From Flavobacterium sp. NRK F7 (lineage in GTDB: Bacteria > Bacteroidota > Bacteroidia > Flavobacteriales > Flavobacteriaceae): 64,000 nucleotides of DNA. The number at the start of each line of letters is the position of its first letter. Positions within the stretch are counted from its first letter, which is position 1. Location of the stretch: NCBI RefSeq assembly GCF_024054195.1, contig NZ_JAMXLB010000001.1, positions 2,849,845-2,913,844 of the forward strand, given 5' to 3'. The translations under genes and the position numbers were made by a program. Below the pieces are notes generated by a model. The model was not told where the DNA came from. It made no database searches and saw only the letters and a list, made by a program, of their open reading frames with translations. Of this stretch, positions 1 to 64,000 are shown in pieces.

Positions 1-2
1 CA

Positions 3-428
3 GCAATAACAATGGGTAAAACTGCTCCTGATTTTAGTGGTCCATCACCAGAAGGAAAAACAATCTCTTTAAAAGAATCATTAGGGAAAGTAACGATTAT
101 TGATTTTTGGGCTTCATGGTGCAAACCTTGCCGTCTTGAAAATCCAAATGTTGTTGCTTTGTATAATGAATTACATGAAAAAGGTCTAAATATCATTGGA
201 GTTTCTTTAGATAAAGATGCTGAGAGCTGGAAAAAAGCAATAGCTGATGATGGGTTAGTTTGGAATCATGTTTCAAATTTAAAGTTTTGGCAAGATCCAA
301 TTGCAGAACAATACAATGTAAAAAGTATTCCAGCAACTTTTATCTTAGATGAAAAAGGAAATATTGTAGCAAAAGACTTAAGAGGAGATGAATTGAAAGC
401 GAAAGTTTTAGAATTATTAGGTCAATAA
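3..428 (+). CDS. TlpA-family thiol-disulfide oxidoreductase, 5' end outside window
   Basis: Thioredoxin-fold protein that would reduce or exchange disulfides in the periplasm. A WCKPC active site (CxxC) is encoded near bases 117-131, preceded by the APDFSGP entry typical of AhpC/TSA/TlpA proteins, and followed by SIPATFILDEKG containing the cis-proline. The reading frame stays open to the first base of the window, and the first ATG (base 12) sits where family members have an internal Met/Ile-Gly-Lys. The real start, and probably a signal peptide or N-terminal DUF4369-like domain, is therefore likely upstream. A rho-independent terminator follows the stop codon. Confidence 0.85.
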   Translation, partial: AITMGKTAPDFSGPSPEGKTISLKESLGKVTIIDFWASWCKPCRLENPNVVALYNELHEKGLNIIGVSLDKDAESWKKAIADDGLVWNHVSNLKFWQDPIAEQYNVKSIPATFILDEKGNIVAKDLRGDELKAKVLELLGQ

Positions 429-451
429 TCCTTAAAAAAACTATTATTTTA

Positions 452-479
452 AAAAAATCTCCTTAGGGAGATTTTTTTA
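452..479 (+). terminator. Rho-independent terminator after the TlpA gene
   Basis: The stem AAATCTCC/GGGAGATTT with a 3-nt loop is followed by a T run, about 25 nt after the stop codon. Confidence 0.8.
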
Positions 480-533
480 TATTTTTCATTTACAAACAGT
501 TATAAAATTATTAAAAAAATAGCTGTTTTTTTG

Positions 534-564
534 TTTGCGAATATAAAAAACAATAGTATATTTG
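534..564 (+). promoter_or_regulatory. Bacteroidota-type promoter of tRNA-Tyr
   Basis: TTTG at 534-537, a 19-nt spacer and TATATTTG at 557-564 exactly fit the Bacteroidota housekeeping consensus TTTG-N19-TAnnTTTG. The tRNA begins 30 nt downstream. This is one of the best promoters in the window and supports the phylum call. Confidence 0.8.
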
Positions 565-593
565 CCATCGCTAAGTCAAAATAGCGACAGGCT

Positions 594-674
594 GGGGAGA
601 TACTCAAGCGGCCAACGAGGGCAGACTGTAAATCTGCTGGGAAACCTTCGCAGGTTCGAATCCTGCTCTCCCCA
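594..674 (+). tRNA. tRNA-Tyr (anticodon GTA)
   Basis: The acceptor stem GGGGAGA/TCTCCCC (594-600 and 667-673) is followed by discriminator A. The anticodon loop CTGTAAA gives GTA. The long variable arm makes it a class II tRNA of about 81 nt, as expected for bacterial tRNA-Tyr, and GGTTCGAATCC is the T arm. CCA is not fully encoded. Confidence 0.96.
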
Positions 675-680
675 CAAAAA

Positions 681-708
681 AAGCATCAATTTCTTGATGC
701 TTTTTTTT
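681..708 (+). terminator. Terminator after tRNA-Tyr
   Basis: AAGCATCAA/TTGATGCTT stem followed by eight T residues. An A run on the left side means it can also end the convergent SIMPL gene on the minus strand. Confidence 0.85.
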
Positions 709-729
709 ATTTTATAACTATTCTATTTT

Positions 730-1425
730 TTATTCCAACACAAAACTGATGGTTACATTGGCATTAATTTCAATTTCTCCAATTGCCAACGTTTCATTTG
801 CAGCATCCATTTCTAATCCTTTAGCCATAACATTACGATACATTGGCTGTGGATAACTTGGTGCGGTTGTATCAGAAATTGAAATTGCTTTGCCAATTTT
901 TTGATTTAAAACACTCACATAATCCTCTGCTTTCATTTTGGCATCCATAACGGCTTTTTTTCTAGCTTCTGTTTCATATTGCTTCATTTTAGAAGATTTA
1001 AACTCCACACCTTGTATTTGATTAATTCCGCTATTCACTAAATCCATCATTACACTTTCATATTTAGAAAGATCTTTCAAATGAATTTTAATCGTTTGAC
1101 TAGCTACATAATTGTTCTTTTTGGTTTGATAATCATAATTCTTATACAAAGAAACTTGCTGTGTTTGAAAATCTGAAGCCGGAATCCCTTTAGATTTAAT
1201 AGTTTTAAGTACTAAATCCACCGTTTCATCATTCTTTTTCTTTACTTCCTTCGCATCTGAACCAGTATACTCAACTCCAACAGTTATGAGAGCTTCATCT
1301 GGGGTTACTTTTACTTTTCCTTCACCTGAGACAGTCACTTGTGAAATAGGCGTTAATTTGTTTTCTTGTGCTTGATTCATCATAGTCGTACCTACTAATA
1401 GTAGTGTTAAAATTGCTTTTTTCAT
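730..1425 (-). CDS. SIMPL domain (DUF541/YggE-like) secreted protein
   Basis: 231 residues with a signal peptide (MKKAILTLLLVGTT..AQ). The body begins VSGEGKVKVTPDEALITVGV, the usual opening of SIMPL/DUF541 proteins, and continues with the alternating beta/alpha pattern of the family. YggE-type members are linked to oxidative stress tolerance, but the molecular function is not established. It lies 39 nt downstream of the rhomboid gene on the same strand, so co-transcription is plausible. Confidence 0.85.
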   Translation of the reverse strand: MKKAILTLLLVGTTMMNQAQENKLTPISQVTVSGEGKVKVTPDEALITVGVEYTGSDAKEVKKKNDETVDLVLKTIKSKGIPASDFQTQQVSLYKNYDYQTKKNNYVASQTIKIHLKDLSKYESVMMDLVNSGINQIQGVEFKSSKMKQYETEARKKAVMDAKMKAEDYVSVLNQKIGKAISISDTTAPSYPQPMYRNVMAKGLEMDAANETLAIGEIEINANVTISFVLE

Positions 1426-1464
1426 ATTATTTTTTATGTTTATTTGTTCAAAAGATATGCCAAA

Positions 1465-2106
1465 CTATAGTTTGTTCGTTTTATGCAAATAAAATAAGAT
1501 TACAATTGGAATAGTTAACAAAATAACCATCCTAGTATTGGTTTCAATAAGAGAAGGTTGTCTAATTAACGTAATTAAATAACCTCCAATAGCACCACCA
1601 AAATGAGCCGTATGGCCAATATTATCTCTTTTTGCCTTCATTCCATAAATTGAATATAACAAATAGCCAATTCCAAAAATATAACCTGGTATTGGAATCG
1701 GGATAAAGAAAAAATATAAATTCAAATCGGGATACAACAAGATTGAACTATAAATAATTCCTGTTACAGCACCTGATGCACCAATGGCACGATAGGAATA
1801 ATCATTTTTATGCATATACAAGGTAAGCAAACTTCCAGCTACCATACTTCCAAAATAGATATAGAGAAAATAAATATTACCTAATCTATCAATTACAATA
1901 GGTGCAAAAAAGTACAAGGTAAGCATATTGAATATCAAATGAGCAAAATCAAGATGTAGAAATCCAGAAGTAATCATTCTGAATTGCTCTCCTGCTCTAA
2001 TCCTACCTACATGAAATTCATATTTTCTAAAAAAATCATAATCATTAAAACCTTTAAAGCTTACTAAAGCGGTTATCCCTATGATAACAAGTAAGAGTAT
2101 ATCCAT
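1465..2106 (-). CDS. Rhomboid family intramembrane serine protease
   Basis: 213 residues with about six membrane segments. The catalytic serine is in GASGAVTG and the catalytic histidine in HTAHFGGAIGGY; the upstream LHLDFAHLIFNML is the HxxxN-type rhomboid motif. It would cleave membrane proteins within the bilayer. The length fits a minimal bacterial rhomboid core. A second, much longer rhomboid lies at 29404-30957 within the cassette array. Confidence 0.9.
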   Translation of the reverse strand: MDILLLVIIGITALVSFKGFNDYDFFRKYEFHVGRIRAGEQFRMITSGFLHLDFAHLIFNMLTLYFFAPIVIDRLGNIYFLYIYFGSMVAGSLLTLYMHKNDYSYRAIGASGAVTGIIYSSILLYPDLNLYFFFIPIPIPGYIFGIGYLLYSIYGMKAKRDNIGHTAHFGGAIGGYLITLIRQPSLIETNTRMVILLTIPIVILFYLHKTNKL

Positions 2107-2167
2107 TATTTTTTATTTTCTGTAAATTTAATAATAGTTTAGGTATTTCCTTATTATTTTAAAAAAG

Positions 2168-2175
2168 TATATTTG
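2168..2175 (+). promoter_or_regulatory. Promoter -7 element for the acyltransferase/rdgB operon
   Basis: TATATTTG matches TAnnTTTG 13 nt before the start codon. The upstream element is only partial (TTTC at 2146-2149, 18-nt spacer). Transcription would begin just before the ATG, giving a very short leader. Confidence 0.55.
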
Positions 2176-2188
2176 TAAAAAATTTAAT

Positions 2189-3067
2189 ATGCAGTTACTC
2201 GTATATATTTTATTATATCCTTTATTATATTTAATTTCTATTTTACCTTTTAAATTATTCTATCTCTTTTCAGATTGTATTTGTTTTTTTGTCTATCGAA
2301 TTATTGGTTACAGAAAAAAATTGGTCAGAAAAAACATTGCTATGGCTTTACCTCACTTATCTGAAAAGGAAAGATTAGTTGTAGAAAAGAAATTCTATTC
2401 TCATATGTGTGACATGTTTTTAGAAATGATAAAAACCATGTCTATTTCAAAAGACGAAATTCAAAAAAGGTATAAATTCACCAATTTAGAAATATATAAA
2501 GAACTCGAGAAGAAAAACAAAAGTATTGTCTTACTTTGTGCACATTATGCGAGTTACGAATGGGTAATTTCAATGAATTACTACATTAATTATACAGGCT
2601 ATGGCATTTATAAAAAGATTGCCAACAAGTATTTTGATAAATTAGTACGCGATATTCGTTCCAAATTTAAAGCAAAATTAATCACCACTAAAGACACCAT
2701 TAAAGTAATTGAAGAAAATCAAAAAAAAGGGATTTTAGGCATTTATGGTTTCGCTAGTGACCAATCTCCAAAATCGTACATAAAATCTCATTGGTATCAC
2801 TTTATGGGAATTGAAACACCCATTCATGTGGGAGCCGAACTTTTAGCAAAACGTTTAGATATGAATGTGGTCTTTCTTAAAACCAAAAAAGTCAAACGGG
2901 GGCACTACGAAGCAACTTTAGAAATAATGACGGAAGAAGCAAGAACTATTCCTAATTATGAAATTTCGGAAGCCTTCATTCGAAAAGTAGAAGAACAAAT
3001 TTATGAAGCTCCACAATATTATCTTTGGACACATAATCGTTGGAAACATAAAAAAAATCAAGCATGA
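2189..3067 (+). CDS. Lipid A biosynthesis (lauroyl/LpxL-type) acyltransferase
   Basis: 292 residues of the HtrB/LpxL lysophospholipid acyltransferase family. The catalytic HX4E motif is visible as HYASYEW near residue 118, after an N-terminal membrane segment. The C-terminal YYLWTHNRWKHKK resembles the conserved end of this family. It should add a secondary acyl chain to lipid A at the inner membrane. Its stop overlaps the rdgB start in ATGA, so the two are translationally coupled. Confidence 0.88.
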   Translation: MQLLVYILLYPLLYLISILPFKLFYLFSDCICFFVYRIIGYRKKLVRKNIAMALPHLSEKERLVVEKKFYSHMCDMFLEMIKTMSISKDEIQKRYKFTNLEIYKELEKKNKSIVLLCAHYASYEWVISMNYYINYTGYGIYKKIANKYFDKLVRDIRSKFKAKLITTKDTIKVIEENQKKGILGIYGFASDQSPKSYIKSHWYHFMGIETPIHVGAELLAKRLDMNVVFLKTKKVKRGHYEATLEIMTEEARTIPNYEISEAFIRKVEEQIYEAPQYYLWTHNRWKHKKNQA

Positions 3068-3645
3068 AATTAGTTTTTGCTTCTAATAATAAAAATAAAA
3101 TTGCAGAAATTCAACAATTAATGCCATTAGGAATTACTGTTTTGAGTTTGGAAGAAATTGGTTGTGATGTAGATATTCCAGAAACAGCTTCAACTATTGA
3201 AGGCAATGCTATTTTAAAAGCGAACTACGTTACCGAACATTTTGGTTACGATTGTTTTGCAGATGATACAGGTTTAGAAGTAGAAGCCTTAAATGGAGCA
3301 CCAGGAGTATATTCGGCAAGATATGCAGGTGAGCAAAAAAATGCAGATGATAATATGACCAAATTATTACTTGCTTTAGAAAATCATACAAATAGAAAAG
3401 CCCAATTTAAAACCGTAATTGCTTTAAATATTAATAAGGAACAGCATCTGTTTACAGGAATTGCTTCTGGTGTAATTATTGGTGAGAAAAAAGGAGAGAA
3501 AGGATTTGGTTACGACCCTATTTTTAAGCCAAACGAACTGGATAAAACATTCGCTGAATTAAGTATGGAAGAAAAAAGCAAATACAGTCACAGAGCTAAA
3601 GCAGTGAACCAATTACTCACTTTTTTACAAAAACACTTCCAGTAG
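3064..3645 (+). CDS. rdgB: XTP/dITP diphosphatase (HAM1/RdgB family)
   Basis: 193 residues, the normal length. The N terminus MKLVFASNNKNKIAEIQ carries the SxNxxK substrate motif. DDTGLEVEALNGAPGVYSAR and GFGYDPIF are the classic family signatures. It removes non-canonical purine nucleotides (ITP, dITP, XTP) from the pool. It overlaps the upstream acyltransferase by 4 nt, and its 3' end overlaps the convergent TRIC gene by 29 nt. Confidence 0.95.
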   Translation: MKLVFASNNKNKIAEIQQLMPLGITVLSLEEIGCDVDIPETASTIEGNAILKANYVTEHFGYDCFADDTGLEVEALNGAPGVYSARYAGEQKNADDNMTKLLLALENHTNRKAQFKTVIALNINKEQHLFTGIASGVIIGEKKGEKGFGYDPIFKPNELDKTFAELSMEEKSKYSHRAKAVNQLLTFLQKHFQ

Positions 3646-4228
3646 GTAAACTCCAATTCATTTTAAAACAAAGAATTCTTGCTACAATAATAAAAAAACT
3701 AGACAGTAAATAAATTAAATCCACTTCCAACTTACAATTCAATAAAAGAAAAAATAAAACTCCTCCTAAAATACTTAAGGTTGCATAAATTTCTTTTCGA
3801 AACAAAACAGGAATTTCATTACATAGAATATCTCTTATTACACCTCCAAAAGTAGCTGTTAAAGTACCCAAAGCAATACAAATGACAGGATGAAGCTCTT
3901 TTTCAATACCTTTTTCAATACCAATTAAAGTAAACACTCCAAATCCAATGGTATCAAACAAAAAAAGCGAGATTCTTAATTTTTCCAAATACGCATTAAA
4001 AAGAATAGAAAGTACTGATCCACTAAAAATAATGATGATGTATTTGAGATCAAGCATCCAACCAACTGGAGTGTTCCCAATTAAAACATCTCTTAAAGTA
4101 CCACCTCCTAAAGCGGTCACAAAAGCAATACAAAAAACCCCAAATAAGTCTAGTTTTTTATAAATAGCAGTTAATGCACCCGAAATAGCAAACACAAGAG
4201 TTCCAATACTATCAATATACTCAACCAT
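3617..4228 (-). CDS. TRIC cation channel family (UPF0126) membrane protein
   Basis: 203 residues and about seven membrane segments. Two halves each carry the hallmark glycine-rich turn followed by Arg-Asp: ALGGGTLRDVLIG and TFGGVIRDILCN. Prokaryotic TRIC proteins are trimeric monovalent cation channels; the physiological role here is unknown. The last 29 nt overlap the 3' end of rdgB on the opposite strand, so this convergent pair has no intergenic terminator. Confidence 0.88.
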   Translation of the reverse strand: MVEYIDSIGTLVFAISGALTAIYKKLDLFGVFCIAFVTALGGGTLRDVLIGNTPVGWMLDLKYIIIIFSGSVLSILFNAYLEKLRISLFLFDTIGFGVFTLIGIEKGIEKELHPVICIALGTLTATFGGVIRDILCNEIPVLFRKEIYATLSILGGVLFFLLLNCKLEVDLIYLLSSFFIIVARILCFKMNWSLPTGSVFVKK

Positions 4229-4379
4229 TATTCTTTTCTTACAAAAGTATCTATTTAAATAAGAATTGATATGCTTTTTAACTATCGAAAGTTATTTTTT
4301 TCATAGTAACACTTAAAACAAAATTACAATTAATTGAAAATCAATTACAAACAAATTAGTTTATCCAATTAATTAAAAC

Positions 4380-4387
4380 TACCTTTG
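4380..4387 (+). promoter_or_regulatory. Promoter -7 element of the DEAD-box helicase
   Basis: TACCTTTG matches TAnnTTTG 20 nt before the ATG. No clear TTTG is seen at the expected upstream distance. Confidence 0.5.
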
Positions 4388-4407
4388 CACCCAATTTAAA
4401 ATATTTT

Positions 4408-6249
4408 ATGAATAAATTTGAACAATTAGGTCTAAATGAATCGCTTCTGCTCGCGATTAAAGACCTTGGATTTGAGAATCCATCGGAAGTACAGGAAAAA
4501 GCGATTCCCCTATTATTGGAAAAAGACACCGACATTGTAGCGCTAGCCCAAACTGGAACGGGTAAAACAGCTGCATTTGGTTTTCCACTTATTCAAAAAA
4601 TTGATGCTGAAAACAGGGATACTCAGGCATTAATTTTATCGCCTACTAGAGAGTTATGTCTACAAATTACAAACGAGATTAAACTTTACTCTAAATACAT
4701 TAAAGGATTAAATACAGTTGCCATTTATGGTGGTGCTAGTATTACAGAACAAGCCAATCAAATTAGAAGAGGAGCACAAATTATTGTAGCTACTCCAGGA
4801 AGAATGCAAGACATGATTAACCGTAATATGGTTAACATTAAAAACATCAACTATTGTATATTGGACGAAGCGGATGAAATGTTAAATATGGGATTCTATG
4901 AAGATATTACCGCTATTTTATCTGATACACCAAAAGAAAAAAGCACATGGTTGTTTTCAGCAACTATGCCACAAGAAGTAGCTCGTATTGCTAAAGACTT
5001 CATGAGAAAACCATTAGAAATAACGGTTGGACATAAAAATTCTGGAAATGAAAATGTATCTCATGAATTTTATTTAGTAAGCGCTCGTGATCGTTATGCT
5101 GCTTTGAAACGCTTAGCAGATGCAAATCCAGATATCTTTTCAGTAGTTTTTTGCAGAACTAAAAGAGATACACAAGCAGTAGCTGAAAAACTTATCGAAG
5201 ATGGTTATAGTGCAGCAGCACTTCATGGAGATTTATCACAAGCACAACGTGATGGCGTAATGAAATCATTCCGTGGAAGACAAATTCAAATGTTAGTCGC
5301 AACGGATGTAGCAGCTCGAGGAATAGACGTAGACGATATAACACACGTAATTAACTACCAATTACCTGACGAAGTTGAAACTTACACACACCGTTCAGGA
5401 AGAACAGGTCGTGCTGGAAAATCAGGTACATCATTAGTAATTATTACTAAAAGTGAATTACGTAAGATTACTCAAATCGAACGTATCATAAAAATGAAAT
5501 TTGAAGAAAAACCAATTCCATCAGGAATTGAAATTTGTCAAATTCAATTATTTCATTTAGCAAATCGTATAAAAGATGTAGAAGTAGATCACGAAATTGA
5601 TGCTTACTTACCTGCGATTGAAGAAGTTTTAAAAGACATTCCAAAAGAAGAATTAATTAAAAAAATGGTTTCTGTCGAATTTAATCGTTTTATTAATTAC
5701 TACAAAAAATCGAGAGATTTAGCTTCAGATGGTGGTACAAGACGTGAATCTGGAACATTACCAACAGATGGTGCTGTTCGTTTCTTCATTAACATTGGTT
5801 CCAGAGATAATTTTGATTGGATGACTTTGAAAGATTTCTTAAAAGAAACGTTAGATTTAGGTCGCGATGATGTTTTCAAAGTAGATGTAAAAGAAGGTTT
5901 TTCATTCTTTAATACAGATGCCTCTTTAGCTCCAAAAGTAATGGAAGTTTTAAATGCTTTTAGTTTACAAGGAAGAAAAATTAATGTTGAAATTTCTAAA
6001 AATGAAGGAGGAAGTAACTCTAGAAGAAGAGATCACAATGGACGTAGTGGAGACAAACGTTCAGGTGGAGGTTTTAGAGGAGACCGAAATTCAAGAGAGG
6101 ATAGACGTCCTGGCGGAAATGATAGAAAGCCCCGAAGAGACAGTAAATTTGAAGGAAAAAAATCAGATAATAATGAAAGAAGAGGTAGAAGAAATGAAGG
6201 AGATTCCTCTAATTTCTTTGAAAAAGCGAAACGTTCTAGAAGAAGTTAA
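4408..6249 (+). CDS. deaD: DEAD-box RNA helicase (DeaD/CsdA type)
   Basis: 613 residues. All core motifs are visible in order: Q motif, AQTGTGKT (Walker A), PTREL, GG, TPGR, DEAD, SAT, then ATDVAARGID and HRSGRTGRAG in the second RecA domain. Residues about 475-550 form a DbpA-like RNA-binding domain (VRFFINIGSRDNFDW..). The final ~65 residues are an Arg/Gly/Asp-rich disordered tail. It likely remodels structured RNA in ribosome assembly or cold adaptation. Codon use is like that of its neighbours. Confidence 0.95.
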   Translation: MNKFEQLGLNESLLLAIKDLGFENPSEVQEKAIPLLLEKDTDIVALAQTGTGKTAAFGFPLIQKIDAENRDTQALILSPTRELCLQITNEIKLYSKYIKGLNTVAIYGGASITEQANQIRRGAQIIVATPGRMQDMINRNMVNIKNINYCILDEADEMLNMGFYEDITAILSDTPKEKSTWLFSATMPQEVARIAKDFMRKPLEITVGHKNSGNENVSHEFYLVSARDRYAALKRLADANPDIFSVVFCRTKRDTQAVAEKLIEDGYSAAALHGDLSQAQRDGVMKSFRGRQIQMLVATDVAARGIDVDDITHVINYQLPDEVETYTHRSGRTGRAGKSGTSLVIITKSELRKITQIERIIKMKFEEKPIPSGIEICQIQLFHLANRIKDVEVDHEIDAYLPAIEEVLKDIPKEELIKKMVSVEFNRFINYYKKSRDLASDGGTRRESGTLPTDGAVRFFINIGSRDNFDWMTLKDFLKETLDLGRDDVFKVDVKEGFSFFNTDASLAPKVMEVLNAFSLQGRKINVEISKNEGGSNSRRRDHNGRSGDKRSGGGFRGDRNSREDRRPGGNDRKPRRDSKFEGKKSDNNERRGRRNEGDSSNFFEKAKRSRRS

Positions 6250-6315
6250 GCAACAGATTCGTTAATTTTCTGATAAATAAATTATAAAGACTGTAAATTA
6301 TCTCTTTTTGATTCG

Positions 6316-6323
6316 TATTTTTG
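6316..6323 (+). promoter_or_regulatory. Candidate -7 element for the CarboxypepD-like gene
   Basis: TATTTTTG fits TAnnTTTG 16 nt before the ATG. It is embedded in a small GATTC/GAATC inverted repeat. No matching upstream TTTG is seen at the usual spacing. Confidence 0.4.
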
Positions 6324-6339
6324 AATCAATATTTAGCCC

Positions 6340-7113
6340 ATGAGATACTTTACAGTCTTTTTACTTATACTACTGACCCACAACGCAATAGGTCAGACAG
6401 ACACCTTATCAACTACTATTCAAGGTACAGTTGTTCACAGTCAGACCAAATTACCTATGAATAACGTACACGTTATTAATACTACAAAAGTAAGCGGTAC
6501 AATTACAGACGGAAATGGTTTTTTTGAAATTGTTGCCAAAGCAAACGATACCTTATTATTTTCGTATTTAGGTTTTGAAACAATTAAAGTAAAAGTAACC
6601 CACGATTGGGTAAAAAATAAGACCTCAAAAGTTTCTCTTACTGAAAAAGCATACGCTTTAGAAGAAGTCGTAATTTCAAAATATAACTTAACTGGTTATG
6701 TTGAAGTTGACACTAAATTAATTCCAGTTTCTGAAAGTGATTATCGTTATAGTATTTCTGGGCTAGATGCAGGTTATGAAGCCGGAAGCAAGTCACCTAG
6801 TGCCGTTACCAAAGTATTAGGAGCGATTTTTAATCCTGCCGATTTCTTATATAATGCCTTTGGTAAACGACCCAAACAAATGCGAAAGCTAAAGGAAATG
6901 AAAAAAGATGATACCGTAAGGGAACTCTTAGCTACTAAATTTGATAGAGAAACCTTAGCCGCTTTATTAGAGATTGATAAAGATGACATTCCATTAATTC
7001 TTCAAAACTGTAATTACTCTCAGTATTTTATTAAAACCGCTAACGATTTACAAATCTTAGAAGCTATTAGTTCTTGTTATGAAGAATATAAGATTTTGAA
7101 AAAGAATAAATAA
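6340..7113 (+). CDS. Secreted protein with carboxypeptidase regulatory-like (CarboxypepD_reg) domain
   Basis: 257 residues. A signal peptide (MRYFTVFLLILLTHNAIGQ) is followed by residues about 25-110 with the pattern IQGTVVHSQTKLPMNNVHV..GTITDGNGFFEI..DTLLFSYLGFE. This is the beta-sandwich seen at the N terminus of SusC/TonB receptors, but here there is no barrel. The C-terminal ~150 residues are not recognised. Proteins of this build are common in Bacteroidota envelopes with unassigned roles. A terminator follows. Confidence 0.8.
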   Translation: MRYFTVFLLILLTHNAIGQTDTLSTTIQGTVVHSQTKLPMNNVHVINTTKVSGTITDGNGFFEIVAKANDTLLFSYLGFETIKVKVTHDWVKNKTSKVSLTEKAYALEEVVISKYNLTGYVEVDTKLIPVSESDYRYSISGLDAGYEAGSKSPSAVTKVLGAIFNPADFLYNAFGKRPKQMRKLKEMKKDDTVRELLATKFDRETLAALLEIDKDDIPLILQNCNYSQYFIKTANDLQILEAISSCYEEYKILKKNK

Positions 7114-7131
7114 AAAACACGCTTTCACACT

Positions 7132-7166
7132 AAAAAATCAACGTTTATAGCGTTGATTTTTTTATT
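7132..7166 (+). terminator. Rho-independent terminator
   Basis: AAAATCAACG/CGTTGATTTT stem with a 7-nt loop, followed by T-rich DNA, just after the 6340-7113 gene. Confidence 0.8.
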
Positions 7167-7172
7167 TACACA

Positions 7173-7205
7173 AATAGGTATTTTTTTAAAAAGAAAATAC
7201 CTATT
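7173..7205. repeat. 12-bp perfect inverted repeat in an AT-rich gap
   Basis: AATAGGTATTTT and its exact complement AAAATACCTATT are separated by 9 nt. It lies in the 334-nt gene-free stretch 7114-7447, which otherwise holds only the terminator and very AT-rich DNA. The hairpin has no T tail on the plus side, so it is not an obvious terminator; an operator or mRNA structure is possible. Confidence 0.5.
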
Positions 7206-7447
7206 ATTAAATTCGCAATTAACATATTCTTGTTATAACACATATATACTATTAAATTAACATTATAAAACACCTATAAATAATATTTTTACAAAATAAT
7301 ATCATATTTTTTTAAAATTTAACAAAATATATATTTTATATGTATGCATAGTAAATTATTTTTTTATACTTTAGTAAAATAATTATCGATTTTTTACGAA
7401 AATCATAATTTAACAACAAACAAATTACTAATTCAAAAATCTAAACT

Positions 7448-7909
7448 ATGTTAAAAAAATTACACTACACCTTATTACTCATTGTAGTATTGTGTTCTAC
7501 TGTGCTATATGCACAAGAAAAAAGCACTCTCACCACACCTATCTCATCTGATGAAGTTACAACCTTCATAAAAGTTTATGAGTACAAATTAAATCATCCG
7601 TTTGACATCGCAACCTCTTTAAAAAAAGCTGTTCAAGAAACTACTTTATCTGAAGAGAGAATGACTACCCTTTTAACAGCACAATTTAACGGAAATGACA
7701 TTCAACTTACAACTACTGAAAAAGAGGAATTTGAGAAAATTAAAGCAATCATGGAAAAAGATAGAATGATCAACCAAGTTGCTTTAGATTCATTTATTAC
7801 TAAAAATAAAATGAAACTCAGTCGCTATGAGGAGATTGAAAATTACTTTCATAATAATGATTCTTTTCAAAATAAAGTAGCACAACTGTACAATCAAAAA
7901 ACAAACTAA
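7448..7909 (+). CDS. Small secreted alpha-helical protein of unknown function
   Basis: 153 residues with a signal peptide ending at about ..VLYAQ. The mature part is charged and predicted helical, with no cysteines. It resembles the general build of DUF4168-like secreted helical proteins, but I cannot assign it. It sits 17 nt before the T9SS esterase gene on the same strand, so the two probably form an operon. Confidence 0.7.
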   Translation: MLKKLHYTLLLIVVLCSTVLYAQEKSTLTTPISSDEVTTFIKVYEYKLNHPFDIATSLKKAVQETTLSEERMTTLLTAQFNGNDIQLTTTEKEEFEKIKAIMEKDRMINQVALDSFITKNKMKLSRYEEIENYFHNNDSFQNKVAQLYNQKTN

Positions 7910-7926
7910 ACTAACCTCTAGCAATC

Positions 7927-9498
7927 ATGAAAAAAACTATATACTCATTCTTGGGTGTGCTTTTTATTGTACTAAACACACTAGCACAACCTTTACCTAA
8001 TAGATACCAACAAGATGTTTTCAGTTCTTTCCAAGTAACTAAAGATGTTGTTTTTAGCACTAATATTCCAACTGTTAAATCATTTAATCTTTTTGGAAAT
8101 CGTTTAGCCAATGAAGAATCCTATGGAGAAGTCAAAACAACCTTACGAATGAATATCTACAGACCTTTAAACGACACTTTAACCAAAAGACCTGTTATCA
8201 TCTTTGCATTTGGTGGTGGTTTTGTAAATGGAAGTCGCACAGAAGCAAGCATGGTAAAACTTTGCGAATCTTTTGCCAAAAGAGGGTATGTAACAGCGAC
8301 TATAGATTATCGATTAGGCATGAATATTGGAGATAGAGAACTCTCAAAAAGAGCCGTTTACAGAGCCTTACAAGATGGTAGATCGGCAGTTCGTTTTTTT
8401 AGAAAAAATGCTACAACATATGGTGTTGATCCTAATCAAATATTTATTTCTGGACATAGTGCAGGTGCTTTCTTAGCCTATCAAGCGGTTTATTTGGATA
8501 AAGACTCAGAGAGGCCTGCATCTACCAGAAGCTATTTTGGAAGAGCCGATTTAGGCGGATTAGATGCGATTGGAGATAATAAAACCTACGCTAATGGTTC
8601 TCTAGTTAGTGGAAAAGCGAATGGTGTTATGGGATTTGCAGGAGCTTTAGGAGAACTTAGTTACATTGAAAATAGTTCTGACGTGCCAGGGGTGTATTTT
8701 CATAGCTCAAATGATAGTACGGTTCCTTATAATAGTGGCGAACCTTTCTCTTATATTAGTTGGTTACCTGGTTTTAATTTACCTACGGTTTATGGAAGTA
8801 ATCAAATGAACAATCGCGCCAATACGGTAAATGCAAATCATGCTTTTTATTCATATACAAATCGCGGCCATAATGTACATTATAACGGCTCAAATTTATA
8901 TTCTGATATCGTACCTAATGGCTCACAATATTTCTACCATACATTTTTAAAACCAAATGGAATTACATTAGAAGGCTACAGCTCCATATGCAGTACTTGT
9001 TTAACTCAAAATTATACCGCCGTTGGTAATGCTTTTTATTATGATTGGCAAGTTACTGGAGGAACAATAAACTATAGCAATGCATTTGACAATACCATTA
9101 CAGTCACTTGGGATAGATCAGCTACCAATAAATCTATCACACTGACACCGTATAGTAGAGTTTTAGCAAGAGGAACAACAATTAATTTAGAAGTTTCTAT
9201 CAACTCCCGAAGAATGGATACAAGTGAATTAAAAACTTCAATGGTTTCTAACGTTCTTGTTGCGCCAAATCCTTTTATAGATAACCTTACTGTTACTATT
9301 ACAAATGATTTTCAGGGTGAAATTAATATTCTTATTTATGATGTTACAGGACGTATCATCAAAGAGAAAAAGATACTAAAAAATGAACCAACTCTAATTG
9401 AAAACATAGGAGATGCTTTCCAAAATTCAGGCTTGTATTTTATGCAAATAAGCAATAACAAAGACGAACCCACTATTCACAGAATATATAAACAATAA
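7927..9498 (+). CDS. T9SS-secreted alpha/beta-hydrolase (carboxylesterase-like)
   Basis: 523 residues: signal peptide, then an alpha/beta-hydrolase with an oxyanion-hole segment (FAFGGGFVNGS) and nucleophile elbow GHSAG near residues 176-180. The likely catalytic His is in NRGHNVHY. A PKD/Ig-like segment follows (CSTCLTQNYTAVGN..). The last ~75 residues form a type A sorting domain (VAPNPFIDNLTV..YDVTGRII..GLYFMQI), which directs export through the type IX system. The substrate is unknown; the fold suggests an ester. Confidence 0.88.
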   Translation: MKKTIYSFLGVLFIVLNTLAQPLPNRYQQDVFSSFQVTKDVVFSTNIPTVKSFNLFGNRLANEESYGEVKTTLRMNIYRPLNDTLTKRPVIIFAFGGGFVNGSRTEASMVKLCESFAKRGYVTATIDYRLGMNIGDRELSKRAVYRALQDGRSAVRFFRKNATTYGVDPNQIFISGHSAGAFLAYQAVYLDKDSERPASTRSYFGRADLGGLDAIGDNKTYANGSLVSGKANGVMGFAGALGELSYIENSSDVPGVYFHSSNDSTVPYNSGEPFSYISWLPGFNLPTVYGSNQMNNRANTVNANHAFYSYTNRGHNVHYNGSNLYSDIVPNGSQYFYHTFLKPNGITLEGYSSICSTCLTQNYTAVGNAFYYDWQVTGGTINYSNAFDNTITVTWDRSATNKSITLTPYSRVLARGTTINLEVSINSRRMDTSELKTSMVSNVLVAPNPFIDNLTVTITNDFQGEINILIYDVTGRIIKEKKILKNEPTLIENIGDAFQNSGLYFMQISNNKDEPTIHRIYKQ

Positions 9499-9524
9499 TT
9501 ATATATAGTTACCATTTGATTAAT

Positions 9525-9555
9525 AAAGGCTTGTTATTTTAACAAGCCTTTTACT
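9525..9555. terminator. Bidirectional terminator between convergent genes
   Basis: AAAGGCTTGTT/AACAAGCCTTT stem. It has T residues on the right and A residues on the left and separates the esterase from trmH. Confidence 0.8.
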
Positions 9556-9558
9556 TTC

Positions 9559-10218
9559 TTATAAGTCGTTTTCATAAAAACGACTTTCAACAAATGCAAT
9601 ATCTTTAATTGATTTCCTTGTCCAGTCTAATCGTTTTTCAATAATTTCTTCTTCCGTTAATTGCCATTGGATATTTGAATTTCGGAGTCTATTGGTAAGG
9701 TCTTGTATGATAATAGCAGCAGAAACAGAAATATTCAGACTTTCTGTAAAACCTACCATCGGTATTTTTAAAAAACCATCTGCATGTTGTAAAACTTCTT
9801 CTGATAATCCTTCTTTTTCTGTTCCAAAAAACAAGGCAGCTGGTTTTGTAATATCAAATTCATGCAAAAAGCAAGACTCATTATGTGGTGTTGTAGCAAT
9901 AATTTGATATCCTCTTTGCCGCAACGTTTTCATGCACGACATGTTACTACTAAATTCATTAATATCGACCCACTTTTCTGCACCTAAGGCAATTTGCTTA
10001 TCAATAGTTTTACTATATTTTTGCTCAATCACATTCAATTCTTGAATACCAAATACTTCACAGCTTCTCATTACTGCACTTGTATTATGCATTTGATAAA
10101 CATCTTCTACTGCTACCGTAAAATGACGGGTTCTATTGGCTAAAATTTCTATAAAACGTTGTTTTCTATTTTCAGAAATAAATCCTTCTAAATATTCTAA
10201 TAAGGCTACATTTTTCAT
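9559..10218 (-). CDS. trmH: tRNA (guanosine(18)-2'-O)-methyltransferase, SpoU/TrmH class
   Basis: 219 residues from the chosen start (MKNVALLEYL). FFGTEKEGLSEE, IPMVGFTESLNISVSAAI and the RHFTVAVEDVYQMHNTSAVMR opening are the SPOUT knot and TrmH signatures. It methylates the 2'-OH of G18 in the tRNA D-loop. A longer ATG start exists at 10242, but a TAnnTTTG element lies between the two starts, so the inner ATG is preferred and the mRNA would be nearly leaderless. Confidence 0.92.
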   Translation of the reverse strand: MKNVALLEYLEGFISENRKQRFIEILANRTRHFTVAVEDVYQMHNTSAVMRSCEVFGIQELNVIEQKYSKTIDKQIALGAEKWVDINEFSSNMSCMKTLRQRGYQIIATTPHNESCFLHEFDITKPAALFFGTEKEGLSEEVLQHADGFLKIPMVGFTESLNISVSAAIIIQDLTNRLRNSNIQWQLTEEEIIEKRLDWTRKSIKDIAFVESRFYENDL

Positions 10219-10223
10219 TGGAG

Positions 10224-10231
10224 CCAAATTT
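10224..10231 (-). promoter_or_regulatory. -7 element that decides the trmH start
   Basis: On the minus strand TAAATTTG (TAnnTTTG) ends about 5 nt before ATG AAA AAT GTA. Transcription from it could not include the upstream ATG at 10242. Confidence 0.5.
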
Positions 10232-10266
10232 AGCAAAGCCAAGGATAAATTAAAAATTATATTAAA

Positions 10267-10875
10267 TTATAATTCTATCTTTTTAATTTCTGTCCATGTT
10301 GTTAATTGATAGGAGTTCGTTATTAGGTCATTTGGAAATTTAATAACTAAAGAAAGTACTTCTTCTTTTTCTTTATCTATAGCATTCGCATTTGGAAAGA
10401 ATAAGAAATCTAGAAAAGATAAATTCTCTCTATTTTTTACACCTGCAAATAATGAAACTTCATCAGAAACATAACTCAAAGGCTCAGAATCTTTTGGAGT
10501 AATAATTACGCTCCCTAATAAATGGTTCTCATTTAAAATGGTTTCTTCCGTTACTCTCTCTTTAACGATAGGTCCGTAAAAATAAATTCTTCCTTTATTG
10601 GCTTTAGCCTGAATTACAAATTCTTGATTATTGGCATTTGTAAGATTAAATTCTAAATAAAAAGGAGTAGTCTCATAAATGGATTTTCCTAAAAAATTCT
10701 TTACATCTGCAGCTAAAACTACATTTTGATAATCAGAGGTATATGAACTATAACTATTAGTGATTTTTGGACTTACAACAGGTCTTAAATTACTAGTATT
10801 TAAACCAGAACTGATTAGCAAAGTTCCTAAAATAACAAATACAATTAACTCGAGAAATAATTTTACTTTTTTCAT
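10267..10875 (-). CDS. Membrane-anchored protein of unknown function, divergent from an ECF sigma gene
   Basis: 202 residues from ATG at 10875 (MKKVKLFLELIVFVIL). There is one N-terminal membrane segment, then an extracytoplasmic beta-rich domain (YTSDYQNVVLAADVKNFLGK..). I do not recognise a family. Longer starts would run into the sigma-factor gene on the other strand and add a cysteine-rich segment with no support, so they were rejected. The divergent arrangement with the sigma factor suggests shared regulation but does not prove it. Confidence 0.6.
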   Translation of the reverse strand: MKKVKLFLELIVFVILGTLLISSGLNTSNLRPVVSPKITNSYSSYTSDYQNVVLAADVKNFLGKSIYETTPFYLEFNLTNANNQEFVIQAKANKGRIYFYGPIVKERVTEETILNENHLLGSVIITPKDSEPLSYVSDEVSLFAGVKNRENLSFLDFLFFPNANAIDKEKEEVLSLVIKFPNDLITNSYQLTTWTEIKKIEL

Positions 10876-10984
10876 GACGGCAATCATTGAGTGGTTAATA
10901 TAAAATGATATACGAGATAAATAAAAAATTGGTTTTAAAAAGAGGCCATTTTTTTTGTATATTAGCAATAACTTAAAAAATTCT

Positions 10985-11515
10985 ATGGAACAAGAACAAT
11001 TACTTAAAGAATTACTTAGTAAAAGTGATCGATCATTTACCTTGTTATATGACAATTATTCAAAAAGTTTGTATGCTGTCATTTTCAATTTAATAAAAAA
11101 CAGAGAAGAAGCCGAAGATGTGCTTCAAGAAGCTTTTGTTAAAATTTGGAATAATATTGATTCTTATAATGAATCAAAAGGAAGATTATACACTTGGATG
11201 CTAAACATTACCCGCAATACTACCATTGATAAATTGAGATCTAAAGGCTATAATAATAGTCAAAAAAACCATTCTGCAGATAACTTCGTATATATGCTTG
11301 AAGACAATTCGAAGACAGTCAACAAGATAGATGCCATTGGAATAAGTAGGTTTATAAAAAAATTAAAACCGAAGTGTATTCAAATTATTGAATTGCTATT
11401 TTTTCAAGGTTATACACAACAAGAAGCATCTGAAGAATTAGAAATACCTTTAGGAACCGTAAAAACGCAAAACAGAAATTGCATGAACGAATTAAGAACA
11501 ATGATCAATGAATAG
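10985..11515 (+). CDS. ECF-type RNA polymerase sigma factor
   Basis: 176 residues. Region 2 (FTLLYDNYSKSLYAVIF..EDVLQEAFVKIWNNI) and region 4 (KPKCIQIIELLFFQGYTQQEASEELEIPLGTVKT) are clear. A TTG start at 10955 would add ten residues, but the ATG at 10985 fits the usual N terminus. Its last 8 nt overlap the next gene, an anti-sigma factor, in the normal sigma/anti-sigma order. Confidence 0.92.
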   Translation: MEQEQLLKELLSKSDRSFTLLYDNYSKSLYAVIFNLIKNREEAEDVLQEAFVKIWNNIDSYNESKGRLYTWMLNITRNTTIDKLRSKGYNNSQKNHSADNFVYMLEDNSKTVNKIDAIGISRFIKKLKPKCIQIIELLFFQGYTQQEASEELEIPLGTVKTQNRNCMNELRTMINE

Positions 11516-12290
11516 TAGAGAATTAATAGAATCTGGTACATTAGAACTCTTTGTTTTTGGAAAACTAACAGAAGAAGAAAACAAAAATGTAATAGATATG
11601 GCTAAAAAACACCCTGAAGTTCAGGAAGAAATTTTAGCAATTGAAAACGCTGTTATTAACCTTTCGCAAAGCGTAGCTCCACATTTATCTGCCACTAATT
11701 ATGAAAAAATTAGACAAAAAATTTTAGGTAAAAATGGTGTAATTGCACTGCAAAGAAAACCGTCATGGACAAACTATATTGGTTGGGCTGCAGCCGCTAT
11801 ATTTGTAATTGGATTTGGTTTCCAATATCTTAAATGGAATGATTCGCAAACAACTATTGAACAATTAAGTACTGAAAAAAGTAATATGCAAAGATTGATT
11901 GTTGATTTAGAATTGGAAAAACAAGAAGCTGAAAAAGTATTAGCGATTGTAAGAGACAACAACAATATTCAAGTAGCCTTAGGTGGTCAAGAAGTAGCGC
12001 CTAATGCTTATGCTAAAGCTTATTACAATAAAGAAACCAAAGAAGTATACATTGATGCTTCTGGATTACCAACACCTCCAGAAGGAAAAGTATATCAAGT
12101 TTGGGGATTAAAATTAGACCCTTTAACGCCTAAAAGTATTGGTCTATTAAATGATTTTGCATCAAATTCTACAAAAGTATTTAAAGTAGACAAAGCAGAA
12201 GAAGCAGAAGCCTTTGGAATTACCTTAGAGCCTGCTGGAGGAAGCCAAAGTCCTACTCTAGAACAATTATACACTTTAGGAAAAGTATAA
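11508..12290 (+). CDS. Anti-sigma-K factor (RskA-like) membrane protein
   Basis: 260 residues. The N-terminal ~95 residues are a cytoplasmic zinc-less anti-sigma domain (ELIESGTLELFVFGKLTEEE). One membrane segment (IGWAAAAIFVIGFGF) and a coiled-coil stretch follow. Residues about 150-260 form the RskA C-terminal domain, with AYAKAYYNKETKEVYIDASGL, GKVYQVWGL and TLEPAGGSQSPT. It should hold the adjacent sigma factor inactive at the membrane. The start overlaps the sigma gene by 8 nt. Confidence 0.9.
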   Translation: MNSRELIESGTLELFVFGKLTEEENKNVIDMAKKHPEVQEEILAIENAVINLSQSVAPHLSATNYEKIRQKILGKNGVIALQRKPSWTNYIGWAAAAIFVIGFGFQYLKWNDSQTTIEQLSTEKSNMQRLIVDLELEKQEAEKVLAIVRDNNNIQVALGGQEVAPNAYAKAYYNKETKEVYIDASGLPTPPEGKVYQVWGLKLDPLTPKSIGLLNDFASNSTKVFKVDKAEEAEAFGITLEPAGGSQSPTLEQLYTLGKV

Positions 12291-12308
12291 AAAACAACCC
12301 AAAACAGA

Positions 12309-12336
12309 AAAAGCGTCTTCAAGACGCTTTTTTTTA
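12309..12336 (+). terminator. Terminator of the sigma/anti-sigma operon
   Basis: AAAGCGTC/GACGCTTT stem with a TTCAA loop, followed by eight T residues. Confidence 0.9.
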
Positions 12337-12421
12337 TTTATCCCAAATCTACATAATACTTTCTTAAGAAAAAAGTTATAAAAAATAACAAACACATACC
12401 TCATAACTTACAACTTATAAC

Positions 12422-12429
12422 TATTTTTG
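12422..12429 (+). promoter_or_regulatory. -7 element of purB
   Basis: TATTTTTG (TAnnTTTG) lies 29 nt before the purB ATG; the upstream TTTG is not clear. Confidence 0.5.
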
Positions 12430-12458
12430 CACTTTGTTAAAAACAACACAACTACAAC

Positions 12459-13805
12459 ATGTCACATTTATCCCAATTAAATGCTATTTCTCCTATTGAT
12501 GGAAGATATAGAAACAAAACTCAAAATTTAGCTCCTTATTTTTCAGAAGAAGCGCTTATTAGATATCGTGTACTCATTGAAGTCGAATATTTCATCGCTT
12601 TATGTGAATTACCATTACCTCAATTAACCGAGGTAGACGCAAAAATATTCGCCTCTTTAAGAGATATGTATACCCATTTTTCTTCGGAAGATGCGTTGTG
12701 GATTAAAGAAACAGAAAAAACGACCAACCACGATGTCAAAGCAGTAGAATACTTTATTAAAAGTAAATTTGACACCTTAGGTTTAGAAAAATATAAAGAA
12801 TTTATCCATTTTGGATTAACTTCTCAAGATATCAACAATACAGCAATTCCTCTTTCGACTAAAGAAGCATTCGAAAATGTATATTTACCAAGTTTAATTT
12901 CTGTAATTCAAAAATTAAAAGAGTTAAGTGTCGAATGGGCAAACGTACCTATGTTAGCTAGAACACACGGTCAACCAGCTTCACCTACTCGCTTAGGAAA
13001 AGAAATTTTAGTATTTGTAGAACGACTAGAAGAACAAATGCGTTTGCTATTTAATGTCCCTTTCGCAGCTAAATTTGGTGGGGCAACTGGAAATTATAAC
13101 GCGCACAAGGTTGCTTATCCAAGTATTGATTGGAAACAATTTGGAACCGATTTCGTAGAAAACAGTTTGGGTCTACACCACTCCTTTCCAACCACACAAA
13201 TTGAGCATTACGATCATTTTGCTGCTTTTTTTGATGCATTAAAAAGAATCAATACTATATTAATTGATTTAGATAGAGACATTTGGACGTATGTTTCTAT
13301 GGATTATTTCAAACAAAAAATCAAAGCAGGAGAAATTGGATCTTCCGCTATGCCACATAAAGTAAACCCTATCGATTTTGAAAATAGCGAAGGAAACTTA
13401 GGCATTGCCAATGCTATTTTTGAGCATCTTTCAGCCAAATTACCGATTTCAAGATTACAACGTGATTTAACTGATAGTACCGTTTTACGTAACGTAGGGG
13501 TTCCTTTTGGACATACTATAATTGCTTTTGAAGCCACTTTAAAAGGCTTGAATAAATTATTATTGAATGAAGTTAAGTTTGAAGAAGATTTAGAGAAAAA
13601 TTGGGCAGTTGTAGCTGAAGCGATTCAGACTATTTTAAGACGTGAAGCCTATCCTAATCCTTACGAAGCCTTAAAAGAATTAACCCGAACCAATTCGGTA
13701 ATTAATAAACAAGCCATCCATAACTTTATTGAAACTTTGAATGTTTCAGACACTATTAAAAACGAACTAAAACAAATTACACCAAGTAATTATATAGGAA
13801 TTTAA
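12459..13805 (+). CDS. purB: Adenylosuccinate lyase
   Basis: 448 residues, the normal length. The fumarase/ASL superfamily signature GSSAMPHKVNPIDFENSEGN is present, with the TSQDINNTA and ARTHGQPASPT motifs that supply active-site residues. It acts twice in purine synthesis, splitting SAICAR and adenylosuccinate to release fumarate. It is a single-gene unit with its own -7 element and terminator. Confidence 0.96.
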   Translation: MSHLSQLNAISPIDGRYRNKTQNLAPYFSEEALIRYRVLIEVEYFIALCELPLPQLTEVDAKIFASLRDMYTHFSSEDALWIKETEKTTNHDVKAVEYFIKSKFDTLGLEKYKEFIHFGLTSQDINNTAIPLSTKEAFENVYLPSLISVIQKLKELSVEWANVPMLARTHGQPASPTRLGKEILVFVERLEEQMRLLFNVPFAAKFGGATGNYNAHKVAYPSIDWKQFGTDFVENSLGLHHSFPTTQIEHYDHFAAFFDALKRINTILIDLDRDIWTYVSMDYFKQKIKAGEIGSSAMPHKVNPIDFENSEGNLGIANAIFEHLSAKLPISRLQRDLTDSTVLRNVGVPFGHTIIAFEATLKGLNKLLLNEVKFEEDLEKNWAVVAEAIQTILRREAYPNPYEALKELTRTNSVINKQAIHNFIETLNVSDTIKNELKQITPSNYIGI

Positions 13806-13838
13806 AACTAAATTCTTGATTCACTTTAAATATAAATT

Positions 13839-13870
13839 CCTCAATTGTAAAGTCGATTGAGGTTTTTTTA
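13839..13870 (+). terminator. Terminator of purB
   Basis: CCTCAAT/ATTGAGG stem with a 10-nt loop, then seven T residues. Confidence 0.85.
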
Positions 13871-13948
13871 TTCCTATACCTTCAAAAATGACAAAAATGA
13901 TTTAATAAAAATCAAACCTCTTTCCTTTTTAAACAAATCAAATTACTG

Positions 13949-13956
13949 TAATTTTG
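13949..13956 (+). promoter_or_regulatory. -7 element of the PLP enzyme gene
   Basis: TAATTTTG (TAnnTTTG) lies 21 nt before the ATG. Confidence 0.5.
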
Positions 13957-13977
13957 TATCAATTTTAAAAGAAAAAA

Positions 13978-15822
13978 ATGAAAGCAAATCATACACTAGA
14001 ATATATCCATGAAGTACTAAAAAACTGTCCAAAAGATTGGATTCAACTCACCACACATCGTTTAGATATTTATACAGAAGAAGAAGCTAAAATCCAATTT
14101 TTAGACCAATTTGAAAATTTATTTAATTCTAATAATGCCACAACAGCAGCTTTAAGTAAATTACCAACCGCATATGACTACATTCGATTAGGACATCCTC
14201 TTTCTTGCGTTTTGGAATGGGGAATCGCAAAACTACATAACCTTAAACCAGAACAAGTCATTAGTTTTTCTTCGAAAATTGTTCCAATATTAGCCATTTT
14301 AAGAAAAAATGCATTGGAAAATAAAAACACAAAAATAGTATATACCGATGAATTGCCTGAATCTTTTACTACTCAAATCATCAAAGAAGTATATGGTTAT
14401 CAATTTGAAACACAAAAAATTGATAGTCTTGCCTCGCTCTCAAAATACAATGGAACCACTGTTTTTGTAACCCAACAAGAAGACATTCCAACTATAGATT
14501 TTAATCCAACAATAGATTTTTATATTTCAAACATTTCTGATTTAGGAAGTATCTTAGTGGTAAATGGAAAAGAAAACGATACATATATATCTGAAATTCA
14601 ACACGTACGCCGAAGAGAAACAATAGCTATGACACCTTCCAATTGTTTCACAGCCTTACATCTATTAGTAAAAAATACTGATTTTTCAGCTCCTAAATAT
14701 GCTGTTGAAAACCACAAATCTGCAGTACTAAAATCCATTACTACCATTACTGGTACTTCTTCAACACCTCTTGTAGGTTCAAGTGGTTTATCTATACAAT
14801 ATGCCATTATGATGGGATTAATTCATGATGCAATGGAAAATCACAAAGGAAAAGCCATTAAATTTATTGTACCGCCCAATTGTTATGGTGGCACCAATGA
14901 CCAAGCGAGACGTGTAGCTGCTTGCTTGGATATGGTTGAAATAGTTGACTTACCCGTAGATGGTGACAATGACATGGTAAATAGTATTGATCGTATTTTA
15001 GATGCTGTAGCTAAAGAAGATGCCATTCCTTATATTATCGCTGAAATTCCAACCAATCCAAGAGTAGAAGTTCCAAATTTACTCGACCTAAAAGCCGTTT
15101 TAAGTAAAAAAAGACACACGCCTAATGGCGATACGTCTATTGATCCAGTGTTTATATTAGACCAAACGTTTTGTCCTAATGTACTGTTTTTAGGAGAAGG
15201 TCAAATATTATCTACAGTAAGTTCCATTTCATATGCTAGTGGTTCGAAATTTCCAAGCGGCGGAAAATGCACGGCAGGTTATGTGGTAGGTAATGCCAAA
15301 GTAGATGCTTTAATGGACAAAATTAATCTCCATCTAACGCTTTGCGATAATGAAGCCACACCGCTTCAATACAAACTATTAGCAGAACAATTGCCTTCTA
15401 TGAATCAAAGAATTGAAGAGGCTTATAAAAATACTCGCGAATTTGTAACTTTCATTCACGAAACCTTACCAACAGCAAAAATCAATTTTGTTTCAGAAGC
15501 ATTAGCGAGTCAAGGGTTTACTCCTTCTGTTTTTTCGCTTGATTTACCAACAAAAGGTACTACTCCTGAAGCAAGAGAAACCTATAAAAGAGCTCTAAAT
15601 CACCGATTAATTGATTTGATGATTACTAAAATCCCAAATGAAAGTAAATATTGTGTCAGTTATGGCCAATTGAAAGGGTGTTATTGGACCATTCCAGCGA
15701 CCTCCACTCAAGGTACCACAAAAGAAGGTGACAAAGATTATATTGCTCGTGTAGCCCTTTCTCCAGATATGGATTTAGAACTACATAAAAAAGTATTTTT
15801 AGAATTTGTACGTACGCTTTAA
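13978..15822 (+). CDS. PLP-dependent enzyme, Cys/Met-metabolism-like, long form
   Basis: 614 residues, far longer than ordinary cystathionine gamma-synthase-type enzymes (~400). The C-terminal two thirds carry the fold-type I pattern: TGTSSTPLVGSSGLSIQYA, IPPYIIAEIPTNPRVE-like strand, FILDQTF and the probable PLP lysine in SYASGSKFPSGGK. The first ~240 residues are not recognised. A sulfur amino-acid substrate is the likely class, but the exact reaction cannot be read from sequence. Confidence 0.75.
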   Translation: MKANHTLEYIHEVLKNCPKDWIQLTTHRLDIYTEEEAKIQFLDQFENLFNSNNATTAALSKLPTAYDYIRLGHPLSCVLEWGIAKLHNLKPEQVISFSSKIVPILAILRKNALENKNTKIVYTDELPESFTTQIIKEVYGYQFETQKIDSLASLSKYNGTTVFVTQQEDIPTIDFNPTIDFYISNISDLGSILVVNGKENDTYISEIQHVRRRETIAMTPSNCFTALHLLVKNTDFSAPKYAVENHKSAVLKSITTITGTSSTPLVGSSGLSIQYAIMMGLIHDAMENHKGKAIKFIVPPNCYGGTNDQARRVAACLDMVEIVDLPVDGDNDMVNSIDRILDAVAKEDAIPYIIAEIPTNPRVEVPNLLDLKAVLSKKRHTPNGDTSIDPVFILDQTFCPNVLFLGEGQILSTVSSISYASGSKFPSGGKCTAGYVVGNAKVDALMDKINLHLTLCDNEATPLQYKLLAEQLPSMNQRIEEAYKNTREFVTFIHETLPTAKINFVSEALASQGFTPSVFSLDLPTKGTTPEARETYKRALNHRLIDLMITKIPNESKYCVSYGQLKGCYWTIPATSTQGTTKEGDKDYIARVALSPDMDLELHKKVFLEFVRTL

Positions 15823-15850
15823 TAAAATCACTATTTTTAACTATAGTAAT

Positions 15851-15887
15851 ATCCTCAATTGCCCTAACAATTGGGGATTTTATATTT
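15851..15887 (+). terminator. Terminator after the PLP enzyme gene
   Basis: ATCCTCAATTG/CAATTGGGGAT stem with a 6-nt loop, then a T-rich tail. Confidence 0.75.
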
Positions 15888-15959
15888 ACAAAAATAACTT
15901 ATGTTAACATCTCATTAACAACTGGCATAAAATTTGATTCAAATAACTAAACTATTTTT

Positions 15960-17105
15960 ATGAAAAACTATATCATCCTACTTCTTACTATACTACTATT
16001 CACCTCTTGTCAAGAAGACATTACTTCCAATTTAAAACAAATTGAAACCAATCTTAAAACAGACAATGCTTCAATAAGCGAATTTATTCTTAAAAACGAC
16101 ACTATAATTAAAGGAAGACTAGGTACGCAAATTTTCATACCCAAAGATTTATTTGACAATTATACCAATGGAAAAATCACTTTCGAATTAAAAGAATATT
16201 TCAGTAAAGAAGACATAATTCTAAACGGTTTGTCCACTATTACAGATAAAGACGAACTCTTAGAATCTTCAGGAATGATTTATATTAATTTCACGGAAGA
16301 AGGGAAACAGTTAACGATCAAAGAAGGTAAAAGATACAAAGCTCAATTACCTAATAAAATTCTTGCCAACAGTAACTTGTATAGCAATGCCAATGATTCT
16401 ATTTTTAAATGGGAATTTATTGAAGGTATTCAGAGAGATACTGCAATTATAGATATTTTAAAAAATGCTGCTTTTGGTATTACAGTAGATAAGACTGGTG
16501 CTGGAGGCTTTTTTAAAAATGTCAAAACAGATAGTGTTTCCATTATACAAAAAAGAGATTCTTTACTTTTAATTAAAAATAGGAAAGAATCTAAAAAAAG
16601 AGAAATACAAAATCAAATAATAGCAGAAACTAATATGGCTGAATTTGATTTTGGAGATCCATCTTTTGGTGATTTTACTGAAACGGATACAACAGTAACA
16701 ACTGAACAACTAGAGAAACAATATAAAATGTATCAAAAATTTTATGACTTTGACACTTTTGCTAGTTCAAAATTGGGCTGGATCAATTGCGACAGAGTAC
16801 TAAATGTAGAAAAAGAAGTTACGTTACAACTAAGTCTAAAAAATCATAAAAATATAACTCACTTCTCAGTATATTATATTTATAAAAATTACAAAACATT
16901 TTTAAAAGAGTCTTACCGTTCTACTCCTGCGTTAAGTAAAAACTTTAAAGTTTCTGGTCGCACTAAAGTGGTTGTAATGAGTACTACTAATGACACTTAT
17001 TTGTATGATTTTTTCTATGTTAATAAAAGCTCGAAAACTAATTTTGAAATCAACCTAAAAGAAACGACTTTGGATAACCTAAAAAAAGTATTAATTTCCC
17101 AATAA
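15960..17105 (+). CDS. Lipoprotein of unknown function
   Basis: 381 residues. The signal peptide ends in a lipobox (LLLFTSC|QED), so it is a membrane-anchored lipoprotein. The mature protein has an early beta-rich stretch (GRLGTQIFIPKDLF..KITFELKEYFSKEDIILNGLSTIT) resembling domains in other Bacteroidota surface proteins. A charged coiled-coil region and a C-terminal beta region follow. No family is assigned. It lies 10 nt before the first CAP gene, so they likely form an operon. Confidence 0.75.
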   Translation: MKNYIILLLTILLFTSCQEDITSNLKQIETNLKTDNASISEFILKNDTIIKGRLGTQIFIPKDLFDNYTNGKITFELKEYFSKEDIILNGLSTITDKDELLESSGMIYINFTEEGKQLTIKEGKRYKAQLPNKILANSNLYSNANDSIFKWEFIEGIQRDTAIIDILKNAAFGITVDKTGAGGFFKNVKTDSVSIIQKRDSLLLIKNRKESKKREIQNQIIAETNMAEFDFGDPSFGDFTETDTTVTTEQLEKQYKMYQKFYDFDTFASSKLGWINCDRVLNVEKEVTLQLSLKNHKNITHFSVYYIYKNYKTFLKESYRSTPALSKNFKVSGRTKVVVMSTTNDTYLYDFFYVNKSSKTNFEINLKETTLDNLKKVLISQ

Positions 17106-17115
17106 ATCTCCTATC

Positions 17116-17625
17116 ATGAAAAATACCATCACCCTACTGCTTCTTTTTTTCAGTATAATAACAACAACTGCTCAGGAAATGCAATTGAATGATGCAGCTT
17201 TAGAAATTGAAATCTTACACTTGATTAACCAACATCGAAAAACGCTTAAATTGAATCCACTTGAAAAAGACGTTGTACTTCAAAAAGCAGCTCAAGATCA
17301 AAGCAATTATATGCTAAAAATAAAACGTTTGTCGCACGAACAAACCGCTGCTGCGAAAAAGCACCCTAAAAACCGCATTCAATTTCATGGTGGTTTGGAT
17401 TTTCATACTTACGGGGAAAACGTTTTATACTTAACGGTTGAACCTAAAAATTACGCTCAAAGTGACATTGTCCTTTTAGCTCAAAAAATTTATACAGAAT
17501 GGGAAATATCACCACCTCATTACGCGAACATGATTAGTGATGAATATGCTTATGCGAGTTTGGCTTTTGCATTCGACCCAAAATCAAGACGTTTATATGC
17601 TACAACCGTTTTTGGTAACAAATAA
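17116..17625 (+). CDS. Secreted CAP (SCP/PR-1) domain protein
   Basis: 169 residues. A signal peptide ends at about TTAQ. The CAP pattern follows: LEIEILHLINQHRKTLKLNPLEKD, SHEQ, GENV and WEISPPHYANMI, carrying the conserved His and Glu of the cavity. The activity of bacterial CAP proteins is mostly unknown. The next gene is a longer paralog with the same domain, so this is a tandem duplication. Confidence 0.85.
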   Translation: MKNTITLLLLFFSIITTTAQEMQLNDAALEIEILHLINQHRKTLKLNPLEKDVVLQKAAQDQSNYMLKIKRLSHEQTAAAKKHPKNRIQFHGGLDFHTYGENVLYLTVEPKNYAQSDIVLLAQKIYTEWEISPPHYANMISDEYAYASLAFAFDPKSRRLYATTVFGNK

Positions 17626-17706
17626 GAGATTTAATCGTTTTAATTAAAACCCATTCTGTATTAATTTTACAATTGATACAATTACTAGTAACCCAAATAA
17701 TTTTTT

Positions 17707-20178
17707 ATGAGGTATTTTCTCCCAATACTACTGGCATTAGTAACCTTTCAAACTAATGCACAAGAACTTACTATTGATTATAACAGGTTAAATGAAAAAG
17801 TAATAGCGCTTATTAATGAACACAGAAATCAACTCCAACTTTCTGAATTAAAAAAAGATGCTATTTTATTTAAAGCTGCCAAAGACCAAAGTCTTTATAT
17901 GTTGGAAAATAAAATCCTTACACATGAACAAAACAATAAAAACAAACAATTTCCAAAAGACAGAGTTTTATTTTATGAAGGCAACATGTTCCAATTTTTT
18001 GGGGAAAATGTTTTATTTACAACTGTAGAACCCAAAAAATACAGTACATCTGAAACCGATGCACTTGCCAAAAAACTTTTCTTACAATGGAAGCATTCGC
18101 CCCCACATTATAAAAATATAATCCATACTAATTATGATTTTACGGATTTGGCTTTTTCATATGATAAAAAGTTAAAACGATTGTATGCTACGAATGTATT
18201 TGGAACCAAAGGAATTATCATTCCAAATCAACTCTCAGAAAATGCTTTTGGAATACAGGAAAAAAGTAGTTTGTGTAAGAAAGTAAAATTTAGTGACAAA
18301 ATACATTTAGGAAATGGCTTACAAATTGAAGGTAATGAAGTGATTTTGTATTATTATGATTTAGAAAAGTTCAAAACCATTTTAAATGAACCTAGCGATG
18401 CCATTGCAATCGATTTTATTGATCTAGAACAATTTCAATGTGGTCAAAAAAACCAGTTCGATGTTTCATCCATTTATGATGGTACGCTTTCAAAACCTAT
18501 TTATAGAAAAGAGCTCCTAGAAAACAATCGTGCTGAAAATAAGTTGAAATTAATTACTAAAGTAGGTGAAGTACCTCCGCATTTAATAGGCAAACAACTT
18601 GCTTTAAGTATGGTTTTTGTTTTAAATAATTGTGCTTGTGAGTATTTTTCACCTGTAAATGTAGAAACAAAATCCTTACAATTATTACCGGTAGCACCCA
18701 TTTTGGAACTACCTAAAAACACTATTTTATCTAATAAAGGTATTATTAAAACCGACGAACATCAATTTGCATTTGGGCGAAATGAAATCATTGAAAAGTT
18801 AGAAAAATCAAAAAGTGCGTTGTACCAAGAAAACGATTTGGCTTTAGAGGGTTTTGATTTTGATATTTTTTATGATACCCTTCCAGAAAGAACTCCAGAA
18901 GTTGACTCAGTTCCAAAAGAAGCTTATGATACACTCATTGGTGAACAGGTTCCATATGAAGAAATTATTGAAGAAATACCTTTTGAAATTCTAAATACAA
19001 CGATACATTCTTCACAAATTTATAGTTTCAGTTCCATAGAAGGGAATGAAGCCGCCAATATTAAATTGCATCAAGATAGAGCCAAAGCGATTGAAAAATA
19101 TGGAAAAGATAAATTAAACATTACAATTCCACCTAATAAAGTAGTAGCTGAAGAAAATTGGGAAACCTGTTACATTCAGTTAGAAATGGAAAACTTATCC
19201 CGTTTAGCACAAGAATCAAAACAAGAAATTAGAAAATACATCAATTTAAATAAAAATAAATGGGAAGCTTATTTAGATCAGCAACGGGTATCTAAACTCA
19301 TTGCTAACTATTATGGTGAAATTAAACCTAAAAACCCCAATCATCCTCAATACTTAGAATTCCTCTATCAGGTAAATCTTCGCACGGGTGTTTATGAAAA
19401 AAACAATAACAAAACCAATTTAGCTTTAGCCAAAATTGCTAAATTAGAGTATGACACCACCATTTTTGAAGAACCCGTTTTTCAAGAAATAATGACTAAT
19501 GCTAACTTAGTTCAAAATGCCACTGCAGTTCTTATTCAAAATTATAGCTATGATTATTTCAACACCACACGCTTTTTAAAATATTGGTTTACAAAATATG
19601 ACACTTTATCACAAAATGCACAATTCAATTTACTTATTTTATATTGTGTAACAAATGAAAAATTATTAAACTCATGGGATATTGCAACCAGTAAATTAGC
19701 CAATGTAACCAAACCTAAAACCCTAGAAAATCAGTTCGATTTTTTTAAAACGACTCTTAATCTGATTGCTAATTACCACTATGTTTCTTTATACTACTGC
19801 AATCATAATAACGATTACGATGGTATTAATTTTTATTTTGAAAAAGTATATTATAGCTTTAAAAATAGCATTCGAACCTCAAAAGACCGCGTAAATTTAG
19901 CCCTTTTTTTAAACGACTGGAGTTCATACACAACAACCATTACTCTTTTGAAAGAAGAAATGAAAAAACCTACCTTTAGTAAAGAAGAAGCATTGATACT
20001 CGCACAAACCTATCCAATGCTAGTAGAAGATAACGGACAAACTGATCCTGATTTAGACTATATCTTAAAAAAAGTATATAAATTAAACAAAAAAGAATGG
20101 TGCGAGTGGCAAAATGACAACAGTAACCTTTTAAGAAACAATACTATAAAAACAGAATATTGCAAAATATGCCAATAA
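17707..20178 (+). CDS. Secreted CAP-domain protein with ~650-residue C-terminal extension
   Basis: 823 residues. A signal peptide and a CAP domain (residues about 20-165) share with 17116-17625 the HEQ, GENVL.TTVEPK and WKHSPPHYKNII segments. The extension contains cysteines near residues 190-315 and a segment SFSSIEGNEAANIKLHQDRAKAI that faintly recalls OmpA-type peptidoglycan-binding domains. An alpha-helical tail of about 300 residues resembles helical repeats. The function is unknown; an envelope role is suggested only by the signal peptide and CAP domain. Confidence 0.8.
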   Translation: MRYFLPILLALVTFQTNAQELTIDYNRLNEKVIALINEHRNQLQLSELKKDAILFKAAKDQSLYMLENKILTHEQNNKNKQFPKDRVLFYEGNMFQFFGENVLFTTVEPKKYSTSETDALAKKLFLQWKHSPPHYKNIIHTNYDFTDLAFSYDKKLKRLYATNVFGTKGIIIPNQLSENAFGIQEKSSLCKKVKFSDKIHLGNGLQIEGNEVILYYYDLEKFKTILNEPSDAIAIDFIDLEQFQCGQKNQFDVSSIYDGTLSKPIYRKELLENNRAENKLKLITKVGEVPPHLIGKQLALSMVFVLNNCACEYFSPVNVETKSLQLLPVAPILELPKNTILSNKGIIKTDEHQFAFGRNEIIEKLEKSKSALYQENDLALEGFDFDIFYDTLPERTPEVDSVPKEAYDTLIGEQVPYEEIIEEIPFEILNTTIHSSQIYSFSSIEGNEAANIKLHQDRAKAIEKYGKDKLNITIPPNKVVAEENWETCYIQLEMENLSRLAQESKQEIRKYINLNKNKWEAYLDQQRVSKLIANYYGEIKPKNPNHPQYLEFLYQVNLRTGVYEKNNNKTNLALAKIAKLEYDTTIFEEPVFQEIMTNANLVQNATAVLIQNYSYDYFNTTRFLKYWFTKYDTLSQNAQFNLLILYCVTNEKLLNSWDIATSKLANVTKPKTLENQFDFFKTTLNLIANYHYVSLYYCNHNNDYDGINFYFEKVYYSFKNSIRTSKDRVNLALFLNDWSSYTTTITLLKEEMKKPTFSKEEALILAQTYPMLVEDNGQTDPDLDYILKKVYKLNKKEWCEWQNDNSNLLRNNTIKTEYCKICQ

Positions 20179-20200
20179 AGTTAATTCCCAAAATAATTAA

Positions 20201-20291
20201 GGCGTTCCCACAAGGGGCGGGCTTTTCGTTACAATCTTTTTTAAAAGTGAAGCACTTTAAAAAAGGATTTTCACTGCAATCCCTAACGCAA
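20201..20291. repeat. Intergenic palindromic element (single copy here)
   Basis: A GC-richer block bounded by GCGTT (20202-20206) and AACGC (20285-20289). It contains an internal stem of 16 bp with two mismatches (20234-20249 with 20253-20268, 3-nt loop). Similar blocks with a central run of T/A are, from memory, frequent between genes in flavobacterial genomes. It covers most of the 148-nt gap before the cupin gene. Confidence 0.6.
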
Positions 20292-20326
20292 ACATACAAT
20301 AAGTACAACCTCTTAAATTCATACAC

Positions 20327-20686
20327 TTGAAAAACCTAGCACAATCTTTTGAAACCATAACACACTATTTCTCTCCAAAAGTCATTACTGAAGTAAACGA
20401 CCAATATGTAAAAATTGCCAAAATAAAAGGAGAAGATATCCCTTGGCACAACCATGAAAACGAAGACGAACTCTTTTACATTATTGAAGGCAGTCTACTC
20501 ATGGAAATTGAAAACGAACCTAGTTTTACCATGCAAAAAGACGATCTATTTGTGGTAAAAAAAGGGATCAATCATAGAGTTTCTGCTGTGGAAGAATGCA
20601 AAATTATGCTTATCGAAACCAAAACTACGTTGCATACTGGAAACGTACAAGCAGCTGTTACTAAAAGTATAGAAGAACAGTTATAA
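20327..20686 (+). CDS. Cupin-domain protein, TTG start
   Basis: 119 residues. A single cupin barrel has metal-site motifs HNHENEDELFYIIEGSLLMEIE and HRVSAVEECKIMLIE. The only start after the upstream in-frame stop at 20300 is TTG at 20327; the next Met lies inside the barrel. The substrate is unknown and could be a small molecule or sugar. It ends at a good terminator and stands alone. Confidence 0.85.
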   Translation: MKNLAQSFETITHYFSPKVITEVNDQYVKIAKIKGEDIPWHNHENEDELFYIIEGSLLMEIENEPSFTMQKDDLFVVKKGINHRVSAVEECKIMLIETKTTLHTGNVQAAVTKSIEEQL

Positions 20687-20689
20687 TAC

Positions 20690-20724
20690 AAAAGCCTAAC
20701 TTTTAAATAGCGTTAGGCTTTTGT
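20690..20724. terminator. Bidirectional terminator, cupin / ABC exporter
   Basis: AAAAGCCTAAC/GTTAGGCTTTT stem with an 11-nt loop lying between convergent genes. Confidence 0.85.
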
Positions 20725-20745
20725 GTTTAATTCTGTATGTTATCA

Positions 20746-22533
20746 TTAATATTCACTAAATTGTAACGTACTTAAATTCTTATACATCCCATTTTCAATT
20801 TCTAGTAACTCTTTATGGGTTCCTTTTTCTACAATTCTTCCTTCATTCAATACTAAAATAGCATCTGCACTTCGTATCGTAGACAATCGATGCGCAATGA
20901 TAATGCTGGTTCGTCCTTTCATCAAATTTTCTAAAGCTTCTTGTACCAGTTTTTCGCTTTCACTGTCTAAAGAAGAAGTAGCTTCGTCTAAAATTAATAT
21001 ACTTGGATTTTTCAGTAAAGCTCTTGCAATAGCAATACGTTGTCTTTGTCCACCAGACAATTTAATACCGCGTTCCCCAACTAAAGTATCAAACTTTTCA
21101 GGAAAACCGTTTACAAAATCATAGGCATTGGCTTGTTTTGCAGCCGTGATAATTTCTTCTTCTGTAGCATTGGGTTTACCATACGCAATATTTTCTCGAA
21201 TGCTTCCTCCAAAAAGAATCACATCTTGGGGTACGATACTCATATTGCCTCGAAGAGTTTCTAAATCATAATCGTTGATATTCTTATCATCTATTAAAAT
21301 TTCTCCCTTATCAATAGTATAAAAACGAAGTAAAAGCGAGGAAATAGTCGATTTTCCTGCACCACTTGGTCCTACAAGAGCAATTTTTTGACCTTGTTGC
21401 GCGGTAAAGGTAACCTCTTTTAAAACTTCTATTTCTGGACGTGATGGATACGAAAAACCTACGTTTTTAAAGCTTACATTTCCTTTTATCTTTTGAGTCG
21501 AATCATTTTGAGTCGCTTTTATCTTTTCTGGTACTTCGTCTAACAATTCGAAAACGCGTTCGGTGGCACCCACTGCTTTTTGAATTTGTGCATACAATTC
21601 GGCTATCCCTCCAAAGGAAGCTCCTATAAATGCCGAATACAAGACGAAAGAAATTAAGTCTCCCACTTCTTTTATTTCTCCATTAATACACAAAGTTACT
21701 CCATACCAAACCACGGCTACAATAGCCCCAAACAAACAAAAAATAATAAAAGAAGCAAAATAACCACGGTAGATTCCTCCTTTGATGGCCAATTTTACAA
21801 CCTCGTTAATTTTCCTTTTGTAACGCGCAATTTCGTACCATTCGTTTGCAAACGCTTTCACATTAGAAATCCCTTGCATGGTTTCTTCTACAATCACCTG
21901 ACTTTCCGCTACTTGATCTTGTACACTTTTAGAAAACTTACGGATTAAGCGACCAAAAATAACAGCGGCAACGGCTACAATTGGAACAATGCAAAGCATC
22001 ATTAAGGTCAGATTTAAACTGATAGTCAATAGGAAAATAATACCCCCAATGATTAAAATAAACTGTCGTAAGAACTCAGCAATGGTTGTGGTTAAAGTAT
22101 CTTGAATTTGGGTAATATCCGAACTGATGCGACTATTTAACTCTCCTACTCTTTTTTGAGAGAAAAACGTCATGGGTAACTTGACCAAATTGGTATACAA
22201 AGCTACACGAATATTCGCCAAGGTATTCTCCGTAAAATTGATGAATAAGGACAATCTGAAAAAGGAAAAGAAGGATTGCAAAAACAAAATCACCATCAAA
22301 CCTAGAGCGATATTTTGAGCTTGTACTAAATCTTTATTGGCCACACAATTAACCAACATACCTAATAACATTGGGAAAGCCAAAGCCGTTCCACCTGTTA
22401 ACAATAAAAAAAGCAAACCAAGATAAAACTTCCATTTATGATGAGTTGCATATTTAAAAATTTGAAGTGCTTTGCTTAAAGTGGTAGCATTTAATTTTGA
22501 TTTGGGTAAATCATTCTCTTGAAATCGTGCCAT
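20746..22533 (-). CDS. ABC exporter, fused permease and ATPase (MsbA-like)
   Basis: 595 residues. Six membrane segments lie in the first ~330 residues, then an ATPase with GPSGAGKST (Walker A), LSGGQRQRIAIARAL (signature), ILILDEATSSLD (Walker B) and the H-loop AHRLSTI. Lipids or a drug-like substrate are typical of homodimeric exporters of this type. No accessory gene nearby narrows the substrate. Confidence 0.92.
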   Translation of the reverse strand: MARFQENDLPKSKLNATTLSKALQIFKYATHHKWKFYLGLLFLLLTGGTALAFPMLLGMLVNCVANKDLVQAQNIALGLMVILFLQSFFSFFRLSLFINFTENTLANIRVALYTNLVKLPMTFFSQKRVGELNSRISSDITQIQDTLTTTIAEFLRQFILIIGGIIFLLTISLNLTLMMLCIVPIVAVAAVIFGRLIRKFSKSVQDQVAESQVIVEETMQGISNVKAFANEWYEIARYKRKINEVVKLAIKGGIYRGYFASFIIFCLFGAIVAVVWYGVTLCINGEIKEVGDLISFVLYSAFIGASFGGIAELYAQIQKAVGATERVFELLDEVPEKIKATQNDSTQKIKGNVSFKNVGFSYPSRPEIEVLKEVTFTAQQGQKIALVGPSGAGKSTISSLLLRFYTIDKGEILIDDKNINDYDLETLRGNMSIVPQDVILFGGSIRENIAYGKPNATEEEIITAAKQANAYDFVNGFPEKFDTLVGERGIKLSGGQRQRIAIARALLKNPSILILDEATSSLDSESEKLVQEALENLMKGRTSIIIAHRLSTIRSADAILVLNEGRIVEKGTHKELLEIENGMYKNLSTLQFSEY

Positions 22534-22606
22534 TTCTTTTTTTAATTTTAATTCCTTTGGAAAGTAGAAACAATTGTTTTGTTATAATAAAAGTTGGTAA
22601 GGTTGA

Positions 22607-23125
22607 TTAAATTCCTTTCATTTTTAAATCTGTAGTAACTTCTTGAACCCCATGATACTTTTTACCAAATTGCACCTGAATAGTATAGTCAATGTGGTAC
22701 AAAGGTAAAACTTCATCTACCTTTTTTTTCTTCATTTCTGCAATTTTAAATTGGTTACGATGGTTGTTCAAAGCACCAAATGCTAATCCTAGAGGAATTA
22801 ATCCGATAGCCATAATAATAAAAGGAGTCGTTGAAACTACACCTTTATCATAGGCATAAGTTCCTAATAAATAACCACCAACAAGTAAACCTAAAGCAAT
22901 GCCTAAAAAAACGACAAAATAAATATACGTTACCGCTTTTTCATTTTTAATCTTTTGGTATTTTATATTAACTTCTTTTAGTTTTGACTCTAATTTATCA
23001 TGAAAATCAATCTTGCTACAATTCTTAGTAAATTCAGGTTTCTTATCCGTTAAACCACAAGTAGAACCATTAATTAAATCTATTTTTTGGTGATTACATA
23101 AATCGCAATGTCTAGTTATGTTCAT
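22607..23125 (-). CDS. Two-TM protein with N-terminal cysteine cluster
   Basis: 172 residues from the ATG at 23125. The first ~40 residues carry CDLCNHQ, STCGL and KNCSKID, a CxxC..C..C pattern that may bind zinc. A coiled-coil stretch and two membrane segments follow. A GTG start at 23173 would overlap the transcription start predicted from the -7 element at 23176-23183, so the inner ATG is preferred. Function unknown. Confidence 0.65.
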   Translation of the reverse strand: MNITRHCDLCNHQKIDLINGSTCGLTDKKPEFTKNCSKIDFHDKLESKLKEVNIKYQKIKNEKAVTYIYFVVFLGIALGLLVGGYLLGTYAYDKGVVSTTPFIIMAIGLIPLGLAFGALNNHRNQFKIAEMKKKKVDEVLPLYHIDYTIQVQFGKKYHGVQEVTTDLKMKGI

Positions 23126-23175
23126 TACTTTAACTTTAAAATCTTTAATTGAATACCGTTCGTTTTCTACCACTT

Positions 23176-23183
23176 CAAATATA
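23176..23183 (-). promoter_or_regulatory. -7 element for the cysteine-cluster gene
   Basis: TATATTTG on the minus strand fits TAnnTTTG and places the transcript start at about 23169. Confidence 0.45.
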
Positions 23184-23211
23184 AAGCTAAAAATAACATT
23201 AGCACCCTTTC

Positions 23212-23247
23212 AAAAAAAGAAAACTTCCCGAAAAACGAGAAGTTTTT
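23212..23247 (-). terminator. Terminator of guaB
   Basis: On the minus strand, AAACTTC/GAAGTTT with extra CG pairs is followed by CTTTTTTTG. It lies downstream of the degenerate repeat that follows guaB. Confidence 0.6.
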
Positions 23248-23301
23248 TAATATATTTATACTAAATAAGCAAAAGCTAATTCTTCAACTTACAGACTCGA
23301 G

Positions 23302-23355
23302 GCTTTTAACTTTTGACTTTAAACTTTTGACTTTAGACTTTTGACTTTTGACTTA
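23302..23355. repeat. Degenerate CTTTTGACTT repeat after guaB
   Basis: At least five imperfect copies of a ~10-nt unit (ACTTTTGACTTT and variants) run up to the guaB stop codon. The slippage-prone AT-rich unit is consistent with tandem expansion. Confidence 0.7.
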
Positions 23356-23356
23356 A

Positions 23357-24829
23357 TTATCTTGAATAATTTGGTGCTTCTTTAGTAATGGTTACATTGT
23401 GTGGATGACTTTCCCCTATTCCACTGGTTGTAATTCTCACAAAACGCCCCGATTCTTGTAAAGTAGCCACATCTTTTGCACCACAATAGCCCATTCCAGC
23501 ACGTAAACCACCAATAAATTGTTGCATGCTTTCATTTAATTCTCCTTTATAAGGAACGCGACCCACAATTCCTTCCGGAACTAATTTTTTAACATCGTCT
23601 TCTACATCTTGGAAATAACGGTCTTTCGAGCCTTCTTGCATGGCTTCTACCGAACCCATTCCTCTATACGATTTGAATTTTCTTCCTTCGAAAATGATAG
23701 TTTCACCTGGAGATTCTTTGGTACCTGCTAATAAAGAACCAAGCATTACGCAATCTGCTCCTGCTGCTATGGCTTTAGGAATATCTCCCGTATAACGAAT
23801 ACCACCATCTGCAATTACAGGAACTCCACTGCCTTTAATGGCTGCGGCCACTTCTAAAACTGCTGAAAATTGGGGAAACCCAACACCCGCTACTACACGA
23901 GTGGTACAAATAGAACCTGGACCAATACCCACTTTAACACCATCTGCTCCATTATCTACTAAATACTGAGCGGCTTCTGGTGTGGCTATATTTCCAACCA
24001 CTACATCCAATTCTGGAAAAGCAGCTTTGACTTGTTTTAAAACATCAACCACGCCTTTAGTATGACCGTGAGCCGTATCAATAATAACAGCATCAACTCC
24101 AGCTTGTACTAAAGCGCTCGCTCTTTGCACCGCATCAGCAGTAACTCCTAAAGCAGCAGCCACACGCAAACGTCCATAAGTATCTTTGTTTGCAATCGGT
24201 TTTTGAGTCAATTTAGTAATATCTCTAAAGGTAATTAAACCCGCTAATTTATTGCCTTCTGATACTACTAATAGTTTTTCAATTTTATGATCTTGTAAAA
24301 TTTCTTCAGCTTGTTGTAACGTGGTACCTACTTGAGCAGTTACTAGATTTTCTGAAGTCATCACCTCAGTAATAGGACGTTCGTTTTTCTTTTCGAAACG
24401 CAAATCTCTATTGGTTACAATTCCTTTTAAAGTTAAGGTATCATCTACCACAGGGATTCCGCCAATACCATGCTCTTTCATGGCTCTTTTAGCATCTCCA
24501 ACAGTAGCGGTTAAAGGCAAGGTAACAGGGTCGATAATCATGCCCGATTCGGCACGCTTTACTTTTCTTACCTCAGCCGCTTGCTGCTCGATAGTCATGT
24601 TTTTATGTAAAACTCCTATTCCACCTTCTTGCGCCATAGCAATTGCCATTGCACTTTCGGTTACGGTATCCATCGCTGCAGATACAATAGGAACGTTTAA
24701 TGTAATGTTTCTAGAAAATTTTGTTTGAATACTTACTTCACGTGGAAGAACTTGGGAATAGTTTGGAATGAGTAAAACATCATCGTATGTAAGACCTTCT
24801 CCGATGATTTTAGTTGTGTGTGCTTTCAT
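23357..24829 (-). CDS. guaB: Inosine-5'-monophosphate dehydrogenase
   Basis: 490 residues from the MKAHTTK start. [14 protein letters not shown] opens the barrel. Two CBS domains lie at about residues 100-220. The catalytic loop [17 protein letters not shown] contains the active-site Cys, and the flap region [10 protein letters not shown] is present. It oxidises IMP to XMP in GTP synthesis. An upstream ATG at 24853 abuts the -7 element at 24855-24862, so the inner start is chosen. Confidence 0.96.
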
Positions 24830-24854
24830 CTTGCAATTTAGATTAAATTGCAAG

Positions 24855-24862
24855 CAAATATA
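24855..24862 (-). promoter_or_regulatory. -7 element of guaB
   Basis: TATATTTG on the minus strand fits TAnnTTTG, 25 nt before the chosen guaB ATG. Confidence 0.55.
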
Positions 24863-24970
24863 GGAAAAATTTAGAAGTTAGAAAGGAGAAAAGTGAAGTT
24901 TTTTTATACTTCGTTTTCAGTTGGTCATACGCTCACGCAACAGTAAATCTTTCAAAATGTCCCAATAACT

Positions 24971-25086
24971 TAAAATTTTATAGCACCAACTTAAAATTTT
25001 AGGTCCTTGAGTTAAAGTTTTATATACTTAACTTAAAATTTTATGTTACCCAACCTAAAATTTTAAGGTCTCAAGGTAAAATTTGA
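24971..25086. repeat. Palindrome array 1: six TAAAATTTTA boxes at 21-22 nt spacing
   Basis: Boxes start at 24971, 24992, 25013 (one change), 25034, 25056 and 25077 (last base pair lost). Steps are 21, 21, 21, 22 and 21 nt, two DNA turns, so all boxes face the same side of the helix. It lies 108 nt upstream of the guaB promoter. The rest of the 24863-25172 gap shows no gene. Confidence 0.85.
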
Positions 25087-25172
25087 AGTAATAGCATTCA
25101 AAACTTTTGAATTTGTTGTGCTAGAACATTGGATAAAGATCTTATTTATAGAAAACGGATTGTAGTTAGCCT

Positions 25173-25635
25173 TTATTTAATTTTTGTAAAGATTTTGCCT
25201 TTCCAGAACATACTCTTAGAAGGTTTTTCGTCATGATTAAACTGCATTTCAAAATCTGCTTTTATTATTTCTTTTCGAAACATTTTTTTATCTATTTTCA
25301 TATTACCTTTATTACAAGCATAGGTTTTTTTTTGTTCCTGTAATACTGTTTAATTCAATTCTTGGTTGACAAATCTTATCCTGAACGATATAAAAATGCA
25401 ACGTAGAATGAGTAGCCTCATTGGGAAGCGTATAACATACAATAGAATCTTTACTCAACCGTTTCGCAAAAATTTCTGTACAGCCAGCAAATTCATAACA
25501 CCAAGCTTCACATTACATAGACTGTTTTTTAGAAAATGAAAAATCACCAGTTACCTCATCTTCCCATTGTATATTTATATCGTTGAAAAAAAGAAATATA
25601 GCTAAAACGGAAATCAATATAAAAATGTGTTTCAT
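25173..25635 (-). pseudogene. Broken small signal-peptide/membrane-anchored protein
   Basis: Read from ATG at 25635 the frame gives MKHIFILISVLAIFLFF.., hits an in-frame TAA at 25513-25515 after about 40 codons, then stays open in the same frame (CEAWCYEFAGCTEIFAKRL..). At a run of nine A (minus strand, 25325-25333) the frame breaks. Deleting one A restores reading through TYACNKGNMKIDKK.. to a TAA at 25173. One nonsense and one frameshift mutation in a ~150-residue cysteine-containing exported protein explain the data. No family is recognised. Confidence 0.7.
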
Positions 25636-25681
25636 AGGTATTTAATTGAATAATTAGTGTTCGTCAAGATTAGTAATGAAA

Positions 25682-26005
25682 TTAAAATGAATCCTTATTT
25701 TTCTTTGCTCTATAGGCTCTAATCCATTGTTGTATTCCAATGGTAATTACTAATACTCCCAAAATAAAAATACCAAAAAACACCAAAGCAGCTTGTGGCA
25801 TTCCACAATGAATAGCTTGTTTCTCTGCATCGATAGCAATAAGTTGTATGCCTATAAAAATAAATACTACCTCTAGAATTATAGTAAAAGTAGCTATCCT
25901 ATCTAAATGCCAACGGGTTTTATTCAAAAGAGATCGTGTACCCAAAATAATTTGGAAAACCAAAGGACTTAAGATTAATAAAAGAGAAAAGGCAAATGGG
26001 TTCAT
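25682..26005 (-). CDS. Small three-TM membrane protein
   Basis: 107 residues with three hydrophobic segments and a basic C terminus (YRAKKNKDSF). Not recognised. It lies between the pseudogene and another small membrane protein on the same strand, 46 nt from the former. Confidence 0.6.
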   Translation of the reverse strand: MNPFAFSLLLILSPLVFQIILGTRSLLNKTRWHLDRIATFTIILEVVFIFIGIQLIAIDAEKQAIHCGMPQAALVFFGIFILGVLVITIGIQQWIRAYRAKKNKDSF

Positions 26006-26044
26006 AATTTAAGTGAAATTTTATCGAAACATTAAATTTATACT

Positions 26045-26440
26045 TTAGTTTGCCTTTTTCAAAACCCGTGCTAACATAAATTTCATTCCTTTTAGTAGAA
26101 AATAAGAGAAATAACATATAATTATTGTTGCAACATGATATGTCAGACCATAATAGTCAGCACTCAAGAAAATAAAATAGCAAACTAGACCAAAAATTAG
26201 GGCTGTCACAAAACCTAATAAGCTTTGTTTTAAATATTCTTTTACACTCTGATTTTTCTTAATTGTCATTAAAAAAAAGAAGACAGTGTTTAGAATAATT
26301 ATAGATTCAAAACGTGTAAAATAGCCATTATCCTTTCCATAATAGAAACTCATATTATGTGTTCTAATACCGTTGTCAATATATGCAATGATAATAGTTG
26401 TTAAAATTAAGTATAGAATTGCAATAATAATTCTTGTCAT
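26045..26440 (-). CDS. Small four-TM membrane protein
   Basis: 131 residues from ATG at 26440 (MTRIIIAILYLIL). A TTG 15 nt upstream would reach the left edge of palindrome A and is less likely. There are four hydrophobic segments and a basic tail. No family recognised. It sits immediately left of the cassette array and has the same orientation as the cassette genes, but only its 5' side touches a palindrome. Confidence 0.6.
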   Translation of the reverse strand: MTRIIIAILYLILTTIIIAYIDNGIRTHNMSFYYGKDNGYFTRFESIIILNTVFFFLMTIKKNQSVKEYLKQSLLGFVTALIFGLVCYFIFLSADYYGLTYHVATIIICYFSYFLLKGMKFMLARVLKKAN

Positions 26441-26452
26441 TTTAAATTGATT

Positions 26453-26586
26453 CAAGGTGTTGTGCTTGATGAGATTGCAAATTTCGGAACTGATTATTTT
26501 CTGTTAAAGATAAAATTTCTTGCGAAATGTAAACGTGAATTTACTACAAAATTCGCAATCTTGCCAAACGCTTGTTAGCGGTTGCC
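26453..26586. repeat. Palindromic element A (left end of array)
   Basis: Inner stem: AGATTGC at 26472-26478 and GCAATCT at 26555-26561, extended with mismatches. The right arm GTTAGCGGTTGCC (26574-26586) pairs with the arm of element B across the next gene. The left terminus reads CAA instead of AAC, so the outer left arm is degenerate. The interior (~118 nt) is nearly identical to element C. Confidence 0.75.
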
Positions 26587-26593
26587 AATTTTA

Positions 26594-27193
26594 TTAATCA
26601 ATTCCATTTGTTAATAATAAGTAGCCATTATTTTTTGTCAATATAATTGTTGCAGTATCGTTTCCATAATCACCTTCAAAATATTTAAGTTCCTCATCTT
26701 TTGAATATATTTCAACTGCATTTTTCAAAAAGTTAGGTTCAACGTAAAATAATTTCCAATTACTATATAAAGAAAGATATGAAGTTAGATTTTCAACTAT
26801 TGTTTTAGCTTTTTCTTTCTCGATTTCCTTTGAATAAAAACTGTTAAATCGTCCCTTTGTTGTATCTCCAGTGAGCATTGCAGTGAGATATTCATTTTTT
26901 GTATTCTCAATTTCTTTTATTTCTAATTCAATTTTGTTTTTAAGTATACTTCCCTTTCGTATTTTATAAGTTTTAGTTTTATAGTCAAAATCATGCATGT
27001 TGAACCATTCTCTTTCTATGTCTTGGTTAGAAATTTGTCTAATGAACGAGTCTGAGCGAATGAAGTTTAATAAATCTGTTTTGATATTATCAGTTTTTAT
27101 TTCAAATTCCAATAAAAACGTATTGCTGTTTAAAACAGAGTCTACTGAATCTAAAAATGTTTTAATTGGTTTCTGTGATATATCTAATTCCAT
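26594..27193 (-). CDS. Cassette gene 1: unknown ~199-residue soluble protein
   Basis: The ATG at 27193 (MELDISQKPIKTF) is chosen because the longer frame to 27274 reads through palindrome B. Lysine- and glutamate-rich, no signal peptide or membrane segment, no recognised domain. Bounded by GTTAGCGG arms at 26574 and 27210-27218. Confidence 0.6.
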   Translation of the reverse strand: MELDISQKPIKTFLDSVDSVLNSNTFLLEFEIKTDNIKTDLLNFIRSDSFIRQISNQDIEREWFNMHDFDYKTKTYKIRKGSILKNKIELEIKEIENTKNEYLTAMLTGDTTKGRFNSFYSKEIEKEKAKTIVENLTSYLSLYSNWKLFYVEPNFLKNAVEIYSKDEELKYFEGDYGNDTATIILTKNNGYLLLTNGID

Positions 27194-27209
27194 TCGTTTC
27201 CGTTGGGTT

Positions 27210-27350
27210 ACCGCTAACGGTTTGCAGCTTGCCGAAGGCGGGGCTTTGGGAGCACCAAACCTTTCAAGTTGCACTAATGTTTATTCATAGCCGAAAAGTT
27301 TCTGTAACCACGTTCGTCCCGCTTTTGCCAAGGTGCTGTTAGTGGCTGCC
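27210..27350. repeat. Palindromic element B
   Basis: Left arm ACCGCTAAC (27210-27218), right arm GTTAGTGGCTGCC (27338-27350), interior 119 nt. Inner stem: CTTGCCGAAGGCGGG (27228-27242) pairs with CCCGCTTTTGCCAAG (27318-27332), 12 of 15. The two outer arms differ from each other, but each matches its own cassette partner. Confidence 0.8.
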
Positions 27351-27928
27351 AGATTCTTCTCAGTCATTTCTGTTTTATATACTGTCGCTACAACATTGTC
27401 TGGTTTCCAATTTCTCAGTTCGTCTATTTCTGCTTCACTGTCGCACTTGATTAGCAGTCCAGTATTGTTTTTGTCGGGTTGCGATTTTGTTATCCTTTCT
27501 ATGCCAATTATTTGTCTTTGAAATATTGTGCTTAACGCTACAAATTCTATTGTGTCTCCAATTGAAACCAGTCCTTCTGTTATGTAGCCAGCAAAAAAGA
27601 GTCCGCGTCCAGTAATTTTAAAAGTGTCAGCGATTAGATATTTTGCCGTCTCTTGTCGTGCCGTTATTTCGGTGATATATTTTTTAGCAACATTTTCTGC
27701 TTTTTGTCTTGAAATGTCACCTCCAATAAATCTGTCTGTATAATTATTTGAGTCGTCAATTGTAGCTTCGTCTTTTTGCATGTCATAAACTGCCCACCAC
27801 CAATAATCCTCATCCATCCATTCAGCTCGTAACATTAGTCCAGCCCATTTAGCGGTGCAGTCATCCGATAGGTCGCCTGTCCAAGTAATAGGTTGTTTTG
27901 CTAATGTTTTTCTATCGTCTATTGTCAT
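27281..27928 (-). CDS. Cassette gene 2: protein with EF-Tu domain-2-like beta barrel
   Basis: 215 residues. The first ~90 are tryptophan-rich (DEDYWWWAVYDMQKDEATIDDSNNY). Residues about 95-185 (FKITGRGLFFAGYITEGLVSIGDTIEF..) follow the EF-Tu domain 2 pattern, but no GTPase domain is present. The last ~25 codons are read from palindrome B, where the arm does not supply a stop in this frame, so the C terminus is probably a read-through appendage. Function unknown. Confidence 0.7.
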   Translation of the reverse strand: MTIDDRKTLAKQPITWTGDLSDDCTAKWAGLMLRAEWMDEDYWWWAVYDMQKDEATIDDSNNYTDRFIGGDISRQKAENVAKKYITEITARQETAKYLIADTFKITGRGLFFAGYITEGLVSIGDTIEFVALSTIFQRQIIGIERITKSQPDKNNTGLLIKCDSEAEIDELRNWKPDNVVATVYKTEMTEKNLAATNSTLAKAGRTWLQKLFGYE

Positions 27929-27935
27929 GTCCTAC

Positions 27936-28080
27936 TGGTTGCCACTAACGTTCCCATGCATGGCGAGGTTGCGAACTTCGGAACAGATTATTTTCTATTA
28001 AAGATAAAATTTCTTGTGAGAAATTAACGTGTATTTACTACAAAATTCGCAATCTTGCCAAACGCCTGTTAGTGGCTGTT
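27936..28080. repeat. Palindromic element C
   Basis: Left arm GGTTGCCACTAAC ending at 27949, right arm GTTAGTGGCTGTTTTT from 28068, interior 118 nt. Inner stem GGCGAGGTTGCGAA (27962-27975) pairs with TTCGCAATCTTGCC (28046-28059). Over ~107 nt it differs from element A at about a dozen positions. Confidence 0.8.
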
Positions 28081-28659
28081 TTTATTTTCTAAATATTTTT
28101 TCATTTCGACAATTAATATCTGTCTTTCATTCTTATTTAACCAGTTAAAAACTCTTACTTTTGAATATTTATAGTCAAATAAGACTTCTCCAATAGTTAA
28201 GTAAATCATACCTCTGTTATATTCTTTTATCGAGTTTCTATATTCATTAAAAAACTCAAATGGTGTTTTGTTATAGTCATCATCTTGAAATTTATCTCTG
28301 ATGTTTTTTATCTCACTTTTTTTAAATATTTTATCTTTAGTCCAGAATGTACCGCTTTTACTTATTGTCATTTTTTCCTCATCTATTTTTATAATTTCTT
28401 TTCCTCGAATTAACCATAAAAATTTTCTCAAACCAATAATTCCAAATATCGGATGAATAATGAATCCAATTAGAAATAGTTCTAAATTAAATTCTTTTTC
28501 TTTAATTAAAAAAATAAAACCCGAAAAAATGAGAATACTCATCATACCAAAAAAAAGTAAAGGGAATAAACTTTTTCTTGAATTATTTTCTGCATAAAAC
28601 ACTCTATTCTCAGAATAATATTTAAATTTTGGTTTCCCAATAGTAATATCTAATAACAT
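28069..28659 (-). CDS. Cassette gene 3: two-TM protein with PH-like cytoplasmic region
   Basis: 196 residues. Two adjacent membrane segments lie at about 30-95, then a soluble part IIKIDEEKMTISKSGTFWTKDKIFKKSEI that resembles the bacterial PH-like domains of small membrane proteins. The stop codon TAA (28069-28071) lies inside the cassette arm GTTAGTGG, so the arm contributes the last codons Ser-His-stop. No defined function. Confidence 0.65.
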   Translation of the reverse strand: MLLDITIGKPKFKYYSENRVFYAENNSRKSLFPLLFFGMMSILIFSGFIFLIKEKEFNLELFLIGFIIHPIFGIIGLRKFLWLIRGKEIIKIDEEKMTISKSGTFWTKDKIFKKSEIKNIRDKFQDDDYNKTPFEFFNEYRNSIKEYNRGMIYLTIGEVLFDYKYSKVRVFNWLNKNERQILIVEMKKYLENKNSH

Positions 28660-28708
28660 CTTTTAATTTAATTAAAAATCTATTTCTGTATGCTCCGATT
28701 CGGCTAGA

Positions 28709-28857
28709 AAATAGCCACTAACGGTCTCGTATAACCGCAGTTACGGGTTAATATGTGTTAATTTTCGGTTTAGCACAGACGTTAGCAATTCCGAGTGGAT
28801 TCGGACGTAGTCGAATCCGCCGTAATTGCGGTTATACATTGTTGTGCGTAGGTTTTT
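28709..28857. repeat. Palindromic element D
   Basis: Left arm ATAGCCACTAAC ending at 28722, right arm GTTGTGCGTAGG from 28841, interior 118 nt. Stem GTATAACCGCAGTTACGG (28729-28746) pairs with 28820-28837 at 17 of 18 positions. An internal hairpin CGGATTCG/CGAATCCG sits near 28797-28820. The outer arms are clearly unrelated to each other. Confidence 0.85.
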
Positions 28858-29258
28858 CATTCTGCTATTGTCTCCAGCTTTTTATTATTAAAAGTCCAAT
28901 AAATATTTAATCCAAACACAAGAGTTGAAATCAGGCTAATTATTAAAACTTCAATTCCGAATAGGTCGTTTACGATTCCAATTATTAAAGTCAGAATAAA
29001 AATGGCTAAATGAGCAATTGATAAATTTAAGTCAGTTTTTTTTCGCATTAGTGCTACAATTCCGTAACCGATTAAAAAAATCAACCACGAGCCAAAAACT
29101 ATAAAACCGTTAATAATCCATTGATTTGATTGATCAAAAGTCCAGCCAACAGTTTTATTTACTCCTCGTATTTCTTGTCCACTGAAATAATTTCCAATGA
29201 AAAATGTCAGGATTAAAACCCAAAACATTCCTTTTTCAAAAATCCATTTCCAATTCAT
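28857..29258 (-). CDS. Cassette gene 4: small four-TM membrane protein
   Basis: 133 residues with four hydrophobic segments. The N terminus MNWKWIFEKGMFWVL and short loops resemble 2TM/4TM proteins of unknown role. Start and stop are within about 15 nt of the two matching arms (GTTGTGC.TA.GTT), leaving almost no room for a promoter. Confidence 0.65.
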   Translation of the reverse strand: MNWKWIFEKGMFWVLILTFFIGNYFSGQEIRGVNKTVGWTFDQSNQWIINGFIVFGSWLIFLIGYGIVALMRKKTDLNLSIAHLAIFILTLIIGIVNDLFGIEVLIISLISTLVFGLNIYWTFNNKKLETIAE

Positions 29259-29270
29259 ATCGTTTTTCTC

Positions 29271-29419
29271 AACTTATGCACAACGGTTTGGCGCTTGGCG
29301 AAGAAGCGGATTTAGAAGCACTAAAATTTATGCCAGAACTGAACTTGATACGAAGTACAAAGCTTCATTTATGCACTGAACCCGCCATTTTGCCAAACTG
29401 CTGTTATGTGGCGTTTTTC
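29271..29419. repeat. Palindromic element E
   Basis: Left arm AACTTATGCACAAC (29271-29284), right arm GTTATGTGGCG from 29403, interior 118 nt. Stem GTTTGGC (29286-29292) pairs with GCCAAAC (29392-29398), with further paired GC-rich blocks inside. Confidence 0.8.
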
Positions 29420-30957
29420 TGTCCACCGTCAATTTTGTATAATATTATTCCAATTAATGCTCCGCTTAAAAGTCCGCCAATATGTGCTGCGTTGTCAATG
29501 CCACCTGTTAAGCCCCAAAGTAAATTTATACCAACATAAATTCCAATCATCATTAGTATTCCTTTTTTACCACCTTTGGGAAATGCGTTAGTTAAAAGTA
29601 GTCCAAGAATTGCACCGTAAAGTCCAAAAATTGCACCTGATGCACCAACACTTATTGTGTTAGGATACCACCAAATACTTGCAAGGCTTCCGCAAAGTCC
29701 GGATAAAATATACAAGATAAAATAATTTTTCCGACCGAGTAATGGTTCTACAAAAATGGCTGCTATTACAAGTCCTGAAATGTTTAGAAACAGATGCATA
29801 ATACCACCGTGTAAAAACATACTTGTCAATAATCGCCACCATTCGCCACCAGTTGTTTCAAATCGTCTATTTGCACCCCATTGAAGTAATTCCATTCCGT
29901 TTGGTGATATGATGTGAATACCAGAAAAAACCATTAGTAAAAAGACAAGAATATTTAGGTCTAAAATTATTGAAGTCGCAAAATGGTCTCCTTTTGGAAC
30001 AAGGTAATTTAGCATATCAACTAAATCGTCTTGCTTTGGTTTTTTACCTGCTAAAAATCTTTTCCTTTCAGTTTCGCTATAACCTGGCCAAATTAAAGCA
30101 AACAACAAAACGCTAAGTCCAATACCAAACGAACCGAATATCCAAACAAATTTATTTCCGTTTCTATCTTCATATTTTTCTTTAATTGGTTCTAAAATAA
30201 TGAAACTTTCGTTGGTTGGTTGGTTAGTTCTTGCTTCTATTGCTTTCAAATAATTTTGTCTGTCGTCCGATGTTGGTTTCCTTTCAAAATGGTCTAATGA
30301 ATGAAATTCATACTTATTCATTTTATCAATGCACTCATCGTAAAATGCTTGATACTTTTTCTCCTTTTCATCGCTACTAATTTTATTACTTATCTGTTCT
30401 TTAAATTTTACGCCATACCAATATTTTGGAATGTCATTAATTTTTTCCGAAGTGTCTTTAAGTATAGGGGTAACGAAAAAAATGTCGAAATTTAAGTATT
30501 GGTTATATTTTCCGCTTTGTCTGAAGTCTGTGTATGTGCCACCGTAATAATTAGCAACAGAAAAATTTGTTAACTCATAGTAACGTGATTTTTCTACTTT
30601 TTCTATGTCACTAATTGTCGATAATTTTTGAAGTCTGCCAGTTGCTGTTGTTAAGTATCCTTGTGAAACAAATAAGATTGCAGTTATAATAAGCCAAGCA
30701 ATCATTTGAAAACCAAATCTTCCCTTGTCGTTGTCTTTAAAAGTAAGAATTCTAAAACGTTGTCTTAACCAAAGTGTAATTGGTATCCAAGGAAATATTA
30801 GAGGAAGCCATAAAACCCAAATTTCTTCTTTGATGTCAATGATTGAGAATTGTAAGCAAAAAAGCCATCTAATAAATCCAAGTCCGAAAACTGTCCCTAA
30901 TGTTATAGCTAAAAATGTCGGAAGAATGTGTTTAAGTTTTGCAATATATGTTTCCAA
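29404..30957 (-). CDS. Cassette gene 5: long rhomboid-family intramembrane protease
   Basis: 517 residues. Two membrane segments and a ~170-residue extracytoplasmic region precede a further segment and a C-terminal rhomboid core with HGGIMHLFLNISGL, catalytic Ser in GASGAIFGLYG and catalytic His in DNAAHIGGLLSG. The core is complete. The stop codon TAA lies inside the arm GTTATGTGG at 29404-29406. It differs from the short housekeeping-like rhomboid at 1465-2106. Substrate unknown. Confidence 0.88.
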   Translation of the reverse strand: METYIAKLKHILPTFLAITLGTVFGLGFIRWLFCLQFSIIDIKEEIWVLWLPLIFPWIPITLWLRQRFRILTFKDNDKGRFGFQMIAWLIITAILFVSQGYLTTATGRLQKLSTISDIEKVEKSRYYELTNFSVANYYGGTYTDFRQSGKYNQYLNFDIFFVTPILKDTSEKINDIPKYWYGVKFKEQISNKISSDEKEKKYQAFYDECIDKMNKYEFHSLDHFERKPTSDDRQNYLKAIEARTNQPTNESFIILEPIKEKYEDRNGNKFVWIFGSFGIGLSVLLFALIWPGYSETERKRFLAGKKPKQDDLVDMLNYLVPKGDHFATSIILDLNILVFLLMVFSGIHIISPNGMELLQWGANRRFETTGGEWWRLLTSMFLHGGIMHLFLNISGLVIAAIFVEPLLGRKNYFILYILSGLCGSLASIWWYPNTISVGASGAIFGLYGAILGLLLTNAFPKGGKKGILMMIGIYVGINLLWGLTGGIDNAAHIGGLLSGALIGIILYKIDGGQKNAT

Positions 30958-30989
30958 TGTTCTGTCGTTGTTGTTTGTTGGGTCGTCCT

Positions 30990-31141
30990 AAAATGGCATA
31001 TAACGTTCTGTGGCTTGCTCTCAGTGGCGTTGCACCAGCACCAAGCCATTCCAAAAATAAACAAAACTTAGAAAATTCGGAGAATTTTCGGAATGAACCT
31101 GAACAAGCCATTTTTTTTAACTGCTGTTGTGTGCTGTTTTT
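30990..31141. repeat. Palindromic element F
   Basis: Left arm AAAATGGCATATAAC (30990-31004), right arm GTTGTGTGCTGTTTTT from 31126, interior 121 nt. Stem TGGCTTG (31011-31017) pairs with CAAGCCA (31104-31110). Internal hairpin GAAAATTC/GAATTTTC at 31071-31089. Confidence 0.8.
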
Positions 31142-31165
31142 ATATTCGTTTTTTACTACCATCCT

Positions 31166-31924
31166 TCAAATTTCGTAGTTTCTGTTTTTTGTTTTTACTA
31201 CTTTATTGTTGATTAGTTTTTTATATGTAGTTTTTACAAAATTTGTTGTGTCTATAATTTCTCTTTCAATTAGTTCTGTATATTTTATTTTCCCAATCTT
31301 GTCAAAATGAATAATACTATTTACATTATAACCAAAACCATTTTTCGCATAAGACGAAAGCGTTTTTTCTACTTTATTGACTTCTAATTCATAACCCGAA
31401 AGTTCTTTGTTTAATTCAAAAACCTTCTTTTTAGGATTAAAAATGTATGCCCAATAAAACATTCCTGCACTGCCAGAAGGTTCTTTGTCAAAAATCTTAA
31501 AATCCTTAAATCCGTCAAAATTCAAATCTTCTTTGCTATCAATAGTAAAACTTTCAAAATGAAAGTTGCTAAAATTGTGTTGATAATACGAGTCATTTGA
31601 ACTTAAATTACGTGAATTATTTAATAATGTTTTGTTTTTATTTTTTAGTTCCAAGATTCCTTCACCATATTCATTTCCTTCGTAAACTATAAAAGTGAGT
31701 TTCCAATAACATTTTATGTTATTTATTATAAATGGTTCACTAGTTTTAATAAGTGTGTCTTGTTTTTTATAAATTATTTCTGTTTTATTATATTTCTGTT
31801 TTGACTGATTGGTGCTGTCTTTTTCAGTTTTTTGTACAACAAGATTTTCCGTTACTTTAGGATTTTTACAATTTGCTAAAAGCAAAATAATGAATATGTA
31901 AATGAATTTTTTCAAAGGTTTCAA
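31166..31924 (-). CDS. Cassette gene 6b: lipoprotein with DxNxDGxxD motif
   Basis: 252 residues. Lipobox LLLANC|KNPK. Near the middle, KEDLNFDGFKDFKIFDKEPSGSAGMFYWAYIFNPKKKVF matches the pattern of XAC2610/FG-GAP-like Bacteroidota proteins, with a calcium-type DxNxDG loop. It is separated by 3 nt from the upstream lipoprotein gene in the same cassette; this is the only two-gene unit of the array. Confidence 0.7.
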   Translation of the reverse strand: MKPLKKFIYIFIILLLANCKNPKVTENLVVQKTEKDSTNQSKQKYNKTEIIYKKQDTLIKTSEPFIINNIKCYWKLTFIVYEGNEYGEGILELKNKNKTLLNNSRNLSSNDSYYQHNFSNFHFESFTIDSKEDLNFDGFKDFKIFDKEPSGSAGMFYWAYIFNPKKKVFELNKELSGYELEVNKVEKTLSSYAKNGFGYNVNSIIHFDKIGKIKYTELIEREIIDTTNFVKTTYKKLINNKVVKTKNRNYEI

Positions 31925-31927
31925 AGG

Positions 31928-32380
31928 TTAAGTTCCGTAATTTTCGTTATCGCATTTTTTTACTTTCCGTTTTGCTATTTTTTCAAATTTACCAGTTTTT
32001 CTGTTCGCACGCCAAGCTTTTATAATTTTAGTGTAAAATTCGACATTGTTATCTGTATCTCTTACAAGAGCAATAATTTCTACATTAACACCATTATTTG
32101 TGTAGCAATATTCTGTTAATTTGTTTTCTTTCAATTCTTTCTTATCAATCTCTAAAATATCAATTATGATTTTTTTTGTATTTTCAATTTTGAAAAATAA
32201 TATGAATATTTTAGTTTCAGAATTAGAAAATGCAATACCATAATCAGTATCGAGCTTACCTTTATTTAATAGAAATCCACCTTCACTTTTTATTTCTTGA
32301 CCAATCCAATGTTTTCTGTTGCTTTGCTGTGAATAGCAAGAAGAAACAAGAAGTACAAATATGTATAAAAAATTTTTCAT
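31928..32380 (-). CDS. Cassette gene 6a: small lipoprotein
   Basis: 150 residues. Signal peptide with probable lipobox LLVSSC|YSQQ. The mature part is lysine-rich and beta-prone, with no recognised family. It shares a cassette with the lipoprotein at 31166-31924, suggesting the two act together and perhaps move together. Confidence 0.65.
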   Translation of the reverse strand: MKNFLYIFVLLVSSCYSQQSNRKHWIGQEIKSEGGFLLNKGKLDTDYGIAFSNSETKIFILFFKIENTKKIIIDILEIDKKELKENKLTEYCYTNNGVNVEIIALVRDTDNNVEFYTKIIKAWRANRKTGKFEKIAKRKVKKCDNENYGT

Positions 32381-32420
32381 AAAATCATTGCTAAAGGTTG
32401 AATTTTAAAAGGTTCGTCAT

Positions 32421-32569
32421 AAAATAGCACACAACGGTCTCGGCTATGAGTAGTTGCGTGGGTTAGCACTTAACTTTGCAAGTACTCACCAAGCTGAAAA
32501 TCCGCTAGGATTTTCAGAAGAAGGCGAGAACAAGCAATTACTTATAGCCATTGTTGTACGCAATATTTT
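32421..32569. repeat. Palindromic element G
   Basis: Left arm AAAATAGCACACAAC (32421-32435), right arm GTTGTACGCAATAT from 32553, interior 117 nt. Stem GGCTATGAGTAGTTGC (32442-32457) pairs with 32534-32549 at 14 of 16. A perfect internal hairpin CTGAAAATCC/GGATTTTCAG lies at 32494-32517. Confidence 0.85.
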
Positions 32570-32573
32570 ATTA

Positions 32574-33404
32574 TTATTTATGATGATATTCAACTTCGTC
32601 TGGTGTTAATTCAGAACGTCCTTTGATTTTATAGTTAGTTTTCCAAACTCGTAATTCTTGCACAGGAATTGGATTTCCATTGTCGATATAAAAAGGAACA
32701 AAATAAAATGGTTCATCATTTTTCTGTTGTTCTCTAAATTGATGGAAAAACATTCCTTGTTGCATTTTTAAATTTTTCCAAAAAACCATTTGCATAACCA
32801 TTGATTGTTGCTGTTTCCCATATTTCTCAAGTTGCATTGATTTTTGATAATCCGAAAACATTGGGTCAAGCCATTTCCTGTCAGGGTTAGCATATAGATA
32901 AGTCGAATAACTTACGTCACTTTCTATTATGAATGAAATACAAATATTATTCTCTTCGTCCACGTCATTATCTTGATTCCAAGAACGAATGTAATTGAAG
33001 AATTTAATAGCATAATCTTTATCAGCATATGCAGGACCAAAATAATTCAAATATCCATCGTGGTTTTCAATTTCTGGATTTAATAAAAAATATCCATTGG
33101 TTAGCCATTGGTCATATTCAATTTCAAAGTCAGGGAATGGTTGTAAAATCATCACAGAATATTCGAATAGAGTTCGTTCAAATAACTGTTCTATCCCGAA
33201 TAGTGCGAAAGTCATTATTATTCCGCCCCAATAAGGTAGAGTTAGAAAACTCGTTGCTATTCCAATTACAGTTAAAATTCGTAAAATCCATTTGACTGGT
33301 TTTTCAAATTTCTCGTGTACAATTAGTTTCGGATAATACTTTTTCCACTGTAGTCTAACAAGACTATTTGAGTCTATTTTCCAATTTCCAACTCTAAATT
33401 TCAT
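32574..33404 (-). CDS. Cassette gene 7: membrane-associated protein of unknown function
   Basis: 276 residues. One or two membrane segments lie at about 40-80 (WILRILTVIGIATSFLTL, GGIIMTFALFGI), then a soluble domain rich in aromatic residues. No family is recognised. The arms on both sides share GTTGTACGCAATAT perfectly over 14 bp, the best-preserved pair in the array, which may mean a recent arrival. Confidence 0.65.
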   Translation of the reverse strand: MKFRVGNWKIDSNSLVRLQWKKYYPKLIVHEKFEKPVKWILRILTVIGIATSFLTLPYWGGIIMTFALFGIEQLFERTLFEYSVMILQPFPDFEIEYDQWLTNGYFLLNPEIENHDGYLNYFGPAYADKDYAIKFFNYIRSWNQDNDVDEENNICISFIIESDVSYSTYLYANPDRKWLDPMFSDYQKSMQLEKYGKQQQSMVMQMVFWKNLKMQQGMFFHQFREQQKNDEPFYFVPFYIDNGNPIPVQELRVWKTNYKIKGRSELTPDEVEYHHK

Positions 33405-33415
33405 AGGTCTTGTTC

Positions 33416-33567
33416 ATATTGCGTACAACGTTCCGCGGCTTGGCGCAGTAGCGACTGCGTGGAACGATTATTTCTTGCTAAGATAAGATTTTCCAGCGGA
33501 AAATCGAACATTGTTGTTTATTTTAAAAGTAGCTATTGAGCCAAACCGCTGTTGTAGGTGGTTTTTA
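33416..33567. repeat. Palindromic element H
   Basis: Left arm ATATTGCGTACAAC (33416-33429), right arm GTTGTAGGTGG from 33551, interior 121 nt. Stem GCGGCTTGGC (33435-33444) pairs with GCCAAACCGC (33540-33549) at 9 of 10. Internal hairpin GATTTTCC/GGAAAATC at 33487-33505. Confidence 0.8.
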
Positions 33568-33900
33568 TTTTTTTTTGTTAAAAGTTATGCTTATTTCCGT
33601 TTTGTCTGGATAAAAAGTTTGTTTTATTTCTTTTGCGTCATCTTTCGCAGCATTAAGAAATTCTTCCATCTGCTCTTTTTGATGCTTAATAAATTCTTCT
33701 TTTTTTTCAGACCATGCTGATGAATTTACAACTAGTTCTTTTGCATCGGATAGAGAGCAATTTTGGTTAACTCTAACATAAACTATGCACTCCAAAATGC
33801 TACATTTTAGTGATTTCAGTTCAGCTATTCTGTTTTCTAATGCAACTTTAGTAAGTTTGGATTCTTTTTCTGCTAAATTTCTTATTTCTTCTTCAGTCAT
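33565..33900 (-). CDS. Cassette gene 8: small soluble protein
   Basis: 111 residues, charged, probably helical at both ends (MTEEEIRNLAEKESKLTKVALENRIAEL in outline), with two cysteines in the centre. No signal peptide. Unknown family. It is bounded within 10-15 nt by the GTTGTAGGT arms. Confidence 0.6.
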   Translation of the reverse strand: MTEEEIRNLAEKESKLTKVALENRIAELKSLKCSILECIVYVRVNQNCSLSDAKELVVNSSAWSEKKEEFIKHQKEQMEEFLNAAKDDAKEIKQTFYPDKTEISITFNKKK

Positions 33901-33904
33901 CTTT

Positions 33905-33974
33905 AAAATTACCTACAACTTGTTGTATATGTCTGACGAAGTCAGACATATACAACAACCATTTGTTAGATAGG
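33905..33974. repeat. Palindromic element I (right end of array, short form)
   Basis: Left arm ACCTACAAC (33911-33919) matches the right arm of H. The interior is only 45 nt and contains a perfect 18-bp stem (33920-33937 with 33941-33958) around a GAA loop. The right arm is GTTAGATAGG from 33965, with no gene or convincing partner beyond. Confidence 0.85.
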
Positions 33975-34192
33975 TCTGAAAAACAGTCAGACTTTTTTTG
34001 ATATCCAAAAATAACAATTATTGGTTACAAATCATCAAAAGGGCTTTATATAAAAACAAGACTTCTTCTTACCTAACCCTTTCATAAACTACCTAATCTT
34101 CAAAACAGGTAATTCTACCCTAGTTCCAAAACCCAATTTAACGGAACTTAGCTTCAATAAAATTACTTACAACAAACAGTTAATTTCAAAAC

Positions 34193-35704
34193 ATGATGAA
34201 CTTTAAACAAAAACTACAAGAAATTACCGAAAAACCAGATCTAATTCTGATTATCACAGACGAACAACGTGCAACTCAACATTTTCCTCCTGGATGGGAA
34301 AAGGAAAACCTAAAAACCCTAACGTTCTTAAAGGAAAACGGCTTTAGTTTTGATCGGGCGTTTTGTAACACCTGCATGTGTTCACCCAGTCGTACGACTT
34401 TGTTCACAGGCATTTATCCTGCGAAACATGGGGTAACACAAACGCTGACGGAAGGTGGTTTACTTTCGCCTCAGGAACCTACTTTAGATACTTCTTTACC
34501 TAATTTAATGAATACGTTTTGGGCAGACGGTTATGATGTACAATACCGTGGGAAATGGCATATGAGTAAAGGGGTAGCACCAACAGGTACAAAAACTAAT
34601 TATGAGAGTTTAACCGCAGCGGATATTTCGTTATACGGTGCTATGGGTTGGATTGCTCCTGATGCAGGTGAAGATGTGAATCCACTGAATTTTGGAGGAG
34701 GTTATGCGAATCACGATGCACGCTATACGGCTGAAGCCATTCAATATTTACAAGAAGTAAAGGAAAGACGTAAAAAAGGAGACCACAAACCGTATTTATT
34801 AATTCTTTCGTTGGTCAACCCACACGATGTATTGGCGTATCCAAAAACAGCTGGAACTTGTGGGTACCATCCAGATAGTTGGTTAAAAAGAGACATTGGT
34901 TTACCCGATACCGAAGGTGAAAACTTATTACTGAACAAAAAACCGATGGCTCAAGAACAGATTAAATTGAATATGGCTGTGAGTTTGGGCGAAATTATCT
35001 CTGAAGAAGACAAATTGAATTATGTGAATTTCTACGCGTCTCTTTTAACGGAAGTCGATAAAGAAATTGGTCGTTTTGTAGACGAATTGTATAAAAAAGA
35101 TGAAGACGGCAAGCGTTTAGCAGATTCGGCTTTGGTGACCTTTACTTCCGATCATGGCGAAATGGGCTTGGCACACGGTGGTTTGCGTCAGAAAACGTTT
35201 GTAGCTTATGAAGAAGCCTTGCGCATTCCCTTAGTCATTTCCAATCCGATTTTGTTTGAAGGAGCGGAAAAGAAAAACTCCATGAGTTTAGCAACCTTGG
35301 TGGATATCATGCCGACGCTCTTAGAAGCAGCAAATGTTTCCAATGCACCAACAGGTTTGGCAGGAAACAGTTTATTACCCATTATTGAAGAAGACAAAGC
35401 AGTTCAAGATAGTATTTTATTTACCTATGATGATATTAAAGCAGGTTCCAATAGCAATTGGAATATTGTAAAAGCTGCCAATCGCATTCGTTGCATTCGT
35501 ACTGAAAAATGGAAATATGCGTATTATTTTGATGCTTTTGGTGCGTATTACCAGCAATATGAATTGTATGATTTGGAAAACGATCCATCAGAATACACCA
35601 ATTTAGCTTATGATCCAGATTATGCCGCTATCCGACAAGAATTAGCCGTGCAATTGCATCATTTAGAAATTGAAAAATTAAGAGTGCATACGCCTTCTTA
35701 TTAA
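34193..35704 (+). CDS. Sulfatase (arylsulfatase family), no signal peptide
   Basis: 503 residues. The active-site motif CSPSR lies at about residues 63-67; its Cys would be converted to formylglycine. The metal-binding start ITDEQRATQ, the GKWHMSK lysine/histidine motif and TSDHGEMGLAHGG are all present. The N terminus lacks any signal peptide, so it should act in the cytoplasm, unlike most polysaccharide sulfatases of Bacteroidota. It lies just beyond the cassette array on the opposite strand. Confidence 0.9.
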   Translation: MMNFKQKLQEITEKPDLILIITDEQRATQHFPPGWEKENLKTLTFLKENGFSFDRAFCNTCMCSPSRTTLFTGIYPAKHGVTQTLTEGGLLSPQEPTLDTSLPNLMNTFWADGYDVQYRGKWHMSKGVAPTGTKTNYESLTAADISLYGAMGWIAPDAGEDVNPLNFGGGYANHDARYTAEAIQYLQEVKERRKKGDHKPYLLILSLVNPHDVLAYPKTAGTCGYHPDSWLKRDIGLPDTEGENLLLNKKPMAQEQIKLNMAVSLGEIISEEDKLNYVNFYASLLTEVDKEIGRFVDELYKKDEDGKRLADSALVTFTSDHGEMGLAHGGLRQKTFVAYEEALRIPLVISNPILFEGAEKKNSMSLATLVDIMPTLLEAANVSNAPTGLAGNSLLPIIEEDKAVQDSILFTYDDIKAGSNSNWNIVKAANRIRCIRTEKWKYAYYFDAFGAYYQQYELYDLENDPSEYTNLAYDPDYAAIRQELAVQLHHLEIEKLRVHTPSY

Positions 35705-35728
35705 TTAGACTAGGGGTTTAAGTGAGTC

Positions 35729-35795
35729 AAGGCTGTTACTAAATACGAGATTACGCCATAATACTACCACTCGTATTGGGACAGCCTTACTTTTT
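35729..35795. terminator. Two-part hairpin between sulfatase and beta-propeller gene
   Basis: Outer stem AAGGCTGT/ACAGCCTT and inner stem AATACGAG/CTCGTATT form a long structure followed by a T run. It serves both convergent genes. Confidence 0.7.
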
Positions 35796-36664
35796 TATTT
35801 ATACGCATCTACATCAAACGGTACATAAAAAATATTTTCTTTAAAACGCTCTCCTACTTTTTCTTGTCTCGTAAAATACAATCTTTTTTCTTTTTCCTGT
35901 ACGAATGGGCAAAACTCGGCAACAGCAGAATTAATGGGTAAACCTAAGTTTTTTGGTGTAGTCCATGTCTTATTTTTATAAAACGAAATGTACAAATCTA
36001 CTTCGCCATAGCCTTCTGAAGTTGATGAAAAGTAAATCATATAATCGCCTTTAGGAGAAATATACGGATTGGATTCTCGCTCATTCGTATTAATGGGTGC
36101 ACCCATGTTTATTGGTTTTTGGTATTTTCCGTTTTTCTTTACTGAATAATAAATATCAGACTGCCCTACTTTATTTTCATTCTCTTTCATAAAATATATC
36201 GTCCCTTTATTAGTCATAGAAGCATAGGATTCTGAGGTGGTCGTATTTACAAGGGTATCTAAAGGATATGCTTCTCCCCAACCTTCTTTGGTTACTGGAA
36301 CCATCCATATATCAAAATCTTTACGATTTGTATCTCTATGTGTGTTTCGGTTCGATTGAAAAAGAACGGTTTTTCCGTCGGGACTAAAAACTGGGTCGAT
36401 ATCTTTCCAATTCCCAGAAGCTGACGAAAAAGAAGCTACTTTAGGCGTTGACCATTTCCCAGCCGTTTTTCTAGACTCCATAATTTGTAAGGTGTCTCTT
36501 TTTCCATTGGAACGCACCCATAAAGCGGTTTTACTATCTGGTGAAAGGGTTAAACCAAAAACACCATCCTTGGAAATTACTTCCGGTTCAAAAAGTAACG
36601 GTTCAGTTTGCGAAAATGCAATTGAAGTAAGAAATAATAGGAAAGAAACTACTACCGATTTCAT
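35795..36664 (-). CDS. Secreted PD40/WD40-like beta-propeller protein
   Basis: 289 residues with a signal peptide ending at IAFSQ. Repeated blades carry the PD40 pattern: DIDPVFSPDGKTVLFQSNR, ESNPYISPKGDYMIYFSS and VAEFCPFVQEKEKRLYFTR. TolB-like propellers of this kind are often sensors or protein-binding modules; the partner is not evident. Confidence 0.8.
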   Translation of the reverse strand: MKSVVVSFLLFLTSIAFSQTEPLLFEPEVISKDGVFGLTLSPDSKTALWVRSNGKRDTLQIMESRKTAGKWSTPKVASFSSASGNWKDIDPVFSPDGKTVLFQSNRNTHRDTNRKDFDIWMVPVTKEGWGEAYPLDTLVNTTTSESYASMTNKGTIYFMKENENKVGQSDIYYSVKKNGKYQKPINMGAPINTNERESNPYISPKGDYMIYFSSTSEGYGEVDLYISFYKNKTWTTPKNLGLPINSAVAEFCPFVQEKEKRLYFTRQEKVGERFKENIFYVPFDVDAYK

Positions 36665-36829
36665 ATTGTTATTGAGAATTAATTGGTATTTACAAAGAGA
36701 AGCATTCGTAAAGAAACCTTCTGAACACTTCCTTTCAAAAATAAATAAAACCCCAAAAATAAAAATCAGAATTATCAGAAGTTTAACAGATAAAAAAACA
36801 ACAAACCCAGCTATACCAAGGCAAGAACC

Positions 36830-36989
36830 TAAAATTTTAAGTCTTTAGGGTAAAATTTTACGTCTACTAACCTAAAATTTTAGGTCTCTAGGGTAAAATT
36901 TTACGTCCACCAACCTAAAATTTTACGTCTCTGGGGTAAAATTTTACGTCTACCTACGTAAAATTTTAGGTTCTTGCGTTAAAATTTTA
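36830..36989. repeat. Palindrome array 2: eight TAAAATTTTA boxes, alternating 21/22-nt spacing
   Basis: Perfect boxes start at 36830, 36851, 36873, 36894, 36916, 36937, 36959 and 36980, with steps 21, 22, 21, 22, 21, 22, 21. The links alternate between two types (GTCTCTAGGG-like and CGTCTACTAACC-like), so the true unit is about 43 nt with two boxes. It fills the centre of the gene-free stretch 36665-37036. Nothing else is visible there. Confidence 0.9.
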
Positions 36990-37036
36990 GGTTATGGAAC
37001 GTAAAAAGGAATATCGTACTAATTGGGAAATACTTG

Positions 37037-37408
37037 CTATCGATGTTGGTCAATTAAAATAGCATTCCCATCAGGATCGGTTAAGGTAATGTATTCTGGT
37101 CCTTCAGTCGTTGCATCCGCTTGACGGGTCAATTCAATATCAGATTCTTGCAATTGTTTTTGGATTTCCCTAACATCGTCAAAAGAATCGATTGGTTGCG
37201 CATTGCCATCCCATCCTGGATTAAAGGTCATGATGTTGTGATCAAACATCCCTTGGAAAAGTCCGATAACCGCATTTTCATTTTTTAAGACAATCCAGTT
37301 TTGATCGATGTTACCTCCTTTGTAAGTAAACCCTAATTTTTCATAAAAGGCTTTTGATTTATGAATATCTTTCACCGCAAGACTGATGGAAAAAGCACCT
37401 AATTTCAT
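37037..37408 (-). CDS. VOC family (glyoxalase/bleomycin-resistance fold) protein
   Basis: 123 residues. SISLAVKDIHKSKAFYEKLGFTYKGG opens the first beta-alpha-beta unit and EYITLTDPDGNAILIDQ closes the second. This fold includes metal-dependent lyases, dioxygenases and binding proteins, so the substrate cannot be told. Confidence 0.85.
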   Translation of the reverse strand: MKLGAFSISLAVKDIHKSKAFYEKLGFTYKGGNIDQNWIVLKNENAVIGLFQGMFDHNIMTFNPGWDGNAQPIDSFDDVREIQKQLQESDIELTRQADATTEGPEYITLTDPDGNAILIDQHR

Positions 37409-37521
37409 ATGTATCTATTTTTAGTTAAGACTATAAATTTAATGCTTTTACAAGTAAAAAATCAATAATTTGATACTTCTTTTCCGACAAACAAGTAGCT
37501 TTTACATTACAATTTTAAGTA

Positions 37522-38001
37522 TTAAACAGAACCTCTAAAAGGATACCGAGGCTTCCATGGGGTAGTTAATACATTTCTACTAAATTTCAAAATTGTTGCT
37601 TCCGATTGAATACTGACTTTAATTTGAAATCTAACTTTATCATAAAAAATAGTATCCACATGAAGAGAAAAATCACCATTTAAGGCTTTTTCATCAGAAA
37701 TTAAATAAATCATATGATTGCCTTTATTTCCTCTTTTCGTCTTATATGTAGCGGTAATTTCTTTGTTTAAAACGGATTCGATATGCAATGAATCTTTCCA
37801 TTCATTTATATACACCTTATTATATTCTTTAGGGAAAAGTTGATTCTCTTTTTTTGGGGAATATATTTTTTCTCCTTGTAAAACGAGTTCGTCCAAATCC
37901 CAATTTCCTTCTATATTAACGGTATCAGGAGTATAAAATGCTAAATACAAAACACCGCTAAAGAAAAATAAAACGAGGATATATTTTAAAATTTTCATCA
38001 T
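37522..38001 (-). CDS. Single-TM protein of unknown function
   Basis: 159 residues. One N-terminal membrane segment (ILKYILVLFFFSGVLYLAF), then a beta-rich extracytoplasmic part resembling a small lipocalin-like stress protein (NIEGNWDLDELVLQGEKIYS). It overlaps the upstream gene by 4 nt, so the two are coupled. Confidence 0.65.
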   Translation of the reverse strand: MMKILKYILVLFFFSGVLYLAFYTPDTVNIEGNWDLDELVLQGEKIYSPKKENQLFPKEYNKVYINEWKDSLHIESVLNKEITATYKTKRGNKGNHMIYLISDEKALNGDFSLHVDTIFYDKVRFQIKVSIQSEATILKFSRNVLTTPWKPRYPFRGSV

Positions 38002-38591
38002 TGATTTTCAATTTGCTCTCTCATTTTTTTCTTTTTCAAATGAATAATTTTTATAACGTCCTCAACAGCAATATCTGTACCTAGAACATCAATTTGCAGA
38101 ATTTCTCCGTTAGATAATCCTAGGATAGCAAAATGATCGGTAGATTTTCCGGCTCTCTCACTCAAAATTCCTGTCAGAATAATGTTCTCCCAAACAATAT
38201 GTGTTTTTTCATTAAATATTAATTCATTTTGAGCAACCTCCATAAAAACTTTATTTCTAGTAAAAAATAAAATATAAAGGGAATACAAAATAGCTAGCGG
38301 ACAAAAAAAATACATAAAAATGATAAGTGATGTATTTTCTCCATTTTTGTTCATGATTGGAAAAGTAAGTAGAAAAAAAATAGCTCCTGTTACTATAGCA
38401 ATGTAAATATATTTATGTTTATAAATCTTTAAACCCTCTATTTTATGTCGCTCTGTATATCTAACTCCTGCATTTTTTTCTGTGAGTTCTTTATAGGTAA
38501 ATGGCCCAAAATTTCGTGCATAAAAACTTTCGTGAGGGTATTTTTTCTTAATTGTTTCTCTTAATTTTTCAATATCAACTTTTTCTTTCAT
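37998..38591 (-). CDS. Two-TM protein of unknown function
   Basis: 197 residues. Soluble N terminus, two membrane segments at about 55-110, then a soluble domain (VFMEVAQNELIFNEKTHIVWENI) recalling PH-like domains of small bacterial membrane proteins. Its last bases overlap the start of the 37522-38001 gene. Confidence 0.65.
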   Translation of the reverse strand: MKEKVDIEKLRETIKKKYPHESFYARNFGPFTYKELTEKNAGVRYTERHKIEGLKIYKHKYIYIAIVTGAIFFLLTFPIMNKNGENTSLIIFMYFFCPLAILYSLYILFFTRNKVFMEVAQNELIFNEKTHIVWENIILTGILSERAGKSTDHFAILGLSNGEILQIDVLGTDIAVEDVIKIIHLKKKKMREQIENQ

Positions 38592-38689
38592 TCTTTTGTG
38601 CTATGAATACTGGATTGAAATAGTTTTATATTTACAAACCTAAACTATTTTTTAAAACTAATTAAGGAACAAGTAAAATTATTCTAAAT

Positions 38690-38730
38690 AAAAAAAGCCG
38701 TAGCTGAACTAACAAAACAGCTACGACTCT
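38690..38730 (-). terminator. Terminator of the di-heme/imelysin operon
   Basis: On the minus strand GTCGTAGCTG/CAGCTACGGC stem with an 11-nt loop, then seven T residues. Confidence 0.85.
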
Positions 38731-38772
38731 TTTATGTAAAACGACTTATAAAAGCAGTTTTAACTTGGTATT

Positions 38773-40206
38773 TTATAACGAATTGATAAAGTCAATTACT
38801 TTTTGGCGTTCGGCTTGACTTAAATTTTTAAAATTGGATTTCGCAGTAGCTGCTTCTCCACCATGCCATAAAATCGCTTCTTCAACATTTCTAGCTCTAC
38901 CATCGTGTAACAAGTAAGTATGATTGTTTACCGTTGGTATCAAACCAATGCCCCATAAAGGTGGCGTTCTCCATTCGTTCCCATCTGCTAAATAATCAGG
39001 AGCGTTATCTGCTAATTCAGGGCCCATATCATGCAATAACAAATCGGTATACGGACGAATAATTTGATTGCGAAAGGCTTCAATATAATAGGTACTACTC
39101 GTTGTTATTTTGGGTATATGACATTTGGCACAATCGATACTATTAAAAATTTCTTTTCCTTCTAATACGTTTTGGGACTCATAATTTCGTCTGGCTGGTA
39201 CCGATAAAGAACTCGAATACAAGACCACTTTATCTAAGGTTTCATCCGTAATTTCAGGTGTACCCCCATTTGGAATAGAAGCACCATTGTAACCCGTAGG
39301 AATGTTTTCATTTGGAAATAAAGAAGAAGTTATCCCGATATCACCAGAGAAAGCACCCGCTACTTGTTGTTTCACATTCGGTTGATTGGCTTTCCAACCA
39401 AATCTACCCATTTTTGTGGTTTGCGAAGCCACATCAAAAACATAATTCGCTTTCCCAGAAATACCATCCCCATTTGCATCTGAAACATCTTGAAAGCCCA
39501 ACAAAGTCGCTTCAGGAATTGCTTCAAGTAATCCCATTCCGACCATTTGATTGGCAATTCTAGGAGAAACACTTACCGATCCCGATAAGGCACCATAATT
39601 CAGATTTACAATAGTATATACTGGTTTTCTCAATTCTACTTGCGTTCCATCGGCATAAGTTTCATAAGAATACTGATACGTAATCGTATATTCACCTTCT
39701 TTATCCTGACCTAGAATAGCTACATCTTGCAATTGATTCCCATAGGTTGTTTCAGGCAAATACCCTCCATGTGCGTCGGTTTGCGGTAAATTCAAACGCA
39801 ACAATAAGCCCGTGCCTAATTCTCCATTATACATTGGAGGTCTTCCCCTACCATCTTTAAAATGGCAACTCGAGCATGAAATGGCATTGTAAAAAGGTCC
39901 TAACCCATCACGAGCGGTTGTACTAGCAGGTGCAGCCACCCAACTTTGCCTAAAAAAGGAATTTCCAATACCAAAATCAGATTGTTGTTCGGCTGTTAAA
40001 TGTGAGGAGAAAAATCCGAAAGCCTCTTCAGACACATTAAAAGAAGTTGCATTTTTACCTCCAGAATATTGCTCGTCTGCTTCAGGTATCAATTGATAGG
40101 TTTCACTATCTTGATCTGAAGAACAAGAAATAAAAAGTGAACTTATATATATTAGTCCAATAAAAGCACTTTTATAGCTGTGACAATTCATTTGTTTTTC
40201 ATTCAA
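38773..40206 (-). CDS. Di-heme oxidoreductase (DUF1111) lipoprotein
   Basis: 477 residues. Lipoprotein signal (SLFISC|SSDQ). Two c-type heme sites, CSSCH and CAKCH. The family is annotated as putative thiol oxidoreductase or di-heme peroxidase and frequently accompanies imelysin genes. It lies 13 nt after the second imelysin gene on the same strand, so a shared transcript is expected. It probably handles electrons in an iron-linked envelope process. Confidence 0.85.
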   Translation of the reverse strand: MNEKQMNCHSYKSAFIGLIYISSLFISCSSDQDSETYQLIPEADEQYSGGKNATSFNVSEEAFGFFSSHLTAEQQSDFGIGNSFFRQSWVAAPASTTARDGLGPFYNAISCSSCHFKDGRGRPPMYNGELGTGLLLRLNLPQTDAHGGYLPETTYGNQLQDVAILGQDKEGEYTITYQYSYETYADGTQVELRKPVYTIVNLNYGALSGSVSVSPRIANQMVGMGLLEAIPEATLLGFQDVSDANGDGISGKANYVFDVASQTTKMGRFGWKANQPNVKQQVAGAFSGDIGITSSLFPNENIPTGYNGASIPNGGTPEITDETLDKVVLYSSSLSVPARRNYESQNVLEGKEIFNSIDCAKCHIPKITTSSTYYIEAFRNQIIRPYTDLLLHDMGPELADNAPDYLADGNEWRTPPLWGIGLIPTVNNHTYLLHDGRARNVEEAILWHGGEAATAKSNFKNLSQAERQKVIDFINSL

Positions 40207-40219
40207 ATTTTGGAATGAA

Positions 40220-41386
40220 TTACTCTATGGTAATTCCTAAACTTTGCGCGGCTGCTTTTAAATTAGAGCCCATTAATTGCATGGCATCTACTGCCGCTTT
40301 CACTTTTGCACCTTCCGTAGAGGTAGGCCCGTCTTGGATAGCCATATCAAAAGGGATTAATGTAGCATTTGTTTTTAATTTAGCATCTGCAATCGCTTCA
40401 TTTACTTCGTTTGCTAAATTGAAATTACTTTCTCTTACCAAATTTTCTAACGAAACACCCGAAATAGTTCCATAATCGCCTTGGTACACATTGATTGCAC
40501 CTTGTAAATTTTGACGAATGTCTCTGTGCGTATTGTCACTAAAACAAGAATGTTCGTCTTCTTGATCTTGATTGTATAAAGCTACATTTACTCTTTCTAT
40601 AGCCAATTCAGAATATACTAAAACAATAGCCCCTGTAAACATTTTTTTAATAGCTTCATTCTCATCTAAATTCAAGAAATAGTTTCTATAGGTTCCATTT
40701 GGTTTCCATTGGTCCACCAAATATGATAAATGATCGGTAAGTAAGTCTGCGCAGATAGTTAGGTAGGCTCTTCTTCTATCTTGATTGGCAGCAGTACCAG
40801 CATCTACAAAATCAGTATAAGGTCTTTGACCTGCTAAATTAGCAGATGGAGCGGTTAAATCTTGACCCCATAAAAGGAATTCGATAGCATGATAGCCTAC
40901 GCTAATATTTTTTTCCCCACCTTCTTCATTTAAACTTTCCAATAAAGCTTTAGAAAGTGTAGGATAAGTAGCTGTATTATTTATAATTCCTGCTGAAGGC
41001 GCACCGTCTACATAATCGATAAAATTTTCATCTAAAGGCCATGCATTCAGCATCGATTCTGGACCATTTGCGTCATCGATAGGTCCATCAATAAAACGAA
41101 AAGCTTCGGTAGTTCCATAACTTTCTCTTGCGGTTTGCCAAGCCATTTTCACTTGATTGAATAACGTTTGTGAAGGTGTTGTAGTAAAATTTGTAATTGC
41201 AGTTTCAAGAGCTACTGCATCATTATAGGCTTGTACATAATTAGCATGTACTATTTCAGCATAATTTTGAATCACTTCCGTTTTAGATATTCTTTGTATC
41301 GCTTCCTCGTCATCCTGACAAGAGTTAAAAGCAAGTGCAATAGTAGTAAGTAGTAATAATGGCTTAAAAAAACGAACTTTTTTCAT
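40220..41386 (-). CDS. Imelysin family lipoprotein (peptidase M75-like), copy 2
   Basis: 388 residues. Lipobox ALAFNSC|QDD. The imelysin hallmark GxHxxE is seen as GYHAIEFLLWGQDL. Members act in iron uptake (EfeM/EfeO-like, IrpA); peptidase activity is doubtful. A near-perfect promoter precedes a ~105-nt leader, so this gene and the di-heme gene have their own start of transcription. Confidence 0.88.
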   Translation of the reverse strand: MKKVRFFKPLLLLTTIALAFNSCQDDEEAIQRISKTEVIQNYAEIVHANYVQAYNDAVALETAITNFTTTPSQTLFNQVKMAWQTARESYGTTEAFRFIDGPIDDANGPESMLNAWPLDENFIDYVDGAPSAGIINNTATYPTLSKALLESLNEEGGEKNISVGYHAIEFLLWGQDLTAPSANLAGQRPYTDFVDAGTAANQDRRRAYLTICADLLTDHLSYLVDQWKPNGTYRNYFLNLDENEAIKKMFTGAIVLVYSELAIERVNVALYNQDQEDEHSCFSDNTHRDIRQNLQGAINVYQGDYGTISGVSLENLVRESNFNLANEVNEAIADAKLKTNATLIPFDMAIQDGPTSTEGAKVKAAVDAMQLMGSNLKAAAQSLGITIE

Positions 41387-41491
41387 GGGTTTAAATATTT
41401 TATAGTAAGAAAATTGCAGTTTACATTTAGTACAGGGCTTCCTAATTCTAAAGGATGCTACATTTACTTCCTATGTAATTAATAATCCCTG

Positions 41492-41522
41492 CAAAATTAT
41501 TACTATTTAGATTAAATACAAA
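41492..41522 (-). promoter_or_regulatory. Promoter of imelysin-2/di-heme operon
   Basis: On the minus strand TTTG (41519-41522), 19-nt spacer, TAATTTTG (41492-41499): a full match to TTTG-N19-TAnnTTTG. It leaves an unusually long leader of about 100 nt before the ATG. Confidence 0.75.
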
Positions 41523-41615
41523 TAAAAGCAAGTTCTTTTTTACTTCTTAACGATAATTTAATTGAATAATAGTAGAATTAGGAAATTGATTTGCTTTATG
41601 GAGTTTAAAGCTTGT

Positions 41616-42245
41616 TTATTTATGGAATAATGTATTGATGATTACCATAGCTGCAACTTTACTACCTTTTAAGGAGGGATGAAAAGCATCTTCACTGTAA
41701 TAATCCCAAGTATTTGTACTCTCTATATAAGACTTCCAAGCACTTCCAACTGGTAAAAGTATAGCTTCGTTTCGTATAGCTGCTTCTGTATAATTTTGAA
41801 TTACTTTATCAAAAGTATGGTAATTACTCTTTGCAGGCCATACCATAAAATAACAAAGTTGGGTATTGTTTAGTTTACATATATCACTGTATTTTTTTCC
41901 ACTAGCAAGAAGCATATTTTTTCCTTCCGATTGAGAAGAAGGACCTTGTTGTATAATAACATAATCGTATTTTTTAGAAGCAATTAATTTTTGGACTTTA
42001 CCTTCATTCCAATGATCTTCAATTGCATAATTAGGATAAGCTAACATTTCAACAGCTACTTTTATTCCTTTTTCTTTTGCTTCTTCTTTTACTAATTTAG
42101 GTAAATCATTCGTATACGTGAGGCTGTTACCTATAAATAAAAGACTATACTTAGGTGTTGAATTTAATAGAGCATCAGTCTTTTGATTTGAATGATTCAA
42201 AAAAACAGTACAAAAAAGAATGAAAAAAAAACCTAAGTTATTCAT
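41616..42245 (-). CDS. SGNH-hydrolase-like secreted protein
   Basis: 209 residues. Signal peptide, then LLFIGNSLTYTNDLPKLV (block I with the SGNH-type serine in GNSLT), DYVIIQQGPSSQ (block III), and DAFHPSLKGSK with the Asp and His of block V. Esterase or deacetylase chemistry is typical. It directly follows the TonB receptor gene (15 nt). Confidence 0.8.
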   Translation of the reverse strand: MNNLGFFFILFCTVFLNHSNQKTDALLNSTPKYSLLFIGNSLTYTNDLPKLVKEEAKEKGIKVAVEMLAYPNYAIEDHWNEGKVQKLIASKKYDYVIIQQGPSSQSEGKNMLLASGKKYSDICKLNNTQLCYFMVWPAKSNYHTFDKVIQNYTEAAIRNEAILLPVGSAWKSYIESTNTWDYYSEDAFHPSLKGSKVAAMVIINTLFHK

Positions 42246-42260
42246 TAAAGTATAAATTAA

Positions 42261-44696
42261 TTAAAATTTAAATTCAATTGTTGCGTAAAAAACTCTAGGT
42301 TCAGAAGGTATGATACCTGGTCCTGGATAGCCCGTAGCTCTTTTTGTGAAATACCATGAATTTAATACATTGTTAATTCCTGCTTCAAATTTTAGTTGTT
42401 TCCATTTGTAGGAAGTAGAAACATCCAAAACATAATAAGTAGGAATTTCACCAAAAATACCATAGGTATCATCATCTGAATTGGTTTTAATATTTAAAGC
42501 ATCTGTAAATTGAGAAGAAACATAAGTAAATTGCACGCTAGATAAGAAGTTTTTGTAACCAATACCTGTTCCTAACTTTACATTATAATTGGGAACAAAT
42601 TCTACTTTATTTCCTTTAATTGTTTCAACTTTTGATTCCACATATTGAGAATCTGTTAGAGCAACATTGGAAAAGGCGGTCCATATAAAGTTTTCATTGT
42701 CTCTAAAAAAAGTTTTACTAATATTCCAATCTAGTAGTGATTCAAAACCATATGTTAAAGCGGTTCCTAGATTATCTCTGTAACGCACATCTACGGCTGC
42801 TCTTGTAGGACTTTCTATCCTTTGTTCGCCAATTTTATCCTGATAATACAAAGCATATATACTTGCATCAAAAGAAATAATATCTCTAATTTTTCCTCTT
42901 AAACCAATATCAGAAGTATAGCCTTTTTCGTCAGTGATATCAGGATTAATTTCAAAACTAGGTGATGTAGTACGAATGTCGTTAAACGTTACTGAACGAT
43001 AATTTTGAGAAACATTACCATACCATTCTAATCCATTTTTCATTTTGTAACTCGCTCCAATTCCGAAAAGGAAAAATTGTCTTTCTTTTACATTTTCTTC
43101 ATTCACAGAAGTATCTAATAAAATATTACCTGCTAAATCGGTGATGATTTTTCTGTAGTAGCCATTGGCTTGGGTTTTAATATTTTCATATCGAAATCCT
43201 GGTGTAATTGAAAAGGCATCCGTAATTTTAAAGATGTTTTCTCCAAAAATAGAGACATTCAAATTAGGAAAAGTATAATCCGATTGATTGGCATAATTTG
43301 GAAATTCATCTGTTGCAAGATTAAAATTAGCATCACTTCCCGAACTTCCTGGACCTTGAAGACCTGAATTTTTAGCCTGATAATATTTGGTACCCAATAA
43401 AAAAGCATTTCGCTTTCCAAAGAAATCATATTTTTTTAAATAACGTGCTTCTGCACCCCAATTGACAAAATCACCAATAATCAAATCTCGTTCTGTACCT
43501 TCAACATCACTACTGGAAACCCTATTAGAACGATATCCTAAAGCTTTTCGGGAAGCATTTAAGCCAAATAATTGCAAGGAAAAATCAGCATCATGTTGAA
43601 AGTGATGTTTAAATCGTAACGCATACAAATTCCAATTGACATCAAACCAATTTCTACTTCTATTACTTTGTTTAGGATCTTCCTCAAACATAACATCAGT
43701 TAAACCTCCAGGTTGTTGTGCTAAATAATCAAAATAGGTATAATCAAAATGCAAAGATGTATTTGCTGAAAATTGATAATTTAAATTTGCGAAATAGGAT
43801 TTTGAATCAAACTGAGAATTCGGCCTAAATCCGTCTCCAGTCTTATAGTTGTAATACGTATAATAGCTGAATTTACCATGCGTTCCGCTTACACTTGTAA
43901 AATTGGTAAACAAATTATAAGAACCTATCGTATTTCTAGTGATGACTTCGATGGGTTTTAAGGTTGGTTTTTTTATTTTAAAATTAACCATTCCTCCAAA
44001 CTGCGTCCCATATTGTAAAGAAGCGGCACCTCTTACAATTTGAATAGCCTCTAAGGCTTCCGTAGGTGTAGCATAATAACTTTCTGGGTAACCCAAAACA
44101 TCTGCACTTATATCGTAATCGTTTTGTCTGGTATTAAAATTTGATGTTCGATTGGGGTTTAACCCTCTTCCTCCAATAGACAATTGCAAACCACCATCAT
44201 TACTTTCATTAATTGTTAATCCTACCACTTGTGCATACACTTGTCTAGGATTGTTTGTGGCTTTATTCGCAGTAATTTTATCTAAGGAAATGACTTCCGT
44301 TTTTTTACCTGCGTAAATAGCGGTTTCTTCAATATCTTTTAATTTATTGAGCGCAAATTGTTTTTCTTTCTCTTTAATTATGACCACTTCTGATAGTGCT
44401 GTGGCTAATTCATTTAACGTAATTTGAAGATCATTAGCATTGGGTTGAACAGATACCTCTTCAATTTGATAGCCTTGTAAAAAGAAAACTATAGTGTTAT
44501 TACCTTCAACTAACGACGTAATTTCGAAGGTACCATTAGATGCACTGCGCGTATATTGATAGGTTGTTTTATTATATATTTCCACATTTTCAAGTGGTTT
44601 ATTCAAACTATTGGTCACAATTCCTTTTACACTTTTTTGAGCGAAAGTAGCGGTAATACATAAGAAAAGTAACGTATTAAAAACCTTTGATGTCAT
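42261..44696 (-). CDS. TonB-dependent outer-membrane receptor (FecA-like)
   Basis: About 811 residues from MTSKVFNTLLFLC. A signal peptide is followed by a CarboxypepD_reg-like domain (VKGIVTNSLNKPLENV), a plug (RGAASLQYGTQFGGMVNFKI) and a 22-strand barrel ending in the aromatic YATIEFKF. The cargo is probably an iron complex given the imelysin neighbours. The start chosen overlaps the HTTM gene by 20 nt; the longer start at 44738 would overlap further and add a non-signal extension. Confidence 0.88.
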   Translation of the reverse strand: MTSKVFNTLLFLCITATFAQKSVKGIVTNSLNKPLENVEIYNKTTYQYTRSASNGTFEITSLVEGNNTIVFFLQGYQIEEVSVQPNANDLQITLNELATALSEVVIIKEKEKQFALNKLKDIEETAIYAGKKTEVISLDKITANKATNNPRQVYAQVVGLTINESNDGGLQLSIGGRGLNPNRTSNFNTRQNDYDISADVLGYPESYYATPTEALEAIQIVRGAASLQYGTQFGGMVNFKIKKPTLKPIEVITRNTIGSYNLFTNFTSVSGTHGKFSYYTYYNYKTGDGFRPNSQFDSKSYFANLNYQFSANTSLHFDYTYFDYLAQQPGGLTDVMFEEDPKQSNRSRNWFDVNWNLYALRFKHHFQHDADFSLQLFGLNASRKALGYRSNRVSSSDVEGTERDLIIGDFVNWGAEARYLKKYDFFGKRNAFLLGTKYYQAKNSGLQGPGSSGSDANFNLATDEFPNYANQSDYTFPNLNVSIFGENIFKITDAFSITPGFRYENIKTQANGYYRKIITDLAGNILLDTSVNEENVKERQFFLFGIGASYKMKNGLEWYGNVSQNYRSVTFNDIRTTSPSFEINPDITDEKGYTSDIGLRGKIRDIISFDASIYALYYQDKIGEQRIESPTRAAVDVRYRDNLGTALTYGFESLLDWNISKTFFRDNENFIWTAFSNVALTDSQYVESKVETIKGNKVEFVPNYNVKLGTGIGYKNFLSSVQFTYVSSQFTDALNIKTNSDDDTYGIFGEIPTYYVLDVSTSYKWKQLKFEAGINNVLNSWYFTKRATGYPGPGIIPSEPRVFYATIEFKF

Positions 44697-46038
44697 CGTT
44701 AAATGGTAAAATCCACGTTTTGTGTTGGAATGATTCATATTCTTTAGCTAAATCTATATTTGGATCAAGGTATCTTTGACTGAGTCTTCCGTTTAAAGCT
44801 ACATAGCTGTCTACGGTTACTATAGGGTCATATATACCAGTATTTTCGTAATAATCGTGTAAAAAATGAGCAAATTCTAAAATAAAATCAGGTTGAAAAG
44901 CCATTTGTTTTTCCTGAAAAGGAGTTAAAAATCGTGTTGTATCAATTGCTTTTCTTTGTTTTGTTTTAGCATCTGTAACATAAAATTGGGCATAGCCTGC
45001 TTTTTCCATTAACATGACTCTCCAAGAAAATCGAAATCCTTCTTCAGTCCAAAACAACTCATCAGGATATAACCAATAACGGAATGGAAAAACCAACTGA
45101 AAAGCCATAAATACAGCTAAAAAATACATTTTCAAGTTATATTTAGGTTGCTTAATAGAAGCAATTAATGCGTTTGGTGTTTCAAAAAACGTTTGTTTGC
45201 TTTTAAAAGCGACAAAGATAAGATTCATTATTCTTTTATGAAACCCAGCACTGAAGAAGATAAGCGTGCTGATAATCATAACATACGGGAACACCCCTAT
45301 AGGAAATAATATTTTGGTTAATACATGAAAGATTACTACAAAAACAAAGGCAATATTTCTTGTTTTTTTATTCCATAATAAAAAAGGAATGATTAAATCA
45401 TAAAGAGCACCAAACCAGCTAAAAGCATATTGTACCCATTCTTGATGAAACCAATTTCCTATGATGGGAGTGTTCGACTGATTGGGTAACCAAATTTTTA
45501 AAGGCATGGCTTCTAGTAGCCAATCTGAATTGAGTTTGGCTAAACCAGCGTAAAAATATACTATGGTTAACATTACTTTCAATATATCTATATTCCAAGT
45601 AGGAATTTGGAGGCTTTTAATCTTTTCGTTTTGTACAGCATCCACTGAATAATTAGCATTGGCAGGCAAAAAAATAAGGATAAAACTAATTACAGAAATA
45701 AAATAATAATGATTCAAATAAGTAGTTTTATCCATTAATTCTATATAGGTAAAACTCAAAAAGAAAACCGTAATCGCTATTTTATAGCGATATCCAATAG
45801 CAACTAGTAATGCGGCTAATCCGCATATAAAAAATAAAATATACGTAAAATTTCCCAAAGGTTTTACCCATTCAAAACCATAATACGTAAAGTGAAATTT
45901 GGGTTGGATATACATTTTATCAATCCAACCATAGGCAGAAAATCGAATGATACTAAAAAGCATCATTAAACCAAACGCCAGCCTAAAAAAAGCTAGCGTT
46001 ACAGTATCTGATTTCTTATTTAAATACGTTTGTATCAA
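44677..46038 (-). CDS. HTTM-domain (vitamin-K-dependent gamma-carboxylase-like) membrane protein
   Basis: 453 residues. Several membrane segments with DKTTYLNHYYFISVISFILIFLP and WNIDILKVMLTIVYFYAGLAKLNSDWL typical of the HTTM module, then a C-terminal soluble part. Bacterial homologs have no proven carboxylase role. It sits between imelysin-1 and the TonB receptor, overlapping the latter, so all belong to one operon. Confidence 0.85.
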   Translation of the reverse strand: MIQTYLNKKSDTVTLAFFRLAFGLMMLFSIIRFSAYGWIDKMYIQPKFHFTYYGFEWVKPLGNFTYILFFICGLAALLVAIGYRYKIAITVFFLSFTYIELMDKTTYLNHYYFISVISFILIFLPANANYSVDAVQNEKIKSLQIPTWNIDILKVMLTIVYFYAGLAKLNSDWLLEAMPLKIWLPNQSNTPIIGNWFHQEWVQYAFSWFGALYDLIIPFLLWNKKTRNIAFVFVVIFHVLTKILFPIGVFPYVMIISTLIFFSAGFHKRIMNLIFVAFKSKQTFFETPNALIASIKQPKYNLKMYFLAVFMAFQLVFPFRYWLYPDELFWTEEGFRFSWRVMLMEKAGYAQFYVTDAKTKQRKAIDTTRFLTPFQEKQMAFQPDFILEFAHFLHDYYENTGIYDPIVTVDSYVALNGRLSQRYLDPNIDLAKEYESFQHKTWILPFNDDIKGF

Positions 46039-46050
46039 ATTAAAGCAAAA

Positions 46051-47169
46051 TTAATCTCCATCATTATCTACATAATCCACAGTAATATTCAATGCTTGCA
46101 TCATGTCTAATTTCAAATACACAATATTTAATTGCAATGCATCATATAATTCTACCATTTTTACATTATTCGAATTAATCTGATTAGAATAACTATTATC
46201 GATAGAATTATTTACAGTCAAAATGGTTTGGAATTGATTGTTAATAATGGTACTAAGATTTTGTCCATCTCTATTTGTATTTAAGTAATCTAAATACGAC
46301 TTTAAACTAGATCCTTCCGTATTTGCATTAAAATATTTACCATTAAAGAAATCTTGAGAAGCTTTAATAGATTCTTCCAATAACAATTTTGAAACATCGT
46401 TCTTAAAATAAGCTTCTACAATTTCTGGATATTTATTTCCATCATTTACGAATGCGCCACAAGGATATCCCACTTTACCTAAACGGATATCTTTTTCATA
46501 GTATTTTATAAAACTGTTTACCATTTTATTGGTACTACTACTTACTGAATTTCCATTACTACTGATAAAAGTATTTCGATACGTACCATTCCAATCGGTA
46601 ACTACTGCATCGATATTTACTTTTAATTGGTTAGCCAAATCAGAAAGATACTGTTTGTATTTTGTAGCATCTGGGTTTGTTTCATAGAAAGCTATAATTT
46701 CAGCATCTGAACTTGCCAACCCATTAATCATATAATCCATAGCAGGTAAACCTTGTTTATCATATTGAGACAACAAAGCAAAATTATAACCACCATTAGT
46801 AATATTAGTTTGAATTCCTGCTTGGTTTGTAGGATAAATATTAACTGTACTATTTAAGTTGATTAATTCGGCTTTACCAATGGAAAACATTCCTACATAT
46901 TGATACGCTTTGTAAGCCTCTAACCACGCGGTTCTTACTTCGTTTAAGTTAGTTTGGTCTGGAGTGCTAACAAAAGTACTTACTTTAGTATCTAATAGTG
47001 CTACTTTATCTTGATAATTTTCATATCTAGGGATAATAATATTATCGGCCCAATTGGTTAATAATTCTGTTCTATTAAAATTATCGTTATTGGTTTCATT
47101 ACTTGATGAATCGCTCGAACAAGCGATTAAAAAAAGTAGAGAGAAACATCCTAAAACTATCTTTTTCAT
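46051..47169 (-). CDS. Imelysin family lipoprotein, copy 1
   Basis: 372 residues. Lipobox FLIAC|SSDS. It shares the imelysin helical layout with copy 2 (LLTNWADNIIIPRYENYQDKV, RTAWLEAYKAYQYVG), but the GxHxxE position reads GLPAMDYMI, so the usual metal-type His is replaced. It lies 12 nt before the HTTM gene. A lone -7 element (47219-47226) suggests an internal promoter. Confidence 0.82.
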   Translation of the reverse strand: MKKIVLGCFSLLFLIACSSDSSSNETNNDNFNRTELLTNWADNIIIPRYENYQDKVALLDTKVSTFVSTPDQTNLNEVRTAWLEAYKAYQYVGMFSIGKAELINLNSTVNIYPTNQAGIQTNITNGGYNFALLSQYDKQGLPAMDYMINGLASSDAEIIAFYETNPDATKYKQYLSDLANQLKVNIDAVVTDWNGTYRNTFISSNGNSVSSSTNKMVNSFIKYYEKDIRLGKVGYPCGAFVNDGNKYPEIVEAYFKNDVSKLLLEESIKASQDFFNGKYFNANTEGSSLKSYLDYLNTNRDGQNLSTIINNQFQTILTVNNSIDNSYSNQINSNNVKMVELYDALQLNIVYLKLDMMQALNITVDYVDNDGD

Positions 47170-47218
47170 TAAAGCTATATTTTAAATATTTTGATTTTGA
47201 ATTCTTTTAATTGGTTTG

Positions 47219-47226
47219 CAAAAATA
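47219..47226 (-). promoter_or_regulatory. Possible internal -7 element before imelysin-1
   Basis: TATTTTTG on the minus strand, 50 nt before the ATG. There is no TTTG at the proper distance. Confidence 0.35.
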
Positions 47227-47267
47227 AACCAAATTAGAAGTTTTGTTCATTAAGCAAATACTAATTT

Positions 47268-48473
47268 TTAGTTAACGATTTCAGCTTGTGCAACTGTAAA
47301 ACTAAAACGAGTTGCAATAGTAGTTGCTAATTCGTCTAATTTTGTATTTAAGTAATCCACATCCCATAATCCATTAGTTCCAGCCGTTAAATCACTTAAA
47401 ATAGAATCAACTTCTGCCTTAGAAAAATAAGGTGCATTTGTAGTAGGATTATTCGTATATCTCAAAGCCATAATAAAACCATACGCTTCTGATAGTGCGT
47501 GAAATGCTTTAGCTCCATTATCGGTAATTAATTTAGCTTTTCCTTCTTTTAAATAAAATACCGCTCTAACTGCAGGTACTAAAGCTAATCTTGCTTTAAT
47601 AATTGCAATTTGTTCATCTCTAACCGTATAATTATTTGCAACAATAGCAGCTCTTCCTTTTCTAAAAGCCAATTCAATTTCAGCTTTAACCGTATTAAAA
47701 TCTGCATCAGCATTTACCTGATTGATATAACTATCCCAAAACTTTCCACCGCCTGCACCGTATATATAACCATAAGCTTCATCCCATAAGTGTTCCATTT
47801 TAGTATAATTTTTACCCGATTCCAATACCTTATTACTATTGTTTATTTTGTTATTTGCTTCATCTAAAACTGTAGTACTTAAATAATTATTTACGATTTG
47901 GTCCATAAAACAAGCTCCCATTAAACCTTTTAAAAGTACTTGTTGTGGTTCTAATCCATTTGCTGCAAATAGTCTAATCGAAGTTCCATCTTGATATTTT
48001 CCAGCTACATTTTCAGACGCGTTATTTCCTTGACTAGCAGCATTTGCATCAGTAAATTGAGATTCAAAAAAAGTGCGTACTTCAGCTTGTTCTAAAGTTG
48101 AACCTCCACCACCAAAATATACAAAATAATCTTTTGAAGCAGCTGTTTTGTCTTTCAATTCTTTTCCAGAAGTATTCATTTCAGTAGTTGAAAACGGATT
48201 GTTCTCGTTTGCATACATATTGCTAAGCACAGTTACATCTACTTGATTACCTGCTACTCCTTGATTTTTAATATAATTTCCCATTTCAGTAAGCATCAAT
48301 ATACGATTTGATTGTCCACTAAAATCAACTGTAGTTTGGTTATTTCTATTAAATTCATAGGTCTCAGGAACAGTAACAGAATCAGTAGTACTTCCATTAT
48401 CATCACTTGAACAGGATAAAAGACCAATACATAAAAAAGATAAAACAATTTTAGAAAAAATGATAGTTCGCAT
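47268..48473 (-). CDS. DUF4856 lipoprotein, first gene of iron-uptake-type operon
   Basis: 401 residues. Lipobox IGLLSC|SSDD. PETYEFNRNNQTTVDFSGQSNRILMLTEMGNYI is the characteristic opening of DUF4856 proteins, which regularly accompany imelysins in Bacteroidota. The chemistry is unknown. It begins the minus-strand series running to the SGNH gene and is preceded by a full consensus promoter. Confidence 0.85.
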   Translation of the reverse strand: MRTIIFSKIVLSFLCIGLLSCSSDDNGSTTDSVTVPETYEFNRNNQTTVDFSGQSNRILMLTEMGNYIKNQGVAGNQVDVTVLSNMYANENNPFSTTEMNTSGKELKDKTAASKDYFVYFGGGGSTLEQAEVRTFFESQFTDANAASQGNNASENVAGKYQDGTSIRLFAANGLEPQQVLLKGLMGACFMDQIVNNYLSTTVLDEANNKINNSNKVLESGKNYTKMEHLWDEAYGYIYGAGGGKFWDSYINQVNADADFNTVKAEIELAFRKGRAAIVANNYTVRDEQIAIIKARLALVPAVRAVFYLKEGKAKLITDNGAKAFHALSEAYGFIMALRYTNNPTTNAPYFSKAEVDSILSDLTAGTNGLWDVDYLNTKLDELATTIATRFSFTVAQAEIVN

Positions 48474-48509
48474 TATTTATTTAGATTTATTTAAAATAAT
48501 TTAACGATG

Positions 48510-48540
48510 CAAAAATAAAAACTAAATTGGAAAGTCCAAA
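48510..48540 (-). promoter_or_regulatory. Promoter of the DUF4856-imelysin-HTTM-TonB operon
   Basis: On the minus strand TTTG (48537-48540), 19-nt spacer, TATTTTTG (48510-48517). This is a complete match, 36 nt before the ATG. No obvious Fur-box palindrome is seen around it. Confidence 0.8.
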
Positions 48541-48575
48541 GTTTTATTTAGAATAAATTAAAATAATTTAAATTA

Positions 48576-48953
48576 CTAAAATAAATCAATAATAAGTTTG
48601 ACAATAAAACAAAAGACGAAGATATAAATACTGACTAAGCCAGAAAACATCGTTACACCTAAAGCTGTTTTATCTTCTAATGCTTCTGCTAATACTTTAA
48701 AAGAGGTTATATTTACTAGGATTAAAATAAGAAAATACAATACAAAAGTAGTCCAAAAAAAAGTGGTATAGAATAACAAAATTCCAAAAACAATAGCACT
48801 TAACATTGGCATATAAAAAGAAAAATTGGCCACATATTTATTGGGACCTTGTAATTTGCAGTACATAAAACTAAAAGCCAGTAAAAATAAAATTACTAGA
48901 ATAAAAGGAACAGCAACGGTATACCAACCAAAATATGGTAAAAATATATTCAT
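48576..48953 (-). CDS. Small four-TM membrane protein
   Basis: 125 residues, four hydrophobic segments, no recognised family. It is 9 nt downstream of the HMG-CoA lyase gene, so likely co-transcribed with it. Confidence 0.65.
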   Translation of the reverse strand: MNIFLPYFGWYTVAVPFILVILFLLAFSFMYCKLQGPNKYVANFSFYMPMLSAIVFGILLFYTTFFWTTFVLYFLILILVNITSFKVLAEALEDKTALGVTMFSGLVSIYIFVFCFIVKLIIDLF

Positions 48954-48962
48954 TATAAGCTA

Positions 48963-49826
48963 TTAATGATAATAATCAAATATTTTTAGCGATTCATTAT
49001 AAGCACTTTCAAAACTGATGGCATGGCAATTGGTATCAATCTTTTTTGCTGTAAAATAGGACAACATTTTTTCGGTAGGCATATTTCCAGTAAGATCATC
49101 TTTAGCCATTGGGCAACCTCCAAAACCTTTAATTGCACCATCGAATCGAGTACAACCTGCTTGATAGGCGGCGTCAATTTTTTCAAACCATGAATCAGGA
49201 GTAGTATGTAAATGAGCTCCAAATTCGATATCTGGATATTTTGAGATTAAATTAGAGAATAAATAATCTATAACTTCGGGGGTTGAACTACCAACCGTAT
49301 CCGAAAGCGAAAGAATTTTAACACCCATCTTGGCCAATCTTTCTGTCCATTCTCCTACTATATCTACATTCCAAGGATCACCATATGGATTTCCAAATCC
49401 CATAGAAATATAGGTTACTACTTCTTTTTTGGATTGATCCGCAATTTCTAAAATTTCCTGAAGCGTTACAATAGATTCCGCAATAGTTTTATGCGTATTT
49501 CTCATTTGAAAATTTTCAGAAATAGAAAAAGGGAAACCTAAATAATTAATTTCTGGATGCACAGCCGCTAATTCAGCTCCTTTTGTGTTGGCAATTATGG
49601 CCAATAATTTACTTGTAGTAGCGGACAAATCTAATTGTGCTAAAACAGCAGCTGTATCTTGCATTTGCGGAATTGCTTTTGGAGAAACAAAACTTCCGAA
49701 ATCAATGGTATCAAAACCTACTCGCAAAAGAGCTTGTATGTATTGCACTTTTTTTTCTGTAGGAATAAAATCTTTGATGCCTTGCATGGCATCTCTAGGA
49801 CATTCTATTATTTTGACGTGTTTCAT
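48963..49826 (-). CDS. Hydroxymethylglutaryl-CoA lyase
   Basis: 287 residues, the normal length. KIIECPRDAMQGI is the opening of the DRE-TIM barrel with its metal/substrate Arg-Asp pair. SLSDTVGSSTPE and the active-site Cys loop GAIKGFGGCPMAKDDLTGN are the HMGL signatures. It cleaves HMG-CoA to acetoacetate and acetyl-CoA, at the end of leucine breakdown. Confidence 0.93.
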   Translation of the reverse strand: MKHVKIIECPRDAMQGIKDFIPTEKKVQYIQALLRVGFDTIDFGSFVSPKAIPQMQDTAAVLAQLDLSATTSKLLAIIANTKGAELAAVHPEINYLGFPFSISENFQMRNTHKTIAESIVTLQEILEIADQSKKEVVTYISMGFGNPYGDPWNVDIVGEWTERLAKMGVKILSLSDTVGSSTPEVIDYLFSNLISKYPDIEFGAHLHTTPDSWFEKIDAAYQAGCTRFDGAIKGFGGCPMAKDDLTGNMPTEKMLSYFTAKKIDTNCHAISFESAYNESLKIFDYYH

Positions 49827-49833
49827 GTGTAGC

Positions 49834-49841
49834 CAAAGATA
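49834..49841 (-). promoter_or_regulatory. -7 element of the HMG-CoA lyase gene
   Basis: TATCTTTG on the minus strand ends 7 nt before the ATG, which predicts a nearly leaderless mRNA. Confidence 0.45.
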
Positions 49842-49856
49842 GGAAAGAATTCTATT

Positions 49857-50882
49857 TTACGAAATCGTTTTAGCTTTAAAAATTGCTTTATTGATGTCAC
49901 GTACTAATTTAGGTCCTTCATAAATAAAACCTGTATATAACTGTATCAAACTAGCTCCAGCATCTAATTTTTCCAAGGCATCTTGAACAGAATGTATGCC
50001 TCCTACTCCTATAATTGGAAAGGATTGATTGCTCTTTTCTGAAAGAAAACGAATTACTTCTGTACTTCTTTGAGTTAATGGTTTTCCAGATAAACCACCC
50101 ATTTCATTTTTATTTTCAGATTGTAAACCTTCTCTTGAAATGGTAGTATTCGTTGCAATAACTCCTGCAATTTTTGTTTCATTTACAATAGTAATAATGT
50201 CTAACAATTGTTCGTCTGTTAAATCAGGAGCAATTTTTAGTAATATCGGTTTTTGTTTGGGTTTACTTGCATTTTTATTTTGCAATTTTAATAACAAAGC
50301 CGTTAAAGGCTCTTTATCTTGCAATGCACGTAAATTAGGTGTATTAGGCGAACTTACATTTACAACAAAATAATCTACATAGGGAAAAAGCGCATCAAAA
50401 CTAATTTCATAATCTAAAACAGCTTCTTCATTAGGTGTAATTTTATTTTTGCCAATATTACCTCCAATTAAAACTCCCTTGTTTTTTTTCAACCGTTCTA
50501 CAGCGTCTAAAACACCTCCGTTATTGAATCCCATACGATTAATAATAGCTTGATCTTCCTGCAAGCGGAACAACCTTTTTTTAGGATTTCCTTCTTGTCC
50601 TTTAGGTGTTAACGTTCCTATCTCTATAAATCCAAATCCAAAATTCGATAACTCATTATACAATTTTGCATCTTTATCAAAACCAGCCGCTAAACCTACC
50701 GGGTTTTTAAATTTTAAACCAAATACTTCGGTTTCTAATTCTTTATTTGATACCGTATATAAAGATTTAAAAAAAGGTCCAAATCCTATTTTATGAAAGA
50801 AACGAATACATGAAAAGGTAAAGTAGTGCACTTTTTCTGGGTCAAACAGAAATAGTATCGGTCGAATAAGTAATTTATACAT
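49857..50882 (-). CDS. pyrD: Dihydroorotate dehydrogenase (quinone), class 2
   Basis: 341 residues. An N-terminal membrane-associating helix pair ([22 protein letters not shown]) marks class 2. [25 protein letters not shown] with the catalytic Ser, and [11 protein letters not shown] and GVGGI FMN-site motifs are present. It oxidises dihydroorotate in pyrimidine synthesis and passes electrons to quinone. Confidence 0.95.
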
Positions 50883-50905
50883 AAAATTGAAGTAGTTGTG
50901 TGCTG

Positions 50906-50913
50906 CAAAAATA
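50906..50913 (-). promoter_or_regulatory. -7 element of pyrD
   Basis: TATTTTTG on the minus strand, 23 nt before the ATG. Confidence 0.45.
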
Positions 50914-50928
50914 GAGATTCGTTTGCAA

Positions 50929-50955
50929 TAAAAAAAGCTCCCTTAAGAGCTTTTC
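50929..50955 (-). terminator. Terminator after the 50958-51452 gene
   Basis: AAAAGCTC/GAGCTTTT stem with a 6-nt loop and a T run on the minus strand. Confidence 0.8.
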
Positions 50956-50957
50956 AT

Positions 50958-51452
50958 TTATTCCATTTTTTGTTTTTCATAAAGAATCGTTTCTACGGTT
51001 TCGAAATCGGTCGGTTTGTCATCGTTATGAAAATATTTTATTAAAACTTGCCCCCAAAGTTGGGTGTTTGAAAATTCAGCAATTATCCAACGATGGTTTA
51101 ACACTTTCGCTTTATTGATAATAAAGTTTTTACCATCAATTGGTTCATACGGAATTAAAGGATTTCCATTTGGTTTTGTGTTTAACTCTTGTATGTCTTC
51201 ATTTACTTTTTGCATCACTTTTAAATAATCTAAATTTTTAGAATAATAATAGTCTTGTGCATCCTGATCTTTTTCAATATCAAAATAATCATTATAACCC
51301 ACAATTGAAATGGAATCTCTTGCAATTTTCAATCGTTCTTTTGTAAGTTGTACTTCTTTTTCTTTGGCATCTAAAATTTTGTTAGAATTTACATATTGAA
51401 AAATATTAAGTAAAAGAGCAAGAATAAAAAGGTATAAGAATGTGTTTTTCAT
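50958..51452 (-). CDS. Membrane-anchored coiled-coil protein of unknown function
   Basis: 164 residues. N-terminal anchor (TFLYLFILALLLNIFQYV), then a coiled coil (ILDAKEKEVQLTKERLKIA) and a small C-terminal domain with IIAEFSNTQLWGQVLIKYF. It starts 4 nt after the metallo-hydrolase gene ends. No family assigned. Confidence 0.7.
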   Translation of the reverse strand: MKNTFLYLFILALLLNIFQYVNSNKILDAKEKEVQLTKERLKIARDSISIVGYNDYFDIEKDQDAQDYYYSKNLDYLKVMQKVNEDIQELNTKPNGNPLIPYEPIDGKNFIINKAKVLNHRWIIAEFSNTQLWGQVLIKYFHNDDKPTDFETVETILYEKQKME

Positions 51453-51456
51453 TGGA

Positions 51457-52230
51457 TTAAATTAAAATTTCTAAATTATCGTAAGCTACAAATACATTTT
51501 TGGGTAATTTTTTTTGAATTTCTTCATGAAAACCAAAGAGATGACTGATATGGGTTAAATAAGTTCTATTTGGTTGAACCAAAGATATAAAATCTAAGGC
51601 TTCTTCTAAATTAAAATGAGAATGATGCGGTTCTTCTCGTAAACAATTTATAACCAACACCTTGCAGTTTTTTATTTTATTTATCTCATCTATAGCAACC
51701 GTTTTAACATCAGTTAAATAAACAAATCCTTCTATTTGATAACCAAAAACCTGTAAATTTCCATGAGAAGCATTAATCGGTTCTATCCATTGATTGTTAA
51801 CTTTAAAACCTTCATTTTCTTTCACTTCTATTTGCGTTACTGAAGGTGCACCAGGATATTTATTCTCATTAATAAATATATAATCAAATCGTTTTTCTAA
51901 GTTCTCTAGTACGCGTTTATGAGCGTATACTGGAATAGGTCCTTGTTTAAAATAAAACGGACGAATATCATCTAAACCTGCTGTATGATCAGCATGCTCA
52001 TGTGTAAATAATAAGGCATCTATATAATTGCAATTAGAAGTTAACATTTGTTGTCTAAAATCGGGACCACAATCTATTACGATAGAAAAATCTTCGGAAT
52101 GAATCCAAACAGAAACTCGCAATCTTTTGTCTTTTGCATCCTTACTTAGACAAACCGAATGATTACTTCCTATTACAGGAATTCCTTGCGAGGTGCCAGT
52201 TCCTAAAAAATAAACTTTAATCGTACTCAT
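51457..52230 (-). CDS. MBL-fold metallo-hydrolase (PhnP/RNase Z-like)
   Basis: 257 residues. GTGTSQGIPVIG and the metal motif THEHADHTAGLDD are diagnostic. Further ligands lie in IDCGPD and THISHLFG. Members include phosphodiesterases such as PhnP; no phn genes are nearby, so the substrate is open. The -7 element at 52237-52244 ends 6 nt before the ATG. Confidence 0.88.
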   Translation of the reverse strand: MSTIKVYFLGTGTSQGIPVIGSNHSVCLSKDAKDKRLRVSVWIHSEDFSIVIDCGPDFRQQMLTSNCNYIDALLFTHEHADHTAGLDDIRPFYFKQGPIPVYAHKRVLENLEKRFDYIFINENKYPGAPSVTQIEVKENEGFKVNNQWIEPINASHGNLQVFGYQIEGFVYLTDVKTVAIDEINKIKNCKVLVINCLREEPHHSHFNLEEALDFISLVQPNRTYLTHISHLFGFHEEIQKKLPKNVFVAYDNLEILI

Positions 52231-52236
52231 ATGCTA

Positions 52237-52244
52237 CAAAAATA
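52237..52244 (-). promoter_or_regulatory. -7 element of the metallo-hydrolase gene
   Basis: TATTTTTG on the minus strand directly abuts the start region, predicting a leaderless or near-leaderless transcript. Confidence 0.45.
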
Positions 52245-52276
52245 ATAATAAATGCAGTAGTTTTTATCATTTTAAT

Positions 52277-52284
52277 TAACTTTG
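52277..52284 (+). promoter_or_regulatory. -7 element of the 52329 gene
   Basis: TAACTTTG (TAnnTTTG), 44 nt before the ATG. It is divergent from the metallo-hydrolase promoter. Confidence 0.45.
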
Positions 52285-52328
52285 CAGTATTAGAAATTTC
52301 AACTGCTATTATCCTAAAGATAAATTGA

Positions 52329-53801
52329 ATGAAAAGTATTGTTACAGATATTAAAGTGAGAGGTGATAAAGTTATAGAACAAATACCTTCTATTAAAGAC
52401 AAAGCTTTACGTATTAACCTGAATGAAAGCATTTATGGAACCTTTGCAGAAATTGGTGCCGGACAAGAAACTGTGCGTCATTTTTTCAGAGCAGGAGCTT
52501 CTTCAGGTACAATTGCAAAAGCAATGTCTGCCTATGATAAAGATTTTAGTGATGCGATTTATGGCGTTGAACCGGATGGAAGATATGTAACAGAAAGCCG
52601 TCTAAAAAGAATGTTAGCTCATGAAACCCAACTTATAGAAGAACGTTTAAAAAGAGATAAACATCCCAATAAAATCTTTTTTAGTTATGCCAATACTGTA
52701 GCAACTATTGATTTTGCGAAACAATATAAAGGTCATGGTTGGGTTGGTATTAAATACCAAGTAGAACCAGATGAAGCGTATAATGAAATTACGTTACACA
52801 TTCGTTTTAAAGAAACGGATGCAAAACTACAACAAGAAACCCTTGGTATTTTAGGAGTTAATTTAATTTATGGTGCTTTTTATAAATACGAAAGCCCTAA
52901 AAAATTACTGCGTTATTTATATGACCATTTAGATAAAGACCAATTAGAAATTGATACTATCAATTTTTCAGGACCACGTTTTGCGGAAGTTGACAACCGT
53001 TTGATGAGTTTACAACTGGTGAAAAATGGCATGACTGATGCCGTTATGTTTGGCCCAGATGGGAATAATATTTTACCTGCAGCTGTACTTTACAAAAAAA
53101 ATATTTTAGCATTAAGAGGTAGTTTTAGACCTGTTACCAAAGTAAATATGAACATGTATATGAAATCGTATAACATGTTTATTGAAGAGAAAAAAGTGGA
53201 TATTGAAAATACGTTTGTCGTTTTTGAAATTACGTTATCCAATTTAAAAGCGGAAGGAGAAATTGATGAAAGAGATTTCTTAGACCGAGCAGAGTTACTT
53301 TGTTCATTAGGTCAAACCGTAATGATTTCTAATTTCCAAGAATATTATAAAGTAGTAGAATATTTCTCAAATTATACTAAAGCCAGAATGGGATTAGCAA
53401 TGGGTGTTAATAATTTAGTCGATATTTTTGATGAGAAATATTACCGTCATTTATCAGGAGGAATCTTGGAAGCTTTTGGTAAACTTTTCTACCGTGATTT
53501 AAAAGTATATTTGTATCCAATGAAAGATGACGAAGGTAATTTAATCAATTCCGAAAACTTAAAAGTGCATCCAAGAATGAAGGAATTGTACAAATTCTTT
53601 AAGTTTAATGGTAAAGTAGTTGACATTACTGATTTTGAAGAAAAAAATCTGGATATCTTCTCAAGACAAGTTTTAAAAATGATTGGAAACGGTGAAGAAG
53701 GTTGGGAAGACATGTTACCTGAAGGAAATGCAGAATTAATTAAGAAGCATCGTTTATTCGGTTACCAACCTAAAGAATCCTTGAGTCAAACTAGTAAATA
53801 A
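52329..53801 (+). CDS. Conserved-looking ~490-residue cytosolic protein, unassigned
   Basis: 490 residues with no signal peptide or membrane segment. The regular composition and dense charged/hydrophobic pattern suggest a housekeeping enzyme. Notable segments are GTFAEIGAGQETVRHFFRAG, a glycine-rich loop near the N terminus, and MLAHETQLIEERL. I recall close relatives being annotated inconsistently in Bacteroidota and cannot support any of those names. It is a single-gene unit ending at a bidirectional terminator. Confidence 0.75.
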   Translation: MKSIVTDIKVRGDKVIEQIPSIKDKALRINLNESIYGTFAEIGAGQETVRHFFRAGASSGTIAKAMSAYDKDFSDAIYGVEPDGRYVTESRLKRMLAHETQLIEERLKRDKHPNKIFFSYANTVATIDFAKQYKGHGWVGIKYQVEPDEAYNEITLHIRFKETDAKLQQETLGILGVNLIYGAFYKYESPKKLLRYLYDHLDKDQLEIDTINFSGPRFAEVDNRLMSLQLVKNGMTDAVMFGPDGNNILPAAVLYKKNILALRGSFRPVTKVNMNMYMKSYNMFIEEKKVDIENTFVVFEITLSNLKAEGEIDERDFLDRAELLCSLGQTVMISNFQEYYKVVEYFSNYTKARMGLAMGVNNLVDIFDEKYYRHLSGGILEAFGKLFYRDLKVYLYPMKDDEGNLINSENLKVHPRMKELYKFFKFNGKVVDITDFEEKNLDIFSRQVLKMIGNGEEGWEDMLPEGNAELIKKHRLFGYQPKESLSQTSK

Positions 53802-53809
53802 TAGTATAA

Positions 53810-53843
53810 AAAAAGCTGTCAAAATAATTGACAGCTTTTTTTA
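53810..53843. terminator. Bidirectional terminator, 52329 gene / bcp
   Basis: AAAAAGCTGTCAA/TTGACAGCTTTTT stem with a short loop between convergent genes. Confidence 0.9.
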
Positions 53844-53852
53844 AAGTAGTAT

Positions 53853-54308
53853 TTATTTCCCTAAAATTTGAGCTGTGTGTTCTTTGGTTTTTACCTTATC
53901 TATTACTTCTTCTATTATTCCTTTTTCATCAATAATAAAAGTAGTTCTGTGAATACCATCATATTCTTTACCCATAAATTTTTTGGGACCCCAAACACCA
54001 AAAGCTTGTATAACTGATTTGTCTTCATCGGCTAACAGAGGAAAAGGTAAATCATATTTTTCAATAAACTTAGTTTGTGCTTTTGCACTGTCTGCACTTA
54101 CTCCTAACAAAGCATAATTATTAGAGCTAAAACGTTCAAAATTATCTCTTAAATCACATGCTTCTGCTGTACATCCAGGAGTGCTTGCTTTGGGATAAAA
54201 AAATACTACCAATTTCTTTCCATGATAATCTTGTAATGAATGCTTTTTACCATCTTGATCTAATCCTGAAAAGTTTGGAGCTTTGTCTCCTTTCTTTAAT
54301 GTTGTCAT
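53853..54308 (-). CDS. bcp: Thioredoxin-dependent thiol peroxidase (Bcp/PrxQ)
   Basis: 151 residues. The peroxidatic Cys is in YPKASTPGCTAEACDLRDN, and the second Cys five residues later is the PrxQ-type resolving Cys. It reduces peroxides at the expense of thioredoxin. Single gene with a terminator. Confidence 0.93.
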   Translation of the reverse strand: MTTLKKGDKAPNFSGLDQDGKKHSLQDYHGKKLVVFFYPKASTPGCTAEACDLRDNFERFSSNNYALLGVSADSAKAQTKFIEKYDLPFPLLADEDKSVIQAFGVWGPKKFMGKEYDGIHRTTFIIDEKGIIEEVIDKVKTKEHTAQILGK

Positions 54309-54335
54309 TTTATTAATTTTACTATGTTAAAAGCT

Positions 54336-54343
54336 TAACTTTG
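54336..54343 (+). promoter_or_regulatory. -7 element of nth
   Basis: TAACTTTG (TAnnTTTG), 35 nt before the ATG. Confidence 0.4.
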
Positions 54344-54378
54344 CTTTAAAGTTAATATTAGACTATAAAATTACAAAA

Positions 54379-55038
54379 ATGACTAAGAACGAAAAAGTAA
54401 CATTTGTTATAAATACGTTAAACGAATTATATCCTGAAATACCCATTCCATTAGATCATAAAGATCCTTATACCTTATTAGTTGCTGTATTGCTTTCTGC
54501 ACAATGTACCGATGTAAGAGTAAACCAAATTACACCTTTATTATTTGCCAAAGCGGATAATCCTTATGACATGGTAAAAATGAGTATTGAAGAAATTGCT
54601 GCCATTATAAGACCATGTGGATTGTCTCCAATGAAATCTAAGGGCATTCATGGTTTATCTGAGATTTTAATTGAAAAGTATAATGGCAAAGTACCTCAAA
54701 GTTTTGAAGCACTTGAAAGCTTACCAGCGGTTGGTCATAAAACAGCTAGTGTTGTTATGAGTCAGGCTTTTGGTGTACCTGCTTTTCCAGTAGATACGCA
54801 TATCCATCGACTGATGTATCGTTGGAATTTAAGCAATGGAAAAAATGTACAACAAACGGAAAAAGATGCCAAACGAATCTTTCCCAGAGAAATCTGGAAT
54901 GATTTACACTTACAAATTATTTGGTATGGACGAGAATATTCACCAGCTCGAGGTTGGGATTTAGAGAAAGATATTATTACCAAAACTATTGGTAGAAAGT
55001 CCGTTATTGACTCATATTTAAAAAAGAATGCTTCATAA
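54379..55038 (+). CDS. nth: Endonuclease III-like DNA glycosylase lacking the Fe-S cluster ligands
   Basis: 219 residues. The helix-hairpin-helix LPAVGHKTASVV supplies the catalytic Lys (~121) and FPVDTHIHR the catalytic Asp (~139). In typical Nth the C terminus holds four Cys for a [4Fe-4S] cluster; here the equivalent stretch (YSPARGWDLEKDIITKTIG) has none. It should still excise oxidised pyrimidines in base-excision repair. A strong hairpin begins inside the last codons. Confidence 0.9.
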   Translation: MTKNEKVTFVINTLNELYPEIPIPLDHKDPYTLLVAVLLSAQCTDVRVNQITPLLFAKADNPYDMVKMSIEEIAAIIRPCGLSPMKSKGIHGLSEILIEKYNGKVPQSFEALESLPAVGHKTASVVMSQAFGVPAFPVDTHIHRLMYRWNLSNGKNVQQTEKDAKRIFPREIWNDLHLQIIWYGREYSPARGWDLEKDIITKTIGRKSVIDSYLKKNAS

Positions 55039-55062
55039 TTGATTATGAAGCATTCCCTTTTT
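55026..55062 (+). terminator. Terminator overlapping the end of nth
   Basis: A 14-nt inverted repeat (55026-55039 with 55042-55055) is followed by CCCTTTTTT. Its left arm encodes the last residues of Nth. Confidence 0.85.
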
Positions 55063-55204
55063 AATTAGCTATAATTTCAAATGACATCTTACCTATTTTT
55101 TTAATACTTAATGCTTTGGAGTAATTAAGTATAAACGCAATTGTCTCTTTTTTAGGTAACATACTTTGTCCTGCTAATTTTTGTTTTGAGTAAAGTTTTG
55201 CCAT
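55061..55204 (-). CDS. 47-residue basic small protein
   Basis: ATG at 55204, TAA at 55061. The protein is lysine-rich with two helices (MAKLYSKQKLAGQSMLPK.., ILNYSKALSIKKIGKMSFEI). Start, stop and a fully open frame fill the gap between nth and the sigma gene. I believe similar short ORFs occur in related genomes, but I cannot check here. Function unknown. Confidence 0.6.
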   Translation of the reverse strand: MAKLYSKQKLAGQSMLPKKETIAFILNYSKALSIKKIGKMSFEIIAN

Positions 55205-55259
55205 CAATAAAAAATTTATTATTTAATAATTTAATAACGGCAAAAAAAAAAATTTAGTA

Positions 55260-55844
55260 TTAATTCGTTAAAATAATTTGATTTTTTTCAATTACTTTTC
55301 TCAAATTCATTAATGCGTAACGCATTCTTCCTAAAGCAGTATTGATACTTACTCCAGTGGAATCAGCAATTTCTTTAAAACTTAAATCTTGATAAATACG
55401 CATTTGAAGTACTTCTTTTTGATCTTCTGGTAATTCATCAATGAGCCTAGACAAATCATATTCAACTTGATCTAATATAATTTGATCTTCCACATTCAAA
55501 TTAGTATCTGTCAAATATGAGAAAACGGAATACTCTTCGTTATCTCGCTGCATAGGCATTTTTTTAGACTTTCTAAAATAATCGATAATCAAATTATGAG
55601 CAATACGCATTACCCAAGGAAGAAATTTTCCTTCTTCATTATACGATTTCGATTTTAATGTTTTGATTACTTTAATAAAAGTATCTTGAAACACATCGTC
55701 ACAAATGTCTCGATCTTGAATTTTTGTATAAATAAATCCGTAAATTTTCGATTGGTGTCTTTCGATTAATATACTCAAGGCAGACTCGTCTCCTTCAATA
55801 TAATTTTTAACCAGAACAGCATCTGAGATTAAATTATTAGCCAT
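55260..55844 (-). CDS. RNA polymerase sigma factor, ECF/sigma-70 family
   Basis: 194 residues. Region 2: ALSILIERHQSKIYGFIYTKIQDRDICDDVFQDTFIKV in outline. Region 4: LPEDQKEVLQMRIYQDLSFKEIADSTGVSINTALGRMRYAL. No anti-sigma gene is adjacent, unlike the pair at 10985-12290, so regulation may be at the transcript level or by a distant factor. Confidence 0.9.
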   Translation of the reverse strand: MANNLISDAVLVKNYIEGDESALSILIERHQSKIYGFIYTKIQDRDICDDVFQDTFIKVIKTLKSKSYNEEGKFLPWVMRIAHNLIIDYFRKSKKMPMQRDNEEYSVFSYLTDTNLNVEDQIILDQVEYDLSRLIDELPEDQKEVLQMRIYQDLSFKEIADSTGVSINTALGRMRYALMNLRKVIEKNQIILTN

Positions 55845-56033
55845 AACAATACCTTTTAAATTAATTTGGGTTCGAAATTTTAAAAAGTAATTTTATTGTA
55901 TAAGCCTTTAATTTTATTGTTAATGGGTCAAATTTAACATTTTTTTTTATTAATAAGCAAATACTAACTAAAAAATTAACACCTGAGTTGAAAAAATAAT
56001 TAAAAAAAGCATATAAACAGGTATTTTATTTAA

Positions 56034-56068
56034 AAAAACCCCAACCTAATTTTAATAGGAAGGGGTTA
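56034..56068 (-). terminator. Terminator of the chitinase gene
   Basis: On the minus strand AACCCC..GGGGTT with an inner CCTA/TAGG pairing, then seven T residues, beginning 27 nt after the stop. Confidence 0.8.
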
Positions 56069-56094
56069 TTAACAACCATATCAATTTTAAAAAA

Positions 56095-59000
56095 CTAATA
56101 TATTTTTAATTCTGTTATAATTTCTTCTTTATCAACAACTTTTATGATGAAGATTTGTTTATTGCTGAAATAATCATCAAAAACTTCTACAGTATTCGTA
56201 TTCGCATCAAAATTTTGTTGCTTAATTAATTGTCCTAACAAATTATAAACATTCACTTGTTTAATTAATGCTGTTTTTGCTTGTATGGTTAATTTATTTT
56301 CAACAATATAGCCTTTCACATCATTATTTACACGATTTGAAACTATTGGAGAGCCATTGAAATAATTTCCTAATGTTTCTGAGAAACCATAACTCGATGC
56401 ACAACTAGCCGCTGCATCCCAATTTACAGACCATGTCATTACTCCTCTTAGATCTGGATAAGGACCGCCTGGTTGCATCGTATACGTACGTCCCGAAAAA
56501 TTAGTCCCAAAACGTAGATAATCTAACGCCTTAACAACCTCTGAAGGAGCTAAATATCCTGTTCCTGCTGCACGTTGACAAGCGGGTAATGCTACCACTA
56601 CTTTAGAAGGTGGTAAAGCATCAAAATGAAAACCAGTAGTCCCTACATTAAATCCTTTAAGAAGCATATCCGTCATAGAAGTAACAAAATTAGGTGTGGC
56701 TGAAAAATAGTTTTGATTGTCTAATCCACCTACTGGTCCGGAATTATACAATTGTACCATTAATAAGTCCATTTCATTTCTTAAATTATGCAGAACAGGT
56801 AAAAAGGATCCTGCAGTTCCTGCAAAACTTTGATAACCGACTTGAACATAAAAAGTCTCTGGAGCAGCAGTAAGGATAAATCCAGGTCCGTAGTGTTGTT
56901 TTAGTTCTTTAAATGCATCTACCACATTTTTCAATCTTGGGTAAGCTGAAATTCCTGCATAAGAAAAATCTGTTAATCCAGCTGCACCAAAATCCATAGA
57001 ACCACCTTCAAAATCGATATCTACACCATCAAATTGAAACTCGTCTATGATGGCTTTCAATCCATTTACAAACGTATTTTTTTGTGCAACAGTTTGTAGA
57101 ACCACGTGTCCGTTTTGTCCTCCAATAGAAACTATTACTGGTACGCCACTATTTCGTAAGGTTTGGATATCATTTTTAAGTAATTGTCTATCGAAAACTC
57201 CGTTTGTTACGTAACGATTATCATTTGTAGTTAAAACAGGTGTATAACCATCTCTATTCACTGTTTCAATAAAAGCATAGGCCACTACATTAAATTTCTT
57301 TCCAACCATTTGATTGAAATACAAGAAAGTAGCTTCCGCATTTTCCCAAGAATGTGCATAACCTAAAACTACTTTATTTGGTAAAGGATTGAATCGGTTA
57401 TTCGAAATGGTAGCTATTGTAATCGTCTTATTTAAAGTGGTTTGACCTGAAACATTATCCGTTGCTTTAATTACAATTGGATAGGCTTGATAGGCCGTTG
57501 GTAAAAAGTTATATGTATATGTATTATTAGCTCCAGCTGTCATCGTATGCGTACTTCCATTAACGGTTATGGTAACATTTGCAATCGTTCCATCCGAATC
57601 AGTTGCAGAAACTGAAATAGGTAGTGTTTGAAAAGAGCTTTGATATATAGTAGTGCTTGATGGAGCATTCCAAGTAAGTATAGGTAATTGATTAGGACAA
57701 TTCGTACCAGAACAAGTTAAGGTAAAAGTATGCGTTTTCTCATCGGTTGTTCCATTCGAAGCGGTAGCTTTAACTTTTAGCACATGATTTCCAGAAAATT
57801 GACTAGCAGTTGGAGTCCAACTAGCAGTATAATTACTTGCAGTATTACTTACTGTTACATTTTGACCATCTATAGTAAATACTACTGATGCAATTGTAGT
57901 ACCATCGTTGGCACTTAAACCAACATTTGCTGCAAAGTTAACTGCACTTCCTAAATTTAAAGCAACTGATGCAGTTGTTGGGGCAGTTATCGTTACCAAA
58001 GGAGTTGTATTTACAACCTCTTGCGTATTAAAATTAAATGTTTGTGGAGATGTTGGAATAGTTCCTTGTGAATAAGAAGGAAAATAAGTTATGTTATTAT
58101 TCTCCCAAGCATTCAATTTAAGACTTAAATACGTTGAATAACCGCTTAAGGCAGCATTTTCAAAATGATAATTTCCTTGCGCATCTGTTAGAGTCGATAA
58201 ATCAACCCAATTGTGTGTATTATCTGTCCAAGGTAAAATTAAATCTACTTTGGCACCAGCTACAGGAACAGTTCCATTTTTGACCGTTCCACTTATTAAA
58301 TAAGTAGTATTTGAAACTTGTAATGCAAAGTCTTGTGTTTGATTGGCACTTAAATTAGAAAAACTAGCTGAGGCAGGCAAAAAAGTTTGACCCGAATTGG
58401 AAGCAGCAACCGTATAATTTTGACCCGCAGTAACATTGGAGAACGAATAACTTCCAGTACTTGAAGTTGAAGCCGTTCTTGAAGCTCCATTCCCAGTTAA
58501 AGTCACCGTAACACCTGACAAACCTGTTGTTCCGTTTCGTACACTTCCAGAAATGGTATACGATTGATTTGGACAGTTTGAACCAGAACATGTTAAAGTA
58601 AAATTATGTGTTTTCTCATCTGTGGTTCCATTAGAAGCTGTTGCAACAACTTTTAGCACATGATTTCCAGAAAATTGACTGGCAGTTGGAGTCCAACTAG
58701 CGGTATAGTTACCTGCTGTATTACTTACCGTAAGATTTTGACCATCTATAGTAAATACAACAGATGCAATTGTAGTACCATCATTTGCACTTAAACTTAT
58801 ATTTGCTGCCAAGTTAACTGCATTTCCTAAATTTACTGCAACATTTGAAGTCGTAGGAGCTGTTATAGACACCACAGGAGTTGTATTCACAACCGTTTGC
58901 GTATTAAAATTAAAAGTTTGTGGTGACGTTGGAATAGTTCCTTGTGAATAAGAAGGATAATACGTTACATCATTGTTTTCCCAAGCATTTAATTTCAAGC

Positions 59001-61143
59001 TAGAATAAGTGGTATAACCACTCAAAGCTGCATTTTCAAAATGATAATTTCCTTGCGCATCAGTTCTAGTAGAAAGATTTACCCAATTATGCGTATTATC
59101 TGTCCATGGTAAAATTAAATCTACTTTAGCACCTGCAACTGGAATTGTTCCGTTTTTGACTGTTCCACTTATTAAATAAGTAGAACTGGTAACTTGTAAT
59201 GCAAAATCTTGCGTTTGATTAGCACTTAAGTTCGAAAAACTAGCTGATGCCGGTAAAAAAGTTTGACCCGAATTGGAAGCAGCAACCGTATAATTTTGAC
59301 CCGCAGTAACATTGGTAAACGAATAACTTCCAGTGCTCGTTGTTGTAGCTGTTCTTGAAGCTCCATTCCCAGTTAAAGTTACCGTAATTCCAGATAATCC
59401 TGTAGTTCCATTTCTTACACTTCCAGAGATGGTATAACTAGGATTCGTTTGCGTAGAACCTGTAATAGCATAAGAAACATTGGAAGACAAACTACCCGAA
59501 GCTATTGAAGTAGTTTGAGGGGTAAAATTATATCCATTTTTTGTATACGTAATTACATAACCCGCATTCGTAGCCGTATTAGGGAATTGTACATTTCCAC
59601 TAGTATCAGAAACTTGGGTAACGGTTGTATTTGTTCCGGTTTTGGTTAGAACAGCAGTAACGCCAGAAATAGGTGTATTCGCATTATCCTTAAAAACAAC
59701 AGTTAGCGTAACAGTTGTAGGAGGATTAACGTTTGAAGAAAAAGTAGTATTTATTTGTCCTAGCAAAGCAGCTGGTTCTGGACTTCCAGGTCTTGTATCT
59801 TGAGAAAGTTCCCAAATCATAGCACCACCTAAATTCTTTTGTTTGATATATTTTGCTTTTTCGTCTATTGAAACCTTATCATCGTAAGTTACAAATTGAT
59901 GTGTTGTTGCGTTATATAAATACGGAACTTTAGCTGTATTATCCCAATATCTTACCCAACCTGCACTTGAAGATGCTGGTAAAACAGAAGAAGAATTAGA
60001 AGGATTCAGAAAATGATGTCCAGTTGTTCCACTAGCACCTGCCAAATCACAAAATTCTACACTTCCAGTAAATTCGCAAAAAGCATTATCCCAAGTACCT
60101 TGAGGAGCTTGTGGATTCACACAACTTCCTGTAGTTCTTGGAGCAGCAACAAATAAACCTGGTAATGAAGGTATGGTTCCATTATTGGCAACCGAATTAA
60201 AAATCTTTCCATAAAAAGGGATTCCCATGACCAATTTATCATTTGGAATAGCTAACGTATTTAAATAGATATTTGTTAAATGATCTAACGATTCATTATT
60301 TGCATGTAAAGGATCATTAGTATTACCACTACCATATAAAGGAGCATTGTAACAGGTTTTATCGTACCAATTTCCTCCAAGGTCATACCCGAAAAAAGTA
60401 ATAAAATCACAATATGTAGTAATATCATCTTGCATTCCAAATTGCGCTTTGTTCCCAGGACCTATAAATTGATTCGGCACATGAACGACATTATTTCCTG
60501 CAGCAATAGAAATGATTTTATTTGGCATTGCCAAACGCATTTCTTTTAAAAGATACACTAAATTTTTATGATCATTTGGAGTATGCGGTTGTGCAGGAGG
60601 TGTTATCCCACCAATTACTTCTGTACCATCTATACCACCAATAATTGGAAATTCCCAATCAATATCAAAGCCATCAATAAAAGGATAAGTAGTTAAAAAG
60701 TTGGCCATATTTTGAGCAAAAGCCGTTCTAGCAACTGGAGAAGCAGCAATTCCTGGTAAATCTTGAGATTTAGTCCAACCTCCTATTGAAATTAAGATTT
60801 TCAGATGCGGATATCGCTGTTTTAATTGCATTAAATCATAAAAATTACCCTTTGGAGTTGCATTCCAAGGTGCTCCGCCTTCAGTATGCTCAAAATCGGC
60901 ATACGTATCTAACGATTTGATTTTTGCACTTTGAGGGTTTGCTGGATCAAATTCAGTTCCAAAGAAAGCGTACATAAGATGGGTTAATTTACTCCCATCG
61001 ATTTTGTCTACATTAAAATCTCTTGCATAAATTGCCCATTGTGCATAGTAACCTACCACTTTTTTATTGTGATTGGGTTGTGCTTGCAACAAGAATGGGA
61101 AAATTAAAAAGAAACCTAATAGATAATTGAGTTTTCTTACCAT
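56095..61143 (-). CDS. chiA: Giant T9SS chitinase with two GH18 domains
   Basis: 1682 residues. A signal peptide is followed by GH18-1 (about 25-470) with the catalytic DxxDxDxE as DGFDIDWE near residue 163. An SpaA/Cna-like domain comes next, then two copies of a ~290-residue block (about 570-860 and 861-1150), each a CarboxypepD-like module, a carbohydrate-binding-like module and an Ig-like module. After one more Ig-like domain comes GH18-2 (about 1240-1595) with FDGVDIDFE, then a type A sorting domain. The architecture matches the Flavobacterium johnsoniae ChiA type: secreted by the type IX system and attacking crystalline chitin. Confidence 0.95.
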   Translation of the reverse strand: MVRKLNYLLGFFLIFPFLLQAQPNHNKKVVGYYAQWAIYARDFNVDKIDGSKLTHLMYAFFGTEFDPANPQSAKIKSLDTYADFEHTEGGAPWNATPKGNFYDLMQLKQRYPHLKILISIGGWTKSQDLPGIAASPVARTAFAQNMANFLTTYPFIDGFDIDWEFPIIGGIDGTEVIGGITPPAQPHTPNDHKNLVYLLKEMRLAMPNKIISIAAGNNVVHVPNQFIGPGNKAQFGMQDDITTYCDFITFFGYDLGGNWYDKTCYNAPLYGSGNTNDPLHANNESLDHLTNIYLNTLAIPNDKLVMGIPFYGKIFNSVANNGTIPSLPGLFVAAPRTTGSCVNPQAPQGTWDNAFCEFTGSVEFCDLAGASGTTGHHFLNPSNSSSVLPASSSAGWVRYWDNTAKVPYLYNATTHQFVTYDDKVSIDEKAKYIKQKNLGGAMIWELSQDTRPGSPEPAALLGQINTTFSSNVNPPTTVTLTVVFKDNANTPISGVTAVLTKTGTNTTVTQVSDTSGNVQFPNTATNAGYVITYTKNGYNFTPQTTSIASGSLSSNVSYAITGSTQTNPSYTISGSVRNGTTGLSGITVTLTGNGASRTATTTSTGSYSFTNVTAGQNYTVAASNSGQTFLPASASFSNLSANQTQDFALQVTSSTYLISGTVKNGTIPVAGAKVDLILPWTDNTHNWVNLSTRTDAQGNYHFENAALSGYTTYSSLKLNAWENNDVTYYPSYSQGTIPTSPQTFNFNTQTVVNTTPVVSITAPTTSNVAVNLGNAVNLAANISLSANDGTTIASVVFTIDGQNLTVSNTAGNYTASWTPTASQFSGNHVLKVVATASNGTTDEKTHNFTLTCSGSNCPNQSYTISGSVRNGTTGLSGVTVTLTGNGASRTASTSSTGSYSFSNVTAGQNYTVAASNSGQTFLPASASFSNLSANQTQDFALQVSNTTYLISGTVKNGTVPVAGAKVDLILPWTDNTHNWVDLSTLTDAQGNYHFENAALSGYSTYLSLKLNAWENNNITYFPSYSQGTIPTSPQTFNFNTQEVVNTTPLVTITAPTTASVALNLGSAVNFAANVGLSANDGTTIASVVFTIDGQNVTVSNTASNYTASWTPTASQFSGNHVLKVKATASNGTTDEKTHTFTLTCSGTNCPNQLPILTWNAPSSTTIYQSSFQTLPISVSATDSDGTIANVTITVNGSTHTMTAGANNTYTYNFLPTAYQAYPIVIKATDNVSGQTTLNKTITIATISNNRFNPLPNKVVLGYAHSWENAEATFLYFNQMVGKKFNVVAYAFIETVNRDGYTPVLTTNDNRYVTNGVFDRQLLKNDIQTLRNSGVPVIVSIGGQNGHVVLQTVAQKNTFVNGLKAIIDEFQFDGVDIDFEGGSMDFGAAGLTDFSYAGISAYPRLKNVVDAFKELKQHYGPGFILTAAPETFYVQVGYQSFAGTAGSFLPVLHNLRNEMDLLMVQLYNSGPVGGLDNQNYFSATPNFVTSMTDMLLKGFNVGTTGFHFDALPPSKVVVALPACQRAAGTGYLAPSEVVKALDYLRFGTNFSGRTYTMQPGGPYPDLRGVMTWSVNWDAAASCASSYGFSETLGNYFNGSPIVSNRVNNDVKGYIVENKLTIQAKTALIKQVNVYNLLGQLIKQQNFDANTNTVEVFDDYFSNKQIFIIKVVDKEEIITELKIY

Positions 61144-61306
61144 TTTGTTTGTTTTTTGTTAGTATATTGTTTGTTTATTAGGATTGTATTACTTTACAAT
61201 CTAGGTGAATATACGATGGAATAGAATTTTGAAAAAAATTAATCAACCAAACGCAAGAAAAATTAAACGAACAACAAAAAACAATCAATATTGTGCAATT
61301 CTGTTT

Positions 61307-63367
61307 TTATTTGAGATTTTCAATCATTTTTTTTACCCCAATGACTACTGCTAATTCTACATCAGCATGTTCTTTTGAATTGCATTTTTCCCATAATTGA
61401 TTGAGATAAACTGAATCATATTCTTTATTATGCTTTAGAATTTGTAATAACTCTTCAGACAAAAGACTTAAATTTTCAGAAAGAGGCAATATGGGTTGAA
61501 GTAGAGGTGCATTTTCACTCAAAACAACTAATTCTTCATGGTTCTTTTTCCATTGTTCAAAAAAAGAAGTAACAGTTGCTAAATTCGTGGGATTATTTTC
61601 TTTTAAATATTGGTTTACAGCCCAATTAAATTGTAAAGCTTCACTAGCATCTACTGTACAAGCATCTGCAAATAACGTAAAAGGAGAATACATTTGATAT
61701 TCTGTTCCACCTTTATTTCTAGTATAAATTTTCAAAGGTTCGCATAGCTTTGAAAAATATTCCAAAGCTGATGTGTTTTGATAGTTGGCAATATTACGAA
61801 GAATAACTTCTCTATTTCTAATATGTGTAATTCCTAATTCTTCCAATCGATTGGATACCGAAGGGAGTCTTTGAAGCATATTAGTAACATCGGGATTTTG
61901 AGGGTTTGACCAAAATAATTCTGCAATAGCAATAGTTCGAGGCCAAATTCTCGAATCGATGTTTTGAGCTGTAACAAGTTCACTCCACATCGTAGCTTCC
62001 CCACCCAAAATATTTTCTCTTTCTTTAGTAGTTAATTTAGCATTTTTGGGAATAATAGGCGACATATAATGCTCGTTAATACTTTGCATTAAATCAATAT
62101 AAAAGCCGTTGGAAAGAATCGTTCTATAACCCTTTTTTACCGCGTTGATTAAAGAAGCTCCAGCAGTAGAACCTTCATTGGTTCCTTTCCAGGAATGAAT
62201 TATGGTTGATTTTGGCATTTTTTCATTCATAATCTCTTCCCAACCTACAATATCTTTATCATGCTTTTTAAACATGGGAACTAACTGTAAGGTAAAATAA
62301 CTTTGTAATTCATGATTGGTTTGAAACCCTTTTTTCTTTTTGAATTCTTGAATTACAGGATTATCATCCCAAGCTTTCCCTTCATTTTCATCACCTCCAA
62401 TATGAAAGTATTTTCCTGGAAACAACGGACAAACCTCATCAAAGATTTCACTTAATATCTTATATGTATTGGGATTAGATGGATCAAGTGTTGGTCGAAA
62501 AACGCCCGCATTTCTTTCAATACTATAGGTTGAAGCAGTTTGTTCTTCTGGATTTTTCTTATAATTACTACCTATTTCAGGATAAGCGGTTAAAATAGCC
62601 GTTGCATGTCCAGGAACATCAATTTCTGGCACTACTACAATTCCTCTTTCGTCGGCATATTGAATGATATTTTTAATTTCTTCTTGCGTATAATAATAAC
62701 CATCTGAAGCTAATTCTGTCAGTTTCTTTCTATTTTTTAATTCAATTCTCCAACCTTGATCATCTACTAAGTGCCAATGCAATACATTTAGTTTTACAGC
62801 AGCCATGGCATCAATATTTCTTTTAATAACTTCAACAGGTTGAAAATGTCTCGCCACGTCAATCATTAAACCGCGCCATTTAAACTCTGGTCTATCTGAA
62901 ATGCTAACAATTGGAAAGAAAAAAGTATTGGAATCATTTTGCAATAACTGTAATAACGTTTCTAATGCACGAAGAGCACCTATATCGGTTACAGCATCAA
63001 TTTTAATTGATTTTTCATTAATTTCTAACGAATAACTTTCATCTTCATAAATACTTACATCCCCTTTTCTTTGACAATGAATTTGCAATTGCGCTTTAGA
63101 GTTTTCATTTGATTTTGCGATAAAACCCTGCTTTAAAAATAATCCAGTTCTTCCATCCAGCCTTCTTAAAAAATGAGTTGCTGCTTTATAAATTCTTGGA
63201 TGAGCGTTTCCTGTTATATTTAAGCTAAATTCTGGATTAATATTAAAAAATCCTTGTTGTACTTGAATTTCTTTTGGCCATGGTATTAGGCTTAGAGATT
63301 GAGTTTCGGTTTGTGAATAAATGTTTAAACTAAAAAAAACAAAAATTAAGGCGTGTTTTAAATTCAT
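61307..63367 (-). CDS. Beta-N-acetylhexosaminidase, GH20
   Basis: 686 residues. Signal peptide, an N-terminal GH20b-like domain, then the barrel with HWHLVDDQGWRIE and the catalytic Asp-Glu pair in HIGGDENEGKAW near residue 325. WPRTIAIAELFWS lies at the C-terminal side. It should release GlcNAc from chito-oligosaccharides made by the neighbouring chitinase. It lies 163 nt upstream of chiA on the same strand. Confidence 0.93.
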   Translation of the reverse strand: MNLKHALIFVFFSLNIYSQTETQSLSLIPWPKEIQVQQGFFNINPEFSLNITGNAHPRIYKAATHFLRRLDGRTGLFLKQGFIAKSNENSKAQLQIHCQRKGDVSIYEDESYSLEINEKSIKIDAVTDIGALRALETLLQLLQNDSNTFFFPIVSISDRPEFKWRGLMIDVARHFQPVEVIKRNIDAMAAVKLNVLHWHLVDDQGWRIELKNRKKLTELASDGYYYTQEEIKNIIQYADERGIVVVPEIDVPGHATAILTAYPEIGSNYKKNPEEQTASTYSIERNAGVFRPTLDPSNPNTYKILSEIFDEVCPLFPGKYFHIGGDENEGKAWDDNPVIQEFKKKKGFQTNHELQSYFTLQLVPMFKKHDKDIVGWEEIMNEKMPKSTIIHSWKGTNEGSTAGASLINAVKKGYRTILSNGFYIDLMQSINEHYMSPIIPKNAKLTTKERENILGGEATMWSELVTAQNIDSRIWPRTIAIAELFWSNPQNPDVTNMLQRLPSVSNRLEELGITHIRNREVILRNIANYQNTSALEYFSKLCEPLKIYTRNKGGTEYQMYSPFTLFADACTVDASEALQFNWAVNQYLKENNPTNLATVTSFFEQWKKNHEELVVLSENAPLLQPILPLSENLSLLSEELLQILKHNKEYDSVYLNQLWEKCNSKEHADVELAVVIGVKKMIENLK

Positions 63368-63445
63368 TAATGGTATTGTTATTTAGATACTTCTTTACTT
63401 TTTAAATGTAGCTATTTTAAAGTCATATTATATTTATAATCTGTT

Positions 63446-63491
63446 AAAAATGAGAAAGAAGAGAATAAAAAAATCATCCTCTTCATTTCTC
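63446..63491 (-). terminator. Probable terminator of the nagB-type gene
   Basis: On the minus strand GAGAAATGAAGAGGAT pairs with ATTCTCTTCTTTCTC with bulges; a T run occurs in the loop and after the stem. Confidence 0.5.
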
Positions 63492-63511
63492 CCAAACTCA
63501 AAATAAATATA

Positions 63512-64000
63512 TTAATACTCAAATTTTTTAAAGGCTTCAATAGCTTCGTATTCAGCTAATCCTAATTCATCATACAATTTAGCTGTATTTTTATTTCTAT
63601 CTTCCGCCCTAACCCAAAATTCTCGAGAATCATTTCCTTGAAACATCACCCTATCTTTTTGGGATTGATGAAAGAGTATGGCATTTCGTTTTAAAAGTAC
63701 CTCATCTGGACTTAAAGGAACAGCCATATCAATTTCATGTATATCCCATTCATGCCAGGCACCTCGATACAGCCATAACCAACAATCATTCATAAACGGT
63801 TCTGTTTTTAAACTTTTCATTGCTGCAAAAATAGCATTCAAGCACACTTCATGAGTTCCGTGTGGATCTGCTAAATCTCCTGCTGCAAAAACTTGGTGTG
63901 GTTTAATCTTTTTAATAATGTTGCTAACAATACTAATATCTTCTTGTCCTAAAGGATTCTTTTTCACTTGGCCTGTTTCATAAAATGGTAAGTCTAAAAA
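63512..64000 (-). CDS. nagB: NagB-type glucosamine-6-phosphate deaminase fusion, 3' part only
   Basis: The frame is open to the window edge; the residues just before the first internal GTG read LPFYETGQV, as in the Bacteroidota NagB fusion. Only the C-terminal LmbE/PIG-L-like domain is inside the window (QVFAAGDLADPHGTHEVC, with the DPHGTH metal site). The full protein should be about 640 residues with an N-terminal isomerase/deaminase domain. It completes the chitin pathway: chitinase, hexosaminidase, GlcN6P deamination. Confidence 0.82.
   Translation of the reverse strand, partial: FLDLPFYETGQVKKNPLGQEDISIVSNIIKKIKPHQVFAAGDLADPHGTHEVCLNAIFAAMKSLKTEPFMNDCWLWLYRGAWHEWDIHEIDMAVPLSPDEVLLKRNAILFHQSQKDRVMFQGNDSREFWVRAEDRNKNTAKLYDELGLAEYEAIEAFKKFEY

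Follow-up and report, generated by a model that had tools for sequence, protein, structure and literature searches.

The window, a stretch of 64,000 nucleotides from a Flavobacteriaceae genome, contains an array of eight same-facing GTT...AAC units, each with matching inverted ends. Between the units lie seven palindromes of 117–121 nt, and a leader of ~75 nt that includes a compact perfect hairpin (33920–33964) stands at the 5' end of the array. The parts are given below in window coordinates, in the order in which the array reads.

33920..33990, minus strand: attI-like leader; hairpin 33920–33964 and conserved stretch 33965–33990, with the junction to the first cassette at GTT (33919/33920)
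33551..33919, minus strand: cassette 8, the first behind the leader; ORF 33565–33900, 111 aa; ends GTTGTAGGT..ACCTACAAC
33430..33550, minus strand: attC-like hairpin body of cassette 8, 121 nt; model R1, 94 bits (site in training set)
32553..33429, minus strand: cassette 7; ORF 32574–33404, 276 aa; 14-nt in-register ends
32436..32552, minus strand: attC-like body of cassette 7, 117 nt; arm matching and model R1 (training site)
31126..32435, minus strand: cassette 6; two ORFs, 31166–31924 and 31928–32380; in-register ends; near-identical copy in sister species G424
31005..31125, minus strand: attC-like body of cassette 6, 121 nt; last ~30–35 nt differ in G424
29403..31004, minus strand: cassette 5; rhomboid-family protein 29404–30957, 517 aa; Pfam PF01694, E 3.3e-32
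29285..29402, minus strand: attC-like body of cassette 5, 118 nt; arm matching and model R1 (training site)
28841..29284, minus strand: cassette 4; ORF 28857–29258, 133 aa; in-register ends
28723..28840, minus strand: attC-like body of cassette 4, 118 nt; arm matching and model R1 (training site)
28068..28722, minus strand: cassette 3; ORF 28069–28659, 196 aa; in-register ends
27950..28067, minus strand: attC-like body of cassette 3, 118 nt; arm matching and model R1 (training site)
27338..27949, minus strand: cassette 2; ORF called 27281–27928, extending beyond the AAC edge into the body; in-register ends
27219..27337, minus strand: attC-like body of cassette 2, 119 nt; arm matching and model R1 (training site)
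26574..27218, minus strand: cassette 1, the last of the array; ORF called 26594–27274; in-register ends
26453..26573, minus strand: attC-like body of cassette 1, lacking GTT at its outer end; model R1, 73 bits (outside training set)
26024..26452, minus strand: further variable DNA; ORF 26045–26455; unmatched at the same site in G424, conserved flank from 26023

The gene of cassette 1 likely has its start codon inside the cassette and not at the called end, 27274. The eighth palindrome (26453–26573) ends without a partnering GTT on its outer side, which is what the last cassette of an array is expected to show. When ten window proteins were compared with Pfam and PADLOC, only the rhomboid protein rose above the Pfam cut-off and PADLOC returned nothing; the cassette 8 protein matched neither. 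No Rfam family reached its gathering score over the array. A previous reading of the DNA by sequence alone (hereafter the sequence-only reading) had the coordinates, the cores, and the common gene direction correct; the leader hairpin was absent from it.

That reading had claimed that, in all eight units, the sequence 5' of a gene is the inverted copy of the sequence 3' of the same gene, and that the two arms of one palindrome generally differ. Both claims are borne out. Perfect runs counted from GTT are 9, 9, 10, 7, 5, 10, 14, and 9 nt within units and 5, 9, 3, 3, 3, 5, and 6 across palindromes. Summed over the seven letters behind GTT, the within-unit match is 50 of 56, compared to a mean of 26.4 over all 40320 re-pairings of unit ends, which served as the null. 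Only two re-pairings reach 50: the true one and one other, which, by reading of the cores, is that with units 2 and 3 swapped.

A simple AAC...GTT scan for complementary inner arms was too noisy, and an in-register statistic and a covariance model were used instead. Across genomes, each gap was scored by its best perfect run, taken over every candidate GTT/AAC pair in that gap, a statistic that is unbiased. By this measure arms match far better within units than between them, in many genomes and not only in the window, in line with the pairing per gene that the sequence-only reading had proposed. In the first 21 Flavobacteriaceae loci, runs of at least 5 were present in 63% of 154 consecutive gaps versus 3.8% of 1828 mismatched gaps from the same arrays. 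The corresponding counts were 37/58 versus 8/332 for 47 named loci (Algibacter onchidii being counted in both this set and the 21-locus set) and 35/67 versus 11/555 for a second batch of 20 loci; a class-wide batch of 20 gave a weaker signal, 12/43 versus 11/211. Among 33 distant-recombinase loci, a weak negative control, none of the eight testable gaps reached a run of 5. In 43 of 92 loci, an in-register first cassette starts no more than 260 nt beyond the stop codon of the recombinase gene; the other 49 comprise 10 with less than 700 nt of downstream sequence, 4 without a full ORF, 16 in which the first cassette is further away, and 19 with none.

The sequence-only reading had also held that the core is not GTTRRRY. 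This part stands, as that consensus describes no more than 9 of 209 cassette 5' ends, but the core itself is refined to GTT and ~7 mostly variable letters, followed by a mismatch with A on one side and G (88%) on the other. C precedes GTT in 99% of cases. The site as a whole is an attC-like hairpin in which the outer and the inner boxes pair and the spacer in the center stays unpaired; judged from the sequence logo, the unpaired spacers are 3 and 5 nt. Body and ten letters on either side together measure ~137 nt, within the attC range of 57–142 nt given in PMC2727003. In 18 sites, 87.7% of inner-stem cells are paired, compared to 59.8% in shuffled and at most 41.6% in slid alignments, and compensatory changes occur in 10 of 10 inner-stem pairs. 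Folds of the circle form have a mean z of −6.5, with 57 of 60 sampled hairpins below −3, and in these models the outer arm is predicted to form a mean of 0.97 of its ten pairs. Bodies can be near-uniform, as in array L065 (median identity 0.94), which resembles the repeats of Vibrio integrons, themselves near-uniform.

The genome as a whole has 46 such sites in at least five arrays, of which the window array is one, so that the further units anticipated by the sequence-only reading do exist. Across the genome's own five arrays, 16 of 45 consecutive gaps have a run of at least 5 (null, 13/479), which indicates that several units are decayed or mis-delimited. A tyrosine recombinase, likewise looked for at an array end, adjoins a sister array: a protein of 353 residues is encoded directly in front of a same-direction array, 332 kb from the window array. 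No integron integrase in this genome rose above the TIGR02249 cut-off. The leader is near-identical at the starts of the window array and the recombinase-adjacent array, where its copy (L016 11033–11101) lies directly downstream of the recombinase gene, and its 21-nt core occurs at exactly two sites in the genome, both array starts, with up to three mismatches allowed. With a cassette junction at GTT and a duplicated cassette there, the leader behind the recombinase gene is a candidate analogue of attI. The sequence-only reading had proposed an integron-like or circle-based cassette system without its recombinase in the window; the array behind the distant recombinase and the shared leader support such a system, and that recombinase would be its enzyme.

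Movement of cassettes has left traces in the same genome. A stretch of 1157 nt is present twice at 100% identity, once at the leader and once within a third array. The left neighbors of the two copies are the leader (AACAA|GTT) and a hairpin body (GAGAACC|GTT), with no letter in common left of GTT; on the right, both copies end at the ACC|GTTA of different next cassettes, and identity stops after GTT and one letter. Two sister species (G424 and G461) keep flanks that are 85–97% identical and carry other cassettes between them, and at the recombinase locus homology stops at, or within ~20 nt of, the leader GTT. The leader at the window site is conserved in G461 and, in G424, from 33965 on only. 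At the leader junctions and in the 1157-nt duplicate, presence and absence switch at GTT, the edge at which the sequence-only reading had proposed to look for gain and loss. Cassette 6 and most of its body are found at a different site in G424 (contig C21; 98.7–98.9% identical), and rhomboid cassette 5 and its body in G244 (81%); the rhomboid gene is present in G372 and G332 too, with cassette edges that are unmatched there. Judged from these sequence comparisons, the cassettes appear to be mobile as a gene with its downstream site.

The G424 copy of the cassette 6 body is chimeric, and in six older homologous cassette pairs the bodies are barely more alike than random where a random value exists. 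Together, these observations suggest that bodies are inherited imperfectly, through exchange by homologous recombination or through fast drift. The stronger idea that genes move without their bodies was rejected: the six pairs are ambiguous, and the 1157-nt duplicate and cassette 6 in G424 show that a body can move along with the upstream gene.

Based on these data, the arrays would consist of mobile integron-like gene cassettes that are moved at C|GTT by the site-specific tyrosine recombinase encoded 332 kb away, a reading to which a probability of about 0.86 is assigned. One cassette would comprise GTT, the gene or genes, AAC, and a hairpin body of ~118 nt, and would be excised and inserted by the recombinase at C|GTT. 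In the free circle, the two cassette ends would flank the hairpin and pair over GTT and ~7 letters, forming the recombinase-binding arm. After insertion, the arm that closes each hairpin would be the first one of the cassette that follows, which would explain why arms match per gene rather than per palindrome. Insertion most likely occurs at the attI-like leader and by the leader-adjacent recombinase. We infer that this recombinase is the enzyme, the folded single strand its substrate, and the circle an intermediate. More generally, small genes appear to be gathered and exchanged in Flavobacteria and in some of their relatives much as in integrons, with another recombinase and other landing sites.

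An improbable alternative is that this is a canonical IntI integron with merely a divergent integrase and attC, the window array being an ordinary CALIN (a group of attC sites with no integron integrase; PMC9024848). Its architecture is alike, the C before GTT and the length of the site fit attC norms (PMC2727003), and IntI4 is among the best structural matches. The IntI insertion, moreover, is called essential for integron function in PMC8138268, yet "not fully conserved" in an integron-like subgroup of that survey. However, the three array recombinases score 203–204 bits with TIGR02249 (IntI), below its cut-off of 265, and model positions 178–237 are replaced by ~19 residues, so that the IntI-specific insertion (the patch III region) is missing; the best IntI rows of the phylum align unbroken over ~1–315 of the model. 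All three reach NF040815 (XerA, NCBIfam; 220.9, 234.8, and 223.5 bits versus a cut-off of 220), and XerA is the closest curated family and the top sequence and fold match (PDB 5hxy, 4a8e). In a tree whose backbone among array recombinases is unresolved and whose bootstrap is not fully settled, 16 same-phylum IntI form one clade with a support of 99/100 and the array recombinases fall outside it. By its sequence, then, the recombinase is not an IntI. The rarity of GTTRRRY and the 3- and 5-nt spacers also speak against the IntI reading. In alignment A3, K, H, R, H, and Y are invariant in 20 of 20 rows and the first Arg is present in 19 (L050 is the sole exception), these being the catalytic residues of tyrosine recombinases; 16 of the 20 rows have a full extra N-terminal domain of ~80–100 residues. 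The recombinase family is found in 154 of 295 Bacteroidia genomes. An IntI passing TIGR02249 is present in 105 of 395 genomes of the phylum, and of 108 genomes with an IntI match at 1e-50, one is marked as of the same class as the genome studied here and none as of the same family.

Homologous recombination between abundant dispersed repeats, with the recombinase as a bystander, is slightly less probable still. The bodies are similar repeats, and the chimeric G424 body and the near-identical L065 bodies fit exchange inside bodies. Such exchange is not expected to hold 10-nt ends in register with the gene, however, and the 1157-nt duplicate starts exactly at GTT, with the leader in one case and a body in the other to its left. 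It is quite unlikely that host XerC/XerD move modules at paired sites. In pdif modules, genes lie between inverted short XerC/XerD sites; here too inverted sites flank genes, and the genome encodes host Xer-type recombinases (300- and 302-aa frames). In contrast to two short cores, the repeated site is a covarying hairpin of ~120 nt, one per gene, and a dedicated recombinase stands in front of arrays in many genomes. Intergenic hairpins are common in AT-rich genomes, but an origin of the array in chance, in terminators, or in REP-like hairpins that separate unrelated genes has a negligible probability: in-register matching recurs in several sets, the shuffled-pairing tests refute it, and it accommodates neither the exact cassette duplication nor the other cassettes between conserved sister flanks.

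The proposed mobile cassettes share much with chromosomal integrons such as the Vibrio superintegrons: a one-direction array of small genes mostly of unknown function, a hairpin site following every gene, pairing of the ends cassette by cassette, a C|GTT crossover edge, and insertion at a leader beside a tyrosine recombinase gene. They differ in their XerA-like recombinase, which scores below the TIGR02249 cut-off, lacks the IntI insertion, and mostly carries the extra N-terminal domain; in a core of GTT and seven variable letters with an A/G mismatch in place of GTTRRRY; and in a recombinase gene that here reads toward the array. In the Treponema chromosomal integrons, intI also reads toward attI, but these have IntI and GTTRRRY-type sites, for example, GTTAGGT (PMC3607928). 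Like a CALIN, the window array consists of sites without an adjacent recombinase gene; unlike one, it has retained an attI-like leader, which stands at the 5' end, and its sites belong to another type. Xer proteins, XerA included, mainly resolve chromosome dimers (PMC8138268), whereas the recombinases described here front cassette arrays, mostly with the N-terminal extension.

A broader proposal, for which the odds are judged to be even, is that these arrays are a second integron class, with a XerA-type recombinase, in which hairpin-specific cassette recombination evolved independently of IntI and which serves Flavobacteriaceae and parts of Cytophagales as their main platform for gene capture. 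The N-terminal domain may then stand in for the IntI insertion in binding the folded strand. With integrons defined by IntI, such a class would have escaped notice. In Bacteroidetes proper, IntegronFinder 2.0 lists a single complete integron, that of Salinibacter ruber M1 (PMC9024848). No such system is described in the openly accessible literature searched, including PMC9024848, PMC8618304, PMC2426708, PMC8138268, PMC9668308, PMC8352920, PMC3607928, and PMC2727003; a description may be in print elsewhere. Integron surveys are built on IntI and attC models, and the usual definition would miss such arrays. A recombinase that lacks the IntI insertion and yet serves hairpin cassettes would mean that this insertion is not the sole route to recombining folded sites, and would give a major environmental phylum a large added reservoir of unknown cassette genes. 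With two sites and one enzyme, the system is directly testable.

The motif TANNTTTG, the −7 promoter motif of Bacteroidota, occurs in 16 of 43 leaders in the forward direction, versus 1 of 43 in reverse (shuffled, 2.7 ± 1.5), and may belong to a common promoter ahead of the array. A promoter in each body was also considered. There the same motif is found in 12 of 142 bodies forward and 18 of 142 in reverse (shuffled, 10.7), and on these counts the idea is unsupported. The looser TANNTTWG is enriched in the 142 bodies (55 forward, 34 reverse; shuffled, 16.1), and 31 of the 55 forward occurrences come from three arrays, L065, L066, and L232.

The eight same-facing units with per-unit inverted ends that had been described from the sequence alone were borne out on the minus strand of the window (26453-33974). 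On the coding strand, each unit starts with GTT and ends with AAC, both ends are inverted copies of one another, and the units are spaced by palindromes of 117-121 nt. Over the seven positions behind GTT, 50 of 56 letters match when ends are paired per unit, as had been proposed, rather than per palindrome; the mean over all 40320 pairings is 26.4, and 2 pairings reach at least 50. GTT is absent at the far end of the last palindrome (26453-26573), and a short perfect hairpin (33920-33964) adjoins the first unit. AT-rich tandem-like repeats with units around AAAATTTTA occur at 24966-25089 and 36818-36994 of the window and recur near the array site in sister genomes.

The sequence-only reading had placed the window in an integron-like or circle-based cassette system whose recombinase lies elsewhere. 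The window array indeed lacks a recombinase gene, and one stands before another array of the same genome (3.75 Mb, 30 contigs; window at C1:2849845-2913844). Across the 30 contigs no integron integrase (IntI) above the curated cut-off was found; the tyrosine recombinase that best matches the IntI model is a protein of 353 aa with a TTG start (C1:3215937-3216998), directly followed by an array of small same-direction genes, as the suggested search for a recombinase at one array end had anticipated. A leader of ~75 nt lies directly behind the recombinase stop, and its 21-nt core occurs exactly twice in the genome at up to 3 mismatches, once behind the recombinase and once where the window array begins at its 5' end. 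Further units, also predicted, were recovered with a covariance model trained on 18 sites (7 from the window, 11 from the recombinase locus, L016): 46 sites were detected (E 0.001 or less), and five arrays were read among the matches listed, plus a lone site at 1638473.

Arrays of the Flavobacterium sp. NRK F7 genome
Window 26453-33974, minus strand: window array, 8 sites, all 8 recovered by the covariance model, the eighth being a non-training site
3218092-3225332: recombinase array
3648658-3659275: array in locus L306, 10 sites
2091130-2103030: array in locus L307, 11 sites
2591686-2594832: array in locus L308, 4 sites

In these arrays 16 of 45 gaps are in register, compared to 13 of 479 mismatched gaps, so several units are decayed or mis-delimited, a weak point of the evidence. 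Two stretches are common to two of the arrays (L306 14269-14844 and 3450-3671; L308 4995-5570 and 5484-5706; 95.7% and 97.8% identity); one begins beside a cassette GTT, the other stops at AAC plus AGC, and the DNA around them differs.

The site consensus rests on 279 cassettes whose in-register run (perfect inverted match counted from GTT) is at least 5; 209 of them had a neighboring hairpin body. Because these cassettes were chosen by run, the in-register match itself is no evidence in this set, and position 11 onward and the flanks lie outside the selection. The 5' end of the 209 cassettes reads about GTT(R)(K)NNN(Y)(M)A, then TTT. The reverse-complemented 3' end is nearly the same, but position 11 is G (88%) rather than A (100%), so that in the fold ten pairs would be followed by a C-A mismatch. 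C precedes GTT in 99%; after AAC, 99% have A as the first letter and 100% have T as the seventh. The integron core GTTRRRY fits 9 of 209 cassette ends. Body length has a median of 118 nt; most bodies fall at 117-119 nt, and small groups lie near 54 and 183 nt. The inner stem covaries across 18 sites (87.7% of cells paired versus 59.8% when shuffled and at most 41.6% when slid; score 0.680 versus 0.195), and folding of 60 of 122 bodies in circle form gave a mean z of -6.5. One array (L065, genome G040) carries 21 bodies with a median identity of 0.94, near-uniform as in the Vibrio superintegron; a few deviate, one by eye of the type at window 28723-28840.

The mobile unit is delineated by a 1157-nt stretch present at 100% identity both right after the recombinase leader (L016 11102-12258), as the first cassette there, and in a third array (L306 9011-10167). 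The left edges read AACAA|GTT in one copy and GAGAACC|GTT in the other, and on the right the copies agree across the hairpin body up to ACC|GTTA, beyond which they diverge. These edges therefore define the unit as GTT-gene-AAC-body, with one copy in the leader junction.

Sister species point the same way: cassettes differ between conserved flanks, at both sites in G424 and at the recombinase locus in G461, and homology ends at or near the leader GTT, so that the switching at GTT proposed from the sequence alone is seen both here and in the duplicate. At the window site, the G424 flanks are 96.5%, 90.3% and 96.7% identical and stop at 26023 and 33965, with matches to repeat bodies only between them; in G461, where the right flank was compared, it is 85% identical from 33907 on. 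The recombinase locus is conserved through the leader (GTT at 11102) in G424 (95.6% to 11122) and G461 (91.7% to 11104), followed by different cassettes. The arrays compared were the window and recombinase arrays, G424 contigs C20, C6 and 14 of the 20.9 kb of C21, and two arrays of G461; the site-bearing G424 contigs C1, C2, C9 and C26 lie outside that comparison. Apart from the flanks and the leader, the compared arrays showed two matches of 190 nt or more: window cassette 6, present with most of its body on C21 (98.7-98.9%; start at C|GTT within two letters), and a 195-nt match about as long as a body (86%). Chimeric bodies occur in the G424 comparison and are a weak point of the cassette picture. 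In other genomes, cassette 5 (rhomboid) is found with its body in G244 (81%), and in G542 and G325 the match stops just beyond the cassette AAC; none of the cassette edges matched in G372 and G332. With G345, G407 and G224, cassette 6 has only its first gene in common, the match beginning at GTT or at most 4 nt before.

More generally, matching within units far exceeds that between units in a wider survey, one of the two comparisons that the sequence-only reading had named as able to refute it. The statistic, computed identically for true and mismatched pairs, was the highest run among all candidate ends of each gap. In the first Flavobacteriaceae set (21 loci), 63% of 154 gaps were in register compared to 3.8% of 1828 mismatched, and the same-gap (palindrome) mean of 2.0 is close to the null of 1.9. 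Corresponding values are 64% of 58 versus 2.4% of 332 in the named set (L071-L117), 35/67 versus 11/555 in the second Flavobacteriaceae set (20 loci), and 12/43 versus 11/211 in the class-wide set (20 loci); loci of distant recombinases (L118-L150) gave 0/8 versus 0/14. At least two in-register cassettes occur at 13/21, 7/47, 6/20 and 1/20 loci of the first, named, second and class-wide sets, respectively; some of the remaining loci end at contig ends and others do not. L082 of the named set duplicates L057 of the first, with the same recombinase and array (G145 and Algibacter onchidii). Named bearers include Winogradskyella, Seonamhaeicola, Algibacter, Aquiflexum, Rufibacter and Pontibacter. 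Searching with a profile built from 20 recombinases gave matches in 154 of 295 Bacteroidia genomes (E 1e-60 or less), which counts genomes with the recombinase rather than with arrays; at 92 recombinase loci, an in-register cassette is absent in 19 and the first lies >260 nt away in 16. Relatives L098, L101, L115 and L116 sit in contigs labeled archaeal, Spirochaetota or Peregrinibacteria MAGs, through transfer or binning error. In genome G100, a related but shorter recombinase (304-aa frame), perhaps a transposon enzyme, accounts for eight dispersed matches.

We file the system as one that works like an integron and is not a member of the IntI family. In IntI integrons, the recombinase exceeds the cut-off of the IntI model TIGR02249 and contains the IntI-specific region, whereas here it is XerA-type and below cut-off, with ~19 residues replacing ~60 positions of that region. 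All three proteins scored best with NF040815 (XerA-type), which NCBI describes as 'site-specific tyrosine recombinase/integron integrase', and lower with the IntI model. IntI of the same phylum form one clade (support 99/100) with the array recombinases outside, in a tree that places 16 of 29 usable loci (30 fetched) and has no settled order among array recombinases and Xer outgroups. IntI exceeds the cut-off in 105 of 395 genomes of a phylum-wide sample; of 108 IntI-matching genomes, one is marked as belonging to the same class and none to the same family. In the predicted fold (pLDDT 82.9, pTM 0.54, 14 sequences), a small alpha/beta domain at the N terminus precedes the usual two, and the top PDB matches are XerA 5hxy (2.7e-18) and IntI4 2a3v (3.0e-18). 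In an alignment of 20 of the recombinases, K, H, R, H and Y are invariant (20/20), and L050 lacks the first Arg; we take these residues to be the active site.

Texts on integrons characterize IntI by an additional domain (PMC9024848, PMC9668308, PMC2426708). A survey describes the insertion as essential, though its conservation in an integron-like subgroup is incomplete (PMC8138268), so relatives lacking the patch may have been seen there. IntegronFinder 2.0 names one complete Bacteroidetes integron, in Salinibacter ruber M1 (PMC9024848). An array system of the present kind was not found in the literature searched, outside of which lie subscription papers and preprints.

We infer that this enzyme acts on these sites, with a single strand as substrate, and that cassettes pass through a circular form. 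Most likely, a cassette circle would present a hairpin with the two cassette ends as its base; the recombinase would bind the cassette-end arm and inner stem and join the hairpin's C|GTT to the leader or another site, so that the inserted gene would read away from the leader. Where an array lacks its own recombinase gene, as in the window, the enzyme could act in trans. Judging from sequence, the leader may be where cassette expression begins; TANNTTTG occurs in 16 of 43 leaders, compared to 1 of 43 on the reverse strand and 2.7 after shuffling. Elsewhere in the window, 20211-20294 (minus strand) matches the Flavo-1 RNA family with 59.8 bits.
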